A DNA stretch of 38,119 bases from a virus. Location: positions 1 to 38,119 of the IMG/VR virus record IMGVR_UViG_3300047471_000283. One strand, written 5' to 3'. Both the position numbers and the translations under genes were made by a program. Positions 1 to 38,119 of the stretch are shown here, in pieces. The notes under the pieces are model-generated. The model did no database searches. It worked only from the letters and a program-made list of their open reading frames with translations, and was not told where the DNA came from. Each line of letters starts with the position of its first letter. Positions within the stretch are counted from its first letter, which is position 1.

Positions 1-2
1 TG

Positions 3-653
3 CCGAACGAGATGGGTGCGGACAAGTCGATGCATATGGACTTCAACATCCAGCTTCCCGATCACCCCGGCAACGAGGAGTTCGCGAAGCAACTCGGGTT
101 CCAAGGGCGGCAGTTCTCTGTCGGCCACATCGACGCCAACGGCAAGTATCGGGACATCGCGACCGGCTACGATCCGCAGGTGCATGGGCCGCAGTTCCCG
201 CAGCGGAAGCTCGGGGAGATCGACGCCCAGTTGCAGGCGATGAAGTACCCGACCAAGGCTGACCCAGAAAGCTACGCCAAGTTCCTGCCCGCGAAGGTGG
301 GCGAGAACGGGCGACTCCAGTTCGACCCTGAGATTCACCAGTTCGCCATCGACAACCCGGCCCATGCGCTCGCGCGCTATGCCGAGGTGTCGGGGAAGAG
401 CCCGGCTGAACTCAAGGAACTGATCAACTCCGGCCAGTTCAAGCCCATGACGGATGCGGGCGTGGCGGGGTCGGTCGTCGTGAACAAGGACGGGATCGTG
501 TGGCAGTATCAGGACCCCACGCCCCCCTCGTACAACACGATGACCTCGATCGGGTCGCTGCGCGGGAAGAACCGGGCCACGATGCTGAACAAGCTGAAGG
601 GTCTGAACATCCTGCGTGGACATGACGTTGTGGAGCACTACCGTAACCTATAG
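3..653 (+). CDS. C-terminal part of a virion-associated protein (5' end cut by window edge)
   Basis: The frame is open back to the first base of the window, so the true start lies upstream; an internal ATG at 12 is only the first Met seen. At least 216 residues remain, hydrophilic and without TM segments or a motif I recognise. It is followed after 9 bases by the polyvalent virion gene, whose AGGAGG ribosome-binding site directly overlaps this gene's TAG stop region, so the two are co-transcribed. By position just before the LPD38-like protein and the holins it is most likely an internal virion or tail-associated protein, but that rests on context only. Confidence 0.75.
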   Translation, partial: PNEMGADKSMHMDFNIQLPDHPGNEEFAKQLGFQGRQFSVGHIDANGKYRDIATGYDPQVHGPQFPQRKLGEIDAQLQAMKYPTKADPESYAKFLPAKVGENGRLQFDPEIHQFAIDNPAHALARYAEVSGKSPAELKELINSGQFKPMTDAGVAGSVVVNKDGIVWQYQDPTPPSYNTMTSIGSLRGKNRATMLNKLKGLNILRGHDVVEHYRNL

Positions 654-662
654 GAGGCCATC

Positions 663-3191
663 GTGCCCGGATTCGGTCCATTCCTCGAACAGATCGGCAA
701 AGCCCTTCCGGAGATTGGGGAGGCGCTGTTCAAGCCGTCCATCCCTGAAGCCGCAGAGCGGACGCCATCCACACTGATCGATCAGGGCAAGCAGTTGCCT
801 CCGGCAATCGGCCAGAGAAGCGTGGGTGTTCCCTTCCACGGGGACCCCACGCTTCAAGCAGCGACCCGGACCACGAACGTCGAGCCGCAGACGGTCGGGG
901 ACTGGGTGACACAGAAGAAGAACGCGCTGATGGGCTTCATCCAGTCGGACCCGGGGATGCCTGCGGACATCCGGGACCAGTTGGTCAATCACCGGGCCAA
1001 CGTCGAGGAGTCGAACTACCTCGCGTCGAAGGCCCTCGCGCCGGTCTACGAAGGGCTGACGAAGAACCCGCCTGAGCAGGCGGCGGCCATGTGGGACTAC
1101 GCGGTGGCGGCCGACGACCTCGCGCAGGCGAAGCGCGAGAACTACAGCAGCATCCTCAAGGTCGGCGACGACGGCAAGGTGCTCAACGTGCCGATCGACA
1201 AGTGGGAAGCGCACATGCAGAAGCTACAGGACTACGTGCAGCAGGACCCTGAGATCGTGGACGCGCTCGCGAAGCGGTCCGCGATGTGGAAGACAGTATT
1301 CCAGAGCATGGTGGACGAAGGTGCCATCGTGCCGGAGCGCGAGTTGCAGGACTACACGCCGATGCGGCACCTCACGGGGATCGCGCGCGGTCTTGCTACT
1401 GCAACTGGAGACGAGACCCTCGTGCGTCGTCTCTCCGCCGTCGGGCGTCGTGGTGTAGCAGGCGGGGCGCGCGAAACCAATCTGGCTGTGTTGGAGCATG
1501 ACGTGATCCGGCGTTTCATCAAGTGGAAGGCCGACCGGCAACTCTTCACAAACCTGATGTCAGACCCAACGATCAACCTCACCGACCAGTTCAAGTACGG
1601 GCAGCAGCTTCCCTCCAACCTCACCCGGTTCGACCCAGGCCCGGGTCAGATCGGCTACATGAAGCGGCCTCCCGAGGCGGACTTCCTGTCGGGCGCGGCT
1701 GACGTGCTCCACAAGGACAAGTACGCGAGCGGCGGCTTCGTCATCCCCAAGGCTCTGAAGGCAGCACTGGAGAACATCTCGCCGAAGGACGCGGCTGCCG
1801 AGGACGTGTGGCGGAAGGCCGGGAAGGGCGTCGCCCGCTGGCTCACCGTCTACAACCCGAAGAACCTCTCGCTCAACATCGGCTCCGACCTCGTGACCGC
1901 CCTGATGGGTATGCCCGGGGAGAAGGCGCAGCCGCTGGGCATCCTCCGCTGGTATGGGAAGACGGCCCGGGGCGTCGTGAACGCGGCCGTGCACGGGGAC
2001 AAGTACATGGTCCGCGTGGGTGGTGTCGATCATGACGTGATGGCGCTCGCGCGCGAGCACGGGCTGATGGGCTCGACCTTCATGAACGAGGTCAAGGGTG
2101 GCGGCTCGATCGCCCCGGAACTGGAGCACCTGCTCCCACCGGGCTCCGTGCAGCACAACCCGCTGACCGAGTTCGCCGGGAACCTCCGTCAGGGCTTCGA
2201 GCTTGCCCCTCGCATCGCGGCGGGGCTGGAAGCCATGGAGCGCACCGGGAAGCTCAGTGACTTCGGTCGCGTCGGACGGGAGATCACGCTCAACTACGGC
2301 GGCGGTGCCCCCGAGGCGTCGCGCGTCCCGATGTGGAAGCTGATCGCCCCGTTCATCAAGTACATGGGCCTCGCCACCCGGCGCTTCGCGAATCTCGCGA
2401 GCACACCCGGCTCGCGAGGGAGAACCATCGCAGCGGTCGTCGGTGTGCCGTTCGCGGCCATGATGTGGAACCAGCAGAACGAGGCGTTCAAGAAGGTCGA
2501 GGATGCTCTCCCCGACTACGAGCGCAGCGGGATGCACCTCATCATGCACGACCCCTCCAACCCGGCTGTGCCGCTGGTGGACCGGCAGGGCAAGCCTGTC
2601 GTGCTCCGCTTCCGGTACCTGATCACGGAAGAGATGATGAAGCAAGCCGGACTGGGCAACCTCCCAGCGAGGATTGGTCGTCTCGTCACGGGTCAGGACA
2701 CGCCGGGCCAGTTCGCCGGGGAGACCGCGAAGGCGTTCGCCGGGAACATCGGCTCGATGATCACCATGCCCTCGCTGGCGCTCGACGCGCTGTCCGACAC
2801 GGACCGCTTCGGCAAGCACAGGGACATCGGTGAGAAGCTGATGCGGACGATCCCACTGGCGAAGATCATCAACGAGGGCTTCACGAACACGAAGGACTAC
2901 GGCCTGCTGGCCGGAGCCCAACGTACCGCCGAGGAACTCGCTGGCCTGAGCTTCGCGAACGTGACCCGCAAGGGTCCGAGTGTGATGGACGCAACGCTGA
3001 TGGATCACATTCGGCAACTGAAGGATGCGCGGTCGGCTCTCAAGCTGGCCTACCGCAACCAGAAGTCCCCGACCGAGAAGCAGAAAGCGATGGACAACCT
3101 GAAGGCGGCAGCGAAGGAACTCCAACGCTATGCCAAGGCCAAGGGTGCGATGAACGCTGCTGAGAAGCAGGCAGTCACGGAGGCACAGTAA
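663..3191 (+). CDS. Large polyvalent virion protein, LPD38-like (842 aa)
   Basis: Starts at GTG 663, five bases after AGGAGG (652-657). The 842-aa product is helical, with no signal peptide. Residues roughly 390-650 hold features I associate with the large polyvalent protein-associated domain LPD38 of phage internal virion proteins: a WLTVYNPKNLSLNIGSD stretch, then a DFGRVGREITLNYGG segment followed by IAPFIKYMGLATRRFAN. The last about 90 residues are Lys/Ala-rich and probably coiled coil. Such proteins in podo- and siphoviruses are usually carried in the capsid and ejected with DNA. It is the last big gene before the holins. The family assignment is from memory of sequence style, not a search. 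Confidence 0.7.
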   Translation: MPGFGPFLEQIGKALPEIGEALFKPSIPEAAERTPSTLIDQGKQLPPAIGQRSVGVPFHGDPTLQAATRTTNVEPQTVGDWVTQKKNALMGFIQSDPGMPADIRDQLVNHRANVEESNYLASKALAPVYEGLTKNPPEQAAAMWDYAVAADDLAQAKRENYSSILKVGDDGKVLNVPIDKWEAHMQKLQDYVQQDPEIVDALAKRSAMWKTVFQSMVDEGAIVPERELQDYTPMRHLTGIARGLATATGDETLVRRLSAVGRRGVAGGARETNLAVLEHDVIRRFIKWKADRQLFTNLMSDPTINLTDQFKYGQQLPSNLTRFDPGPGQIGYMKRPPEADFLSGAADVLHKDKYASGGFVIPKALKAALENISPKDAAAEDVWRKAGKGVARWLTVYNPKNLSLNIGSDLVTALMGMPGEKAQPLGILRWYGKTARGVVNAAVHGDKYMVRVGGVDHDVMALAREHGLMGSTFMNEVKGGGSIAPELEHLLPPGSVQHNPLTEFAGNLRQGFELAPRIAAGLEAMERTGKLSDFGRVGREITLNYGGGAPEASRVPMWKLIAPFIKYMGLATRRFANLASTPGSRGRTIAAVVGVPFAAMMWNQQNEAFKKVEDALPDYERSGMHLIMHDPSNPAVPLVDRQGKPVVLRFRYLITEEMMKQAGLGNLPARIGRLVTGQDTPGQFAGETAKAFAGNIGSMITMPSLALDALSDTDRFGKHRDIGEKLMRTIPLAKIINEGFTNTKDYGLLAGAQRTAEELAGLSFANVTRKGPSVMDATLMDHIRQLKDARSALKLAYRNQKSPTEKQKAMDNLKAAAKELQRYAKAKGAMNAAEKQAVTEAQ

Positions 3192-3192
3192 C

Positions 3193-3477
3193 ATGGGGCA
3201 TATCGCAGCGAGTAACGCACTGAGCCGGAGCCTCGGCAATGTACCGATGTGGATCGTCCAGACAGTGCTGGGGCTGATCCTGTCGGGTGGCATCGCGTGG
3301 TGTACGTGGGCGTCGGTGACGAACTGGAAGCACGAGGTCCGGATCGGCGTGGTCGAGACGAAGGTGGACGACATCCACAGTGACATCGGCGAGATCAAGG
3401 GTGACGTGAAGGACATGAACCGGAAGCTCGATCGTCTGATCGAAAGGAGTTCCAATGGCGTTCGATCCCATCAGTAG
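3193..3477 (+). CDS. Single-TM, coiled-coil membrane protein (lysis accessory or tail-membrane protein)
   Basis: ATG at 3193 follows GGAGG about 9 bases upstream, one base after the stop of the preceding gene. The 94-aa product has one hydrophobic segment (about residues 18-40, PMWIVQTVLGLILSGGIAWC) and a charged, heptad-like tail rich in Glu/Lys/Asp (about 50-85), giving an N-in or N-out bitopic protein with a coiled coil. Its end overlaps the holin start by 23 bases, so it belongs to the lysis cassette. It could be a second holin, an antiholin, or an inner-membrane spanin-like subunit; no outer-membrane lipoprotein partner is visible. Confidence 0.75.
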   Translation: MGHIAASNALSRSLGNVPMWIVQTVLGLILSGGIAWCTWASVTNWKHEVRIGVVETKVDDIHSDIGEIKGDVKDMNRKLDRLIERSSNGVRSHQ

Positions 3478-3862
3478 CCTGCTCGATGTGGGCAAGACCC
3501 TCATCGACAAGCTGATTCCCGATCCGCAGGCCAAGGCAGCGGCCACGCAGAAGTTGCTGGAGATGCAGCAGAACGGTGACCTCGCGGTCATCGCTGCTCA
3601 GTCTCACATCAACGAGATCGAGGCGGGCAACGCGAACCTGTTCGTCGCGGGCTGGCGGCCTGCGGTGGGCTGGGTCTGCGCCCTCGGCTTCGCCATCATG
3701 TGCTTCAGCCCGCTCCTGTCGTGGGCGGCGGCTCTCGCCGGTCATCCGGTCGTGGTGCCCGCCATCCCCACCGAGGGGCTGATGACGATCCTCATCGGTA
3801 TGCTCGGCCTCGGTGGTATGCGGACGGTCGAGAAGTTGAACGGTGCACAGGGCAACCACTAA
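3455..3862 (+). CDS. Holin, 3-TM GTA-type family
   Basis: ATG 3455 has AAAGGAG about 5 bases upstream. The 135-aa protein has an amphipathic N-terminal half (DVGKTLIDKLIPDPQAKAAA, then a Gln/Glu-rich helix) and a membrane C-terminal half beginning at FVAGWRPAVGWVCALGFAIM and ending in GMLGLGGMRTVEK. This order, with the N(A)RP-like 'GWRPAVGW' before the first TM and the Gly-rich last segment, is typical of the 3-TM holin family first described with gene transfer agents (GTA_holin_3TM). It would form inner-membrane lesions at the end of infection. The matching endolysin is not next to it but on the opposite strand at 5.3 kb. Confidence 0.88.
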   Translation: MAFDPISSLLDVGKTLIDKLIPDPQAKAAATQKLLEMQQNGDLAVIAAQSHINEIEAGNANLFVAGWRPAVGWVCALGFAIMCFSPLLSWAAALAGHPVVVPAIPTEGLMTILIGMLGLGGMRTVEKLNGAQGNH

Positions 3863-3872
3863 GGAGGCAGTC

Positions 3873-4037
3873 ATGCAGGTTCTTCTGATGGCGTTACAGT
3901 TGGCGGTGAGTGCGGCTGCGGCTGCGCTCAACGGGTTGTTCTTCGGTGCGGGGTTCGCGGTGGCGGCGGTGCTGGTTGAGAGACGGCTGTCGCAGAAGGA
4001 CGCGGCGAAGCTCGGTGAGAACCCGGCTGTGAAGTAG
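3873..4037 (+). CDS. Small membrane protein at end of late operon
   Basis: ATG 3873 is preceded by AAGGAGG at 3861-3867, which overlaps the holin stop, so I prefer it to an upstream GTG that lacks such a site. The 54-aa product is one long hydrophobic Ala/Leu/Val segment (about residues 3-36) followed by a short charged tail (ERRLSQKDAAKLGENPAVK). It is the last gene before the bidirectional terminator. A second holin/antiholin role fits its place and shape but is unproven. Confidence 0.8.
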   Translation: MQVLLMALQLAVSAAAAALNGLFFGAGFAVAAVLVERRLSQKDAAKLGENPAVK

Positions 4038-4049
4038 ACGTGGAAAGCA

Positions 4050-4087
4050 AAAAGGCCCGGCCCCCTGCGAAGGGAGTCGGGCCTTTT
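4050..4087. terminator. Bidirectional rho-independent terminator between convergent operons
   Basis: A perfect 10-bp inverted repeat, AAAAGGCCCG (4050-4059) and CGGGCCTTTT (4078-4087), encloses a short inner CCCT/AGGG stem. The A-run on one side and T-run on the other give a U-tract on either strand, so it can stop the rightward late transcript after 4037 and the leftward transcript after 4170. Confidence 0.92.
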
Positions 4088-4169
4088 GCGTTTCTAAGAC
4101 TGGCGGTGGTTTGAGCGTGCTACTTCCGTCAAGCAGTCGCCATTTGGTAGGTGCGACTTCCTTGAGCTA

Positions 4170-4247
4170 CTAATCGCTGAACATCCCGAGGTTCAAGTTG
4201 CCGAACAACTGCTCGAACGTCTTGTCACTCTTGGACGGCCAACCCAT
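4170..4247 (-). CDS. Candidate 25-aa peptide gene at the promoter-distal end of the leftward array
   Basis: ATG 4247 to TAG 4170. The peptide (GWPSKSDKTFEQLFGNLNLG within it) has a natural composition, unlike the Arg-rich shadow frames here. No good ribosome-binding site is seen; GGAGG lies about 25 bases upstream. It overlaps the end of a +1 frame extension of the gene at 4373-4612, so it may be translated by coupling or by a second frame change. Between it and the terminator (4088-4169) lies a weak hairpin, AGTCGC / GCGACT, and nothing else. Confidence 0.35.
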   Translation of the reverse strand: MGWPSKSDKTFEQLFGNLNLGMFSD

Positions 4248-4372
4248 CTGCTTGCTTCACCGGGGCGACCGTGCCTCCGGGGACCATCTGCCGTGCCTCG
4301 GCCGGGGGTTGTGGCTTCAGTGGCCCAGTCGCTTCCCAGTACCACTCGTACTTGGGCCACTTCTTCCCCGCC
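4225..4372 (-). other. Protein-like extension in the +1 frame of the 79-aa gene (possible frameshift product)
   Basis: At the end of the 4373-4612 gene the codons CCC TTT TGA could be re-read +1, the Phe-tRNA slipping on TTTT before the stop. The new frame continues for 49 residues, beginning EAGKKWPKYEWYWEATG, and stops at 4225. The join reads smoothly (VTKPF-EAGKKW) and has ordinary composition. No Shine-Dalgarno spacer like that of the RF2 site is present. An indel in the sequence at the 4-base run is the other explanation. Confidence 0.4.
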
Positions 4373-4612
4373 TCAAAAGGGCTTGGTGACGAGCACCTCG
4401 CAGCGGTCCGGGTCCGGGGCCGTGTTGCCAGCCGCGCCCGCAGCCGCCAGCATGATCGCCTTGTTGCTCGCCGCCTGAGCGTCGTCGGCCAGCACGAACT
4501 GCGGCTGCACGAGCACGCTCTTCTTCGCACCGCTGATGCGCTCGGCCTCGGTGGGGATGTAGAGGACAGCGATCAGGTAGATCGTGCCGACACTGTTGGT
4601 CTGGATTGCCAT
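4373..4612 (-). CDS. Conserved-looking phage protein of unknown function (79 aa)
   Basis: ATG 4612 follows GGAGGAG at optimal distance; this site overlaps the stop of the DnaQ-like gene, so the pair is coupled. The product has an N-terminal part rich in beta-strand formers (VGTIYLIAVLYIP) and an Ala-rich helix near residues 47-60. I do not recognise it. It may be longer than annotated because a +1 frame extension after its TGA stop looks coding (see 4225-4372). Confidence 0.75.
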   Translation of the reverse strand: MAIQTNSVGTIYLIAVLYIPTEAERISGAKKSVLVQPQFVLADDAQAASNKAIMLAAAGAAGNTAPDPDRCEVLVTKPF

Positions 4613-4613
4613 G

Positions 4614-5219
4614 TTACTCCTCCGGTTGGTTGGGTACTTCGAGATGCGGATTGCGAACCATATCGAGCAGCCGCGACATCAGCTTCGCCGTGGCTCTCGC
4701 GTCTTCGAGCGCGTTGTGAGGGACGCCCGGCCCCGCCTTCCTGATCTGGATGCCGAACCGCTGACACAGGCCGTCGAGCCCGTAGCCGCGCAGGCCGGGC
4801 AGACGCCCCACCTGATCGAGCGCGAGCGCCATGGTCATCGTGTCGAGCATCCTGTAGTGGAAGGTCTTGTTGATGTCAGCCCCGCCGAGACGGTACAGGC
4901 GCTTCATGAACCCGTAGTCGAACGACGCGACGTTGTGCCCGGCCATGTGCGCCTGCTTGAAGATGTTGTTCTTCAGGAGGAACGCCTTGATGCGCTCCAC
5001 CGCCTGCATCGGATCGTCGCCCTCGTGGGCGCGAAGGTCGATCCCGTTGATCCTGAGTGCGGCGTCCGTTGCCACGACCTCATCCTCGCGGATGTTGATC
5101 AGAATCTCGTCGTCGATCCCGCCGTCCCGCCACACCACAGCGCCGAGGGACAGAATCGAATGCTCGTTCGGATCGAGCCCCCCGGTCTCGGTGTCGATGA
5201 CCACCCATGTCCGCTGCAC
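4614..5219 (-). CDS. DnaQ-like (DEDDh) 3'-5' exonuclease
   Basis: A 201-aa DnaQ/RNase T-type exonuclease. ExoI is WVVIDTETGGLD (D9, E11), ExoII is MAGHNVASFDYGFM (D101), and ExoIII is HNALEDARATAKLM (H168, D173), the full DEDDh set. The start is GTG 5219, which overlaps the TAG of the 33-aa gene upstream by one base (TAGTG), giving coupling despite a weak ribosome-binding site. It could proofread, trim DNA ends, or degrade host nucleic acid. The phage polymerase already carries its own exonuclease domain, so this is a second, stand-alone DEDD enzyme. Confidence 0.9.
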   Translation of the reverse strand: MQRTWVVIDTETGGLDPNEHSILSLGAVVWRDGGIDDEILINIREDEVVATDAALRINGIDLRAHEGDDPMQAVERIKAFLLKNNIFKQAHMAGHNVASFDYGFMKRLYRLGGADINKTFHYRMLDTMTMALALDQVGRLPGLRGYGLDGLCQRFGIQIRKAGPGVPHNALEDARATAKLMSRLLDMVRNPHLEVPNQPEE

Positions 5220-5320
5220 TACTTGTGCTTCCAGACCATGGTGGCCGCGAAGATCAGGGCGAGCGCAGCGTTGTAGCCCGCTCCTGCGTTCTGCATCAAC
5301 TGCCCCATCACACTACCCAT
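5219..5320 (-). CDS. 33-aa small membrane peptide between endolysin and exonuclease
   Basis: ATG 5320 has AAAGGA about 9 bases upstream and lies one base after the endolysin stop; TAG 5219-5221 overlaps the GTG of the exonuclease. The peptide starts MGSVMGQLMQNAG and has a hydrophobic stretch YNAALALIFAATMVW, then KHK. A short TM peptide directly after the lysozyme could be a holin-like or antiholin factor for the leftward transcript, but the sequence alone does not show this. Confidence 0.65.
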   Translation of the reverse strand: MGSVMGQLMQNAGAGYNAALALIFAATMVWKHK

Positions 5321-5321
5321 G

Positions 5322-5780
5322 TCACACCATCCTTTCGCCGACTTCGATCATGTGCCGCAACCGGACCGCGCGCTGGCCGACTTGCTTGGCCCACACGCTG
5401 TCCATCATCTCACGCCCTGCCGCCTGCCAGTACTCGTCGTTCGCGAGGGTGTTCATCGCCGCGTTGACCGCCGCGATCATCTTCGTGAAGGCTCCGAACC
5501 GGCCGCCGAGGTTGAAGCTCATGTTGATCAGTGCGTCCTGCCGCACGGAGCCCATGAGCGTCCACACCGGGAAGTACTTGCGGCACCGCTGCTCCGCGAG
5601 GAAGATGTCGTACTTCATGAAGGCAACGATCTCGTCGTCGGTCAGGCTCCGAATCCGGGGCGGTGACCCGCCACCGATCAGGTGCCCGACACCGATCGTC
5701 CAGTTGCCCTCACTGTCGGGGTACGCATCGTACCGGTAGCCCTCGTCGCGGATCAGGTCCCGCTCAAGGTCAGACTGCAT
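5322..5780 (-). CDS. Endolysin, T4-type lysozyme (glycoside hydrolase family 24)
   Basis: A 152-aa muramidase cleaving the MurNAc-GlcNAc bond. The E-x8-D-x5-T catalytic triad has exactly the T4 spacing: E13 in RDEGYRYD, D22 in YPDSEGNW, T28 in WTIGVGHL. The WTIGVGH and NMSFNLGG motifs are also typical. It has no signal-anchor and no wall-binding domain, so it needs a holin and suits a Gram-negative host. I chose ATG 5780; an in-frame GTG at 5789 is possible. It overlaps the upstream gene by 11 bases. It lies in the leftward array, while the holins are at the end of the rightward operon. Confidence 0.92.
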   Translation of the reverse strand: MQSDLERDLIRDEGYRYDAYPDSEGNWTIGVGHLIGGGSPPRIRSLTDDEIVAFMKYDIFLAEQRCRKYFPVWTLMGSVRQDALINMSFNLGGRFGAFTKMIAAVNAAMNTLANDEYWQAAGREMMDSVWAKQVGQRAVRLRHMIEVGERMV

Positions 5781-5991
5781 CGGGTTCACTGATCGAGAGG
5801 TTCAGCGCGATCTCCGTGCCCTCGTTGCGGTTGATCGAGATGTACTCGGCCACGATACCACCGACCACACCACCGAGGGACTGTCCCACCTGCCCTTGGA
5901 AGGCCCGCATGAACTTACCATCCGTCAACAGAACAGCTTCCCACGTCCCGCCGATCTTACGAGACGCTATCGTCACTTGCGTGTTCGCCAC
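5770..5991 (-). CDS. Protein of unknown function (73 aa)
   Basis: I place the start at GTG 5991, which has GAGGGGG just upstream; residues further upstream in the same frame are Arg/Ser-rich shadow sequence. The product (ANTQVTIASRKIGGTWEAVL...) looks like a small beta-rich domain with a Gly/Val stretch near residues 37-48 (GQSLGGVVGGIVAEYISI) that could be a short hydrophobic helix. It overlaps the zinc-ribbon gene upstream by 35 bases and the endolysin downstream. Confidence 0.6.
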   Translation of the reverse strand: MANTQVTIASRKIGGTWEAVLLTDGKFMRAFQGQVGQSLGGVVGGIVAEYISINRNEGTEIALNLSISEPDAV

Positions 5992-6340
5992 TGAGCCCCC
6001 TCGCGTATTCGTCAACGTCGCTGACGATCCGCCGTAGTACATCATCCACTCGACGGCGACCGATCCGCCACGGGGTGAACGTCCCGTGGTAGAACAGGTC
6101 CACCAGTTCCTCACTCGGCCCCGGTTCGAGGCCCGCCTGAATCGCCCGCACTCTGCCGCGCAGGACCGCGATGAACTGTTCCTCATGGGCCTGCCACCAC
6201 TTGCGCGAGCGAAGTGTCGGTGGGGCGACGAAGGGAACAGGGGTCTCGGCGGCCCTGCGCTTGATGTAGCACGACAGGCAGCGGGTGCCGCATTCCTGCG
6301 GCTGCTTATCACACGACGTGCACAGGTTAGAAGCGGTCAC
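5957..6340 (-). CDS. Small zinc-ribbon protein (127 aa)
   Basis: GTG 6340 (GGGGTGG upstream) overlaps the stop of the MazG-like fusion gene. Residues 7-24 hold paired cysteines, CTSCDKQPQECGTRCLSC, a CxxC...CxxC zinc ribbon, then IKRRAAETP. The rest is helical with a WRIGRRRVDDVLRRI segment. Similar small zinc proteins in phages are often nucleic-acid binding, but no catalytic HNH residues are seen. Confidence 0.65.
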   Translation of the reverse strand: MTASNLCTSCDKQPQECGTRCLSCYIKRRAAETPVPFVAPPTLRSRKWWQAHEEQFIAVLRGRVRAIQAGLEPGPSEELVDLFYHGTFTPWRIGRRRVDDVLRRIVSDVDEYARGLSGEHASDDSVS

Positions 6341-7298
6341 GCGGGTCCACCCCGGGGTTCGCGTCCCGCCACTCCTTGATCATCTGGAGGGTGAGCGCGT
6401 AGCCCGCTGTGTCCGTCATGTTGTCCCGCTTCGGGGCGTTCCGGTGGCGCGACTGCTTCACGCAGATCATCGCCTGCCCGATGTCCTCGGCCTCCAGCCG
6501 GACGCCCGGCTTCAGCTTGTCCCGCAGGAGCGAGGTGAGCATGTCGGCACTCCGCGTCATGTCGAAGATCGGGTGGCCGTACGCCTTGCCCCGGTCGCCC
6601 AACACGAGCCGGTGCGCTTCCTGCGCGATGCTCTCCACGGGCTCTGAGGGGCCGTTGACGGGGATGAAGCGGCCCGGGCGGCTGTACAGACCCGCGACGT
6701 TCAACGGTGCACCCACGGTCACCGTGGGTTCCGAGAACAGTTCCATCTGCTCCAGCGAACCACCCTCCTTCATCTGGGCGCTCACGATCGTGTTCATCTC
6801 GCGCTCCTCCTCGATCTGCTGCCGCACGTACATCACCGCGTCGAGCAGTTCCTGATAGAGGTCCACGAGGGCCTTGCGGCCGTTCTGCGTCTTCAGTTCC
6901 GTGCCGTACTTCTTGATCCCCTGCTCCCTGCGCTCGTTGATGTCCGCGAGCACGAGGTCCGTCACCGAGGTCTTGCCCGGCTTCGGGTCCTGCTGCGGTC
7001 TCGTTGTGTCACCCATGGGTATGATCCTCTCTTCGTGCTTGTGCCAGTAGTCGATCCAGAAGTTGAGCATCTCTTCTTGACTGAACCAAGGTACGATCTC
7101 TTCCACCACTCGCGTCGTTGTCACCTCAGTGTCCCCCGGCTTGTGGCCGGTGAACTCAGTGATGTGGACGGGACGACTGTTGTAAGAGATCGTTGCCTTC
7201 CGCACGTCCCCCAGCCAGAACGTCCCGAACATGCCCCCGAGGGGCGCGTACAACTGCCGGGCGATGTCAGGCAACCGCCACTTCTTGCGGAGACCCAT
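6327..7298 (-). CDS. MazG-like / DUF6378-like nucleotide-pool fusion protein (323 aa)
   Basis: ATG 7298 overlaps the polymerase stop in ATGA. Three parts are seen. Residues 1-95 are a novel N-terminal region with no family I know. About residues 110-165 (INERREQGIKKYGTELKTQN ... ALVDLYQELLDAVMYVRQ) match the all-alpha phage dNTP pyrophosphohydrolase-like proteins. About residues 225-315 (LVLGDRGKAYGHPIFDMTRS ... TDTAGYALTLQMIKEW) match the DUF6378 style. An internal ATG at 7016 has its own AGAGAGG site, so a shorter form lacking the N-terminal part may also be made. The gene overlaps PolA and probably tunes nucleotide pools during replication. Confidence 0.75.
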   Translation of the reverse strand: MGLRKKWRLPDIARQLYAPLGGMFGTFWLGDVRKATISYNSRPVHITEFTGHKPGDTEVTTTRVVEEIVPWFSQEEMLNFWIDYWHKHEERIIPMGDTTRPQQDPKPGKTSVTDLVLADINERREQGIKKYGTELKTQNGRKALVDLYQELLDAVMYVRQQIEEEREMNTIVSAQMKEGGSLEQMELFSEPTVTVGAPLNVAGLYSRPGRFIPVNGPSEPVESIAQEAHRLVLGDRGKAYGHPIFDMTRSADMLTSLLRDKLKPGVRLEAEDIGQAMICVKQSRHRNAPKRDNMTDTAGYALTLQMIKEWRDANPGVDPRDRF

Positions 7299-9799
7299 CA
7301 AGCCACCAGCTTCAGCGGCTCAACGTCGCCCCATGACTCGCCCGACGCAGCCATCTCGACCTCGACCGGGATGTAGAAGCCCGGCTTCACGATGTCGAAC
7401 CTCTGCTCCATGATCGCCTTCATCTCTGCCGCTGCGGCCCTCGCGTGCTGGCTCGGCACCTGAATCAGGATACTGTCGTGCACGGTGGTCGTCATGCGCC
7501 CCCCGTACGACCGCGCCATCTTCGCGACCTTGCTGAGAACGCACCAAAGGACATCCGCCACGGTCGATTGGGGAATGAAGTCCACCGCCGCAGGAGCGTT
7601 GCCTGCATGGAAGAAACGAATGCGGCCAAAGGCATTCCGGATGTACTTCTTGGACTCGCACAGGGCAACGAGGTGCATCTTGTAGGCGTGTGTCTTGTAG
7701 TAGTACTTGGCGATCTCCGCGAGGATTCGCTTGCACTCCTCCACCGGCACATACTGGTGCTCCTGTTCCAGAAGCATCTCGCTCACCTTGGCCGCACCTG
7801 CGAGGTACTGACCGGCGTACGTGATGTTCTTCGCGGTCTTGCGTGAGGTGTTGAACCGGACGGCGTTGCGACTGTGCATGTCGCCCGACATCAGGTCTTC
7901 CATCAGGCGGTCGTCGCCAGCCATCCACGCCATCACGAACAACTCGGCCGACTTGTAGTCCGCCTGAATGAACGTCATGTCGGCACTGTCCGGCACGTAC
8001 AGGCCGCGCACCGTCTTCGGCTGGTTCTGGATGTTCGGCCCGTAGGTCGCGAGCCGACCGGTGCACGTCGTGCCCTTGGCCGTCTCCAGCCCGAGGCCCG
8101 TCTCCTTCGGGGCGTGCTCTTCGTCCTTCGAGACCGGCATGTACGACGGGTGCACCCACGCCTCTTCGTTCATCGCGGCGGGTTGCACGTACGTGCTGAT
8201 CGTCTTGGAGCAGCCACGCAGCTTCAACACGAGGTCGAAGAAGCGCGGGGTACAACGAGTGTCCTCCGTCCACGGACCCGGGTGGTTCTTCCGGGCGTAG
8301 TCGGAGCCGACGTAGTGCTGGAGCCGCACGAGGGCAAGCTCGTTGGTCGTGGCCCCCGCCTCCTTGGACTTGGTCCGCTGGATCGGCAGGCCCCAGTCGC
8401 CGTACATCAGGTCCTGAAGCTGCTGGGTCGAGGCCGGGTTCGTCCCGGGGAAGTGCTGCCCCCAGATGCGCTCCAGCCGCAACTGCTTGCGCTCCAGCCG
8501 CCCGACGTACCGCTCGGCGTATGGCCTGTCGAGCCGGATGCCGTCGCGGTTCATCTGCGTCAGTTCCCGGATCGTCGAGCACACGCCCGGCCCGGGGTGG
8601 CCGCCCTCACCCATAAACAGGTTCCAGCAGCCGAGGTCCTTCATGACCTTGATGATGCTGATCGCGAGCCACGCGGTGACGAAGGCATCCTTCGCCGAGT
8701 AGAAGACCGGGTCTTCCTTGCTCAGTTCCGCCCACATCGAGCCACGCTGGCCCTTCCACGGCTTGAGGTCGTGGTAGATCGTGATCGCCCTCGCCAGCGA
8801 CTTGTGGAGGTCGGGCTGGAGGATGACCGCCCCGAACATCGTATCCACCAGCCGATGGTCGAGGATGTCGTCGGAGATGTTGACCCCGTTGGCCGCGAGG
8901 CGCGGGATGTCGAACGGGCTGTTGTGCACGGCGAAGTACCGGCCGGGCAGGTTGAACAGGTGCTGCACGTAGTCGCGTGTGTCGCTGCTCCACTCCAGCG
9001 AGGCGGTGGTCTTGCCGTCGCTGAAGCTGACGAGGTCGATCACCTCGTTGCCCACGCCGTGGGTCTCGATGTCGATGGCGATCACGTCGCCCCAGATCGT
9101 CTCGGTCAGGTCGGCGACACGGTGGACCTGACGGTCGCGCCCGAACCGCTTCCACTGGAAGGCGGTGTAGAAGCCGTCCTTCTCCAGCCGATCGTCCAGC
9201 ATGTACAGGCCGCCGTCGATCGCCCGCTTGCAGCGGCGAACGTCCTCCTTGAAGGCGGGGCGGACGGCGAACTGCTCCAGCCGAATGTGGTCGAGGCCGT
9301 AGGTGGGAATCACCTTGCCCTCGAAGCCGTTGCCGAGGAGGCCGCCCATCAGGGTCGTCTTCACCCATCCGTAGCGGGGGTCGCCCTTCTGGTGGCCGTT
9401 GCCCTTGGTCTTGTACTCGCCGATCTTCTGCCAGTGCTCGGTCGTGACCGAGTGGAAGAAGTCCTTGTCGAGCACGTAGCCACGCGCGTCAAGGATCGTC
9501 TGCGTGATGCCGGTGAGCGGGTACAGAGTGTCGCCCTGCATCGCGAGCACCACCTTCGGGCGGGACTCCGCGATCTCCTGCGAGAAGCGGGGCCATGCGG
9601 CCCGGACCTGAGCCTTCGACGGGCGGCCACCGCTGTTGGCGGGGGGCTCATCGATCAGGTACACGATGCGGACATCGGTCTTCTGAATCTTGCACTCGTC
9701 CTGCACGACCTTCCAGAACCACGCCTCCATGCCCTCGCTGGGCTCGGAGATCATGGTGACGAGAAGCGGTGCATCGACGCGGCCTCGCGCTACACTCAT
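7298..9799 (-). CDS. DNA polymerase I family (PolA) with UDG-like N-terminal domain and 3'-5' exonuclease
   Basis: An 833-aa replicative polymerase. Residues about 10-190 resemble the uracil-DNA-glycosylase fold found at the N-terminus of some phage polymerases (SPO1-like): SRPKVVLAMQGDTLYPLTG then ILDARGYV. Exonuclease motifs follow: AIDIETHG (D242, E244), HNSPFDIPRL (D297), YSAKDAF (D371). Polymerase: TGRLATYGPNIQNQPK (580-595), motif A DYKSAELFVMAW (D614), motif B SRKTAKNITYAGQ, motif C VHDSILIQ (H774, D775). All catalytic residues are present. ATG 9799 has GGAG upstream and overlaps the previous stop. It lies in the replication block with primase, SSB-like and Sak4-like genes. Confidence 0.95.
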   Translation of the reverse strand: MSVARGRVDAPLLVTMISEPSEGMEAWFWKVVQDECKIQKTDVRIVYLIDEPPANSGGRPSKAQVRAAWPRFSQEIAESRPKVVLAMQGDTLYPLTGITQTILDARGYVLDKDFFHSVTTEHWQKIGEYKTKGNGHQKGDPRYGWVKTTLMGGLLGNGFEGKVIPTYGLDHIRLEQFAVRPAFKEDVRRCKRAIDGGLYMLDDRLEKDGFYTAFQWKRFGRDRQVHRVADLTETIWGDVIAIDIETHGVGNEVIDLVSFSDGKTTASLEWSSDTRDYVQHLFNLPGRYFAVHNSPFDIPRLAANGVNISDDILDHRLVDTMFGAVILQPDLHKSLARAITIYHDLKPWKGQRGSMWAELSKEDPVFYSAKDAFVTAWLAISIIKVMKDLGCWNLFMGEGGHPGPGVCSTIRELTQMNRDGIRLDRPYAERYVGRLERKQLRLERIWGQHFPGTNPASTQQLQDLMYGDWGLPIQRTKSKEAGATTNELALVRLQHYVGSDYARKNHPGPWTEDTRCTPRFFDLVLKLRGCSKTISTYVQPAAMNEEAWVHPSYMPVSKDEEHAPKETGLGLETAKGTTCTGRLATYGPNIQNQPKTVRGLYVPDSADMTFIQADYKSAELFVMAWMAGDDRLMEDLMSGDMHSRNAVRFNTSRKTAKNITYAGQYLAGAAKVSEMLLEQEHQYVPVEECKRILAEIAKYYYKTHAYKMHLVALCESKKYIRNAFGRIRFFHAGNAPAAVDFIPQSTVADVLWCVLSKVAKMARSYGGRMTTTVHDSILIQVPSQHARAAAAEMKAIMEQRFDIVKPGFYIPVEVEMAASGESWGDVEPLKLVA

Positions 9800-10029
9800 A
9801 GGCGTTCACTCCATCCGAAGACGATGCGTACGGTCAGAAGTTCAAGCGTGATGCTCCATTGCCAGTGTGCGTTCCAGATTGTTGCGCCGACCATCAGGCG
9901 ACCGAGGTCACCCGAATGCGCGATGCTGGCGTGGAAGCCACCCCAGTGATCCGTGAAGTAGTGCGTCGGGATGGCGATCCCGCGACAGACGTACGGGCGC
10001 ATCGTGGAACCAAAGATGTAGGGTTTCAT
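9796..10029 (-). CDS. Protein of unknown function (77 aa)
   Basis: ATG 10029 has GGAGG 5 bases upstream, and the stop overlaps the polymerase start (ATGA). The product is rich in aromatic residues and His (PTHYFTDHWGGFHASIAHSG, then WNAHWQWSITLEL). No family recognised. A tight translational link to the polymerase suggests a replication accessory or simply operon packing. Confidence 0.65.
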   Translation of the reverse strand: MKPYIFGSTMRPYVCRGIAIPTHYFTDHWGGFHASIAHSGDLGRLMVGATIWNAHWQWSITLELLTVRIVFGWSERL

Positions 10030-10047
10030 GGGACCTCCATGGTAGGC

Positions 10048-10113
10048 GGGGCGACTCAGCGGGATCGAGTCCATTCTGAGATGTATCGAGTTGTTCCAAC
10101 GGAGAGTCGCCCC
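10048..10113. repeat. Stem-loop with perfect 10-bp arms in an intergenic gap
   Basis: GGGGCGACTC (10048-10057) pairs perfectly with GAGTCGCCCC (10104-10113). The 46-base loop holds a smaller GTTG/CAAC hairpin and two copies of ATCGAGT. It fills most of the gap between the HNH gene (ends 10127) and the 77-aa gene (starts 10029). There is no T-run, so it is not a normal terminator; RNA processing, mRNA stability or an endonuclease-related site are possible. Confidence 0.6.
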
Positions 10114-10126
10114 TGAACGAGCCGCT

Positions 10127-10738
10127 TCACGGGCGAGACCTACCCTGCTTCCACTTCTTGTGCTTCTGTTCGAGTCGCGTGGTCCGGTACAGCCGTCCAC
10201 CCACCCCGGGAGTCTTGTTCAGCCAGAACAGGAATCGGAGGGGCAGAATGAACTTCCACATCGAGCGTACCCAGATCAGGACCGCCTCGTCCGTGAACAC
10301 CGCATCCCCACGCTTCGCGTTGCAGCCGGGGCACAGAGGCCGGTAGTTGCCATCGTTGACATGGGGTGTGATGTGATCGAGGTGGACACGTCGTCCAGCA
10401 CGCCGCCTCCCAAGGAAGCGGGGCCACGGGCCGTCCCGGTTGTACTTCCGCAGCACGTAGTTGGGAATGCCGCAGATCGCACACCGCGTCTCCTCGTCCA
10501 TGAGGATCGGAGTCCACTTGACGGCGTCGTCGTGGGAGAGACCACGGAGGCGCTTCAGATTCCGGATCGTAGCGGAGGGTGAGTTGTTCACCTGTCGCCA
10601 GTACTCAAGCCCCCGTCCGCGATCATGGTGTTTCCGGCACTCCCGGCAAAGGTAGTTCCGCCTCGCCAGTTGCGACGGAGGGATGTCCAGACTCCCGCAC
10701 TTCCTGCACGGCTTCGGTGGTGGGCTCTCCTGCTCCAT
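10127..10738 (-). CDS. HNH homing-type endonuclease with N-terminal zinc finger
   Basis: ATG 10738 has AAGGAG 6 bases upstream. The 203-aa protein has two zinc-binding pairs near the N-terminus (PCRKCGSL and LCRECRKHHD), then an HNH nuclease core: CAICGIPNYV, RRVHLDHITPHVNDGNYRPLCPGCNAKRG. The H-L-D-H, N and terminal Cys pair are in place. It overlaps the 3' end of the upstream 254-aa gene by 116 bases in another frame, a sign that it was inserted there. It is not close to the three short HNH paralogues elsewhere in the window. Likely a free-standing mobile endonuclease. Confidence 0.85.
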   Translation of the reverse strand: MEQESPPPKPCRKCGSLDIPPSQLARRNYLCRECRKHHDRGRGLEYWRQVNNSPSATIRNLKRLRGLSHDDAVKWTPILMDEETRCAICGIPNYVLRKYNRDGPWPRFLGRRRAGRRVHLDHITPHVNDGNYRPLCPGCNAKRGDAVFTDEAVLIWVRSMWKFILPLRFLFWLNKTPGVGGRLYRTTRLEQKHKKWKQGRSRP

Positions 10739-11387
10739 TCTTCGCTCCTTCACGCACCGCCTGACTCATCTGGTCAGCCAGCACCTGCGGGACACCGAAC
10801 TCCACCAACGCTGCCGCCAGTTGCGCGACGACGTGGTTGAGGGCGAGGTCCACAGCGTACCGCTTCATGTCGCGGACATCTTCCTCGGGAATCGAGAACT
10901 CCAACCCATCGATGTACAGCACGTTCCGATGGAAGTCGAAGCCGCTGACCTTGCGGAAGTCAGGCAGACGCACGATGGGCAGGTGAGCCGGTGCTGCCGG
11001 GATCGGGTCACCGAACTGGGTGCGCGCTCCCTGCAACGCGATCATCTCACGGGCCGTCATCTGGAGTTCGTCATCCTTCTCGGACACGACCGGCAGATCA
11101 CCAGCCGCAGCCTGAGCCGCGGCGAGGGAACCATACGGACCGTCACCCTCTTCGGCGGGCAGAAGGCCAAGCTGTCTCGCCCTCGCGTCCCGCTCTGCAA
11201 CCTCCTGTGGGGACAGGGGCTTGGGGTCGTTCATGGCCGCCGATCGCACCGAGGTGCCCGAACCAACCGTCACTGGCTGGTTCGTGACACCGCGACCCGC
11301 TGGCCTCCCCGCCGAGGCGTTCATCTCCTTGAACATCCTCGCCCGCTCTGTGGCGGCGTTGTGCTTCTCAAACGCTGGGGATGCCAT
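10623..11387 (-). CDS. Protein of unknown function in replication block (254 aa)
   Basis: ATG 11387 has AAGGAGG 5 bases upstream. The first about 115 residues are low-complexity and charged; about residues 130-205 look folded (VRLPDFRKVSGFDFHRNVLY, then EEDVRDMKRYAVDLALNHVV). The C-terminal about 40 residues (Glu/Pro-rich) share DNA with the start of the HNH gene. It lies between the HNH and SSB-like genes, so a replication or recombination role is plausible. No family recognised. Confidence 0.7.
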   Translation of the reverse strand: MASPAFEKHNAATERARMFKEMNASAGRPAGRGVTNQPVTVGSGTSVRSAAMNDPKPLSPQEVAERDARARQLGLLPAEEGDGPYGSLAAAQAAAGDLPVVSEKDDELQMTAREMIALQGARTQFGDPIPAAPAHLPIVRLPDFRKVSGFDFHRNVLYIDGLEFSIPEEDVRDMKRYAVDLALNHVVAQLAAALVEFGVPQVLADQMSQAVREGAKNGAGEPTTEAVQEVRESGHPSVATGEAELPLPGVPETP

Positions 11388-11396
11388 GTGACCTCC

Positions 11397-12008
11397 TTAC
11401 ACCGCAGCGTCGGGAAGGTAGCTTTCGACGTTGGTGCGGCGATCGTGCTTCCGCTTCTCGCTCTTGTTGGGCGCGTCCTTCAGGTTGACGAGGACAGACT
11501 TGCCGACGAGCGGGGAGTCGGTACCGTTGAGCGGACCCTTCGGGGGGAACACGCTGTTGAGCAGCGACGCCTTGAGGCCCTTCGAGGTCTTGGGCGTGAA
11601 GCCCGTGGCCGCGAAGAGCGACGTGAGCGCCGACACCGCGAGGTTGTGCGGGAACGCGACCTTCATCGTCGCATCCTCCGCCGTGCCCTGACCGAGGAGC
11701 AGGCGGATGTTGAGCGTGTGACGCGCCCACGTACGCTTCTCCTCGTTGGGGTAGCCCGCGCGGACCTTGATCTGCACGACGGCGTTGATCTTGTTGGTGT
11801 CCTCACTAGCGCCCTCACGCCACGCGGCTTCGATGACAGCGCCTTCCATCCACTCGAAGAACTCGTCGGAGTTCTTCTTGTTCACGGACTTGACGGCGTC
11901 CGCAGGGACGACGAACGGCGCGCCCTGATCGAGGGCCGCAGCCGCAGCCTTCTGAGCGCCATCGCTGATGTCAACGAAATCGGGGGTCGGGATGTTCTGG
12001 TCAGCCAT
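11397..12008 (-). CDS. SSB-like single-stranded DNA-binding protein (putative)
   Basis: ATG 12008 overlaps the Sak4-like gene by 8 bases, with GGAG in the ribosome-binding position. The 203-aa product has a beta-rich middle (INAVVQIKVRAGY ... TWARHTLNIRLLLG) and a C-terminal segment (LVGKSVLVNLKDAPN ... TNVESYLPDAAV) like that of phage SSB/recombination-partner proteins, where a 'gk.v.v.v...n.v..ylp' pattern is common. The usual acidic tip is missing. The gene order SSB-like next to a Sak4-type ATPase is known from other phages. The call rests on pattern and context. Confidence 0.55.
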   Translation of the reverse strand: MADQNIPTPDFVDISDGAQKAAAAALDQGAPFVVPADAVKSVNKKNSDEFFEWMEGAVIEAAWREGASEDTNKINAVVQIKVRAGYPNEEKRTWARHTLNIRLLLGQGTAEDATMKVAFPHNLAVSALTSLFAATGFTPKTSKGLKASLLNSVFPPKGPLNGTDSPLVGKSVLVNLKDAPNKSEKRKHDRRTNVESYLPDAAV

Positions 12009-12831
12009 TGGAGGTCTCCTTCGGGTTCACTTCGGACTCGTACTTCACCCAGTAACTACTCGGATCGCGATCGAGGAACACCTTCGCGAGTTTGTTGACG
12101 CCGACTTCGTCGGACGTTCTGATCTTGCTGATGAACTTGCCGTCGTTCTCGGTGATGGCAACCACCACGTCGGACGGGGCGTCGTCGCCCGGCACGAGGA
12201 TGGTCTCGCGGATCAGACGGATGACGGTGTTGAACTGCGCCGGGATGTACTCGGTCATCGCACGGCCGGGGTGAGCCGGGCCGCCGACGCTATGCACGCC
12301 CTCGACGATCTTCACATCCTCGTGCATCACGAAGATGATGTGCATGTTGCGCTGGTTCTTGAAGAGCATGTCGAGGTACCCACGCGACAGCGACTCGATG
12401 GCCTGATAGTCGCCACGGTTGGGGATCGCCTGACCGCCCTTCTTCGGGTCACCGATCACGTAGTGCTTCTCGCGATCCATCGTCTGCGCGTTGGCCGCGT
12501 AGCTGATGGTGTCGAGGGCCACCTTGGTGTAGGTGTCCACGACCAGCACGCCGATCTCGGGATCGACCGCCTTCCAGTCCTGATAGCAGAACTGCATGAA
12601 GTTCACCGTTGGGTCATCGCCCTCCGGGACGACGGGGATGATCCGCCCGCGCTTGGCAAGGCCGGTGGAGCCCAAGGACTCTGAGTTCGTGTCGGCCGCA
12701 TAGTAAGCGATCTTGCCCCACGACTCGGGAACGGAGAGCGCAAGCCGCGACTTGCCGATGCCCGCCCTTCCGTAGATGATGATCCTTTCCTTGGTTGCCG
12801 GTGCAGCGTCCTTCAGGATTCTAAGTCCCAC
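12001..12831 (-). CDS. Sak4/RecA-like ATPase (AAA_24-type recombinase)
   Basis: GTG 12831 follows AAGGAGACACA; Arg/Ser-rich sequence further upstream is a shadow. In the 276-aa protein, Walker A is GRAGIGKS (21-28) and Walker B is GVLVVDTYTK (about 94-103); MHIIFVMHEDVKI is the later beta strand with a sensor-type residue. The size and layout match phage Sak4/AAA_24 ATPases, single-domain RecA-fold proteins used for single-strand annealing or recombination-dependent replication. It lies next to the SSB-like gene and is read from the promoter at 13120-13148. Confidence 0.82.
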   Translation of the reverse strand: MGLRILKDAAPATKERIIIYGRAGIGKSRLALSVPESWGKIAYYAADTNSESLGSTGLAKRGRIIPVVPEGDDPTVNFMQFCYQDWKAVDPEIGVLVVDTYTKVALDTISYAANAQTMDREKHYVIGDPKKGGQAIPNRGDYQAIESLSRGYLDMLFKNQRNMHIIFVMHEDVKIVEGVHSVGGPAHPGRAMTEYIPAQFNTVIRLIRETILVPGDDAPSDVVVAITENDGKFISKIRTSDEVGVNKLAKVFLDRDPSSYWVKYESEVNPKETSNG

Positions 12832-13084
12832 TGTGTCTCCTTTTCTTGGTACGGATGCGGTGACAGTTAGAACAGACCAGATCACACTTGGCGATCTCAC
12901 GCTTGAGTGCCTTGGCGCTACGGGTGGCACTGTTCCCGATGTTGAACAGCTTACGACCACGTACGTGATCGAAGTCCATGCACTCCGGAGGGAACTTGTG
13001 GCCGCAGTCCATGCAGGGGCCGGACTTGTGCACGTCGATCAGTTCAGTCTTCCGGAGCCGCTGCCAGTTCGGCGGTCGGCCCAT
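12821..13084 (-). CDS. Short HNH endonuclease, paralogue 1 of 3
   Basis: ATG 13084 with AAGGAG about 10 bases upstream; 87 aa. The core is PCMDCGHKFPPECMDFDHVRG followed by LVCSNCHRIRTKK: two CxxC pairs around D-F-D-H and N-C-H, an HNH/GH-like nuclease of the kind called homing or 'HNH superfamily' in phages. Near-identical cores occur at 15478-15783 and 22411-22761. It lies just downstream of the 13120-13148 promoter, wedged between the primase and Sak4-like genes, overlapping the latter by 11 bases. Confidence 0.85.
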   Translation of the reverse strand: MGRPPNWQRLRKTELIDVHKSGPCMDCGHKFPPECMDFDHVRGRKLFNIGNSATRSAKALKREIAKCDLVCSNCHRIRTKKRRHSGT

Positions 13085-13119
13085 CGTGTTGTGGCTCCTT
13101 CGGTTAGTGGTGGACTACA

Positions 13120-13148
13120 ACCCTATACGATTCACGACCCGCTGTCAA
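13120..13148 (-). promoter_or_regulatory. Sigma70-like phage promoter (copy 1)
   Basis: On the minus strand: TTGACA (13148-13143), a 17-base spacer ending GAATCGTA, then TAGGGT (13125-13120), with downstream TGTAGTCCAC. An almost identical element is at 26567-26595. The -35 overlaps the stop codon of the primase gene. It would drive the HNH, Sak4-like, SSB-like and polymerase genes. Confidence 0.82.
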
Positions 13149-14167
13149 GCCTTTCCGTACGACGTTTCGATGACGTGGTCGAGTTCCTTGGCGCTCATCG
13201 CGTGCTCCGGCCCGCAGATCGTATTGGCGTAGCCGATCGCTGCCCTCGCCTGCTCTCGCTCGATGCCGCACTCCTTCAGCTTGGTGGCCGTGTGCCACGC
13301 CGTCTCGTGACGGCCCGGGGCCTCCCGGCCCTCGGTCAGGTACTTCTTCGCCTTCTGCGTCAGCTTGGTGAACACCGTCTGCCACTTCGTACCGGGCGGG
13401 ACTTCCCCGGGCTCCGGCTCCGCGAACACGGTGTCGGGCGTCCCGGTGACGAGCAGTTCAGCGAACCCAGTGAACACCTCTCGCGAGGGCTCAAGTATCC
13501 GGGCCTCGATCCCCGTCTTGATATTCCGCGTCCCCGGCATCCGCATGACACGCGGGAGGTCCGAGGTGCAGGAGTCGAGACGGCAACCGTGGATCGTGCC
13601 CAGCTTCTCGCTGATCTTCTTCAGCCAGTGTCCCATCGTCTTCCTTGCAGTCTTCCGCGTGACCAAGCCGTAGGGCTTCTCGATCGGCGTGCCGTCCATC
13701 TGGGCAGCGACACCGACGACCCATCCGTCTCCCTGCTTGTCATCGAGGATCATGTCGTTCAACCTGACCCACGCCTGCGCGCCACGTCCGCTGTGGATGA
13801 TCAGGGGTCGGCGCTTGGTGAAGTCCCGACCACCCCACTCGCCCAGCCAGAGGAGTGCCTCCTCCAGCCCCTTCAGCGGCTCGTACTCCTCCTCGACCGG
13901 GTCCATGTCGAGCAGCAGGTACGACCAGTGGGTCACGTCAGCAGCAGCGTGGCGTGCCCCCGTCGTGCTCATCGTGGGGTTCGGAGCCACATACACATTC
14001 ATGTCCTTCGCCTCGGCACTCCGGATGAACCGCTCCATCTCCACCGGGTTCCGCGCGAAGTCCCCCATCCTGCGGCCCTCGTTCCGGGCGAACATCCGCA
14101 CCACATGGAGCGGGCTCGGGTGTGGGAGCAGGGACCACAACTCAGTCACTTCGGGTCTCGGGTCCAT
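13145..14167 (-). CDS. Primase-polymerase-like protein (archaeo-eukaryotic primase superfamily)
   Basis: ATG 14167 follows GGAGACTTG; 340 aa. Motifs in order: LLLDMDP (D87, D89) as the metal-binding DxD; LIIHSGRGAQAWVRL (H125, S126) as the s-G-x-G/h motif; and CTSDLPRVMRMPGTRNIKTG (199-218), typical of the third acidic site and PGTxNxK nucleotide-binding loop in phage prim-pols. The last about 60 residues (HETAWHTATKLKECGI ...) are helical like the PriCT region. It would prime DNA synthesis for the PolA. Its end carries the -35 of the next promoter. Confidence 0.82.
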   Translation of the reverse strand: MDPRPEVTELWSLLPHPSPLHVVRMFARNEGRRMGDFARNPVEMERFIRSAEAKDMNVYVAPNPTMSTTGARHAAADVTHWSYLLLDMDPVEEEYEPLKGLEEALLWLGEWGGRDFTKRRPLIIHSGRGAQAWVRLNDMILDDKQGDGWVVGVAAQMDGTPIEKPYGLVTRKTARKTMGHWLKKISEKLGTIHGCRLDSCTSDLPRVMRMPGTRNIKTGIEARILEPSREVFTGFAELLVTGTPDTVFAEPEPGEVPPGTKWQTVFTKLTQKAKKYLTEGREAPGRHETAWHTATKLKECGIEREQARAAIGYANTICGPEHAMSAKELDHVIETSYGKA

Positions 14168-14339
14168 CAAGTCTCCAGTCGTACATGAGTCCGTTGGGGT
14201 TTGTCTTCCGGAGGATCGGTGGTTGGATGCTGTCAACGAGCGCGTTGAGTAACGCTTCCCGTTCCCTGTAGACTGCGGGCCGGAAGACCCGCAGCCACAG
14301 GAGGAACAGGTTGTGCCTGAGCCTAGCGATGGAGCGCAC
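14142..14339 (-). CDS. Small basic protein of unknown function (65 aa)
   Basis: I choose GTG 14339, just after GGGG in GGCTGGGGTCCCCG; it overlaps the end of the previous gene by 17 bases and the primase start by 26. The product is basic with a hydrophobic N-terminal helix (RLRHNLFLLWLRVFRP) that could be a membrane or DNA-contacting helix. Upstream codons in this frame are Arg/Ser-rich shadow. No family recognised. Confidence 0.55.
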   Translation of the reverse strand: MRSIARLRHNLFLLWLRVFRPAVYREREALLNALVDSIQPPILRKTNPNGLMYDWRLDGPETRSD

Positions 14340-14550
14340 CGGGGACCCCAGCCAGCTTGCGAAGTTGGCGCGTGATCGCCTTGCGCGCACCGTTGCGCGA
14401 AGAGAACTGACGGATGCTGCCACCCTCGGTACGGAGGTAGTCACGGCTGACGACGACTCCGTAGAAGTTCCGCGTGGTGACCTCGACCTCGAACTTGCTC
14501 GTGTTGAACAGGGCCGGGGTAACCGTGTACGTCGTGGTGTTGTTGTTCAT
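14323..14550 (-). CDS. Small protein of unknown function (75 aa)
   Basis: ATG 14550 overlaps the stop of the nuclease gene (ATGA) and has GGAG about 9 bases upstream. Thr/Asn-rich start, beta-rich centre (FEVEVTTRNFYGVVVSRDYL), then a basic helix (RKAITRQLRKLAG). No recognised family; the basic tail suggests nucleic acid contact. Confidence 0.68.
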   Translation of the reverse strand: MNNNTTTYTVTPALFNTSKFEVEVTTRNFYGVVVSRDYLRTEGGSIRQFSSRNGARKAITRQLRKLAGVPGALHR

Positions 14551-15488
14551 TCTGCATCGCTCCCTTCCGGAGTCTCGTACGTGTCCTCGCGCCTCTTGAA
14601 GTAGCGCGGGTCGCCCAGTTCGTACTCGCCCGTGAGGACACGGAAGTACTCGTCTGGGCTGTTGCCATATGCCCCACCGTTCATGTTCTCGTTCGGGGCG
14701 GGCACTTCCCCGTGAACATTCCAGCGAATCCGTGCTTGGCGCATCTCCCTCGCGTGGGTCTTGATCGAGTCCATGACGTGCTCGTGCAGCGGGCTGTCAA
14801 GGTCGATCGCGACCGGCACCTGTTGAAACATCTCTTCGTACCGCTTGCACTCACCCAGCGGGTGGGCCTTCGTCACCTTGGTCCGGTACTTCAGCTTCCG
14901 GATCAGGTCGAACTGCGTCCCACCGTAGCCCTTCACAGAACCCTTGTACTTCGCCATGAGCGCCTCTGCGTAGAGGTGCTCGTGGTAGCTCCGCTTGGCA
15001 AGGTCGGTGAAGACTCCGAAGTGCGTTCCGGAGGCGAGGGCTTTATGCTGAACATGCCACAGCATCCCGTGGCGTACAGCCACGCGGTCAGGGCGACCGC
15101 GCGCAACCAGATCGTTTCCAAGTTCCAGTGCAAACGGGACCTCCACTTCGAGATCGTACTCCACTGGGTACGTGTCGTGCCAGAGGAGCAGAGCCTCGGT
15201 GAGGTCGTCCAACTGCTTGAGCACCTTCGTGCCCACGGCAATGTCAACCTCGTCAGTCGTCGTCGCCATCAGCGAGAGCCAGTTGCCCCGGTGCTGCGCG
15301 ATGCTGTCAGCCATCGACAGCCCGAGGTGGTGACTCTCGAAGATGCGGTGGATCAGCTTGCCGAACCCGAGGGGCTGGGCCTCGTGAGCAGGGACGAAGT
15401 CCATGACCCACTTGGCCCACCACCGGAAGCGACACCGCTGGAAGTCCTGCATCTCGGAGATGTTGAAGACGTACGGTTCAGTGAGCAT
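14547..15488 (-). CDS. PD-(D/E)XK nuclease, RecB/Cas4-like
   Basis: ATG 15488 with AAAGGTCC upstream; 313 aa. The N-terminal ISEMQDFQRCRFRWW and GKLIHRIFE (H47) segments are characteristic of the PDDEXK_1 (RecB/Cas4-like) family. The catalytic centre reads GRPDRV (D134) then LWHVQHK (K149): the usual Glu of the E-x-K motif is Gln147, an accepted but less common variant. No iron-sulphur Cys cluster is seen, so it is not a standard Cas4. It neighbours the primase and probably processes recombination or replication ends. Confidence 0.85.
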   Translation of the reverse strand: MLTEPYVFNISEMQDFQRCRFRWWAKWVMDFVPAHEAQPLGFGKLIHRIFESHHLGLSMADSIAQHRGNWLSLMATTTDEVDIAVGTKVLKQLDDLTEALLLWHDTYPVEYDLEVEVPFALELGNDLVARGRPDRVAVRHGMLWHVQHKALASGTHFGVFTDLAKRSYHEHLYAEALMAKYKGSVKGYGGTQFDLIRKLKYRTKVTKAHPLGECKRYEEMFQQVPVAIDLDSPLHEHVMDSIKTHAREMRQARIRWNVHGEVPAPNENMNGGAYGNSPDEYFRVLTGEYELGDPRYFKRREDTYETPEGSDAE

Positions 15489-15783
15489 ACCGGACCTTTC
15501 GTTTCACCGTCCGGGTACGGTGACAGTTAGCACAAACCACTTCACACTTCGCGATCTCTCGGAGTAGTCGATCGGTTCCGTAGTTCCAACAGCGCCCGAT
15601 ACAGAGGAGCTTCCTACCACGAACATGATCGAAGTCCATGCACTCGGGAGGGTACTTTCGCCCGCAGTCAGCACAGGGAACGTTCTTAGCCCCGATCAGT
15701 AGCTGCTTCCGGCGCTGGTACCGTTCACGGTAGTACTTCCTTCGGTGTGCGAGCACACTACTTCGCTGACTTGAACGAGCCAT
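15478..15783 (-). CDS. Short HNH endonuclease, paralogue 2 of 3
   Basis: ATG 15783, 101 aa, no clear ribosome-binding site; it overlaps the ligase gene upstream by 26 bases and the nuclease gene by 11. The core PCADCGRKYPPECMDFDHVRG ... VVCANCHRTRT is nearly the same as the paralogues at 12821-13084 and 22411-22761, including shared DNA around 15615-15640. The basic N-terminal about 30 residues (HRRKYYRERYQRRKQ) are a likely DNA-binding helix. A free-standing mobile endonuclease. Confidence 0.8.
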   Translation of the reverse strand: MARSSQRSSVLAHRRKYYRERYQRRKQLLIGAKNVPCADCGRKYPPECMDFDHVRGRKLLCIGRCWNYGTDRLLREIAKCEVVCANCHRTRTVKRKVRYAH

Positions 15784-16528
15784 CGTTATCGATTGTCGCC
15801 TTGAACAAGCTGCCAGAAGCAGCATGAAACACGACAATCCCCTCGGCGGCGTGTCCCGGAGCGGCGATTGAGCCCTCCTTGCGGAGCCACTCGATCATGA
15901 ACTCGGGGACGAAGCGCATCCGCCGAGACTCCGGCTCGTCCTTGAACCCGATCACGTTCATCCACGGCCCTTCGTACAGCACGGGGACCACCGAGATCGC
16001 GACCCCCTGCTCGCGGATGGACTGAAGCTCCTCCGTCAACTGCCACGGGTGACCCAACTCGGTCTGGAACCACTTGAACGTGTTGAACAGGGAGAAGGTC
16101 TTGCCCTCCGCCCCGTAGCCACGCTGAATGCCCTTGCCCCACCACTCGCCGAAGTGCGTCCCCTCGCCGAGGGCGTAGATGAGGGCGTCCTTGTTGTCCT
16201 GAACCCACTGACCGAAGCCAGCGTTGTCCCGGCCCGGGGCGAGCATCCGCGTCCGTGACTGGGCCGCGATCTCGAATCGCCCGGTCAGCTTGCCGGTGCT
16301 GGTGGAGTCGGTCTTGCCGGTGAACGGATCGGGCTCGCGCTCCTGCCAGATCACGACAGCGGCATTGGTGCCGTCGAGCTTCTCGGTGATGATGATGTTG
16401 CGGTTGAGGCGACCGATCTTCGGCCACGCCTTGAAGTCGGGCACGGCCATCAGGTAGTCGATCTCAGCCGCGCGCTCGGCCTCAATGCGGGCCTTGATCG
16501 CTGCCACTTCCTCGGGAGTCTTCTTCAT
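15758..16528 (-). CDS. RNA ligase family protein (nucleotidyltransferase)
   Basis: ATG 16528 with AAAGGACAATC upstream; 256 aa. Motif I is ITEKLDGTNAAV with K50 as the candidate AMP-accepting lysine; GEWWGKGIQRGY (127-138) and FSLFNTFKW (145-153) fit motifs III/IIIa, EGIVVF (229-234) motif IV, and LFKAT (241-245, K243) motif V. This is the layout of the RNA_ligase (Rnl2/DRB0094-like) family. It would seal nicks in RNA, for example tRNA cut by host defence. There is no polynucleotide kinase gene in the window; a PPP-family phosphatase is at 24230-24958. Confidence 0.86.
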   Translation of the reverse strand: MKKTPEEVAAIKARIEAERAAEIDYLMAVPDFKAWPKIGRLNRNIIITEKLDGTNAAVVIWQEREPDPFTGKTDSTSTGKLTGRFEIAAQSRTRMLAPGRDNAGFGQWVQDNKDALIYALGEGTHFGEWWGKGIQRGYGAEGKTFSLFNTFKWFQTELGHPWQLTEELQSIREQGVAISVVPVLYEGPWMNVIGFKDEPESRRMRFVPEFMIEWLRKEGSIAAPGHAAEGIVVFHAASGSLFKATIDNDGSFKSAK

Positions 16529-16664
16529 TGATTGTCCTTTCAGGGATGGCGAGGTCCGCAGGAATCCAGAGGTCCCGGATGTCCTTCTCGGAGATTCCCG
16601 CACGACGGAGGTCAACGACGAGGGCCGTAGCCCTCGCCTGACGTTCCTCTCTACTGCTGCACAT
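16482..16664 (-). CDS. Small protein of unknown function (60 aa)
   Basis: ATG 16664 with GAGGGTGCGG just upstream; overlaps the gene before by 14 bases and the RNA ligase start by 47. Residues 1-45 look natural (RATALVVDLRRAGISEKDIRDLW), compatible with a small helical domain; the last about 15 residues share DNA with the ligase N-terminus. No family recognised. Confidence 0.55.
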   Translation of the reverse strand: MCSSREERQARATALVVDLRRAGISEKDIRDLWIPADLAIPERTINEEDSRGSGSDQGPH

Positions 16665-17373
16665 CCGCACCCTCGACCGCGCCGGGTGTGGCATCCGCCA
16701 ACTGCTGCTCCGACTCGAACGCCAGCTTGTCGAGCACGGCGCGCTTCTCGGGGGTCATCTCACCATCGGCCCACGAGAGGGCCGCGTCCTCGGTCGCCTG
16801 CAACTCCGGATCGCTCGGGGCCTCGACCTTCGTCTCGGTCGGAAGGAGCGTCGGGTGCGGGAGCCGCACACGGACCACACGCTGGAGGATCACCACCATC
16901 AGGCCGGAGCCGTTCGGGAGGAGGGCCGACAACTGCCACTGTTCCGGGCCGTTGACCATCTCGGTCATGTAGTCGCCCGCACCCGTGGTGCTGCACGACT
17001 TGGTCTTGAACAGGACCTTCGGAGCGATGAACGCCATCTCGCCGTCGCCCATGTCCACGATCTGCGACTTCGGGTAGTAGTGGGCGATGTTCGGGTCGAG
17101 GTCGAACTTGCTCCAGTCCTCCTTCGCCGGGTCGTACGGCGCGTCCTTCTCGGGTGTGTCCTTCTCGGGCGGCGGGATCGGACCCTCGCCAGAGGCGGCG
17201 TCCATCTGCCCGGCGGTCGGCACACCCTCGGCGGGCTCGTCCTTGTCGATGCCCAGTCGGGCCATGAGAGCCTCGACGCTGGTCTTCAGCGAACCGGGCT
17301 TCTCGAAATCGTACTCGGGGGTTGCTTCGGTCGTCGCGGCCTCATCCTGCACCGGCTTCTGCTCGTCAGCCAT
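16651..17373 (-). CDS. Acidic protein of unknown function (240 aa)
   Basis: ATG 17373 follows AGGAGGCAAC. The first about 95 residues are Pro/Glu/Asp-rich and probably disordered; the middle (SQIVDMGDGEMAFIAPKVLF, then STTGAGDYMTEMVNGPEQWQ) looks folded; the end is again acidic. No TM or catalytic motif. Position upstream of the RNA ligase; function unknown. Confidence 0.72.
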   Translation of the reverse strand: MADEQKPVQDEAATTEATPEYDFEKPGSLKTSVEALMARLGIDKDEPAEGVPTAGQMDAASGEGPIPPPEKDTPEKDAPYDPAKEDWSKFDLDPNIAHYYPKSQIVDMGDGEMAFIAPKVLFKTKSCSTTGAGDYMTEMVNGPEQWQLSALLPNGSGLMVVILQRVVRVRLPHPTLLPTETKVEAPSDPELQATEDAALSWADGEMTPEKRAVLDKLAFESEQQLADATPGAVEGADVQQ

Positions 17374-17384
17374 GTTGCCTCCTG

Positions 17385-17642
17385 TCACACTTCGATGATG
17401 GTGATGACTACGTACGGTGAGTAGTTGTGTGTTTCACTGATGTCGGTCTGCTCTGCTGGGCGACCGAGGCCCAGAGTGTGGCGCATCGTGATGCGCGCAC
17501 CCTCGTCGTCTACGAAGACGCGGAACTCAGCGGGCACAGCCACACCACTGTCGTCCGTGATCTCCACGCTCCACTGATTCAGCGGGGGCACCATGCTGAT
17601 GATGTCCTCGATGACGCGGAGCAGCTTTGGTGTCTTACGCAT
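17385..17642 (-). CDS. Small beta-rich protein of unknown function (85 aa)
   Basis: ATG 17642 has GGGGGC close upstream; sequence further 5' in the same frame is a shadow. The product (RVIEDIISMVPPLNQWSVEI ... NYSPYVVITIIEV) is beta-rich and ends in a hydrophobic strand. It lies between the first glycosyltransferase and the acidic protein. No family recognised. Confidence 0.65.
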   Translation of the reverse strand: MRKTPKLLRVIEDIISMVPPLNQWSVEITDDSGVAVPAEFRVFVDDEGARITMRHTLGLGRPAEQTDISETHNYSPYVVITIIEV

Positions 17643-17656
17643 TATGCCCCCGGTAG

Positions 17657-18235
17657 CTAGTCCCCCCTCGGTCGGATGATCGAGATGACCTTGTCGATGA
17701 AGATGGCCCGGAGCCCAAGCTCGTCCTGCACAGCCCGGCCCCACAGGTAGTCGTGGATGTTCGCCTGCCAACCCTGCCACGGAGGGAGGAGCCGCAGGTT
17801 CGGCACCACAAACATTGGTGTGCCCACGTTACACAACTCGTACACGGGAACACGCCAGAGGATGCGGTTGTCGGCACCGTACTGCATCCGGAAGACCAGC
17901 ATGTTCTCGGGGTGGCGGCCGATCGCGTCCCTCGCTGCGGCGAGCGCATCCGGGGTGAAGATGTCGTCGTCGTCGCAGAACATCAGGTGGGTGCCCGTCG
18001 CCAACTCCATCCCCTTGTCCCGCTGGCTGGCCCCGTTGTTCGCTGTCTTCACGGGCGTCTGAGTGAGCCGGAGTTTCCCCAACCCGAGAGAGACGTTGAA
18101 GTCCGGCCAAAAGTCCCCGGGACCGTCATGAACCACGATCAGTTCGTCACCATCCAGCAACTGTGGACCGATGCTCAGGATCGTGTTCTTCAGGGTCGGC
18201 CGACCACAGGTGGGGACGATGACCGAGAGCCTCAC
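17657..18235 (-). CDS. Glycosyltransferase family 2 (GT-A fold)
   Basis: GTG 18235 overlaps the stop of the next glycosyltransferase in GTGA; ATG 18259 is an alternative without a better ribosome-binding site. In the 192-aa product, LSVIVPTCGRPTLKNTILSI is the nucleotide-sugar-binding start of GT2 enzymes and THLMFCDDDDIFTPDAL carries the DxD-like metal site (DDDD). The length is short for GT2, so only the catalytic fold is present. It lies with a second GT2 and an FAD/SDR fusion, forming a phage glycan island. Confidence 0.87.
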   Translation of the reverse strand: MRLSVIVPTCGRPTLKNTILSIGPQLLDGDELIVVHDGPGDFWPDFNVSLGLGKLRLTQTPVKTANNGASQRDKGMELATGTHLMFCDDDDIFTPDALAAARDAIGRHPENMLVFRMQYGADNRILWRVPVYELCNVGTPMFVVPNLRLLPPWQGWQANIHDYLWGRAVQDELGLRAIFIDKVISIIRPRGD

Positions 18236-18954
18236 TTCTGTTCCCACAGTGCCCCCCATTCCCGGTTGAGGTTGCGGATGACGCTGATCTCGCCGCTGCC
18301 CATCTTCGCCATCTTCTCGTAGTGAATCAGCCGCATCCGTTCCATCTCCGCACCGAGGTCATGGCGTGCGTGAGGCAGGTGGTTGGCGATGATCAGCGGG
18401 TGGTGAACGAAGCGGATGCCCATCGTGTTGAGGCGGAAGGCGAGGTCGTCGTCTTCGTAGCCGTACTCGGTGAAGTCCTCGTCGTAGCCCCGGATGTGCT
18501 GGAGCGGGGCGGTCAGCATCCCACCGAAGAGGAAGTAGGGCCGCTGGCTGCCGGACACCTCGACACCGTTCTCCTCGATGCGAGCGAGGTGGGCGGAGCC
18601 GAAGTCGTCCATGATGTGACCGTACAGGTCGTACAGGGCACCGGCCCGGGGCACGATGCCCGAGTGGCAGATGATCGTGACCATCCCCTGCGCGCGGCGG
18701 ATGCCGACGTTGAGGGGGCGGGACGGGTTGCGCCACCGGCTATCACCTCGGTTGAGACGGTGGTACTCGACGGTGATCGGCATGGCTTGGATCGCGTCGA
18801 GCAGCCCCGGCTCGTCGGTGCTGTCGTCCACCACGATGAACTGGTGGCTGACCCCGAGGTCGGGCTGGTTGAAGAAGGACGCCATCGTCTGCTTGAAGTG
18901 CTCGACCCGATTATGAACCGGGACCACGACCGTCAGGTCGTACGTTGGCTGCAT
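18232..18954 (-). CDS. Glycosyltransferase family 2 with galactosyltransferase-like C-terminal part
   Basis: ATG 18954 with GGAGTT 5 bases upstream, overlapping the FAD/SDR gene by 22 bases. 240 aa: LTVVVPVHNRVEHFKQTMAS (GT2 start), FIVVDDSTDEP, then GMLTAPLQHIRGYDEDF and YGYEDDDLAFRLNTMGIRF, a pattern of the Glyco_transf_7C / galactosyltransferase type (GxDExFxGWGxEDxDL variant). Soluble, no TM. It would transfer a hexose from a nucleotide sugar to a glycan, phage protein or modified base. Confidence 0.88.
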   Translation of the reverse strand: MQPTYDLTVVVPVHNRVEHFKQTMASFFNQPDLGVSHQFIVVDDSTDEPGLLDAIQAMPITVEYHRLNRGDSRWRNPSRPLNVGIRRAQGMVTIICHSGIVPRAGALYDLYGHIMDDFGSAHLARIEENGVEVSGSQRPYFLFGGMLTAPLQHIRGYDEDFTEYGYEDDDLAFRLNTMGIRFVHHPLIIANHLPHARHDLGAEMERMRLIHYEKMAKMGSGEISVIRNLNREWGALWEQK

Positions 18955-20714
18955 ATGAACTCCTTCAGTGCGGCCTTCACCTCGTCGAGGGTCATGACGT
19001 ACGGACCCGGGACGTTGTAGGTGACGGTGGGCTTGTCGTAGAACTTCTCACCGCCGACCTCCTCTTGCAGCCAGCCGAAGTCGAGCGGCGGGGTGACGAG
19101 GTTGACATCGGTCAGGTCGCGGATGCGGATGTCCTGAATGTCCGACCACAGGCGAGTGAGCGGGTACCACTGGAACGTAGACCACGGACTGACCTCGATC
19201 GGCCGCTTGTGGAGCAGATCGAAGAGCGCGTTCTTCTTCAGGCCCGGACCGAACAGGGCGGGCAGGCGGATGATGCGGACCTTGGGGAAGTGGTCCTTGA
19301 CCCACATCTCGAAGGCCCAACGGTTCGCACCGTAGCTCGTCTCGGGCGGGTAACCGAACCGGCGCGGAATGGCATCGACCGTGCTGATGAGGATGAACTC
19401 GTCAGTGGTCACCTTCTCCAGCATCCGCTTCAGGCGGGTCAGCATCGCGAAGTCTTCGTCCGGATGCATGTTCGCCCACCACTTGGTGCCCTTCAGGGCG
19501 GTGCATACGATCTGGCTGTAGTGACCGGGGTCGAGTGGCTTCATCGTGTTGGACAGGTCAGTCCACCGACCATCACCCATCAGAGACGAGCCGACGAACC
19601 CAGTGTAGCCGACCAGTGCTCGGCGTCCACGCCGCAGGACACCAGTCTTGCCTCGCACCATCCACTCACCTCGTTCGATCTCATCCACCGCATCATAGAA
19701 GCTATTGAACTTGGACCCGAGTACTGAAACCACTCGCGGCGATTCGGCCGAGTACTCCCACAGGATCGGACGCCCATCGTTCTCCTCGTTCTGCTCCAGC
19801 ACGACGCGCGTCGTCCAGAGCGAGCCGGTGTGCACAGCCCGACCCAGCGAGGGTACGAACCGCTTCACGTCCCGGAGCATAGCTTCCCAGTTCGAGTCCC
19901 TGTGGAGCGGGCCGTGTGGCTCCGAGTTGATCCACGTATCGTGCGGCGTGTAGGTGACGTGGGTCAGTGCCTTCTCGCCAGTGGGCGGATAGCCCATCAG
20001 CGACCAGTACGGACCGTCCATCACGGTGATGTCCACGTCGAGGTCCGGCACCTGACAGAGCGCCACCTCGCACCACTCCTTCTTGAGGCGCGTCTTCAGA
20101 CCCGGCACGACCTTGTCGAGGTTGGCGTAGGTGCAGTTGAACACGTAGCGGGCGGTGATGTAGAAGGCGGAGAGCCGCTCGATGTTCGGGATCACCCGGA
20201 CGAGGACGTTGTTCTCGTCACCCTTCACCGGGAAGCCCGTGCCCGAGAGGGTCGGGATGCCTGCGAGGGTAAGCTGGCGGGCCGTCATCTCCCGCAGCTT
20301 CCGCACGTCGAAGCTAATCTCCGGCACGCTGTACACCTGTGACACCATGTCGTGGGCGAAGAGCGTGTGCTTGATCGGCCGGATCGGGGCACCGATCTCC
20401 CTCGCGACGCGCTCGAACTCGGCCGGTGGGGTCTTGCTGTTGTGGGCGATCGCGTACCAGTGGTCCTTGTTGGGGGCCATGGCGTAGACGTGGTCGTTCA
20501 GGAAGCGCCGGTAGTGCTTCGCGGCCGACCGGGCCGTCTCGATGTAGCGAGGATAGTGCATCCCCGAGTGGACGCGGGCTTGGTTCACCCGGGTCGCACT
20601 CGACATGATGGAGGACGGCTCCACGATCACGACGCTCAGGCCCACGTTGTGGAGGGCCAGCGCGATCTTCGTACCGTAGAAGCCTCCGCCCAACACAACC
20701 GCATCGACTTTCAT
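18933..20714 (-). CDS. Bifunctional fusion: FAD-dependent oxidoreductase (DAO type) plus SDR/epimerase-like domain
   Basis: ATG 20714 overlaps the GroES-like stop (ATGA). 593 aa. Residues 4-360: FAD-binding GGGFYG (9-14) with Glu32 closing the beta-alpha-beta, then NQARVHSGMHYPR (44-56), a signature I know from oxidoreductases in surface-polysaccharide clusters. Residues 365-590: Rossmann motif G369-x-x-G372-x-x-G375, LISTVDAIP (442-450) and YGANR (461-465), the YxxxK active site with Arg for Lys, as in atypical extended SDRs. I know these as separate genes; here they are one chain. The product may oxidise and epimerise a sugar for the two neighbouring glycosyltransferases. Confidence 0.88.
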   Translation of the reverse strand: MKVDAVVLGGGFYGTKIALALHNVGLSVVIVEPSSIMSSATRVNQARVHSGMHYPRYIETARSAAKHYRRFLNDHVYAMAPNKDHWYAIAHNSKTPPAEFERVAREIGAPIRPIKHTLFAHDMVSQVYSVPEISFDVRKLREMTARQLTLAGIPTLSGTGFPVKGDENNVLVRVIPNIERLSAFYITARYVFNCTYANLDKVVPGLKTRLKKEWCEVALCQVPDLDVDITVMDGPYWSLMGYPPTGEKALTHVTYTPHDTWINSEPHGPLHRDSNWEAMLRDVKRFVPSLGRAVHTGSLWTTRVVLEQNEENDGRPILWEYSAESPRVVSVLGSKFNSFYDAVDEIERGEWMVRGKTGVLRRGRRALVGYTGFVGSSLMGDGRWTDLSNTMKPLDPGHYSQIVCTALKGTKWWANMHPDEDFAMLTRLKRMLEKVTTDEFILISTVDAIPRRFGYPPETSYGANRWAFEMWVKDHFPKVRIIRLPALFGPGLKKNALFDLLHKRPIEVSPWSTFQWYPLTRLWSDIQDIRIRDLTDVNLVTPPLDFGWLQEEVGGEKFYDKPTVTYNVPGPYVMTLDEVKAALKEFICSQRTT

Positions 20715-20998
20715 GCGCGGAACACTCCGAGAAGGTCAGACTCCATCACGAGGTAGCACCGTTCCTTCGGGCTTTCAGCCACAAGCTGTAGATCGATGGG
20801 AGTGCCGCAGTACTTGGTGGTGACAACCGTCTCCAGTGGGCGCACACTCGTAACCTGCGGGCCAACTGCCAGCACGAGGGCGAACTGCGACTCCTTCGTC
20901 TCATCGAGATGTACGACCTCGATGAAGGCGGACTGGAGCTTGTCTTCGTCAAGGCGCTTGATGAGCACACGTTTTCCTTGGGGGGTGAGGACGTTCAT
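20711..20998 (-). CDS. GroES-like co-chaperonin
   Basis: ATG 20998 overlaps the MazG-like stop in ATGA. 95 aa, the usual GroES length. GKRVLIKRLDED matches the N-terminal strand, FIEVVHLDETKES is the mobile-loop region, FALVLAVGPQ, VVTTKYCGTPIDL and YLVMESDLLGVF follow the GroES order. The phage has no GroEL here, so it would work with the host chaperonin, perhaps for capsid protein folding like T4 gp31. Confidence 0.85.
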   Translation of the reverse strand: MNVLTPQGKRVLIKRLDEDKLQSAFIEVVHLDETKESQFALVLAVGPQVTSVRPLETVVTTKYCGTPIDLQLVAESPKERCYLVMESDLLGVFRA

Positions 20999-21297
20999 GA
21001 CTGACTCCGTTCGTAGTTGATGAGGTACCGCAGGGCCATCGCACCGGTCTGAGCGACCTCGTGCAGCGTCTTCTTCTGTAGGCGGGGGAGCAGCGTGGTC
21101 TGACCGACCGCCTCTGCCTCCTCGACCATGTTGAGCGTGGCCTGCATCACCTCGCCCGCTTCTTCCACGAGGATCGCAGCCTGTCGCACCGGATCGTGGT
21201 GCCAACCGGGGTGCTTCTTCTCGGCCGCCCGGAGGGCTGCCATGATACGCATGACGGCTCGGACCTCGGGGGCGGTGACTTCCTTTTCCTTCGCCAT
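20995..21297 (-). CDS. MazG-like nucleotide pyrophosphohydrolase family protein
   Basis: ATG 21297 with GGAGGGCTG upstream, overlapping the gene before (TGATG). 100 aa, all helical. AAILVEEAGEVMQATLN is the E-x-x-E-[GAV]-E motif of all-alpha NTP pyrophosphohydrolases, and LHEVAQTGAMALRYL is the second helix with the E...D-type positions (here E, Q). The second acidic pair is partly lost, so activity is not certain. Likely hydrolyses (d)NTPs or (p)ppGpp-like nucleotides. Confidence 0.75.
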   Translation of the reverse strand: MAKEKEVTAPEVRAVMRIMAALRAAEKKHPGWHHDPVRQAAILVEEAGEVMQATLNMVEEAEAVGQTTLLPRLQKKTLHEVAQTGAMALRYLINYERSQS

Positions 21298-21518
21298 CAG
21301 CCCTCCACCGTCATGTAGATGACCTTCGCCATGTCACGGCGGCGGCGGTAGACGACGATGGCGTCGTTGTCGGCGTTCACTTGGACGGTGACGACCGCAT
21401 CGATCCCCAGCCCGATGCCATCGATGTGTAGCTTGTCGGTGCCGAGGTTGAACCGGGTCATCACGTCGATGTCAGGCGCGGGAGAACTCGGCTGCTTCTT
21501 CTTCGGTGATGAGGACAC
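21297..21518 (-). CDS. Protein of unknown function (73 aa)
   Basis: GTG 21518 has AAGGAGG 8 bases upstream, inside the coding sequence of the previous gene, and overlaps it by 47 bases. The C-terminal half (GIDAVVTVQVNADNDAIVVY) is beta-rich. A later ATG at residue 20 (MTRFNLG) has no ribosome-binding site. No family recognised. Confidence 0.62.
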   Translation of the reverse strand: MSSSPKKKQPSSPAPDIDVMTRFNLGTDKLHIDGIGLGIDAVVTVQVNADNDAIVVYRRRRDMAKVIYMTVEG

Positions 21519-21720
21519 GAACCATACCTCCTTGGGACTTGGCAATGCGGGCGGCGGACGCGAGGTTGTGCAGGATCAGAGCCCCGGCCTTGTTCGGCGA
21601 AAACGTGTACACGAGACCAAGCTCGTCCTTGTCGTCCGAGTAGTCTGACTGGTACCACGTCAACTCCTTGCCATCCTTGAACACGACGTACCACGGGGCG
21701 AGTGTTGTGGGGGCGCTCAT
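21472..21720 (-). CDS. Protein of unknown function (82 aa)
   Basis: ATG 21720 with GAGGAAC close upstream; ATGA junction with the gene before. Starts WYVVFKDGKELTWYQSDYSD, a short beta-rich domain, and ends with an Ala/Glu-rich helix (LITEEEAAEFSRA). No recognised family. Confidence 0.7.
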   Translation of the reverse strand: MSAPTTLAPWYVVFKDGKELTWYQSDYSDDKDELGLVYTFSPNKAGALILHNLASAARIAKSQGGMVRVLITEEEAAEFSRA

Positions 21721-21896
21721 TGTTCCTCGAACGGGGGAAGACTGCCGGGCTGGTGACGACGCACGCCCTCGTTGGGCGCACTACGTTGCTCGCGACGGAC
21801 CTTGCGGGGCCGCCGCTGCTGCTGCTCTTCCTTCTCCAACAGGTCTTCGAGTTGCTCGGGACTGAGTGACACACGGCGCAGGGGATCGTACTTCAT
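21717..21896 (-). CDS. Small basic/acidic protein of unknown function (59 aa)
   Basis: ATG 21896 in an ATGA junction; weak ribosome-binding site, so probably coupled. LSPEQLEDLLEKEEQQQ then RRPRKVRREQR: a charged helix followed by a basic stretch. Could bind nucleic acid; no family recognised. Confidence 0.6.
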   Translation of the reverse strand: MKYDPLRRVSLSPEQLEDLLEKEEQQQRRPRKVRREQRSAPNEGVRRHQPGSLPPFEEQ

Positions 21897-22096
21897 CGGG
21901 GCCACGACCGGAAGGTAGCTCGGACACCCGTTCGCCCACCGTTGTCGAGGTCCTGACGGTCCCACCAGCCGCCCATCACCCTGATGTCGGCGACGATGAT
22001 GGATACGAGGAAGTACATCGGGAGCATGATGAGGTGCCCGATGAGGATGACCGGCAGCCGGGGCAGCCAGAAAATGCGGTTGATGAGGCGGATCAT
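21893..22096 (-). CDS. Small membrane protein (67 aa)
   Basis: ATG 22096 in an ATGA junction. Hydrophobic segment about residues 11-38 (PRLPVILIGHLIMLPMYFLV and onwards), long enough for one or two TM passes, then a polar, Arg-rich tail. Function unknown. Confidence 0.62.
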   Translation of the reverse strand: MIRLINRIFWLPRLPVILIGHLIMLPMYFLVSIIVADIRVMGGWWDRQDLDNGGRTGVRATFRSWPR

Positions 22097-22236
22097 CGGC
22101 CATCCCATCGAAAGTAGATACACCAGTACGTGTGGATGAACTTCCCACTGATCGAGATGAAGCGGTCCCAGAGGGCGAACTGGATCGTGAGACCCCATTC
22201 CATGGAACTCTTCTGCCGCCAACCCCCGACCCTCAT
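22093..22236 (-). CDS. Small aromatic-rich protein (47 aa)
   Basis: ATG 22236 in an ATGA junction; a second Met at residue 12 has its own GAAGAG site. The peptide (MEWGLTIQFALWDRFISISG, then FIHTYWCIYFRW) is rich in Trp/Phe/Tyr and probably membrane-associated. It would be easy to miss because of its length, but it fits the tight gene chain without a gap. Confidence 0.55.
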   Translation of the reverse strand: MRVGGWRQKSSMEWGLTIQFALWDRFISISGKFIHTYWCIYFRWDGR

Positions 22237-22409
22237 CGGTGGAACTTCGGCGTCGGCCCGCCCTGTGGAGGACCCGGCACGGAGGGCGTGTGCACCATGT
22301 CACCACCGCACGTCGGGCACGTCATCATGTCGTTCCGCTCGTCCACCTTGCGAATCTCCTCGATGACCCGCTCGCAGTCACCCGTACACTTGAAGCTGTA
22401 AAGAGGCAT
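22233..22409 (-). CDS. FmdB-type zinc-ribbon protein (58 aa)
   Basis: ATG 22409 has AAGGAG upstream, overlapping the end of the HNH gene. MPLYSFKCTGDCER, then MMTCPTCGGDM: start 'MPxYxFxC', two Cys pairs and a Pro-rich tail, the layout of the FmdB/CxxC 'putative regulatory protein' zinc ribbons. Probably a small nucleic-acid or protein-binding factor. The gene is short and lies between two overlaps. Confidence 0.7.
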   Translation of the reverse strand: MPLYSFKCTGDCERVIEEIRKVDERNDMMTCPTCGGDMVHTPSVPGPPQGGPTPKFHR

Positions 22410-22410
22410 C

Positions 22411-22761
22411 CTACTTCTCCTTCATGCGGTTCTTAGTCCGCGTTCGATGGCAGTTGGCACAGACGAGATCGCACTTGGCGACCTCTTTGAGCACGATTGC
22501 CCAGCGCCGGAGAACATTCTGTGTATTGACCATGAAGACCTTCCGGCCCCTGACATGATCGAAGTCCATGCACTCGGTCGGGTATGAGTACCCACAATCC
22601 ATACATGGAGCAGCCTTCAAGGCAGCCATCCGCTCTCTACCTTTTGCCGCAGAGACCCTTGACTGTCTCTGCGCGATCATGCGCCAACGACCCGGGTGTG
22701 CTTTCCGCCATTTCCGGGACTGCTTGCGGCGGTAAGCCTTTGTCTCACTGGGTAGGCGCAT
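22411..22761 (-). CDS. Short HNH endonuclease, paralogue 3 of 3
   Basis: ATG 22761 with AGGAGG upstream, overlapping the helicase gene by 17 bases. 116 aa: basic N-terminal about 45 residues (KAYRRKQSRKWRKAHPGRWR), then PCMDCGYSYPTECMDFDHVRG and LVCANCHRTRTK. Same core as at 12821-13084 and 15478-15783, here with the longest basic arm. Wedged at the end of the helicase gene like a free-standing homing nuclease. Confidence 0.85.
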   Translation of the reverse strand: MRLPSETKAYRRKQSRKWRKAHPGRWRMIAQRQSRVSAAKGRERMAALKAAPCMDCGYSYPTECMDFDHVRGRKVFMVNTQNVLRRWAIVLKEVAKCDLVCANCHRTRTKNRMKEK

Positions 22762-23899
22762 CCGCAACCTCCTGTGACAGTGCGAAGTACGACACACGAC
22801 CGCCCGGCATGTGCTCCTTCGCGACCCGGGGCTTGACCCGGCGAAGTTCGGCAGCGAGGCGGTTGTAGATGACCTGACGGAACTTCTTCAGGTCGGGGAT
22901 CAGCGTGTTCATCGTGGGGTGGAGCGCGTCGGCGATCTGGTTGATCGACACCGTCTGTCCCCTCGCTGCGTTGGCGAGCCAGCCGACCACGTCGTCGGTG
23001 ATGCTGTCGGTCAGCGCACCCTTCTGCTCGGCCGGTGGCTGGCAGAACACGAGGCTCGCTTCGGTCTCGGTGCCGGTGCCCACGTTCATCTCGTAGTGGA
23101 AGTTCGGTGGCGTGATGCCACGGAACTTCAGGAACTCGACCTCGACGACGTACTTCTCGTCCTTGGTCGGGTTCAACTGGATGTGGTTGTCAAGTGCGCC
23201 CGGTGCCGACGAGGCCCCGCGCCAGCCCTTGCCATCGCTGAACTCGCCCGCCTTCGGCCCGTGGTGGAGGACCAGCACAGCGGCCCCCGTATGCTCGGTG
23301 ACGAGGCGGATGTTGCGGAAGCACTCCTCGGTGATCGTGTTGTCGTTCTGGTTCCCCCGCGTGAGCTTCGAGAAGGTGTCGAAGATGATCAGGCTGAAGC
23401 CCCGCCGCTCACCCTCGTGGCCCCAGCGGAACCGGTTCGAGGTGGCGATGATCTTGCGGATCGTGTCGAGGTTGTCCAGCATGAAGTTGGACTGGATCAG
23501 GAAGCGGATGCGCTCGTCGAAGGGGTTGGGCTCGAACTCGCCGCCGAGGGCAAGGTCCTCCTCGGTCGGGTTGTGGGCGGCCCAGTCCTTGGCGGTGAGC
23601 CGCCGCCACTGTTGCGCGTAGTCATGCTTCGAGGCGTCGGAGCCGACGAACAGGACGGTGCCGGGCTCGGCTTGGAAGCTGCCGAGGTAGCGGCCACCGA
23701 CGATGACGGCGCGGCCCATCTCCAGTGCGTTCCACGTCTTGCCGGAGCCGGGTGCGCTGGTCAGAGCCGTGATGGTCCCCTTCGGGATCACGTTCTCGAT
23801 CAGCATCGGCGGGGGCTCGATCGTGTACAGGTCGGTCGAGGTCGTCAGCCCGTAGGGCTCGATGGACTCCAGACCAACAGTGCGTACGTCGATGTTCAC
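22745..23899 (-). CDS. RepA/AAA_25-type hexameric helicase
   Basis: GTG 23899 with AGGAGGAAGC upstream; sequence further 5' is shadow. 384 aa. Walker A SAPGSGKT (48-55), Walker B FSLIIFDT (168-175), then VLVLHHGPKAGEF (208-220), with the conserved His pair of RepA/DnaB-like enzymes and GWRGASSAPGALDN nearby. The C-terminal about 90 residues look like a winged-helix part (VSINQIADALHPTMN). It is the best candidate for the replicative helicase partnering the primase-like protein and PolA. Confidence 0.87.
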   Translation of the reverse strand: MNIDVRTVGLESIEPYGLTTSTDLYTIEPPPMLIENVIPKGTITALTSAPGSGKTWNALEMGRAVIVGGRYLGSFQAEPGTVLFVGSDASKHDYAQQWRRLTAKDWAAHNPTEEDLALGGEFEPNPFDERIRFLIQSNFMLDNLDTIRKIIATSNRFRWGHEGERRGFSLIIFDTFSKLTRGNQNDNTITEECFRNIRLVTEHTGAAVLVLHHGPKAGEFSDGKGWRGASSAPGALDNHIQLNPTKDEKYVVEVEFLKFRGITPPNFHYEMNVGTGTETEASLVFCQPPAEQKGALTDSITDDVVGWLANAARGQTVSINQIADALHPTMNTLIPDLKKFRQVIYNRLAAELRRVKPRVAKEHMPGGRVSYFALSQEVADAPTQ

Positions 23900-23936
23900 T
23901 TGCGCTTCCTCCTGATGGCTCCCCGTGCCACGAGCC

Positions 23937-24233
23937 TCATTCGGCCCACTCGTGCCAGTGCCACCGTCTGTACGGCTCCAGCAGCGGAAGCTCACGGTAG
24001 ATGTCGTGCATCGCCGACCTGATCAACTCCGTGTACGCAGTCCTCAGATTCGGGTCGTCTCCGTGGACTGAGATGTACCGCCAATAGCGGACACCGTCGA
24101 ACTTGATCTCGACTGCACCCTCGACCCTGTCCTTCGCGCCCTTGATGATGATGTGACGGAAGGGCTCCTCGATTCGGGCCATGTCACGGGACGAGAAGCG
24201 CATCAGGTCGGTCAGCGTGTTGCGACAGTTCAC
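23937..24233 (-). CDS. Protein of unknown function (98 aa)
   Basis: GTG 24233 has GGAGGAGCAG upstream and shares GTGA with the phosphatase stop. The product (FRHIIIKGAKDRVEGAVEIK, then RRWHWHEW) looks like a small beta-alpha domain. No motif recognised. It separates the helicase from the phosphatase; function unknown. Confidence 0.68.
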   Translation of the reverse strand: MNCRNTLTDLMRFSSRDMARIEEPFRHIIIKGAKDRVEGAVEIKFDGVRYWRYISVHGDDPNLRTAYTELIRSAMHDIYRELPLLEPYRRWHWHEWAE

Positions 24234-24958
24234 GACTGCTCCTCCAGTGAGCGTTCGAGGAACGGAGCGTCGGGACCCACGGCCACAACCCGCATCCCCG
24301 AGAGCCAGATGCCCGCGAGGTTGCCATCGTCGCCCTTGTCGGCCACGTCGATGCAGATGCCTTGGATTACGTTCGGGGTGATGCGAATGTCGCTCCCTCG
24401 CGTGTGGCCGAACACCTGCATGATGTTGGCGAGCGGCTCGCTGAAGTCCCGCCAGAGGATGCCCCCGTAGGAGTTGTAGCCTCCACGGAAGCGACTGATG
24501 TTGTCCCGGATCGCCACGTACTCGTTCCACCCGAACTCGGTGCAACGACGCTCGATGGCATCGACGATCGTGTCCGGGGTATGAAAGTCTGCGGCAGAGT
24601 GCAGACCGGCATGAGTGAGGAGGAACCCGTTCGCCGCGCTGGCGAACCGAAGCCGACCTTCCCTCTCAACAGCGGCCATCAGTTGGCGTACTTCGGGCAG
24701 GGGCTCGAAATACCCGCTGAAGCGGTGGTTGTGAGTCATCAGTGCGGCTTCGTGGTTCCCCCACAAAGTGTTGAACCACTTGTGATTGAAGGCCCAGTCC
24801 CACACAGCGCGGTCCTCCTGCTGGGTGGTGGCCTTGTAGGTGCCGAGGTCGCCAAGCTGAACGACCCGGTGCTGCTCGGGATTGAAGCCCGCCTTGGACA
24901 GCAGGGCTTCGAGCCGGTCGAGGTGACCGTGCACGTCACCGATCACGAAGGTGTTCAT
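24230..24958 (-). CDS. Metallophosphatase, PPP family (calcineurin-like)
   Basis: ATG 24958, 242 aa. GDVHGH (7-12), LGDLGTY (35-41, shorter than the GDxVDRG form), WGNHE (66-70), LLTHAGL and FGHTRG are the five metal/phosphate motifs of PPP-family Ser/Thr and nucleotide phosphatases such as lambda phosphatase and PrpE. All main His/Asp/Asn residues are present. It could reverse host phosphorylation or act in RNA end healing together with the RNA ligase at 15.8 kb. Confidence 0.9.
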   Translation of the reverse strand: MNTFVIGDVHGHLDRLEALLSKAGFNPEQHRVVQLGDLGTYKATTQQEDRAVWDWAFNHKWFNTLWGNHEAALMTHNHRFSGYFEPLPEVRQLMAAVEREGRLRFASAANGFLLTHAGLHSAADFHTPDTIVDAIERRCTEFGWNEYVAIRDNISRFRGGYNSYGGILWRDFSEPLANIMQVFGHTRGSDIRITPNVIQGICIDVADKGDDGNLAGIWLSGMRVVAVGPDAPFLERSLEEQS

Positions 24959-25155
24959 TGCGGGCCATCCAATCTATCCATCCGATCCTGATGGTCAAGC
25001 TCTTCCTTGATGAAGACGACGACCAAGAAGAAGATGAGTCCGATGCCAAGGGCCGTAGAGGCTATGGGAGCGAGCATCTGAACACCGACAGCGACGCCAG
25101 CGATGACTGCGCCACTGACGAAGGTACCGACGAATGCTTTGAACCAGTTCTTCAT
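24955..25155 (-). CDS. Small membrane protein with two TM segments (66 aa)
   Basis: ATG 25155 with AAAGGACGC upstream; ATGA junctions on both sides. Hydrophobic stretches near residues 8-27 (FVGTFVSGAVIAGVAVGVQM) and 32-50 (STALGIGLIFFLVVVFIK), then a charged tail (EELDHQDRMDRLD). First of a series of tiny membrane genes. Function unknown. Confidence 0.72.
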   Translation of the reverse strand: MKNWFKAFVGTFVSGAVIAGVAVGVQMLAPIASTALGIGLIFFLVVVFIKEELDHQDRMDRLDGPQ

Positions 25156-25328
25156 TTGCGTCCTTTCCACGGGAGGGCGCTGGGCATCCACATCGGGACA
25201 CCCCGCTTCTTACGACGGGCAGCACGACGGGCATACTCGGCCGGGCTCATCAACTCCACCTGCGGGGGTTGGGGCTTGGACTCGTACATGGTCTTGAGCA
25301 TGTAGTCGAACGCCTCACGCAGGTTCAT
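25152..25328 (-). CDS. Small basic protein (58 aa)
   Basis: ATG 25328 to TGA 25152, with ATGA junctions on both sides. NLREAFDYMLKTMYESKPQP is helical; YARRAARRKKRGVP is strongly basic. Could bind nucleic acid. It fills a gap that would otherwise be unexplained. Confidence 0.65.
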   Translation of the reverse strand: MNLREAFDYMLKTMYESKPQPPQVELMSPAEYARRAARRKKRGVPMWMPSALPWKGRK

Positions 25329-25498
25329 CGTGGGCGCTTGGGTCGTACGACGGTGGGTGCATCACCCCGGATGTCCGCATCCTGTCGGGCCTCGACCCTC
25401 GTGAGCCGCTTCGAGAGGGCAGCGATGCAATGGTAGAGGTTGGTGTGAATCTCGCTCTTGAGCGTGTCCACCTCGCAGTTGCAGATCAGGCACTTCAC
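25325..25498 (-). CDS. Small Cys-rich protein (57 aa)
   Basis: GTG 25498 in a GTGA junction. Starts KCLICNCEVDTLKS, with CxxCxC near the N-terminus and a further Cys/His (NLYHC), a possible one-zinc knuckle, then a basic helix and Arg/Lys-rich tail. Function unknown. Confidence 0.65.
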   Translation of the reverse strand: MKCLICNCEVDTLKSEIHTNLYHCIAALSKRLTRVEARQDADIRGDAPTVVRPKRPR

Positions 25499-25656
25499 AG
25501 GTTGTACTCCGAGAGGACTGTAGCGAGGCCGCCAAAGAGAGTCAGAATGAAAGCGAGGATGGCTACACCCTCGTTCGTTCCGTGTGTCCAGAGCACGATG
25601 CCCCACAACACAGATACCGTACCCAACCACAGGCCCTGCATGAATCGCTTGCTCAC
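25495..25656 (-). CDS. Small membrane protein with two TM segments (53 aa)
   Basis: GTG 25656 shares GTGA with the stop of the gene before; AAGGAG upstream. FMQGLWLGTVSVLWGIVLW and VAILAFILTLFGGLATVL are two TM segments joined by a short polar loop. Neighbours are also tiny membrane genes. Function unknown. Confidence 0.68.
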   Translation of the reverse strand: MSKRFMQGLWLGTVSVLWGIVLWTHGTNEGVAILAFILTLFGGLATVLSEYNL

Positions 25657-25784
25657 TTGGACTCCTTCCACGTATCACGCCATTCACCCATGAAGGTGTA
25701 GATGGAGATGACAACGCCGAAGACGATCATGGCGAGGAGCATGAACGGGGTGCAGACGATCAGGGTGAAACGGTTCCAGTTCAC
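25653..25784 (-). CDS. Small single-TM protein (43 aa)
   Basis: GTG 25784 with AAGGTGAAGAA upstream and a GTGA junction. FTLIVCTPFMLLAMIVFGVV is a strong TM segment; the end (MGEWRDTWKESK) is charged. Function unknown. Confidence 0.68.
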   Translation of the reverse strand: MNWNRFTLIVCTPFMLLAMIVFGVVISIYTFMGEWRDTWKESK

Positions 25785-26098
25785 TTCTTCACCTTCACCA
25801 GCTTGCCCATCGTGTACGCCGTACCACCGGGCACCCACTCGTAGCCGAGGGCCTTGATCAGGTGGTGCAGGGGCTCCATCACCTTCCGTACGTCACCAGT
25901 GCTGGCGAGCGGGATGAAGGGGGCCATGTCGTTGTTCTTCGGCATCCGGACCCAATAGAAGCCGTCCGCGAACTTCTGGTACTGGTCGTGGTTACGACGG
26001 ACCTCTGCCTGCAAGTTGCGGAGCTTGAACAGGAGAGCGTTGACCATGGCGGTCTGGACGAAAACAACCACGGAGAGGAGAGCGATCACGTACCACAT
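25781..26098 (-). CDS. Single-TM protein with soluble C-terminal domain (105 aa)
   Basis: ATG 26098 follows AAAGGACACACC; an ATG at 26149 in the same frame has no ribosome-binding site and lies in the tRNA-like structure. YVIALLSVVVFVQTAMVNALL is an N-terminal anchor; the remainder (YQKFADGFYWVRMPKNNDM ...) is soluble. Function unknown. Confidence 0.68.
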   Translation of the reverse strand: MWYVIALLSVVVFVQTAMVNALLFKLRNLQAEVRRNHDQYQKFADGFYWVRMPKNNDMAPFIPLASTGDVRKVMEPLHHLIKALGYEWVPGGTAYTMGKLVKVKK

Positions 26099-26118
26099 GG
26101 TGTGTCCTTTCGATTGGT

Positions 26119-26191
26119 TGGCACCCCAGTCCGGCCGCAAGCCGAACATCTCCCGGGTGCTCCCGGGTGTCCTCGCTTAGACGATGGGGTA
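26119..26191 (-). other. tRNA-like cloverleaf (73 nt, degenerate)
   Basis: The gap holds all four arms of a cloverleaf on the minus strand: acceptor TACCCCA with TGGGGTG then CCA; D-like arm TCGTCT...AGGACA (GTCT/GGAC), close to tRNA-Glu type sequence; an anticodon-like CCCGG/CCGGG stem; and a T-like TTCGG/CCGGA stem with a 7-base loop. The anticodon-like loop is 6 bases without U33, the D-loop lacks GG, and the T-loop lacks TTCRA, so it is not a normal tRNA. A decayed tRNA gene or a tRNA-mimic RNA is possible. Confidence 0.4.
26150..26169. repeat. Tandem 10-bp direct repeat
   Basis: CTCCCGGGTG occurs twice in a row (26150-26159, 26160-26169) within the tRNA-like element, forming both sides of its anticodon-like stem. 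Each copy contains CCCGGG. No other copies were noticed. Confidence 0.85.
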
Positions 26192-26269
26192 CAAGATGGC
26201 GCTGGGGCCTCATTGCCAGCTTAGTGCACTTACGCCCTTGGAGTACAGAGAGGCGGGCGACCCAGATGG

Positions 26270-26542
26270 TTACAGCGGATCGAACTGATCGGGCTCCTTC
26301 TTCTCGCGGATCAGTGCGTCACCGATCGAGTGAGCAATGCCGACACCGAGGAGGACACCGAAGGCACCGACCAGTGAGGTGATCAGACCCCAGAGGGTGA
26401 CGAGGATGTACTCGCCCGGGTTGGGGAGCGGCTTCGGATCGAGGCCCGAGTGGGCGACGGTCAGCAGTCCGACCCAGTGGAACCCGTAGACGAACGGGGC
26501 CATGACCGCGAGCCCAAGGGCGATGCGTGCGACGTGCTTCAC
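26270..26542 (-). CDS. Small membrane protein (90 aa) just after a promoter
   Basis: GTG 26542 with AGGAGGTTCACAAC upstream, about 25 bases after the promoter -10. Two hydrophobic segments: ARIALGLAVMAPFVYGFHW and TLWGLITSLVGAFGVLLG, a polar loop between, and a charged tail. First gene read from promoter copy 2. Function unknown. Confidence 0.74.
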   Translation of the reverse strand: MKHVARIALGLAVMAPFVYGFHWVGLLTVAHSGLDPKPLPNPGEYILVTLWGLITSLVGAFGVLLGVGIAHSIGDALIREKKEPDQFDPL

Positions 26543-26566
26543 GTTGTGAACCTCCTGTGGACCTCA

Positions 26567-26595
26567 ACCCTATACGATTCGCGGCGCGGTGTCAA
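26567..26595 (-). promoter_or_regulatory. Sigma70-like phage promoter (copy 2)
   Basis: Minus strand: TTGACA (26595-26590), 17-base spacer ending GAATCGTA, TAGGGT (26572-26567), then TGAGGTCCAC. Identical in -35, -10 and the last part of the spacer to copy 1 at 13120-13148. It overlaps the stop codon of the gene before and serves the small membrane gene and the genes behind it. Confidence 0.82.
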
Positions 26596-26992
26596 CGGCT
26601 TTCGGCACGTTCTCGCCGGTCGGCGTCGGCCCGTCGCCCGTGATCGACTCGGCCTCGTCGATGATCCAGTCGGGGCGAATCTGTGTCCCGTCCCAGTGAA
26701 CTTTCCAGTTGTGACCTCGGGCCAACATGGTCAGGGAGGCGACAAGCCAGTTCGCGCTCTGACCACGCCATGACACACGGATTCCCAGTAACCCCTTGTA
26801 CTTGAAGAAGCTACGCTGGCGCAGTCCTGCACGAGCGGTACTCCATACGTGTCCTGCACGGTCCATGAATAGGTCCTCGAACGGGATGATCGCGTAGAGG
26901 TTGATCCGGCCGTTATGGACGCGCGCCAGCCGCCTCGGGCCGTAGCCCCGGGGCAGGCGTTCACGAGTTGTCAAAATACCCCCTTTTTTCAT
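26570..26992 (-). CDS. Protein of unknown function (140 aa), possible leaderless start
   Basis: ATG 26992 is followed by a poly-A/G run; no ribosome-binding site precedes it. A TATGAT box lies 12 bases upstream, so the mRNA may start almost at the ATG. A TTG at codon 7 behind GGGGG is an alternative. The product has beta-rich stretches (GRINLYAIIPFEDLF) and a C-terminal domain around WKVHWDGTQIRPDWI. Its last codons carry promoter copy 2. No family recognised. Confidence 0.62.
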   Translation of the reverse strand: MKKGGILTTRERLPRGYGPRRLARVHNGRINLYAIIPFEDLFMDRAGHVWSTARAGLRQRSFFKYKGLLGIRVSWRGQSANWLVASLTMLARGHNWKVHWDGTQIRPDWIIDEAESITGDGPTPTGENVPKAVDTAPRIV

Positions 26993-27019
26993 GTAATGTG
27001 AAACATCATACTAAGAACG

Positions 27020-27098
27020 AAAAACCCACCCAGAGTCGAAGCGCGGACACCCGCTTGCTTCGGGGCTCCGCCCCCGCAGCGTTCGCCGCTTCGCGACT
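27020..27098 (-). terminator. Structured intergenic element, candidate terminator of the 27-35 kb block
   Basis: Immediately after the stop of the 41-aa gene, AGTCGCGAAGCGG-like arms (27086-27098 with 27034-27046) form a bulged stem around a GGGGC/GCCCC hairpin (27062-27074); a T5 run (27024-27020 on the minus strand) follows about 10 bases later. It may end transcription of the accessory block, after which a TATGAT box restarts it. The distance to the T-run is longer than standard. Confidence 0.5.
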
Positions 27099-27223
27099 CA
27101 ACGGGCCAGCGACCAGAGAAATAGGACCAGCCCCGTCAGCAGCAGGCTGGACACCACGGCCACGATCGCCAGCACCACCCAGACGATCCCGGTGATGAGC
27201 CACATCAGGAGCCAGCGTCTCAT
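27098..27223 (-). CDS. Small single/double-TM protein (41 aa)
   Basis: ATG 27223 in an ATGA junction. Almost entirely hydrophobic (RRWLLMWLITGIVWVVLAIV and onwards), ending LWSLAR. A membrane peptide at the end of the accessory block. Function unknown. Confidence 0.68.
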   Translation of the reverse strand: MRRWLLMWLITGIVWVVLAIVAVVSSLLLTGLVLFLWSLAR

Positions 27224-27498
27224 CGGGACACCGTGAACAACGAGTCCTCCCGGTAGAAGTCCTCCTGCCGGGTCCGGGTCATCACCGGGATCAGCACGTA
27301 CGTCCCTTCGGGGAGGGCCATCGACTTGTGGTACTGGCCGCGCCCGACCGAGAGCGTGTAGCCAGCGGCCGGGAACTTGCGCCACTCGATGTGTGCCCCT
27401 CGCGGCGGCCACGTCTCGACCTGCAAGACGGGCGTCCGCTGCCACCACCATCCACAGGTGGACCCGACGATCATCACCACGATCAGCACCTTCCGCAT
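27220..27498 (-). CDS. Membrane-anchored or exported small protein (92 aa)
   Basis: ATG 27498 overlaps the stop before (TGATG). RKVLIVVMIVGSTCG is a signal/anchor; the Cys lacks a good lipobox. The mature part is beta-rich (YTLSVGRGQYHKSMALPEGT). Likely periplasmic-facing. Function unknown. Confidence 0.68.
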   Translation of the reverse strand: MRKVLIVVMIVGSTCGWWWQRTPVLQVETWPPRGAHIEWRKFPAAGYTLSVGRGQYHKSMALPEGTYVLIPVMTRTRQEDFYREDSLFTVSR

Positions 27499-27881
27499 CA
27501 CTTGGTGCGCTTGAACCACAAGCTCTCCGGGATGCTGCCGAACAGGTTGATCAGCCACTCGTCGCAGATTTCGACACGCTTCACGGCCTCGGCATCCTCG
27601 AACCGCTGGCCTGCCGGGGACAGCCACGCAGCCCTACCGACGTGATCGTACTCACGGTCACCCGGTCCGATCGGCAAGTCGGAGACGATCCACCACGAGA
27701 ACCCGTCGCCCGTCTCCTCACCGAGGTCAAGGGCATCGAAGCCGACCGCGATCGACTTGTCGTTCCACTCGTACTCGTCGCGGTCGTCGAGGTTCGGAAG
27801 AAACCTCTTGACTTCCTTGGCGGTGAGCTTCATGCGGACCAGCATCTCGTCACTGTCAAGCCTGAACTTGATCTGAGTCAT
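27498..27881 (-). CDS. Protein of unknown function (127 aa)
   Basis: ATG 27881 in an ATGA junction. FRLDSDEMLVRMKLTAKEVK, a central acidic part (LGEETGDGFSWWIVSDL) and an aromatic C-terminus (DEWLINLFGSIPESLWF). Soluble, acidic. No family recognised. Confidence 0.7.
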   Translation of the reverse strand: MTQIKFRLDSDEMLVRMKLTAKEVKRFLPNLDDRDEYEWNDKSIAVGFDALDLGEETGDGFSWWIVSDLPIGPGDREYDHVGRAAWLSPAGQRFEDAEAVKRVEICDEWLINLFGSIPESLWFKRTK

Positions 27882-28306
27882 GACTTCTTTGCCCTCGCTG
27901 CCCGGGCCTTCTTCAGCGTCTCGGCCAGTTGGGCCTTACGCTCCGGGCTCAGTGGTTTCATCGTGCGCTTCTTCTTCGGCTCCGGTCGGGATGCCACCTC
28001 GGCCTTCTTCTGCTCCTGCACCTTGTCAGCGTTCGGGCAGTTGGGGGCGGTATGCCCCGGCTCGCGGCAGACCGAACACGCCCGCTGCGAGGGAGAAGCC
28101 TCCTCTGCCATCTGCTTGACCTTCAGCTTCCGCACCACCGTGCCCCGTGCCGCGTCCACCTCGTCGGCCGCATCCAACTTCAACTCGTCGGCCGCTTCGA
28201 TCAGGTGGTTGATCACCTTGTGCACCGGCTCGGTGATCCGCCTCAACTCTACCAGAAGCTGGGTCGCCGCGTCCAGTAGTTCCTTCCGGTCCTCAACTGC
28301 GCCCAT
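27878..28306 (-). CDS. Zinc-knuckle (CCHC) protein with coiled coil
   Basis: ATG 28306 with GGAGGAG upstream; 142 aa. The N-terminal about 65 residues form a long helix (LLDAATQLLVELRRI ...). ACSVCREPGHTAPNC (76-90) is a CX2CX4HX4C zinc knuckle (C77, C80, H85, C90), as in retroviral nucleocapsids and some phage proteins. The tail is Lys/Arg-rich (KAQLAETLKKARAARAKKS). Likely RNA- or ssDNA-binding. In a chain of accessory genes. Confidence 0.78.
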   Translation of the reverse strand: MGAVEDRKELLDAATQLLVELRRITEPVHKVINHLIEAADELKLDAADEVDAARGTVVRKLKVKQMAEEASPSQRACSVCREPGHTAPNCPNADKVQEQKKAEVASRPEPKKKRTMKPLSPERKAQLAETLKKARAARAKKS

Positions 28307-28712
28307 GTCTCCTCCGCATCTTCATGCCCATCTCCAGTCGGTCGCCCGTGCCTGCGCTCAGGTCCACCTCGGGGATGATGCCACGATCCTGATACGACTC
28401 CTTCAGGTACTGGCGTGTGATCCAATCCTCCGGCACACCTTCCCACGTCCCGCCGAACGGGGCACGAAGCGGTCGGTCGAAGTTGTCGGCCGGTCCCTCG
28501 TCGTACTCCTCGGCCTTCTTGTTGAGCACCCGGGCCGTCTTCGCGTGTACGTACCGCTGGAGTGCGAGGTAGCTCCCGCCGAAGATCAGCTTCGCTTCCT
28601 CCACCAGAGGTATGAGATTCGGCTTGACCACGAGCGTGCCCTTGGTCAGCAGGGCGTCGATTAGGTGGTCGAGCTTGTGGGCCTCATCGGCCGTCAGTTG
28701 GCGACAGGTCAT
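28293..28712 (-). CDS. Protein of unknown function (139 aa)
   Basis: Starts at ATG 28712 (MTCRQLTADEAHKL) or ATG 28724; GGAAAGGG lies closer to the latter and 12 bases from the former. Helical (KLDHLIDALLTKGTLVVK), then a segment (PLRAPFGGTWEGVPEDW). Overlaps its neighbours at both ends. No family recognised. Confidence 0.66.
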   Translation of the reverse strand: MTCRQLTADEAHKLDHLIDALLTKGTLVVKPNLIPLVEEAKLIFGGSYLALQRYVHAKTARVLNKKAEEYDEGPADNFDRPLRAPFGGTWEGVPEDWITRQYLKESYQDRGIIPEVDLSAGTGDRLEMGMKMRRRHGRS

Positions 28713-29151
28713 CGTCGTCGTCATCCCTTTCCAACATCCCGTCCGGCCGTGCGCCGTTGCGGTAGATGTCTTCGAGCATTGCATTGAACTGCTGTCCGTT
28801 GACTGATCTCTGCACCAACAGCTTCCGAGGCGACGGTGCCGGGGGCTGGTGGTTCGCTGCCTTCATGTACTCCCGGATGTACCGACGTGGTGGTCGGCTC
28901 CAGCCCATCCGATCGAACTGGATGGTCGTGATGTACGGCGTGTGGTCGTGGCTCGGGTCACCGCACGGCATCGGGAATATCTTGACCAGCATCATCGGGG
29001 GCGAGATCGCCATGATCTGCACCAGCGAGCCCTCGAACGAGCGGTCAGGCTTCGAGACGAAGTACCCACGCTGGTCGGTGCCCGTGACCACCGGGCCACG
29101 GGCACACATCAGGTATTCACCGTTCCGGATCTGATCGATCGACTCGATCAT
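28684..29151 (-). CDS. Protein of unknown function (155 aa)
   Basis: ATG 29151 with GGGAGGGACG upstream. A beta-rich N-terminal half (FEGSLVQIMAISPPMMLVKI) and a basic, then very acidic C-terminus (LERDDDDDDLSPTDGR). No catalytic motif noticed. Confidence 0.68.
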   Translation of the reverse strand: MIESIDQIRNGEYLMCARGPVVTGTDQRGYFVSKPDRSFEGSLVQIMAISPPMMLVKIFPMPCGDPSHDHTPYITTIQFDRMGWSRPPRRYIREYMKAANHQPPAPSPRKLLVQRSVNGQQFNAMLEDIYRNGARPDGMLERDDDDDDLSPTDGR

Positions 29152-29431
29152 CGTCCCTCCCTTGCCACAAGAGTTTGTCCATTAGCTGGCGCGCACGGTC
29201 CGAAGGCATCCGGGTGAGGAACCCCCGCCCTCGGGCCTTCGAGTAGTCCGGTGGTTTGGCGAACTGGACCGCAGTCACGTCTAGGATGAGGCCGCTGTCG
29301 TGCTTCAGAAACCAGTGCGATTCTCGTCCTACTTGCATGTTCATCGGAGTCCAACCGGCTGGACCACCTCCGAGAAGGTGATACAGGGCCTCGCTGGTCA
29401 CATAGCAGTTTCCTCGGATCGACCGAATCAC
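29117..29431 (-). CDS. C-H-D papain/transglutaminase-like protein (putative)
   Basis: GTG 29431 with AGGGGACGAT upstream and a GTGA junction; 104 aa. GNCYVTSEALYHLLGG (C9), ESHWFLKHDSG (H39), LILDVTAVQF (D51): Cys at a helix start, then His and Asp on strands, as in small papain/transglutaminase-fold phage proteins. The end (KARGRGFLTRMPSDRARQLM) is also typical of such phage proteins in my memory. Function unknown; deamidase, peptidase or structural use possible. Confidence 0.6.
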   Translation of the reverse strand: MIRSIRGNCYVTSEALYHLLGGGPAGWTPMNMQVGRESHWFLKHDSGLILDVTAVQFAKPPDYSKARGRGFLTRMPSDRARQLMDKLLWQGRDDDRVDRSDPER

Positions 29432-29727
29432 ATCGTCCCCTGCTGTGCGAGCATCTCATTCGGTCCGACGATCGCCACGTAGAACCACTTCTTGTTAGAC
29501 ACCTCGATGTCCGGGAACTCCTTCAGGTCCTGAAACTCCTTGACCATCGCGGTCCCGAGGTTGACCGGCACCTCGACACCAACCAGCCGCTTCGCTGCGT
29601 CGTTCTCGCGGTGACCGTACAGTCGCACCGGGTGGCTCGGTCCGTTGCGCCTCGGGTTCTTCGGGTTCTCGACGCCGACGACCTTGATGGTCACCGGGTC
29701 CGTGATCGGAGGCTCGATCCAGTTCAT
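29428..29727 (-). CDS. Protein of unknown function (99 aa)
   Basis: ATG 29727 in an ATGA junction. Beta-rich with Pro and Lys (PITDPVTIKVVGVENPKNPR), ending FYVAIVGPNEMLAQQG. No family recognised. Confidence 0.68.
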   Translation of the reverse strand: MNWIEPPITDPVTIKVVGVENPKNPRRNGPSHPVRLYGHRENDAAKRLVGVEVPVNLGTAMVKEFQDLKEFPDIEVSNKKWFYVAIVGPNEMLAQQGTM

Positions 29728-29981
29728 GGCTTCTGCCTACGGTGCGGCACTTTCTGCGCGCGGATCGCCGGGTGCTGGCCGAACTTCTCGATGAACCACT
29801 TCACCGCACGCCGGACCGGGCGCGAACGGCTCGCGAGGGCAAAGAGTTGAACGCCATCCTCCTTGGTGTTCGTCCACTCGTAGGTCCAGAAGCGCCCGAC
29901 GTGGAACCGCTCGTCGTCGGGGTCCTTCAACTCCACGATGCGGCCGTTCATCGGGCCACCGACCAGCTTGACCTTCGTCAT
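29724..29981 (-). CDS. Small phage-type protein (85 aa)
   Basis: ATG 29981 in an ATGA junction. Starts TKVKLVGGPMNGRIVELKD, a form I recall from short phage and actinobacterial hypothetical proteins. A basic C-terminus (KFGQHPAIRAQKVPHRRQK). Function unknown. Confidence 0.7.
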   Translation of the reverse strand: MTKVKLVGGPMNGRIVELKDPDDERFHVGRFWTYEWTNTKEDGVQLFALASRSRPVRRAVKWFIEKFGQHPAIRAQKVPHRRQKP

Positions 29982-30232
29982 GTCCGTTCTCCTCGCTTGT
30001 GCAGTTCGGCGAGCAGTTCACCGATGGCCGTGTGTAGGTCGGTCAGGTTCTTGAGTGCACGATCCCGGCGTTCCACAGAGCCGTCGCCCGTGTATAGGCG
30101 CATCTCGGCTCCACGACCAGAATCCCCCGAAACGTGGAGGGACACCTCACCGTTGTTTCCGCTGCGCCATACGTAGGTGTCACCGACATCGGCGCGGATG
30201 TTGTCAGAATACGTGATGCGTGTCACACTCAC
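29978..30232 (-). CDS. Protein of unknown function (84 aa)
   Basis: GTG 30232 in a GTGA junction, GAGGGAGG 8 bases upstream; codons further 5' are shadow. Beta-rich (DTYVWRSGNNGEVSLHVSG) then a helix (LKNLTDLHTAIGELLAELHK). No family recognised. Confidence 0.65.
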   Translation of the reverse strand: MSVTRITYSDNIRADVGDTYVWRSGNNGEVSLHVSGDSGRGAEMRLYTGDGSVERRDRALKNLTDLHTAIGELLAELHKRGERT

Positions 30233-30492
30233 CTGCGTGCCTCCCTCTTGGCGACCTTGGCTCTGCGCCACTCGCTGTTGCGGAACGCGGATTCCCATGT
30301 GTGGCCGCGTCCGATGGTGGTCTCGATCTCCCCGATCTTCCACACCATACAGCGGAAGCCGGGCTCCTCGAAGGCACTGATGGTGCCCATCTCACCGAAG
30401 ACCTCGCGGGCCTTCAGCATTGCCTGCTCGCGCGTCATCGACGGCGGCAGCCGGTCTTCCTGCACGGGCCTACGAGACATCGAGATCGACAT
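30229..30492 (-). CDS. Protein of unknown function (87 aa)
   Basis: ATG 30492 with AGGAGGTGCAAG upstream; overlaps the gene before by 23 bases. TREQAMLKAREVFGEMGTIS, then CMVWKIGEIETTIGRGHTW, a small alpha-beta domain, with a basic end. No family recognised. Confidence 0.66.
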   Translation of the reverse strand: MSISMSRRPVQEDRLPPSMTREQAMLKAREVFGEMGTISAFEEPGFRCMVWKIGEIETTIGRGHTWESAFRNSEWRRAKVAKREARR

Positions 30493-31066
30493 CTTGCACC
30501 TCCTGAAGTTTGTCCTGCCAGTACTCGTCGGCAGCGTCCTGATTGTCCACCTCACCCGACCCGCTGCACTCCTCACACTGTCCGTGCTCGGCGTCTTCGG
30601 TGTCGGTCTCGGCTTTCACTTCGACCTCACCCGATCCATCGCAGGCGGTGCAGTCGGCCGTCTCGTTGAAGTCCATGTCGAAGTCGATGCCCTCCAGAGC
30701 GTCGGCCGCATCGTTCAACGCCTGCGCCCGCTCCTCCAGAAGCTGCCCGGTGTCGCTGTCCTGAAGCTGGTCGGGCATGTTGCTGCGGTTGTCCTCGCAC
30801 TCCGAGGCCAGATCACGAAGGTCCGATGCAATCGACTCGACCTCATCGGGCAGGTTCTCGTCGCCCACGAGGGCAGCGACCCTGTCCTGAATGTCGTACA
30901 GTTGCGAGTAGAAGCTGGACTGGGTGAGTTGCGACCGGGTCGGGGCGCTCTTGCTGAAGTACTTGCCCCCGTAGCGGAACTTCCACCACCAGTAGGACTC
31001 ACCCGCTTTGATACCATGGGCGGGGTAGTCCTTGCGGGCTGCCTTGACGAAGGTGGCGCGTGCCAT
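30470..31066 (-). CDS. Protein with DnaJ-type CxxCxGxG half-motifs (198 aa)
   Basis: ATG 31066; the longer upstream frame is shadow. N-terminal part (GESYWWWKFRYGGKYFSKS, TQSSFYSQLYDIQDRVAAL) is shared, as I recall, by several phage hypothetical proteins. A helical, acidic centre follows. At the end are two half-motifs: CTACDGSGEV (139-148) and CEECSGSGEV (164-173), as in the zinc finger of DnaJ, where four occur. There is no J-domain. A possible substrate- or chaperone-binding accessory protein. Confidence 0.7.
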   Translation of the reverse strand: MARATFVKAARKDYPAHGIKAGESYWWWKFRYGGKYFSKSAPTRSQLTQSSFYSQLYDIQDRVAALVGDENLPDEVESIASDLRDLASECEDNRSNMPDQLQDSDTGQLLEERAQALNDAADALEGIDFDMDFNETADCTACDGSGEVEVKAETDTEDAEHGQCEECSGSGEVDNQDAADEYWQDKLQEVQDVDLDVS

Positions 31067-31188
31067 CAGTGCACCTTCGCTGCGGGAGGCGAGGCGAGGA
31101 TGTGCACGTCGTGCGCGATGCTCCTGATGTTGTCCGCGACACTGAGGAGCAGCACCCAGATGAGAAACAGAAACATGACCTTCAACAT
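31066..31188 (-). CDS. Small single-TM protein (40 aa)
   Basis: ATG 31188 with GAGGAAGGACC upstream; TGATG junction. LKVMFLFLIWVLLLSVAD is an N-terminal TM/signal segment; the rest (NIRSIAHDVHILASPP) is polar. Function unknown. Confidence 0.65.
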   Translation of the reverse strand: MLKVMFLFLIWVLLLSVADNIRSIAHDVHILASPPAAKVH

Positions 31189-31643
31189 GACTGGTCCTTC
31201 CTCTGTACGGTGTACCGACCCGGCACTCCGGTTGCATCGAGTCGGAAGGTGGGTGTATCGTACCGGAGACATTGGTCCCGCAAGTACAGGATGACGTACT
31301 CGGGGAGACGCTTGTGCATGTGGGCGTTGAGCAGCCTGTCGATGGTGTTCCCACTGGCGATGAAATCGTCGATGATGATGTACGCACCGGTCCGGTCACC
31401 CGGCTCACGCTTCTTGTCCCAGTCGTATGGTCCCTCGATGTGCGAGCCGTGAGTGGACTCGCCCTTGCGGACCACGACCAGCCACTTGTTGAAGCGGTCG
31501 CAGAAGATGGCTCCCGGGATGACGCCCGAAAGTCCCGTGACCAGCACATGGTCAAACTGATCGAGGATGTCGGCGGTGCACTGTTCGAGCTTCTCCAGTG
31601 CAATGCGTAGTCCCGGCCGGTACGTGTGCGCGAGGTAGCTCAC
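31182..31643 (-). CDS. Type I phosphoribosyltransferase
   Basis: GTG 31643 with AAGGAGAAG upstream; 153 aa. HVLVTGLSGVIPGAIFCDRF and WLVVVRKGESTHG (loop with Lys), then AYIIIDDFIASGNTI (87-101), the PRPP-binding motif of PRTases. The order fits purine/pyrimidine salvage-type PRTases, though the flexible loop is hard to place. It may salvage bases or modify nucleotides in infected cells. In a block of small accessory genes. Confidence 0.85.
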   Translation of the reverse strand: MSYLAHTYRPGLRIALEKLEQCTADILDQFDHVLVTGLSGVIPGAIFCDRFNKWLVVVRKGESTHGSHIEGPYDWDKKREPGDRTGAYIIIDDFIASGNTIDRLLNAHMHKRLPEYVILYLRDQCLRYDTPTFRLDATGVPGRYTVQRKDQSC

Positions 31644-31645
31644 GT

Positions 31646-31966
31646 CTACTTCTCCTTCTTGCCGCCAGAGTTCTGCGGCTTCGCGTGGTTGGTGGTCGGA
31701 TACAACGCCCGCACCACCGCGTCACGCGCGTTCTGAATCTCCTGTGGCGTCATCGGCCGCCGAGGAGACAGCACGACGCGCTCCGAGTACGCCTCGGCCT
31801 CGCCGGTCTGTGGGTTCACCCGCACGCCCCGGTTGACCTTGACCACCTCGGGCTTGATGAACACGTCGGCCAGCGGCTTCCCGTGGCGCTCGTTGCGCGG
31901 ACGCATCGGGACCGTGTTCGGGGCGACGATGCTCGACTGGCTCTTGAACTTGCTGTGGGTTCTCAC
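31646..31966 (-). CDS. Basic protein of unknown function (106 aa)
   Basis: GTG 31966 with AAGGAGAACCC upstream; GTGA junction. Residues like FKSQSSIVAPNTVPMRPRN and SPRRPMTPQEIQNARDAVVR; basic ends (NSGGKKEK). The frame is open further 5' to 32128, but that part looks like a mix of two frames (see 31963-32128). No family recognised. Confidence 0.65.
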   Translation of the reverse strand: MRTHSKFKSQSSIVAPNTVPMRPRNERHGKPLADVFIKPEVVKVNRGVRVNPQTGEAEAYSERVVLSPRRPMTPQEIQNARDAVVRALYPTTNHAKPQNSGGKKEK

Positions 31967-32128
31967 GGGTTCTCCTTGTCCGCGTTCGCTTCGTACAGCT
32001 TGTCGAGCGCGTTGGTCGCGGGAACGATGGTGCCAGTATACCCGATGTTGTCGAGGGCCGCCGCCGAGGGAGATGCGGCCCCAATCGCCCCAGAGACACA
32101 GGCCGTGCCGATCGAGACTGACCTTCAC
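31963..32128 (-). CDS. Small gene with apparent internal frame change
   Basis: GTG 32128 (GTGA junction) starts a natural-looking KVSLDRHGLCLWGDWGRISL, but this frame then becomes Arg-rich. The frame one base further on is natural instead: ALDNIGYTGTIVPATNALD, ending ADKENP at TGA 31963, overlapping the next GTG. That second frame has no start of its own. The switch must fall near GGCGGCGGCC (about 32052-32065). Either a sequence indel, a frameshift site, or a decayed gene. Confidence 0.4.
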
Positions 32129-32259
32129 TGGCCCGCCGCTCGGAGCGCGACCCACAGGGCCACGGCGCTCTCGACCGATTGCGTGATGTGGCAGGTGTTG
32201 CCACTGGGCAGCGTGACGTGCCACTCGCCTTCCGCCACCTCGACGATGCGCCAGTTCAT
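32125..32259 (-). CDS. Small protein of unknown function (44 aa)
   Basis: ATG 32259 with GAGGTGGACGC upstream; ATGA and GTGA junctions. MNWRIVEVAEGEWHVTLPSG then HITQSVESAVALWVALRAAG: a beta hairpin and a helix. No family recognised. Confidence 0.65.
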   Translation of the reverse strand: MNWRIVEVAEGEWHVTLPSGNTCHITQSVESAVALWVALRAAGQ

Positions 32260-32402
32260 GCGTCCACCTCGTTGTTGTCCTCGTCCACCTCGACGACTTC
32301 GGTGTCGAAGTCGCCTTGACAGTCGAGCATGTTCTGTCCGGCCTCGTCCTCGTCGTGTGCGTAGACGTAGGCGGTGTACGTGACGCGGAACCGCTTCTTC
32401 AC
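32256..32402 (-). CDS. Small acidic protein (48 aa)
   Basis: GTG 32402 with GGGAGGTGTCC upstream; GTGA junction; stop overlaps the next ATG. KKRFRVTYTAYVYAHDEDEA then EVVEVDEDNNEVDA: a basic beta-rich start and very acidic end. No family recognised. Confidence 0.65.
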   Translation of the reverse strand: MKKRFRVTYTAYVYAHDEDEAGQNMLDCQGDFDTEVVEVDEDNNEVDA

Positions 32403-32554
32403 TTGGACACCTCCCGGAAGATGGCCCTGAAGTCGGGCCAGTCGAAGTACAGCCGTGAACCGGTGTCCACGTCCTTGACGATGACGCGGTTGTTGCTGGC
32501 ACTGAGCATGGTGACAATCTGCCCAGTGAGTTTGTGCCGGTATCGGATGCTCAC
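32399..32554 (-). CDS. Small protein of unknown function (51 aa)
   Basis: GTG 32554 in a GTGA junction. SIRYRHKLTGQIVTMLSASN, VIVKDVDTGSRLYFDWPDF: beta-rich, like a small SH3-type fold, but unassigned. Coupled to both neighbours. Confidence 0.65.
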   Translation of the reverse strand: MSIRYRHKLTGQIVTMLSASNNRVIVKDVDTGSRLYFDWPDFRAIFREVSK

Positions 32555-32739
32555 GTCACCACCTGCCAGTCTTCGAGGTCCACCTCGACCGGCTCGTCGC
32601 TGCCGAGGGACCGACCGATGTGGAGCATCGACCGGTGGTCGCCCACGAACTTCACGTCCTCACCGTTCTCGTCCACACCCTTGCCGAAGCCCACCGTGCT
32701 CCACGCAGGGATGTTGACGTTGGTCACACGGACACGCAT
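32551..32739 (-). CDS. Small protein of unknown function (62 aa)
   Basis: ATG 32739 with GAGGGATTCTGAG upstream. RVRVTNVNIPAWSTVGFGKG then DLEDWQVVT: beta-rich. Upstream codons in the same frame are shadow. No family recognised. Confidence 0.65.
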   Translation of the reverse strand: MRVRVTNVNIPAWSTVGFGKGVDENGEDVKFVGDHRSMLHIGRSLGSDEPVEVDLEDWQVVT

Positions 32740-32740
32740 C

Positions 32741-32938
32741 TCAGAATCCCTCGTCGGTGAGCAGGTCGGCCGCACGCTTCACGTCACCGAGGTCACCGTT
32801 CCAGTGGATGAACCGCACGATGCCCCGCTCGCCCGACCACTCGACGATGCAGTTCATCTCGCGCTTCAACTCGTTGATGAACACCCGCTCGTCGGTGTAC
32901 CTACGCGCGGGCCGCTTCAGGCTCATCTCGTTCAGCAT
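32741..32938 (-). CDS. Small protein of unknown function (65 aa)
   Basis: ATG 32938 with GCGGAGGATGTG upstream; TGATG junction. LKRPARRYTDERVFINELKR then GIVRFIHWNGDLGDVKRAAD: a basic alpha-beta protein. No family recognised. Confidence 0.65.
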   Translation of the reverse strand: MLNEMSLKRPARRYTDERVFINELKREMNCIVEWSGERGIVRFIHWNGDLGDVKRAADLLTDEGF

Positions 32939-33312
32939 CACATCCTCCGCTCTTGGGGTTGGGGAAACTTGATGCCCCACGAGAACGGTTCCCCGTGGGC
33001 GTTGGCACCACTCAGTTCTTGCGTGCCCTGCTCGTGCACGTACGGCGAGAGCCAGTAGTCCTCGGGCACGACCTCGACCGGGATGCGAATCTCGATGCGG
33101 ACACGCGAGTACCGCTTCCTCGTGCCGCGCTTCGGATGCTCGACGAGCATGGTCACCAGTGCACCGGGGTCGTTCAGGTCGATGCCTTCCCACTGGTCAT
33201 CGCCTTCACCGAAGCTCGACGCGACCGTCTCAGACATGCCGCAGATGAGAGCCACAGCATCCTCCACCGTGTCCACGATGTACGATGCGTGGTACGTACC
33301 GCTCCGCTCCAT
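32938..33312 (-). CDS. Protein of unknown function (124 aa)
   Basis: ATG 33312 with AGGTGAGGTGACC upstream. YHASYIVDTVEDAVALICGM, then IEIRIPVEVVPEDYWL, and FSWGIKFPQPQERR: an alpha-beta protein. No recognised motif. Confidence 0.67.
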   Translation of the reverse strand: MERSGTYHASYIVDTVEDAVALICGMSETVASSFGEGDDQWEGIDLNDPGALVTMLVEHPKRGTRKRYSRVRIEIRIPVEVVPEDYWLSPYVHEQGTQELSGANAHGEPFSWGIKFPQPQERRM

Positions 33313-33314
33313 GG

Positions 33315-33536
33315 TCACCTCACCTTCGTGATGTAGCCGTCCGCATCGACCGTGATGGCCGCGAACTTGGTACGCTTCGCCGGGTCCATGCACACACAGT
33401 ACTCGGCCGCCCGACCTTCCTTGAACTCGTCACCGAAGAAGCTCGTCTCCTTACGGTGGAGGATGAACCGCACCTTGCGGACCTTGATGGCCTCCTTCAG
33501 CGCGGCCTTGGACTTGAATCCGTGGAAGTGCATCAT
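33315..33536 (-). CDS. Protein of unknown function (73 aa)
   Basis: ATG 33536 (or 33533) with GGAGGTCTGAATC upstream. FKSKAALKEAIKVRKVRFIL, then RAAEYCVCMDPAKRTKFAAI. CVC is the only Cys group. No family recognised. Confidence 0.65.
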   Translation of the reverse strand: MMHFHGFKSKAALKEAIKVRKVRFILHRKETSFFGDEFKEGRAAEYCVCMDPAKRTKFAAITVDADGYITKVR

Positions 33537-33539
33537 GAT

Positions 33540-33785
33540 TCAGACCTCCGTGATGGTGCCCTCTGCGCGCACCACCGGTTCGAGTTTGGCGATTGCCTCG
33601 TCCACCGCTGCGAGGATTGTGGCATAGCTCGCACGCGGGGTCAAGCCGAAGTCCTTGCGTAGCTGCTTGGCCCACGAGGTGGTGTTCCGCATCCGGATGC
33701 GCTTGACCGCCATCCGCATCACCATGCGAGCGGCGAGCAGCCGGTACATCTGGATACCACTACCAACTGCGAGGATTCCAGCCAT
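33540..33785 (-). CDS. Basic helical protein (81 aa)
   Basis: ATG 33785 with GGGAGGTAGAAG upstream. A hydrophobic/basic N-terminal half (LAVGSGIQMYRLLAARMVMR) then ASYATILAAVDEAIAKLE. It could sit at the membrane surface. Its first codons overlap the 47-aa gene in another frame. Confidence 0.63.
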   Translation of the reverse strand: MAGILAVGSGIQMYRLLAARMVMRMAVKRIRMRNTTSWAKQLRKDFGLTPRASYATILAAVDEAIAKLEPVVRAEGTITEV

Positions 33786-33903
33786 CTTCTACCTCCCATG
33801 CCCACACGCCCCAGACCAGCAGGTGCGTGGTGCATCCGTTGACACCCTTGTACAGGGTGGGCAGCCAGTGCCATCCGCGACAGGTGCGACCGAGGTATGT
33901 CAT
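33760..33903 (-). CDS. Trp-rich small protein (47 aa)
   Basis: ATG 33903 in an ATGA junction, stop TAG 33760, overlapping the next gene by 26 bases. TYLGRTCRGWHWLPTLYKG and VWGVWAWEVEDGWN: 7 Trp in 47 residues. It fills a gap that would otherwise be unexplained. Function unknown. Confidence 0.55.
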   Translation of the reverse strand: MTYLGRTCRGWHWLPTLYKGVNGCTTHLLVWGVWAWEVEDGWNPRSW

Positions 33904-34322
33904 GCGTTGGCCTTCAGGAACTGGAGCAGGAGCTTGTCATCCTCATCGACCCAATCCGGGTCGCTGCACTGACGCTCGACCTCCGCGAGCGCCTCGTCGT
34001 ACGTGTGGGCGTTGGTCAGGTAGTTTGCGCCCGCCTTTGCCATCCGCTCGACGATGGCCGCACACTCGGCACAGCCCGCGTGTGGGAACTTGTCGTCGTA
34101 GCTGTTGTGGAACTCGTCACCGTGGTCGTGGTACCCAGAGCCGAACTCGGCTTCGAAGGCGTCGCACCCGGAGCACGAGCCGTAGGCTCCGATGACCCAC
34201 TTGACCACTCCCGCGTGCTCGACCTTGGCGACCCACGTTCCCTGATAGTCACCGAAGTAGTCGAAGGCGAGAACCTTGGCACCCGCTCGTTCGAGCAGGC
34301 CCTGATACGGAGAGGCGCTCAT
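33900..34322 (-). CDS. Protein with paired CxxC motifs (140 aa)
   Basis: ATG 34322 with AGGAAGCCTG upstream. WVAKVEHAGVVKWVIGAYG, then CSGC (about 50) and CAEC (about 82) with His-rich GYHDHGDEFHNSY between, a possible zinc or metal site, then a helical, acidic end. No family recognised. Confidence 0.68.
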   Translation of the reverse strand: MSASPYQGLLERAGAKVLAFDYFGDYQGTWVAKVEHAGVVKWVIGAYGSCSGCDAFEAEFGSGYHDHGDEFHNSYDDKFPHAGCAECAAIVERMAKAGANYLTNAHTYDEALAEVERQCSDPDWVDEDDKLLLQFLKANA

Positions 34323-34324
34323 GT

Positions 34325-34522
34325 TCAGGCTTCCTGCGAGATGACGGTGTAGTGGAACAGCGGGGTACCGAAGGAGCCCGTGACGAGCGCCTTGGTCGTC
34401 GAGACGGTCCGGCCCTTGGCACGGGCCTTCGCGGCCTCGCGTCGAGCGTCCACGGCGTTGATGCCCGTGTACTCGATGCGATGCTCCGGGATGTCGAACT
34501 TGACGATGCTCGTGTGATTCAT
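34325..34522 (-). CDS. Small protein of unknown function (65 aa)
   Basis: ATG 34522 with AAAGGG about 10 bases upstream. VKFDIPEHRIEYTGINAVDA, a basic helix (RREAAKARAKGR), then a beta stretch. Coupled with neighbours. No family recognised. Confidence 0.65.
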   Translation of the reverse strand: MNHTSIVKFDIPEHRIEYTGINAVDARREAAKARAKGRTVSTTKALVTGSFGTPLFHYTVISQEA

Positions 34523-34525
34523 GGC

Positions 34526-34768
34526 TCACACCCTTTCGATGGTGAACAGACTCGGGTCCGCCGTGACCATCAGACGGAACCCACGAGGGATGCACAGGGT
34601 CGGCACCCCATTGGTGTCCAGTGTGAACAGTCCCTGCGGAGTGTGTACGTTGGCCGTCTCGCCTTCCTTGAGGACGGTGGTGCGGTACCTACGGAACCGG
34701 TTCCGGTGCGACTCATTGCGAGCCGCGCGTTTCTCGCGTGCGGCCATCTCGGCCCTGTCGAAGCCCAT
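34526..34768 (-). CDS. Basic protein of unknown function (80 aa)
   Basis: ATG 34768 in a TGATG junction; weak ribosome-binding site. MAAREKRAARNESHRNRFRR is a strongly basic helix; the C-terminal half is beta-rich (LFTLDTNGVPTLCIPRGF). Likely nucleic-acid contact. No family recognised. Confidence 0.64.
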   Translation of the reverse strand: MGFDRAEMAAREKRAARNESHRNRFRRYRTTVLKEGETANVHTPQGLFTLDTNGVPTLCIPRGFRLMVTADPSLFTIERV

Positions 34769-34920
34769 CAGGCGGCCCACCGGTCGATGACGACTCGGTT
34801 GTACACGTCGGCCTTGCGCGCCTGCCGGAAGCACCGGAGCGCGTACTTCACGTCGAAGAACGGGTAGATTCGCATCGACCCCTTGTAATCGATGGTGATG
34901 ACAGCGAAGTTGAACCCCAT
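34768..34920 (-). CDS. Small protein of unknown function (50 aa)
   Basis: ATG 34920 with AGAGGTGAGCC upstream. FNFAVITIDYKGSMRIYPFF, then RCFRQARKADVYNRVV. Beta start, basic helix. It fills an otherwise empty interval and has coupled junctions. Confidence 0.62.
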   Translation of the reverse strand: MGFNFAVITIDYKGSMRIYPFFDVKYALRCFRQARKADVYNRVVIDRWAA

Positions 34921-34923
34921 GGC

Positions 34924-35064
34924 TCACCTCTTGGTGAAGGTTGTGGGCGACTCGTTCCGTGTGCCCTTGGGTGGTGCTCCGATGGGCCACAGTGGCTTGA
35001 AGGCGTCCTGCTCGGGTTTCGCCTCGGCCCATGCTGGCAGCGGTTGCTCCGGTGTGAACCTCAT
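34924..35064 (-). CDS. Small Pro-rich protein (46 aa)
   Basis: ATG 35064 to TGA 34924. RFTPEQPLPAWAEAKPEQDA and LWPIGAPPKGTRNE: Pro-rich, polar. No ribosome-binding site, but it lies 9 bases after the previous stop and the next gene starts over its end. Function unknown. Confidence 0.5.
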   Translation of the reverse strand: MRFTPEQPLPAWAEAKPEQDAFKPLWPIGAPPKGTRNESPTTFTKR

Positions 35065-35073
35065 CGGGAGAGA

Positions 35074-35262
35074 TTAGGCCGCCTTCTTGGGCTTGCGGTA
35101 GGCGTTCACGCCCAGCGTGACATCGGTGCCCGGGATGACGATGTTCCCGTGCGTGCTGGCGACCATCTCGGTCTTGCCCGACGCGGACGGACCGAAGGAC
35201 TGCGTGAGGTCGATGGTGATGGTGGCGACGTTGCCCTTGACCTTGACATCGACGTTCGACAT
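35074..35262 (-). CDS. First gene of the leftward array, small conserved-type phage protein (62 aa)
   Basis: ATG 35262 with AGGAG 8 bases upstream. VKVKGNVATITIDLTQSFGP, then IVIPGTDVTLGVNAYRKPKK: a beta-rich protein I recall from other high-GC phages as an abundant early hypothetical. The first gene after a 1.1-kb control region with a leader stem-loop, so probably strongly expressed early. Confidence 0.75.
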   Translation of the reverse strand: MSNVDVKVKGNVATITIDLTQSFGPSASGKTEMVASTHGNIVIPGTDVTLGVNAYRKPKKAA

Positions 35263-35278
35263 GGTGTGGCTCCTGTGG

Positions 35279-35336
35279 TGTGGGTTTCGCCCTATCTGGG
35301 GCTCGTCAGCGTGAGCGGTTGACTCACGGACCCACA
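35279..35336 (-). promoter_or_regulatory. Leader stem-loop upstream of first early gene
   Basis: Outer arms TGTGGGT / ACCCACA (35336-35330 with 35285-35279, 7 bp) enclose an inner CGTGAG / CTCACG hairpin (35328-35323, 35315-35310). The structure ends about 7 bases before the AGGAG of the first early gene. It could control translation or mRNA stability. An ATAGGG box lies within its loop. Confidence 0.5.
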
Positions 35337-35512
35337 GCCCGCACGCGAGGGTCACGGGCCAAGGTGCTCCCATCGGAGCGCGATTGGCGGCTGGACTCTG
35401 GCGTGCGGACTGCTCAGGTTGTGTGCTTGCCGGGCACACGTCGATGGCTCTACCTGTATCTCACCCGCTGGTACCCTCGCTCGTCCGTTCGTTCCCGACT
35501 TCCCTCGCCTCG

Positions 35513-35662
35513 CGGGGATACTCACCCGTTGCGGGGACTGTCATGGGCCGGAGTCTTGGCGCGTACTGTGACCGGTGGCAGGGTCGTGCCATCCCATATA
35601 GTCGCACACTAAGGCTCGGCTCCGGGCGCGGGGTCCGTGGCTGACTGCACGGAGTATCCCCG
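35513..35662. repeat. 11-bp inverted repeat pair with 128-bp spacing
   Basis: CGGGGATACTC (35513-35523) is the reverse complement of GAGTATCCCCG (35652-35662). The right copy is also part of a local stem-loop (35629-35662). Could be a bound site for one protein at two places in opposite directions. Confidence 0.7.
35629..35662. repeat. Two-part stem-loop in control region
   Basis: CGGGG (35629-35633) with CCCCG (35658-35662) as outer arms and TCCGTG (35634-35639) with CACGGA (35648-35653) as inner arms, with 8-base loop GCTGACTG. No T-run. Confidence 0.6.
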
Positions 35663-35762
35663 AGGCCCTACGTTGCCTGTCGTGTAGCTGTACCGGCCCC
35701 AGCGTACCTTTCGACCGCGCCTGCTAGGTTCCCCGTCTCGCTCATGTCAGGGGAGAGCCTAA

Positions 35763-35830
35763 GCACACCTTGGGAGTGTGCGGACGACTTACGTACACGG
35801 TACCTATGATGCCGGGCGGTAGCACCCGGC
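35763..35830. repeat. Two short hairpins in control region
   Basis: GCACAC CTTGGGA GTGTGC (35763-35781) and GCCGGG CGGTAGCA CCCGGC (35811-35830), each with perfect 6-bp arms. They lie between the divergent operons. Operators or structured RNA are both possible. Confidence 0.55.
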
Positions 35831-36140
35831 GCTGGACCTGTCGTGCGGGGCGAACCGCTCTTGCCGTTGCGCGGGTCCGCTTCGCCCGCTCCACCGCATC
35901 GCCCTGCGAGCAATACACTGTGCAAGAGCCTTGCCAATCGGCTAACTTGTTGCGGCGCAATGGGTGTGTACTTTTTGACACGCTGTTTTTCGGGCGCTTT
36001 GCCATTGCGTGAGGTGCGTTTCGCACGGTTGGCGGGGATGTCGCGCTCGTAAGCCGCTGTGGCGCATACACTTGCGGCGGGTGGGTGTGCTGGCCCTGCG
36101 ATTGGGTGAGATTTCCCATACCTTCCGGCCCATCTGGGCG

Positions 36141-36164
36141 TTGCAATCTGATAGGGTAGTGGTC
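36141..36164 (+). promoter_or_regulatory. Candidate rightward -10 region
   Basis: TAGGGT (36152-36157) followed by AGTGGTCCCC resembles the -10 and downstream part of the two leftward promoters (TAGGGT, then TGTAGTCCAC or TGAGGTCCAC). There is no TTGACA at 17 bases upstream (CCCATC there), so an activator or a modified polymerase may be needed. About 195 bases before the first rightward gene. Confidence 0.35.
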
Positions 36165-36176
36165 CCCGGGGTGGTA

Positions 36177-36293
36177 GTGCACGCTTGTGCACCATCGCAC
36201 GCGGCAGGGGTGAGAGCAGGCTCTCAGGCTCGCCCACGGGGTGGGCTGGGGGCAGCAGGGGACCGTCTCCATGGGGGGCGGGGGTACGACCCC
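36177..36293 (+). repeat. Cluster of four perfect palindromes in the rightward leader
   Basis: GTGCAC-gctt-GTGCAC (36177-36192), TGAGAGC-ag-GCTCTCA (36211-36226), GCCCAC-ggg-GTGGGC (36232-36246), GGGGT-acg-ACCCC (36281-36293). In 117 bases, after the -10-like box and before the first ribosome-binding site. As RNA they would make four short hairpins; as DNA the first two look like dimer operators. Confidence 0.65.
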
Positions 36294-36356
36294 AACTCGC
36301 GCGCTCAGAGACAGAGGCAGATCGCCTATGCGCCGGAACAAAAAAGGAGTTTCAAG

Positions 36357-37001
36357 ATGGCTGACAACAAGCCGGGGCCTCCCCCGACGCGCCGTGAGCA
36401 AGCCAAACTGTACCTGATCGCTCATCCTGAAGCACCTGACTCCGAAGTCAAGGCGAACACGGGAATCGATATGGCTACAGTGGGGCGCGCGAGGGGCGAA
36501 CTGATCAACGAGGGCCTCCTCCCGCCTCAGACCCGGAAGCAGAAGCGCACTCCGGCCCCGATCCGCCCGGCTGCTGACCCGGTCCCCGCAGCGCCGAAGG
36601 CTGCCGGTCCGCGTTTGGACACGCTTCTGACCGATGCCGACCTCCGCGCCCTCTCCGAGGGTGACATCGACGACGAACAGGTCCGGAAGCGCATCCTCAC
36701 CGCCCTCCGCACGATCGCCTTCGCCCCCGGCATGAACTATGAGACGGCGATGAACGCCATGTCTCTCTGGGTCAAGCTCAAGGATCAGGCATCCACCAAG
36801 GAACTCGGTTCCGGCGCTCCCGTGACCTACGCCATTGCGAAGGAGCGACTCTGTGCCCTCATGAAGGCGTGCGGGTTCGAGTTGGTCTTCGAGTGCTTCC
36901 AAGAACTCTTCGTCCCGAAGGAGACCGCCAGTGAAGGGCAAGTACCCGCTGACGACAGTCAAGCTCCACCGCCTCCTGCTGGAGCTACTCCGGCACCCTG
37001 A
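36357..37001 (+). CDS. Winged-helix protein, first gene of rightward array (regulator or small terminase-like)
   Basis: ATG 36357 with AAAAAAGGAG upstream; upstream in-frame sequence is control region. 214 aa. EQAKLYLIAHPEAPDSEVKA then DMATVGRARGELINEGLL is a wHTH (about 15-57). A Pro/Ala-rich linker (about 60-90), a helical domain (ILTALRTIAFAPGMNYETAM ... FELVFECFQELF), and a Pro-rich tail follow. As the first gene after the control region it may be the late regulator; small terminase subunits can have the same layout. Not decided. Confidence 0.7.
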   Translation: MADNKPGPPPTRREQAKLYLIAHPEAPDSEVKANTGIDMATVGRARGELINEGLLPPQTRKQKRTPAPIRPAADPVPAAPKAAGPRLDTLLTDADLRALSEGDIDDEQVRKRILTALRTIAFAPGMNYETAMNAMSLWVKLKDQASTKELGSGAPVTYAIAKERLCALMKACGFELVFECFQELFVPKETASEGQVPADDSQAPPPPAGATPAP

Positions 37002-37332
37002 AGTCCACGTCGAGTTCGCCCACATGACGGCCCAGCAGGGCTTCTGCGAGTGGCTCGACATCTTCCCGCCCACCGACATCCACATCAAGGTGGACGCCAA
37101 CCAGCAGACCGGCAACATCGACCACATCGGCACGGTCGTCCACGAGCTTCTCCACGTCATCATCTTCCCGATCTCCCTCGGCTGGTTCGACGACGATCTG
37201 GACGAGGTGATGGTCCTCGCCATGGACGCCCACATGATCGCGTACATCCGCAAGTCCCCGAAGCGGGTGCACACATGGACGGAGTTGATTGACGCGAAGC
37301 TGAAGGAGAGCGACGCAGCCGCATCGAGTTGA
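36931..37332 (+). CDS. HExxH zincin-type metallopeptidase (133 aa)
   Basis: GTG 36931 with AAGGAGACCGCCA upstream, overlapping the gene before by 71 bases. DHIGTVVHELLHVIIFPIS has HELLH (71-75), a full HExxH site; acidic residues DDDLDEVMVLAMDAH about 15-25 residues later provide the third zinc ligand. The size fits small phage zincins (SprT/IrrE-like minimal forms). It could process a capsid or a host protein. Soluble. Confidence 0.72.
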   Translation: MKGKYPLTTVKLHRLLLELLRHPEVHVEFAHMTAQQGFCEWLDIFPPTDIHIKVDANQQTGNIDHIGTVVHELLHVIIFPISLGWFDDDLDEVMVLAMDAHMIAYIRKSPKRVHTWTELIDAKLKESDAAASS

Positions 37333-37335
37333 GCC

Positions 37336-37611
37336 ATGGATCAGAACGAGTGCCACATCTTCGGCAGCATGAGCGGCCACCACCGCTCGGCCGACTGCTG
37401 GTGTGAACCCAAGGGCTACTACATCACCGGCAACGACGGCGAGCCGCTGTTCGTAGTCGAGCACACCGACAACCACGACGAGGTGGACGAGAACGGCCTG
37501 ATCCACAAGCGCCGTACCATCCTCTACCTTCGCGAGAACGACCCGGCCGACTGGGTCACCCGCGCACTCAACCGTATCGACCCAGAAAGGCCACACGATG
37601 AAAGTCCGTGA
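37336..37611 (+). CDS. Protein of unknown function (91 aa), Cys/His-rich N-terminus
   Basis: ATG 37336, 4 bases after the previous stop; weak ribosome-binding site. DQNECHIFGSMSGHHRSADC then WCEPKGYY shows C6, H7, H15, H16, C21, C23: a possible metal site; then beta-rich (GEPLFVVEHTDNHDEVDENG). No family recognised. Confidence 0.66.
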   Translation: MDQNECHIFGSMSGHHRSADCWCEPKGYYITGNDGEPLFVVEHTDNHDEVDENGLIHKRRTILYLRENDPADWVTRALNRIDPERPHDESP

Positions 37612-37771
37612 ACTGATCGACCGCCTCCAGCAGACCGATCCAGATGCCCTCGTCTACCTGATCATCGAGAAGGCGCAGAGCGAGGACAACTACCTCCGGC
37701 GCGTCGAGTACACGGCGGGAGTCTTCCCCACCGTCAACCTTGTCAACACCACCTACGAAGGATGGCTCTGA
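37598..37771 (+). CDS. Small protein of unknown function (57 aa)
   Basis: ATG 37598 with AGAAAGGCC upstream; overlaps both neighbours (14 bases and 1 base). MKVRELIDRLQQTDPDALVY is a start seen in many short phage proteins; then LRRVEYTAGVFPTVNLVNTT. Function unknown. Confidence 0.7.
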   Translation: MKVRELIDRLQQTDPDALVYLIIEKAQSEDNYLRRVEYTAGVFPTVNLVNTTYEGWL

Positions 37772-38043
37772 TGCCTGCTTCCTCAACCTGTAAGAACTGC
37801 GGCCGGGCCAAGACCCCCGCCTTCTACGAAGAGCCGTACTGTTCCGACTGCACCGACGCGGTGATCAAGTCCCGCGAGCAGGCTACCAAGGACGGCACCG
37901 ATCTCGGTGCTGCGAAGCGCGAAGCTCTCGCGAACCTCGCCCACACGGTCCACAACAACCGCCCCAACCCTCGCACCCCGATGTCCCGTGCAGACTACTG
38001 GAACGCTCAGTTCCCGACAGGTGCAGAAAGCGAACAGTCATGA
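37771..38043 (+). CDS. Zinc-ribbon protein (90 aa)
   Basis: ATG 37771 with GAAGGA about 9 bases upstream (ATG 37762 is an alternative). CKNCGRAKTPAFYEEPYCSDC (7-27) has two CxxC pairs: a zinc ribbon. Then a helix with DLGAAKREALANLAHTVHNN and an Asn/Pro tail. Function unknown. Confidence 0.72.
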   Translation: MPASSTCKNCGRAKTPAFYEEPYCSDCTDAVIKSREQATKDGTDLGAAKREALANLAHTVHNNRPNPRTPMSRADYWNAQFPTGAESEQS

Positions 38044-38119
38044 AGAAGCTCCTCCGCAACCTCGCCTTCCTCGCCACCTTCGATCTCAGAGAGGCGTTCT
38101 CGCTTCTCGTAGCGGCCGA
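38040..38119 (+). CDS. Start of a gene cut by the right edge
   Basis: ATG 38040 in an ATGA junction with the zinc-ribbon gene. The frame is open to the window edge: KKLLRNLAFLATFDLREAFS, a basic then hydrophobic N-terminus. Too short to identify. Confidence 0.6.
   Translation, partial: MKKLLRNLAFLATFDLREAFSLLVAA

Follow-up and report, generated by a model that had tools for sequence, protein, structure and literature searches.

The oxidation of one sugar position with FAD, followed by its reduction with NAD(P)H, is established for DprE1/DprE2 (PMC9993113). Among phage-encoded enzymes, the closest described systems are the GT-A type glycosyltransferases, namely TarP, a prophage-encoded wall teichoic acid glycosyltransferase (PMC9650247), and those of the Gtr type. 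Here we analysed the whole virus record IMGVR_UViG_3300047471_000283 (38,119 bases; hereafter the window), in which a DAO-type FAD-dependent oxidoreductase is fused to an SDR-like domain and adjoins two glycosyltransferase genes, GT1 and GT2. To our knowledge, the TarP and Gtr systems have no linked redox enzymes. No description of the DAO-SDR pair, or of a phage fusion of the two, was found in the limited literature collection searched.

The fusion gene and its glycosyltransferases

Besides the cassette, the window encodes a family-A DNA polymerase, an exonuclease, a Sak4-like annealing protein, a helicase-like ATPase, an RNA ligase, a lysozyme and a holin. The record is probably a fragment of a phage genome: scanning of window proteins revealed no recognisable capsid, portal or terminase, for which related records do have genes. 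Searches with the polymerase and the helicase returned distant matches only, mostly to actinophages at ~24% identity, which is insufficient for naming a host. Near the cassette lies an RNA ligase-family gene (PF09414; 15758-16615), and a small GroES-like (Cpn10) protein is encoded directly upstream of the fusion (20711-21019). The window also has two HNH-like endonuclease genes (15478-15837 and 22411-22797). An 842-aa protein without family match (663-3191) is possibly structural.

As the sequence-only reading of this DNA had proposed, three genes occupy 20714-17657 (Table 1). They lie on the minus strand and are transcribed in the order fusion, GT1, GT2, and the overlaps between GT1 and the fusion (22 nt) and between GT2 and GT1 (28 nt) suggest translational coupling. 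The same reading took the 593-aa product for a DAO-type FAD oxidoreductase joined to an SDR-like domain, and Pfam, blastp and the separate folds bear this out. The two halves were folded separately because a joint fusion/DAO/SDR alignment seemingly put SDR rows on the DAO loop; the structure predictions thus cover each domain alone. The N-half (mean AlphaFold2 pLDDT 92.2) scores 38.7 bits against Pfam DAO (PF01266; cut-off 27.9), and its best PDB folds are glycine oxidase and glycerol-3-phosphate dehydrogenase (TM 0.74-0.76 to both) and sarcosine oxidase. In all of the 44 DAO sequences aligned, G9, G11 and G14 of the GxGxxG loop are invariant, as are N44, Q45, R47, H49, G51, H53, Y54, P55 and R56 of the NQARVHSGMHYPR signature. 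Judged from its predicted fold and these residues, the N-half is a DAO-type flavoprotein with a putative FAD site.

The C-half (pLDDT 92.8) alone scores below the Pfam cut-offs. Its best PDB folds are UDP-glucose 4-epimerases (Foldseek probability 1.00) and other nucleotide-sugar SDRs, with TM about 0.6-0.7, its profile match is dTDP-4-dehydrorhamnose reductase, and blastp links it to the SDR genes of bacterial operons (identity up to 41%, E down to 5e-44). G369, G372 and G375 of the GxxGxxG loop, and Y461 and R465 of the YxxxR motif, are invariant in 40/40 SDR sequences, and the canonical YxxxK pair is absent. Most SDRs have a lysine where the C-half has the arginine, and catalysis may therefore differ. 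We regard the C-half as an SDR-fold relative from a distinct subgroup, not as a canonical extended SDR. The halves fold as two different enzymes rather than as one single-domain family, and both dinucleotide-binding loops are present as judged by fold and invariant residues; the account of a two-enzyme fusion withstood both comparisons.

Both glycosyltransferases pass PF00535 (GT1 27.5 bits, GT2 49.4 bits; cut-off 23.3), in agreement with the claim of two enzymes of the GT2 family. At the position where its relatives mostly show a metal-binding DXD-type motif, GT1 reads CHSG; in GT2 the DDD is conserved in 6/6 phage relatives aligned. Since it lacks the DXD motif and no relative of it was found in the three related phage records described below, GT1 lies outside the conserved core of the cassette. 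To call the three genes a complete-looking sugar modification set, as had been done, is too strong. Apart from the missing DXD of GT1, a search with a GtrA model near the three genes gave no match, a flippase was likewise not found, and no TIM-barrel isomerase (PF01261) was detected in the window or in the three related phage records, which are possibly fragments; the same search was positive in two other genomes (G004 and G005).

Table 1. Features of the cassette (positions in the window, residues in the respective protein; L090 denotes IMGVR_UViG_3300025922_000014)
Feature	Length or residues	Position	Strand	Evidence
DAO-SDR fusion gene	593 aa	18933..20714	-	ORF; Pfam DAO; blastp to separate DAO and SDR genes; second fused copy in L090
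N-half, FAD-dependent oxidoreductase (DAO) domain	1-346	19677..20714	-	AlphaFold2; PDB fold comparison
NQARVHSGMHYPR signature (NQxRxHxGxHYPR)	44-56	20547..20585	-	Alignment of 44 DAO sequences
Linker	347-365	19620..19676	-	Partly conserved in L090
C-half, extended-SDR/epimerase-like domain	366-593	18936..19619	-	AlphaFold2; PDB folds; profile match
GYTGFVG dinucleotide-binding loop (GxxGxxG)	369-375	19590..19610	-	Alignment of 40 SDR sequences
YGANR, YxxxR active-site motif	461-465	19320..19334	-	Alignment of 40 SDR sequences
GT1, GT2-family glycosyltransferase	240 aa	18232..18954	-	Pfam PF00535 and PF02709
CHSG at the DXD position of GT1	96-99	18658..18669	-	Alignment with Streptomyces, Agrobacterium and Nocardia relatives and TarP
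GT2, GT2-family glycosyltransferase	200 aa	17657..18259	-	Pfam PF00535 (6.5e-13); relatives in L090 (three), L010 and L012
DDDD (DXD) motif of GT2	96-99	17963..17974	-	Alignment with phage relatives

Relatives in bacteria and in phages

On bacterial plasmids, tblastn found the DAO and SDR halves as separate genes. The order SDR - TIM-barrel isomerase - GT - DAO - GtrA - GT2 recurs in Sagittula, Cereibacter, Sphingomonas and Ruegeria, and variants of it occur in Azospirillum, Psychrobacter and Mesorhizobium; operon genes left unnamed by the annotation were recognised through models built in this analysis. Among the 80 bacterial genome loci collected with DAO, an SDR gene lies within the locus in 67 and is fused in none, just as the halves had been supposed to be separate genes of bacterial surface-glycan clusters. 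The TIM barrel is present in 62 of these 67 loci, and in most bacteria other genes stand between DAO and SDR. No DAO-SDR fusion was found in 289 genomes of the class to which a Microvirga isolate belongs. What looked like a bacterial fusion (G109, L218) is a pair of neighbouring genes in the same frame, with a TAA stop and a spacer of 9 nt between them, an arrangement from which a fusion could arise easily.

A second fused copy is carried by one further virus record, L090 (63,464 bases), whose fusion is 61% identical. The two phages share the flanks of the fusion, i.e., a helicase-like ATPase and a GroES-like gene (in L090 at 3588-3917) on one side, and an acidic 231/245-aa protein, a PD-(D/E)XK exonuclease and a 355/363-aa gene on the other. 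The L090 neighbourhood holds three glycosyltransferases of the GT2 type, the L090 portal matches podovirus-type head-tail connectors, and the 842-aa protein mentioned above is 36% conserved in its record (L211:10027-12615). In two more distantly related phages of this group the genes are unfused. An HNH gene (L010:7037-7462) lies exactly between DAO and SDR in L010 (IMGVR_UViG_3300036861_000552); in L012 (IMGVR_UViG_3300033233_000118) DAO and SDR are in different frames, with a 19-nt overlap. A GT2-type transferase adjoins the pair in each, and GT2 relatives accompany DAO and SDR in all four phages. In the fusion, the linker ends in GRRAL, a stretch that the free-standing SDRs of L010 and L012 also carry close to their start.

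The DAO tree unites the four phages in a single clade (SH-aLRT 97), within which the window, L090 and L010 (99) and then the window and L090 (93) group together. For the SDR, a topology with a four-phage clade had the better likelihood and was not rejected. On this phylogenetic evidence, the DAO/SDR pair is old in this phage group. The simplest reading places the fusion event in the branch of the window and L090, although the HNH gene may instead have separated an originally fused pair in the L010 branch. The DAO-SDR fusion is real and has so far been seen in phages only. Scanning viral contigs with a single protein, the fusion or GT1, gave no matches, and relatives required alignment-based queries; the count of fusions is a lower bound because pattern-based scans miss relatives, as the DAO scan missed the DAO of L090.

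The cassette had been thought most likely taken from a bacterial LPS/EPS cluster. Recent transfer from such a cluster of the host was rejected as unsupported: the composition of the fusion and both glycosyltransferases is native (GC3 0.84-0.89 by codon position, equal to the other genes of the window phage), the four phages group in one DAO clade, and among the bacterial relatives found none exceeds about 43% identity over DAO. An older origin of the two halves from an LPS/EPS-type cluster is possible.

Scans of IMG/VR yielded 163 stretches with DAO, of which the best 80 were kept, and 37 with SDR; adding 14 SDR-bearing records gathered by the SDR query gave 94 distinct viral DAO records. These are not independent, as related phages are counted separately and some may be misfiled bacterial contigs (e.g., L011). 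Within this set (best 80 of 163 plus the SDR query), DAO is fused to SDR in 1/94, the window being a further case, and accompanied by a separate SDR gene in 22/94; a Gfo/Idh/MocA domain is fused to its N-terminus in 39/94 and encoded by a separate gene in 19/94; neither partner was seen at first count in 13/94, and both together in 0/94. Pfam confirmed the Gfo/Idh/MocA identity in examples and revealed a neighbouring partner in four of those 13, namely a classical SDR (L018, L055, L075) or Gfo/Idh/MocA (L029). Thus, 85 of the 94 records (best 80 of 163 plus the SDR query) have an adjoining or fused NAD(P)-type oxidoreductase, and no partner was identified in nine. In the DAO-query set alone (best 80 of 163), SDR or Gfo/Idh/MocA occurs in 67/80.

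The same flavin oxidase is separately fused a second time in the Gfo/Idh/MocA-DAO proteins (~580 aa; L030:5278-7020 and 38 other viral loci). They resemble the fusion of the window in joining the same DAO family to an NAD(P)-binding oxidoreductase, but the partner is N-terminal and belongs to another family, and their DAO stands elsewhere in the tree. At three such loci that we read, a sugar-transferase-like gene precedes the fusion; this is our own reading, with no family match.

A putative two-step sugar oxidoreductase

With our confidence evenly divided, we propose by analogy that the 593-aa fusion is a two-step redox enzyme acting on one sugar, the product of which is then attached by a glycosyltransferase. 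The N-half would use FAD to oxidise a sugar hydroxyl to a keto group, the C-half would reduce the keto group again with NAD(P)H, giving an epimer or an otherwise altered sugar, and the fusion would keep the sites side by side, so that one passes the keto intermediate to the other. GT2, with its intact DXD motif, would attach the altered sugar, and GT1 would be accessory. We infer cofactor binding, the relay, the sugar and its target alike, as distinct from the observed fusion, folds, motifs, glycosyltransferase linkage and viral pairing. The relay is supported by the two separate, confident folds, the bacterial operon partnership (67/80), the neighbouring DAO and SDR genes in the unfused related phages, and the retention of the fusion with glycosyltransferase neighbours in the second phage. 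Consecutive redox steps also appear likely because the NAD(P) partner families are swappable and DAO entered two separate fusion events.

Nevertheless, several observations count against the relay, among them the YxxxR motif of the SDR half and the nine viral DAO records in which no partner was identified. The TIM-barrel isomerase that accompanies the bacterial pair (62/67) suggests a third step in bacteria; as it was not found in the phages, the product of this phage may be simpler than that of the bacterial operon, or a host enzyme may be used. NAD(P) oxidoreductases are also common in glycan islands, and part of the linkage may come from membership in one pathway, not from steps in direct succession. 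Alternatively, the halves could serve one pathway on different molecules, the fusion merely matching their amounts: the SDR half would be an atypical nucleotide-sugar epimerase/dehydratase, and the DAO half would oxidise another intermediate, e.g., an amine or hydroxy acid. The YxxxR motif, the fold neighbours of DAO, which are amine and hydroxyl oxidases alike, and the intervening genes in most bacteria are consistent with this alternative. We consider it less likely than the relay, given that viruses repeatedly pair or fuse DAO directly with different NAD(P)-oxidoreductase families.

If the two-step relay is genuine, the cassette might represent a widespread, undescribed viral sugar-redox system. 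We suggest tentatively that a single family of flavin oxidases, which can exchange its NAD(P) partner (YxxxR SDR, Gfo/Idh/MocA or classical SDR) and has undergone at least two separate fusions, carries out a two-step epimerisation like that of DprE1/DprE2 for virus-encoded glycans. The cassette indicates that phages alter sugars themselves, beyond transferring those of the host. The fusion also offers an entry to an uncharacterised sugar pathway that many surface-glycan clusters of bacteria and over a hundred virus records contain. Fusion and partner swapping suggest which two enzymes cooperate, so that the reaction catalysed by the pair in bacteria could be learnt from a single purified protein of the phage.

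Possible destinations of the sugar and comparison with known systems

The altered sugar would most likely end on the virion or on a host glycan rather than on DNA. Virion proteins, glycosylated in the host cytoplasm, are the best-placed candidate, to which we give somewhat less than an even chance. The fusion, GT1 and GT2 have no membrane-spanning segments (maximum 19-residue hydropathy 1.4), and actinophage glycosyltransferases are thought to glycosylate capsids (PMC11256854). A slight further point is a glycosyltransferase (phrog_7162) near the major head protein in the structural module of the related G002 (L214:11397-12662). Against this, replication genes surround the cassette in the window and L090, and lysis genes adjoin it in L010 and L012.

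A slightly less likely destination is the host surface, where a changed receptor glycan would block superinfection, as in Gtr seroconversion or with TarP. The bacterial relatives of both halves sit in EPS/LPS-type clusters, and GT1 weakly matches TarP in sequence. Nevertheless, no GtrA flippase was found near the phage genes and none of the three proteins has the membrane anchor of a GtrB, which speaks against a Gtr-type seroconversion cassette. No integrase was recognised among the scanned window proteins, and a lysogenic benefit is therefore not evident. Hypermodification of DNA bases is very improbable: phage glycosyltransferases join in base modification in other phages and the cassette lies within the replication region of the window, but both halves have their relatives in surface-glycan operons and, as a weak point, no thymidylate-synthase/hydroxymethylase member (PF00303) was found in the four related records, which are possibly fragments (a Tet/JBP search with PF12851 gave no match, its control being likewise unmatched).

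Compared with TarP and the Gtr-type enzymes, the window likewise has phage-encoded glycosyltransferases of the GT-A type; it differs in that GT1 lacks DXD. The bacterial surface-glycan operon, as on plasmids of Sagittula sp. P11, Ruegeria conchae and Sphingomonas sanguinis, is homologous to both halves along their length (DAO 28-39%, SDR 28-39% identity) and has the same signatures. It differs in that DAO and SDR are separate, whereas the phage has them fused, with no TIM barrel or GtrA found, and blastp recognised no kinship between the phage and operon glycosyltransferases. With DprE1/DprE2 of mycobacteria the fusion shares the proposed logic, i.e., FAD oxidation of a sugar hydroxyl and then NAD(P)H reduction, but the mycobacterial system consists of two proteins and the phage has one. 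DprE1 belongs to another flavoprotein family, the VAO family; no DprE1-type Pfam domain was found in the phage proteins, and the N-half is DAO-type by Pfam and fold. The phage fusion would work like DprE1/DprE2 but stand outside that system.

What the first reader, a model, noticed from the sequence alone, without database searches (positions are those of the whole stretch)
26119..26191. 73-nt tRNA-like cloverleaf with encoded CCA end
All four stems of a cloverleaf and a terminal CCA fit in one short gap on the minus strand, with a D-arm close to tRNA-Glu. Yet U33, the D-loop GG and the T-loop consensus are missing. Candidates: a decayed tRNA, a mimic acting on tRNA enzymes, or a decoy for a host anticodon nuclease, which would suit the phage RNA ligase.
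Basis: partly seen in the sequence, partly recalled or inferred. Interest (0 to 1): 0.6.

Follow-up and report, generated by a model that had tools for sequence, protein, structure and literature searches.

The report
Phage non-decoding tRNA-like RNA
A soil phage carries a small RNA gene folded like a transfer RNA but unable to read codons; relatives in other phages keep the fold while changing the letters, so it is probably a working tRNA look-alike rather than a dead tRNA gene.

Summary
The cloverleaf is real: window 26119-26191 (-) folds as a complete cloverleaf with an encoded CCA, and a strict descriptor finds 0.003 such hits per shuffled window. It is not a neutrally decaying tRNA. At the same place a related phage (G001) has a homolog that ARAGORN calls tRNA-Glu(TTC). 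A third copy lies in an unrelated 182-kb tRNA-rich phage (G014) that also encodes a normal tRNA-Glu. A more distant relative (G013) has a probable fourth at another locus. Across the four, 14 of 23 pairs change on both sides and 98% of cells stay paired. The anticodon loop varies in length (6, 7, 8, 6 nt), no copy has the standard T-loop, and the window copy lacks U33 and the D-loop GG. The T-arm instead runs on as a 7-8 bp hairpin. The tRNA-Glu-type D-helix marks (U11-A24, U13-G22, A46, no base 47) persist. Best reading: a tRNA-Glu-derived, structure-conserved, non-decoding tRNA mimic acting in trans on tRNA-binding enzymes. Structural conservation is shown; the target is inferred. A decoy for a tRNA-attacking defence is possible, but an anticodon-specific one is unlikely because the anticodon loop is not conserved.

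The parts
26119..26191 (-). tRNA-like RNA: complete cloverleaf with encoded CCA
   Evidence: Fold; descriptor; independent covariance model R1, built without it, 39.6 bits, E 1.8e-8; covariation
26185..26191 (-). acceptor stem 5' strand UACCCCA
   Evidence: Pairs with 26122-26128; 5 of 7 acceptor pairs change on both sides among the four homologs
26169..26182 (-). D-arm GUCU-AAGCGA-GGAC, 4 bp and a 6-nt loop without G18G19; carries U11-A24 and U13-G22
   Evidence: Most conserved part of the family; Glu determinants as listed in PMC9976931
26152..26167 (-). anticodon-type arm CCCGG-GAGCAC-CCGGG; 6-nt loop, no U33
   Evidence: Stem covaries in 4 of 5 pairs; loop length 6/7/8/6 in the four copies
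26148..26151 (-). variable region AGAU (A46, no base 47)
   Evidence: AGAC/AGAU in all four copies
26129..26147 (-). T-arm replaced by an 8-bp hairpin with triloop UGC; no T-loop motif
   Evidence: loop-closing extension pairs covary among homologs
26122..26128 (-). acceptor stem 3' strand UGGGGUG
26119..26121 (-). encoded CCA end
   Evidence: also CCA in G001 (L002:5504-5506) and G014 (L065:2030-2032); CCU in G013
26192..26234 (-). conserved 5' leader block (GTGCACTAAGC[T/A]GGCAATGAGGCCCC[A/T]GCGCCATCT), possible small hairpin or regulatory site
   Evidence: 82% identical to G001 over 68 nt including the start of the element; the two core differences (26218 and 26203) face each other as T-A/A-T in a GCNGG..CCNGC dyad
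26105..26110 (-). Shine-Dalgarno AAAGGA of the next gene, 8 nt after CCA
   Evidence: UCGAAAGGA is also shared by G001
25781..26098 (-). downstream gene: small protein with an N-terminal membrane segment, no Pfam family; not conserved at this place in G001

Best explanation
The element is a gene for a non-decoding tRNA-like RNA that arose from a tRNA-Glu gene and is kept by selection on its cloverleaf. Shown: all four stems are maintained by compensatory change in four phage homologs; the D-helix and short variable region of tRNA-Glu are kept; the anticodon loop and the D/T-loop contacts of a working tRNA are not kept; and the same RNA sits in different gene neighbourhoods, including next to tRNA genes in an unrelated phage. 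Inferred: it is cut from a longer transcript by host RNase P and 3' trimming, as its acceptor/T helix and (G)CCA end suggest. It then acts in trans as a substrate mimic that occupies a host enzyme recognising the acceptor stem/CCA and/or the Glu-type D-helix (for example glutamyl-tRNA synthetase, or a tRNA-attacking defence enzyme), without being used on the ribosome.
For: The fold and its rarity. A syntenic homolog in G001 that ARAGORN calls tRNA-Glu(TTC). A homolog in G014 with a pairwise alignment z of 15.6 to G001; window z 6.3 to G001, 6.4 to G014 and 8.3 to G013, but only 1.2 to G014's normal tRNA-Glu. Model R1, built without the window, finds the window at E 1.8e-8 with the next window hit at 13 bits. 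Pair counts: 97.8% paired, 14/23 pairs with two-sided change, 0/500 shuffles as good, slid controls 43-60% paired. Neutral decay rejected. G014 also has a normal tRNA-Glu(TTC) and about 28 tRNAs, so it does not need this RNA for decoding. 93 of 102 tRNAs called in a comparison set of phage contigs have the standard T-loop while the two ARAGORN-called homologs do not. Glu D-helix determinants: U11-A24, U13-G22:A46, no base 47 (PMC9976931).
Against: There are only four copies and no RNA data. The fourth (G013) is weaker: R1 18.9 bits, no CCA, and its unconstrained fold prefers another structure by 2 kcal/mol. R1 also scores ordinary tRNAs at 14-39.5 bits, so the model score alone shows tRNA likeness, not membership of a special family. 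G001 still has U33 and a UUC anticodon and could decode. The trans mode of action and the target are not shown.
Confidence: 0.66

Rival explanations
1. A dead tRNA-Glu gene decaying neutrally.
For: tRNA-Glu-like D-arm and 5' half; the window copy lacks U33, D-loop GG, T-loop and discriminator; a better-preserved tRNA-Glu call stands at the same place in G001.
Against: No broken pair despite 12 of 23 changed pairs. The G001 and G014 homologs also lack the T-loop consensus and are about 70% alike across unrelated phages. The CCA is kept.
Confidence: 0.08
2. A cis-acting processing signal: a tRNA-like structure in the mRNA leader that lets RNase P and 3' nucleases cut the transcript just before the Shine-Dalgarno of the next gene.
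For: In the window and G001 the CCA ends 8 and 5-6 nt before a shared AAAGGA ribosome-binding site. The upstream leader block is conserved.
Against: In G014 no gene follows on that strand for about 700 nt. In G013 the next gene starts 65 nt later and is a different gene. The downstream genes in the window and G001 are unrelated by tblastn.
Confidence: 0.12
3. An aberrant but working tRNA, tolerating a missing elbow as some mitochondrial tRNAs do.
For: G001 has U33 and UUC. Two homologs have U54 and A58 and a G19-like base. Relatives carry other tRNAs with short D-loops.
Against: Anticodon loops of 6, 8 and 6 nt in three copies and no U33 in the window. G014 already has a normal tRNA-Glu(TTC). 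Rfam's tRNA model scores neither the window nor the G001 copy.
Confidence: 0.1
4. A decoy for a host anticodon nuclease.
For: Phage tRNAs are reported to defeat tRNA-targeting defences (PMC10264068, PMC11555353). An RNA ligase with an RNA_ligase domain lies in the same genome.
Against: The anticodon loop is the least conserved part in length and sequence. The ligase is also present in relatives without the element. No host or defence is known.
Confidence: 0.04

Closest known systems
Bacterial tRNA-Glu (UUC)
   Same: Cloverleaf, D-helix U11-A24 and U13-G22, A46, no base 47, G before CCA, encoded CCA.
   Different: 6-nt anticodon loop without U33 or UUC, no D-loop GG, no T-loop; T-arm is an 8-bp hairpin with a triloop.
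Bacillus cereus pseudo-tRNA tRNA-Other (PMC3399842)
   Same: A tRNA-like structure that does not act in translation; its authors suggest recruitment to another role within a longer RNA.
   Different: A chromosomal gene beside a genomic island; no sequence relation was tested. The window element is in a phage and belongs to a family with covarying stems.
Phage tRNAs that evade tRNA-targeting defences (PMC10264068, PMC11555353)
   Same: Phage-encoded tRNA-shaped RNAs, proposed to counter host tRNA damage.
   Different: Those are working tRNAs (with altered anticodon loops in PMC10264068); this one lacks a decoding anticodon and the elbow.
Plant-virus tRNA-like structures (Tymovirus type, Rfam RF00233)
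   Same: Viral RNA that imitates a tRNA and ends in CCA.
   Different: Those are pseudoknotted 3' ends of RNA genomes (own knowledge); this is an internal gene of a DNA phage with a true cloverleaf. RF00233 matches G001 only at 11.6 bits.

Membership tests
Functional elongator tRNA (tRNA-Glu) | Four-arm cloverleaf with CCA | tested here: met
Functional elongator tRNA (tRNA-Glu) | 7-nt anticodon loop with U33 and UUC/CUC | tested here: not met
   Loop GAGCAC, 6 nt; 7, 8 and 6 nt in homologs
Functional elongator tRNA (tRNA-Glu) | T-loop UUCRA and D-loop G18G19 forming the elbow | tested here: not met
   Absent in the window; 93 of 102 comparison phage tRNAs have TTCRA; elbow definition from PMC4810234
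Functional elongator tRNA (tRNA-Glu) | Recognised by the tRNA model RF00005 or ARAGORN | tested here: not met
Functional elongator tRNA (tRNA-Glu) | GluRS D-helix determinants U11-A24, U13-G22:A46, no base 47 | tested here: met
   Sequence against PMC9976931
Functional elongator tRNA (tRNA-Glu) | Charged and used on the ribosome | not testable with these tools
   Needs infected cells
tRNA pseudogene (neutral decay) | Stems drift apart without compensation | tested here: not met
   0 of 23 pairs broken against G001; neutral expectation 12.7, minimum 3 in 200,000 simulations
Plant-virus tRNA-like structure | Pseudoknotted acceptor arm at the 3' end of an RNA genome | tested here: not met
   Internal gene of a DNA virus; plain cloverleaf; no Rfam match to this family in the window
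Defence-evading phage tRNA | Working tRNA replacing a host tRNA attacked at the anticodon | tested here: not met
   No usable anticodon in three of four copies
Defence-evading phage tRNA | Protects the phage from a tRNA-targeting defence | not testable with these tools
   Host unknown
Pseudo-tRNA recruited as regulatory RNA | tRNA-like element within a longer functional RNA | tested here: inconclusive
   Conserved leader block shared only with G001

The most novel reading that the evidence does not exclude
A distinct family of phage RNA decoys: tRNA-Glu-derived cloverleaves that have dropped anticodon and elbow but keep the acceptor/T helix, CCA and Glu-type D-helix, and that absorb host enzymes attacking tRNA ends (such as CCA-cleaving or CCA-modifying defence effectors) or titrate glutamyl-tRNA synthetase. 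CRISPR effector Cas12a3 cleaves tRNA CCA tails even when the tRNA loops are removed (PMC12851939), so such a decoy would be chemically sensible.
Probability: 0.2. Interest if true: 0.8.

Novelty: new variant of a known kind. Interest (0 to 1): 0.55.

Why it matters
tRNA finders either miss these genes or give them doubtful anticodons (Glu in G001, Ser in G014). If they are working mimics, some 'extra' or 'odd' phage tRNA genes are not for decoding at all, which bears on why phages carry tRNA genes. It is testable: the RNA either binds or inhibits a tRNA enzyme, or it does not.

Tried and rejected
No relatives by BLAST in INPHARED phages for the region, the element or its homologs, nor in plasmids for the G014 homolog. 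The downstream gene has no relatives by the scan. The leader pattern in bacterial genomes hits only two Mucilaginibacter MAG contigs in what looks like coding DNA with no tRNA-like sequence; judged chance. L064/L067/L068 share the 18-nt D-arm pattern but do not fold as a cloverleaf; L066 shares only the D-arm and acceptor; both set aside. Terminator/promoter scan of the locus found nothing useful. R1 run on ordinary tRNAs to judge its specificity: 14-39.5 bits, so R1 was not used as sole evidence. tRNA attachment-site idea (attP in a tRNA gene) set aside: likeness to tRNA-Glu is in the 5' half, not the 3' half expected of an attachment site; no dedicated integrase search was run. Assembly or chance origin set aside because G001 and G014 come from other samples.

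Full report
What is there. Window 26119-26191 (-) holds a 73-nt stretch that folds into a cloverleaf with a 7-bp acceptor stem, 4-bp D-stem with 6-nt loop, 5-6-bp anticodon-type stem, a 4-nt variable region, an 8-bp T-side hairpin with a triloop, and CCA. The minimum free energy is -36.8 kcal/mol, z -2.8. A strict descriptor finds this place alone in the window and 1 hit in 300 dinucleotide-shuffled windows. ARAGORN and Rfam do not call it, even with lax thresholds. It lies between a 90-aa ORF (26270-26542) and a small gene with an N-terminal membrane-like segment (25781-26098). CCA ends 8 nt before that gene's Shine-Dalgarno.

Where it comes from. The window is a 38,119-base IMG/VR virus record with DNA polymerase, AAA ATPase and an RNA ligase. 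INPHARED has no close relative; its nearest polymerases there are 22-24% identical over about 70% of the protein, mostly in phages of Actinobacteria. IMG/VR has 13 contigs with the polymerase at 51-100%. Only one close relative, G001 (IMGVR_UViG_3300046678_000133), covers this locus.

Homolog 1. At the syntenic place G001 has GCTCCTGTCGTCTAGGCTAGGACACTTCGGTTTCCCCGAAGAGACGTGGGTGTGACACCCACCGGGAGCGCCA. ARAGORN calls it tRNA-Glu(TTC), but Rfam's tRNA model does not score it. The blastn match is 82% over 68 nt and covers 43 nt of leader plus the first 25 nt. The rest of the body differs, yet every stem is paired in both.

Homolog 2. A pattern for the shared D-arm found GACCCTGTCGTCTAGGCTAGGACACCCCCAATACTCAGGGGGAGACGAAGGTGCAACACCTTCCGGGGTCGCCA in G014, a 182-kb contig with about 28 tRNA genes. 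It is about 70% identical to the G001 copy (alignment z 15.6). ARAGORN calls it tRNA-Ser(ACT) from an 8-nt loop. G014 also has a normal tRNA-Glu(TTC).

Homolog 3 (probable). A covariance model R1 made from G001 and G014 only finds the window at 39.6 bits, E 1.8e-8, next best 13.2 bits. It also gives 18.9 bits in G013 (L015:6627-6701), a distant relative (polymerase 51%), at a different locus between homologs of window genes 13145-14236 and 12001-12960. The direct alignment of window and G013 copies has z 8.3. The G013 copy ends in CCU and its unconstrained fold prefers another structure by 2 kcal/mol, so it is the weakest member.

Structure under selection. On the four-sequence alignment, 97.8% of cells form standard pairs and 14 of 23 pairs have changes on both sides; 0 of 500 shuffles match, and sliding the partners drops pairing to 43-60%. 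The alignment was fitted to the R1 structure and so leans towards it; the margin is large. Between window and G001, 12 of 23 pairs differ, 11 on both sides, none broken; neutral drift gives 12.7 broken on average and never below 3 in 200,000 trials. The pairs were read in the register that pairs best, so that figure is somewhat favourable. Decay is excluded as the main story; replacement of the body by a related cassette is not, but it would also need intact relatives.

Why it is not a decoding tRNA. Anticodon loops are 6, 7, 8 and 6 nt with no common sequence; only G001 has U33 and UUC in a 7-nt loop. No copy has UUCRA; two extra pairs can form inside the T-loop in all four and vary compensatorily, so the loop that builds the tRNA elbow (PMC4810234) is replaced by helix. 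As a baseline, 93 of 102 tRNAs called in a comparison set of phage contigs have the consensus. What is kept is the D-helix with U11-A24 (all four), U13-G22 (three of four), A46 and no base 47, which PMC9976931 lists as tRNA-Glu determinants beside the anticodon, and CCA (three of four). In G001 and G014 the acceptor and T helices add to 14 bp; in the window 6+8 or 7+8.

How it may work. The copies share no neighbour gene, which favours a trans role. RNase P maturation and CCA exposure are inferred. The preserved parts are those read by enzymes of the acceptor/CCA end and by glutamyl-tRNA synthetase; the parts not kept are those read by the ribosome. A decoy or titrator of such an enzyme is the most economical reading. 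A Nature 2026 paper shows a defence nuclease, Cas12a3, that cleaves CCA tails with little need for the loops (PMC12851939); this is an example of a possible target class, not evidence for it.

Limits. R1 scores ordinary tRNAs at 14-39.5 bits, so membership rests on sequence similarity and shared oddities, not on the score. No host, no RNA data.

Verdict. Observation confirmed. Not a dead tRNA. A small, rare, structure-conserved phage tRNA mimic of tRNA-Glu origin; target unknown.

Noticed in passing
window 35279-35336 (-): Type III hammerhead ribozyme, 49.1 bits against a gathering score of 48.5, with core CUGACGAG and GAAAC intact.
   Followed up: partly
L044:6917-6991 (+) and L050:5911-5985 (-): Two tRNA-His-like (GUG) genes missed by ARAGORN, with T-loop TGCGACT, beside normal phage tRNA genes.
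   Followed up: partly
L093:19265-19339, L096:12191-12266, L077:14000-14071: tRNA-His genes in three other phages also have non-standard T-loops; Rhodococcus phage Weasels2 (L077) also encodes a tRNA-His guanylyltransferase. Phage tRNA-His may be unusual as a class.
   Followed up: no
window 26192-26234 (-): Leader block nearly identical to G001; its two core differences are a facing T-A to A-T exchange in a GCNGG..CCNGC dyad, suggesting a conserved hairpin or operator.
   Followed up: partly
window 18232-20714 (-): Two genes, a glycosyltransferase-like and an oxidoreductase-like protein by eye, have no counterpart in any of the relatives compared; possible inserted cassette.
   Followed up: no
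L082:6818-6894 (G014): ARAGORN calls a tRNA with anticodon CUA ('Pyl'), a possible amber suppressor, in the tRNA-rich 182-kb phage.
   Followed up: no
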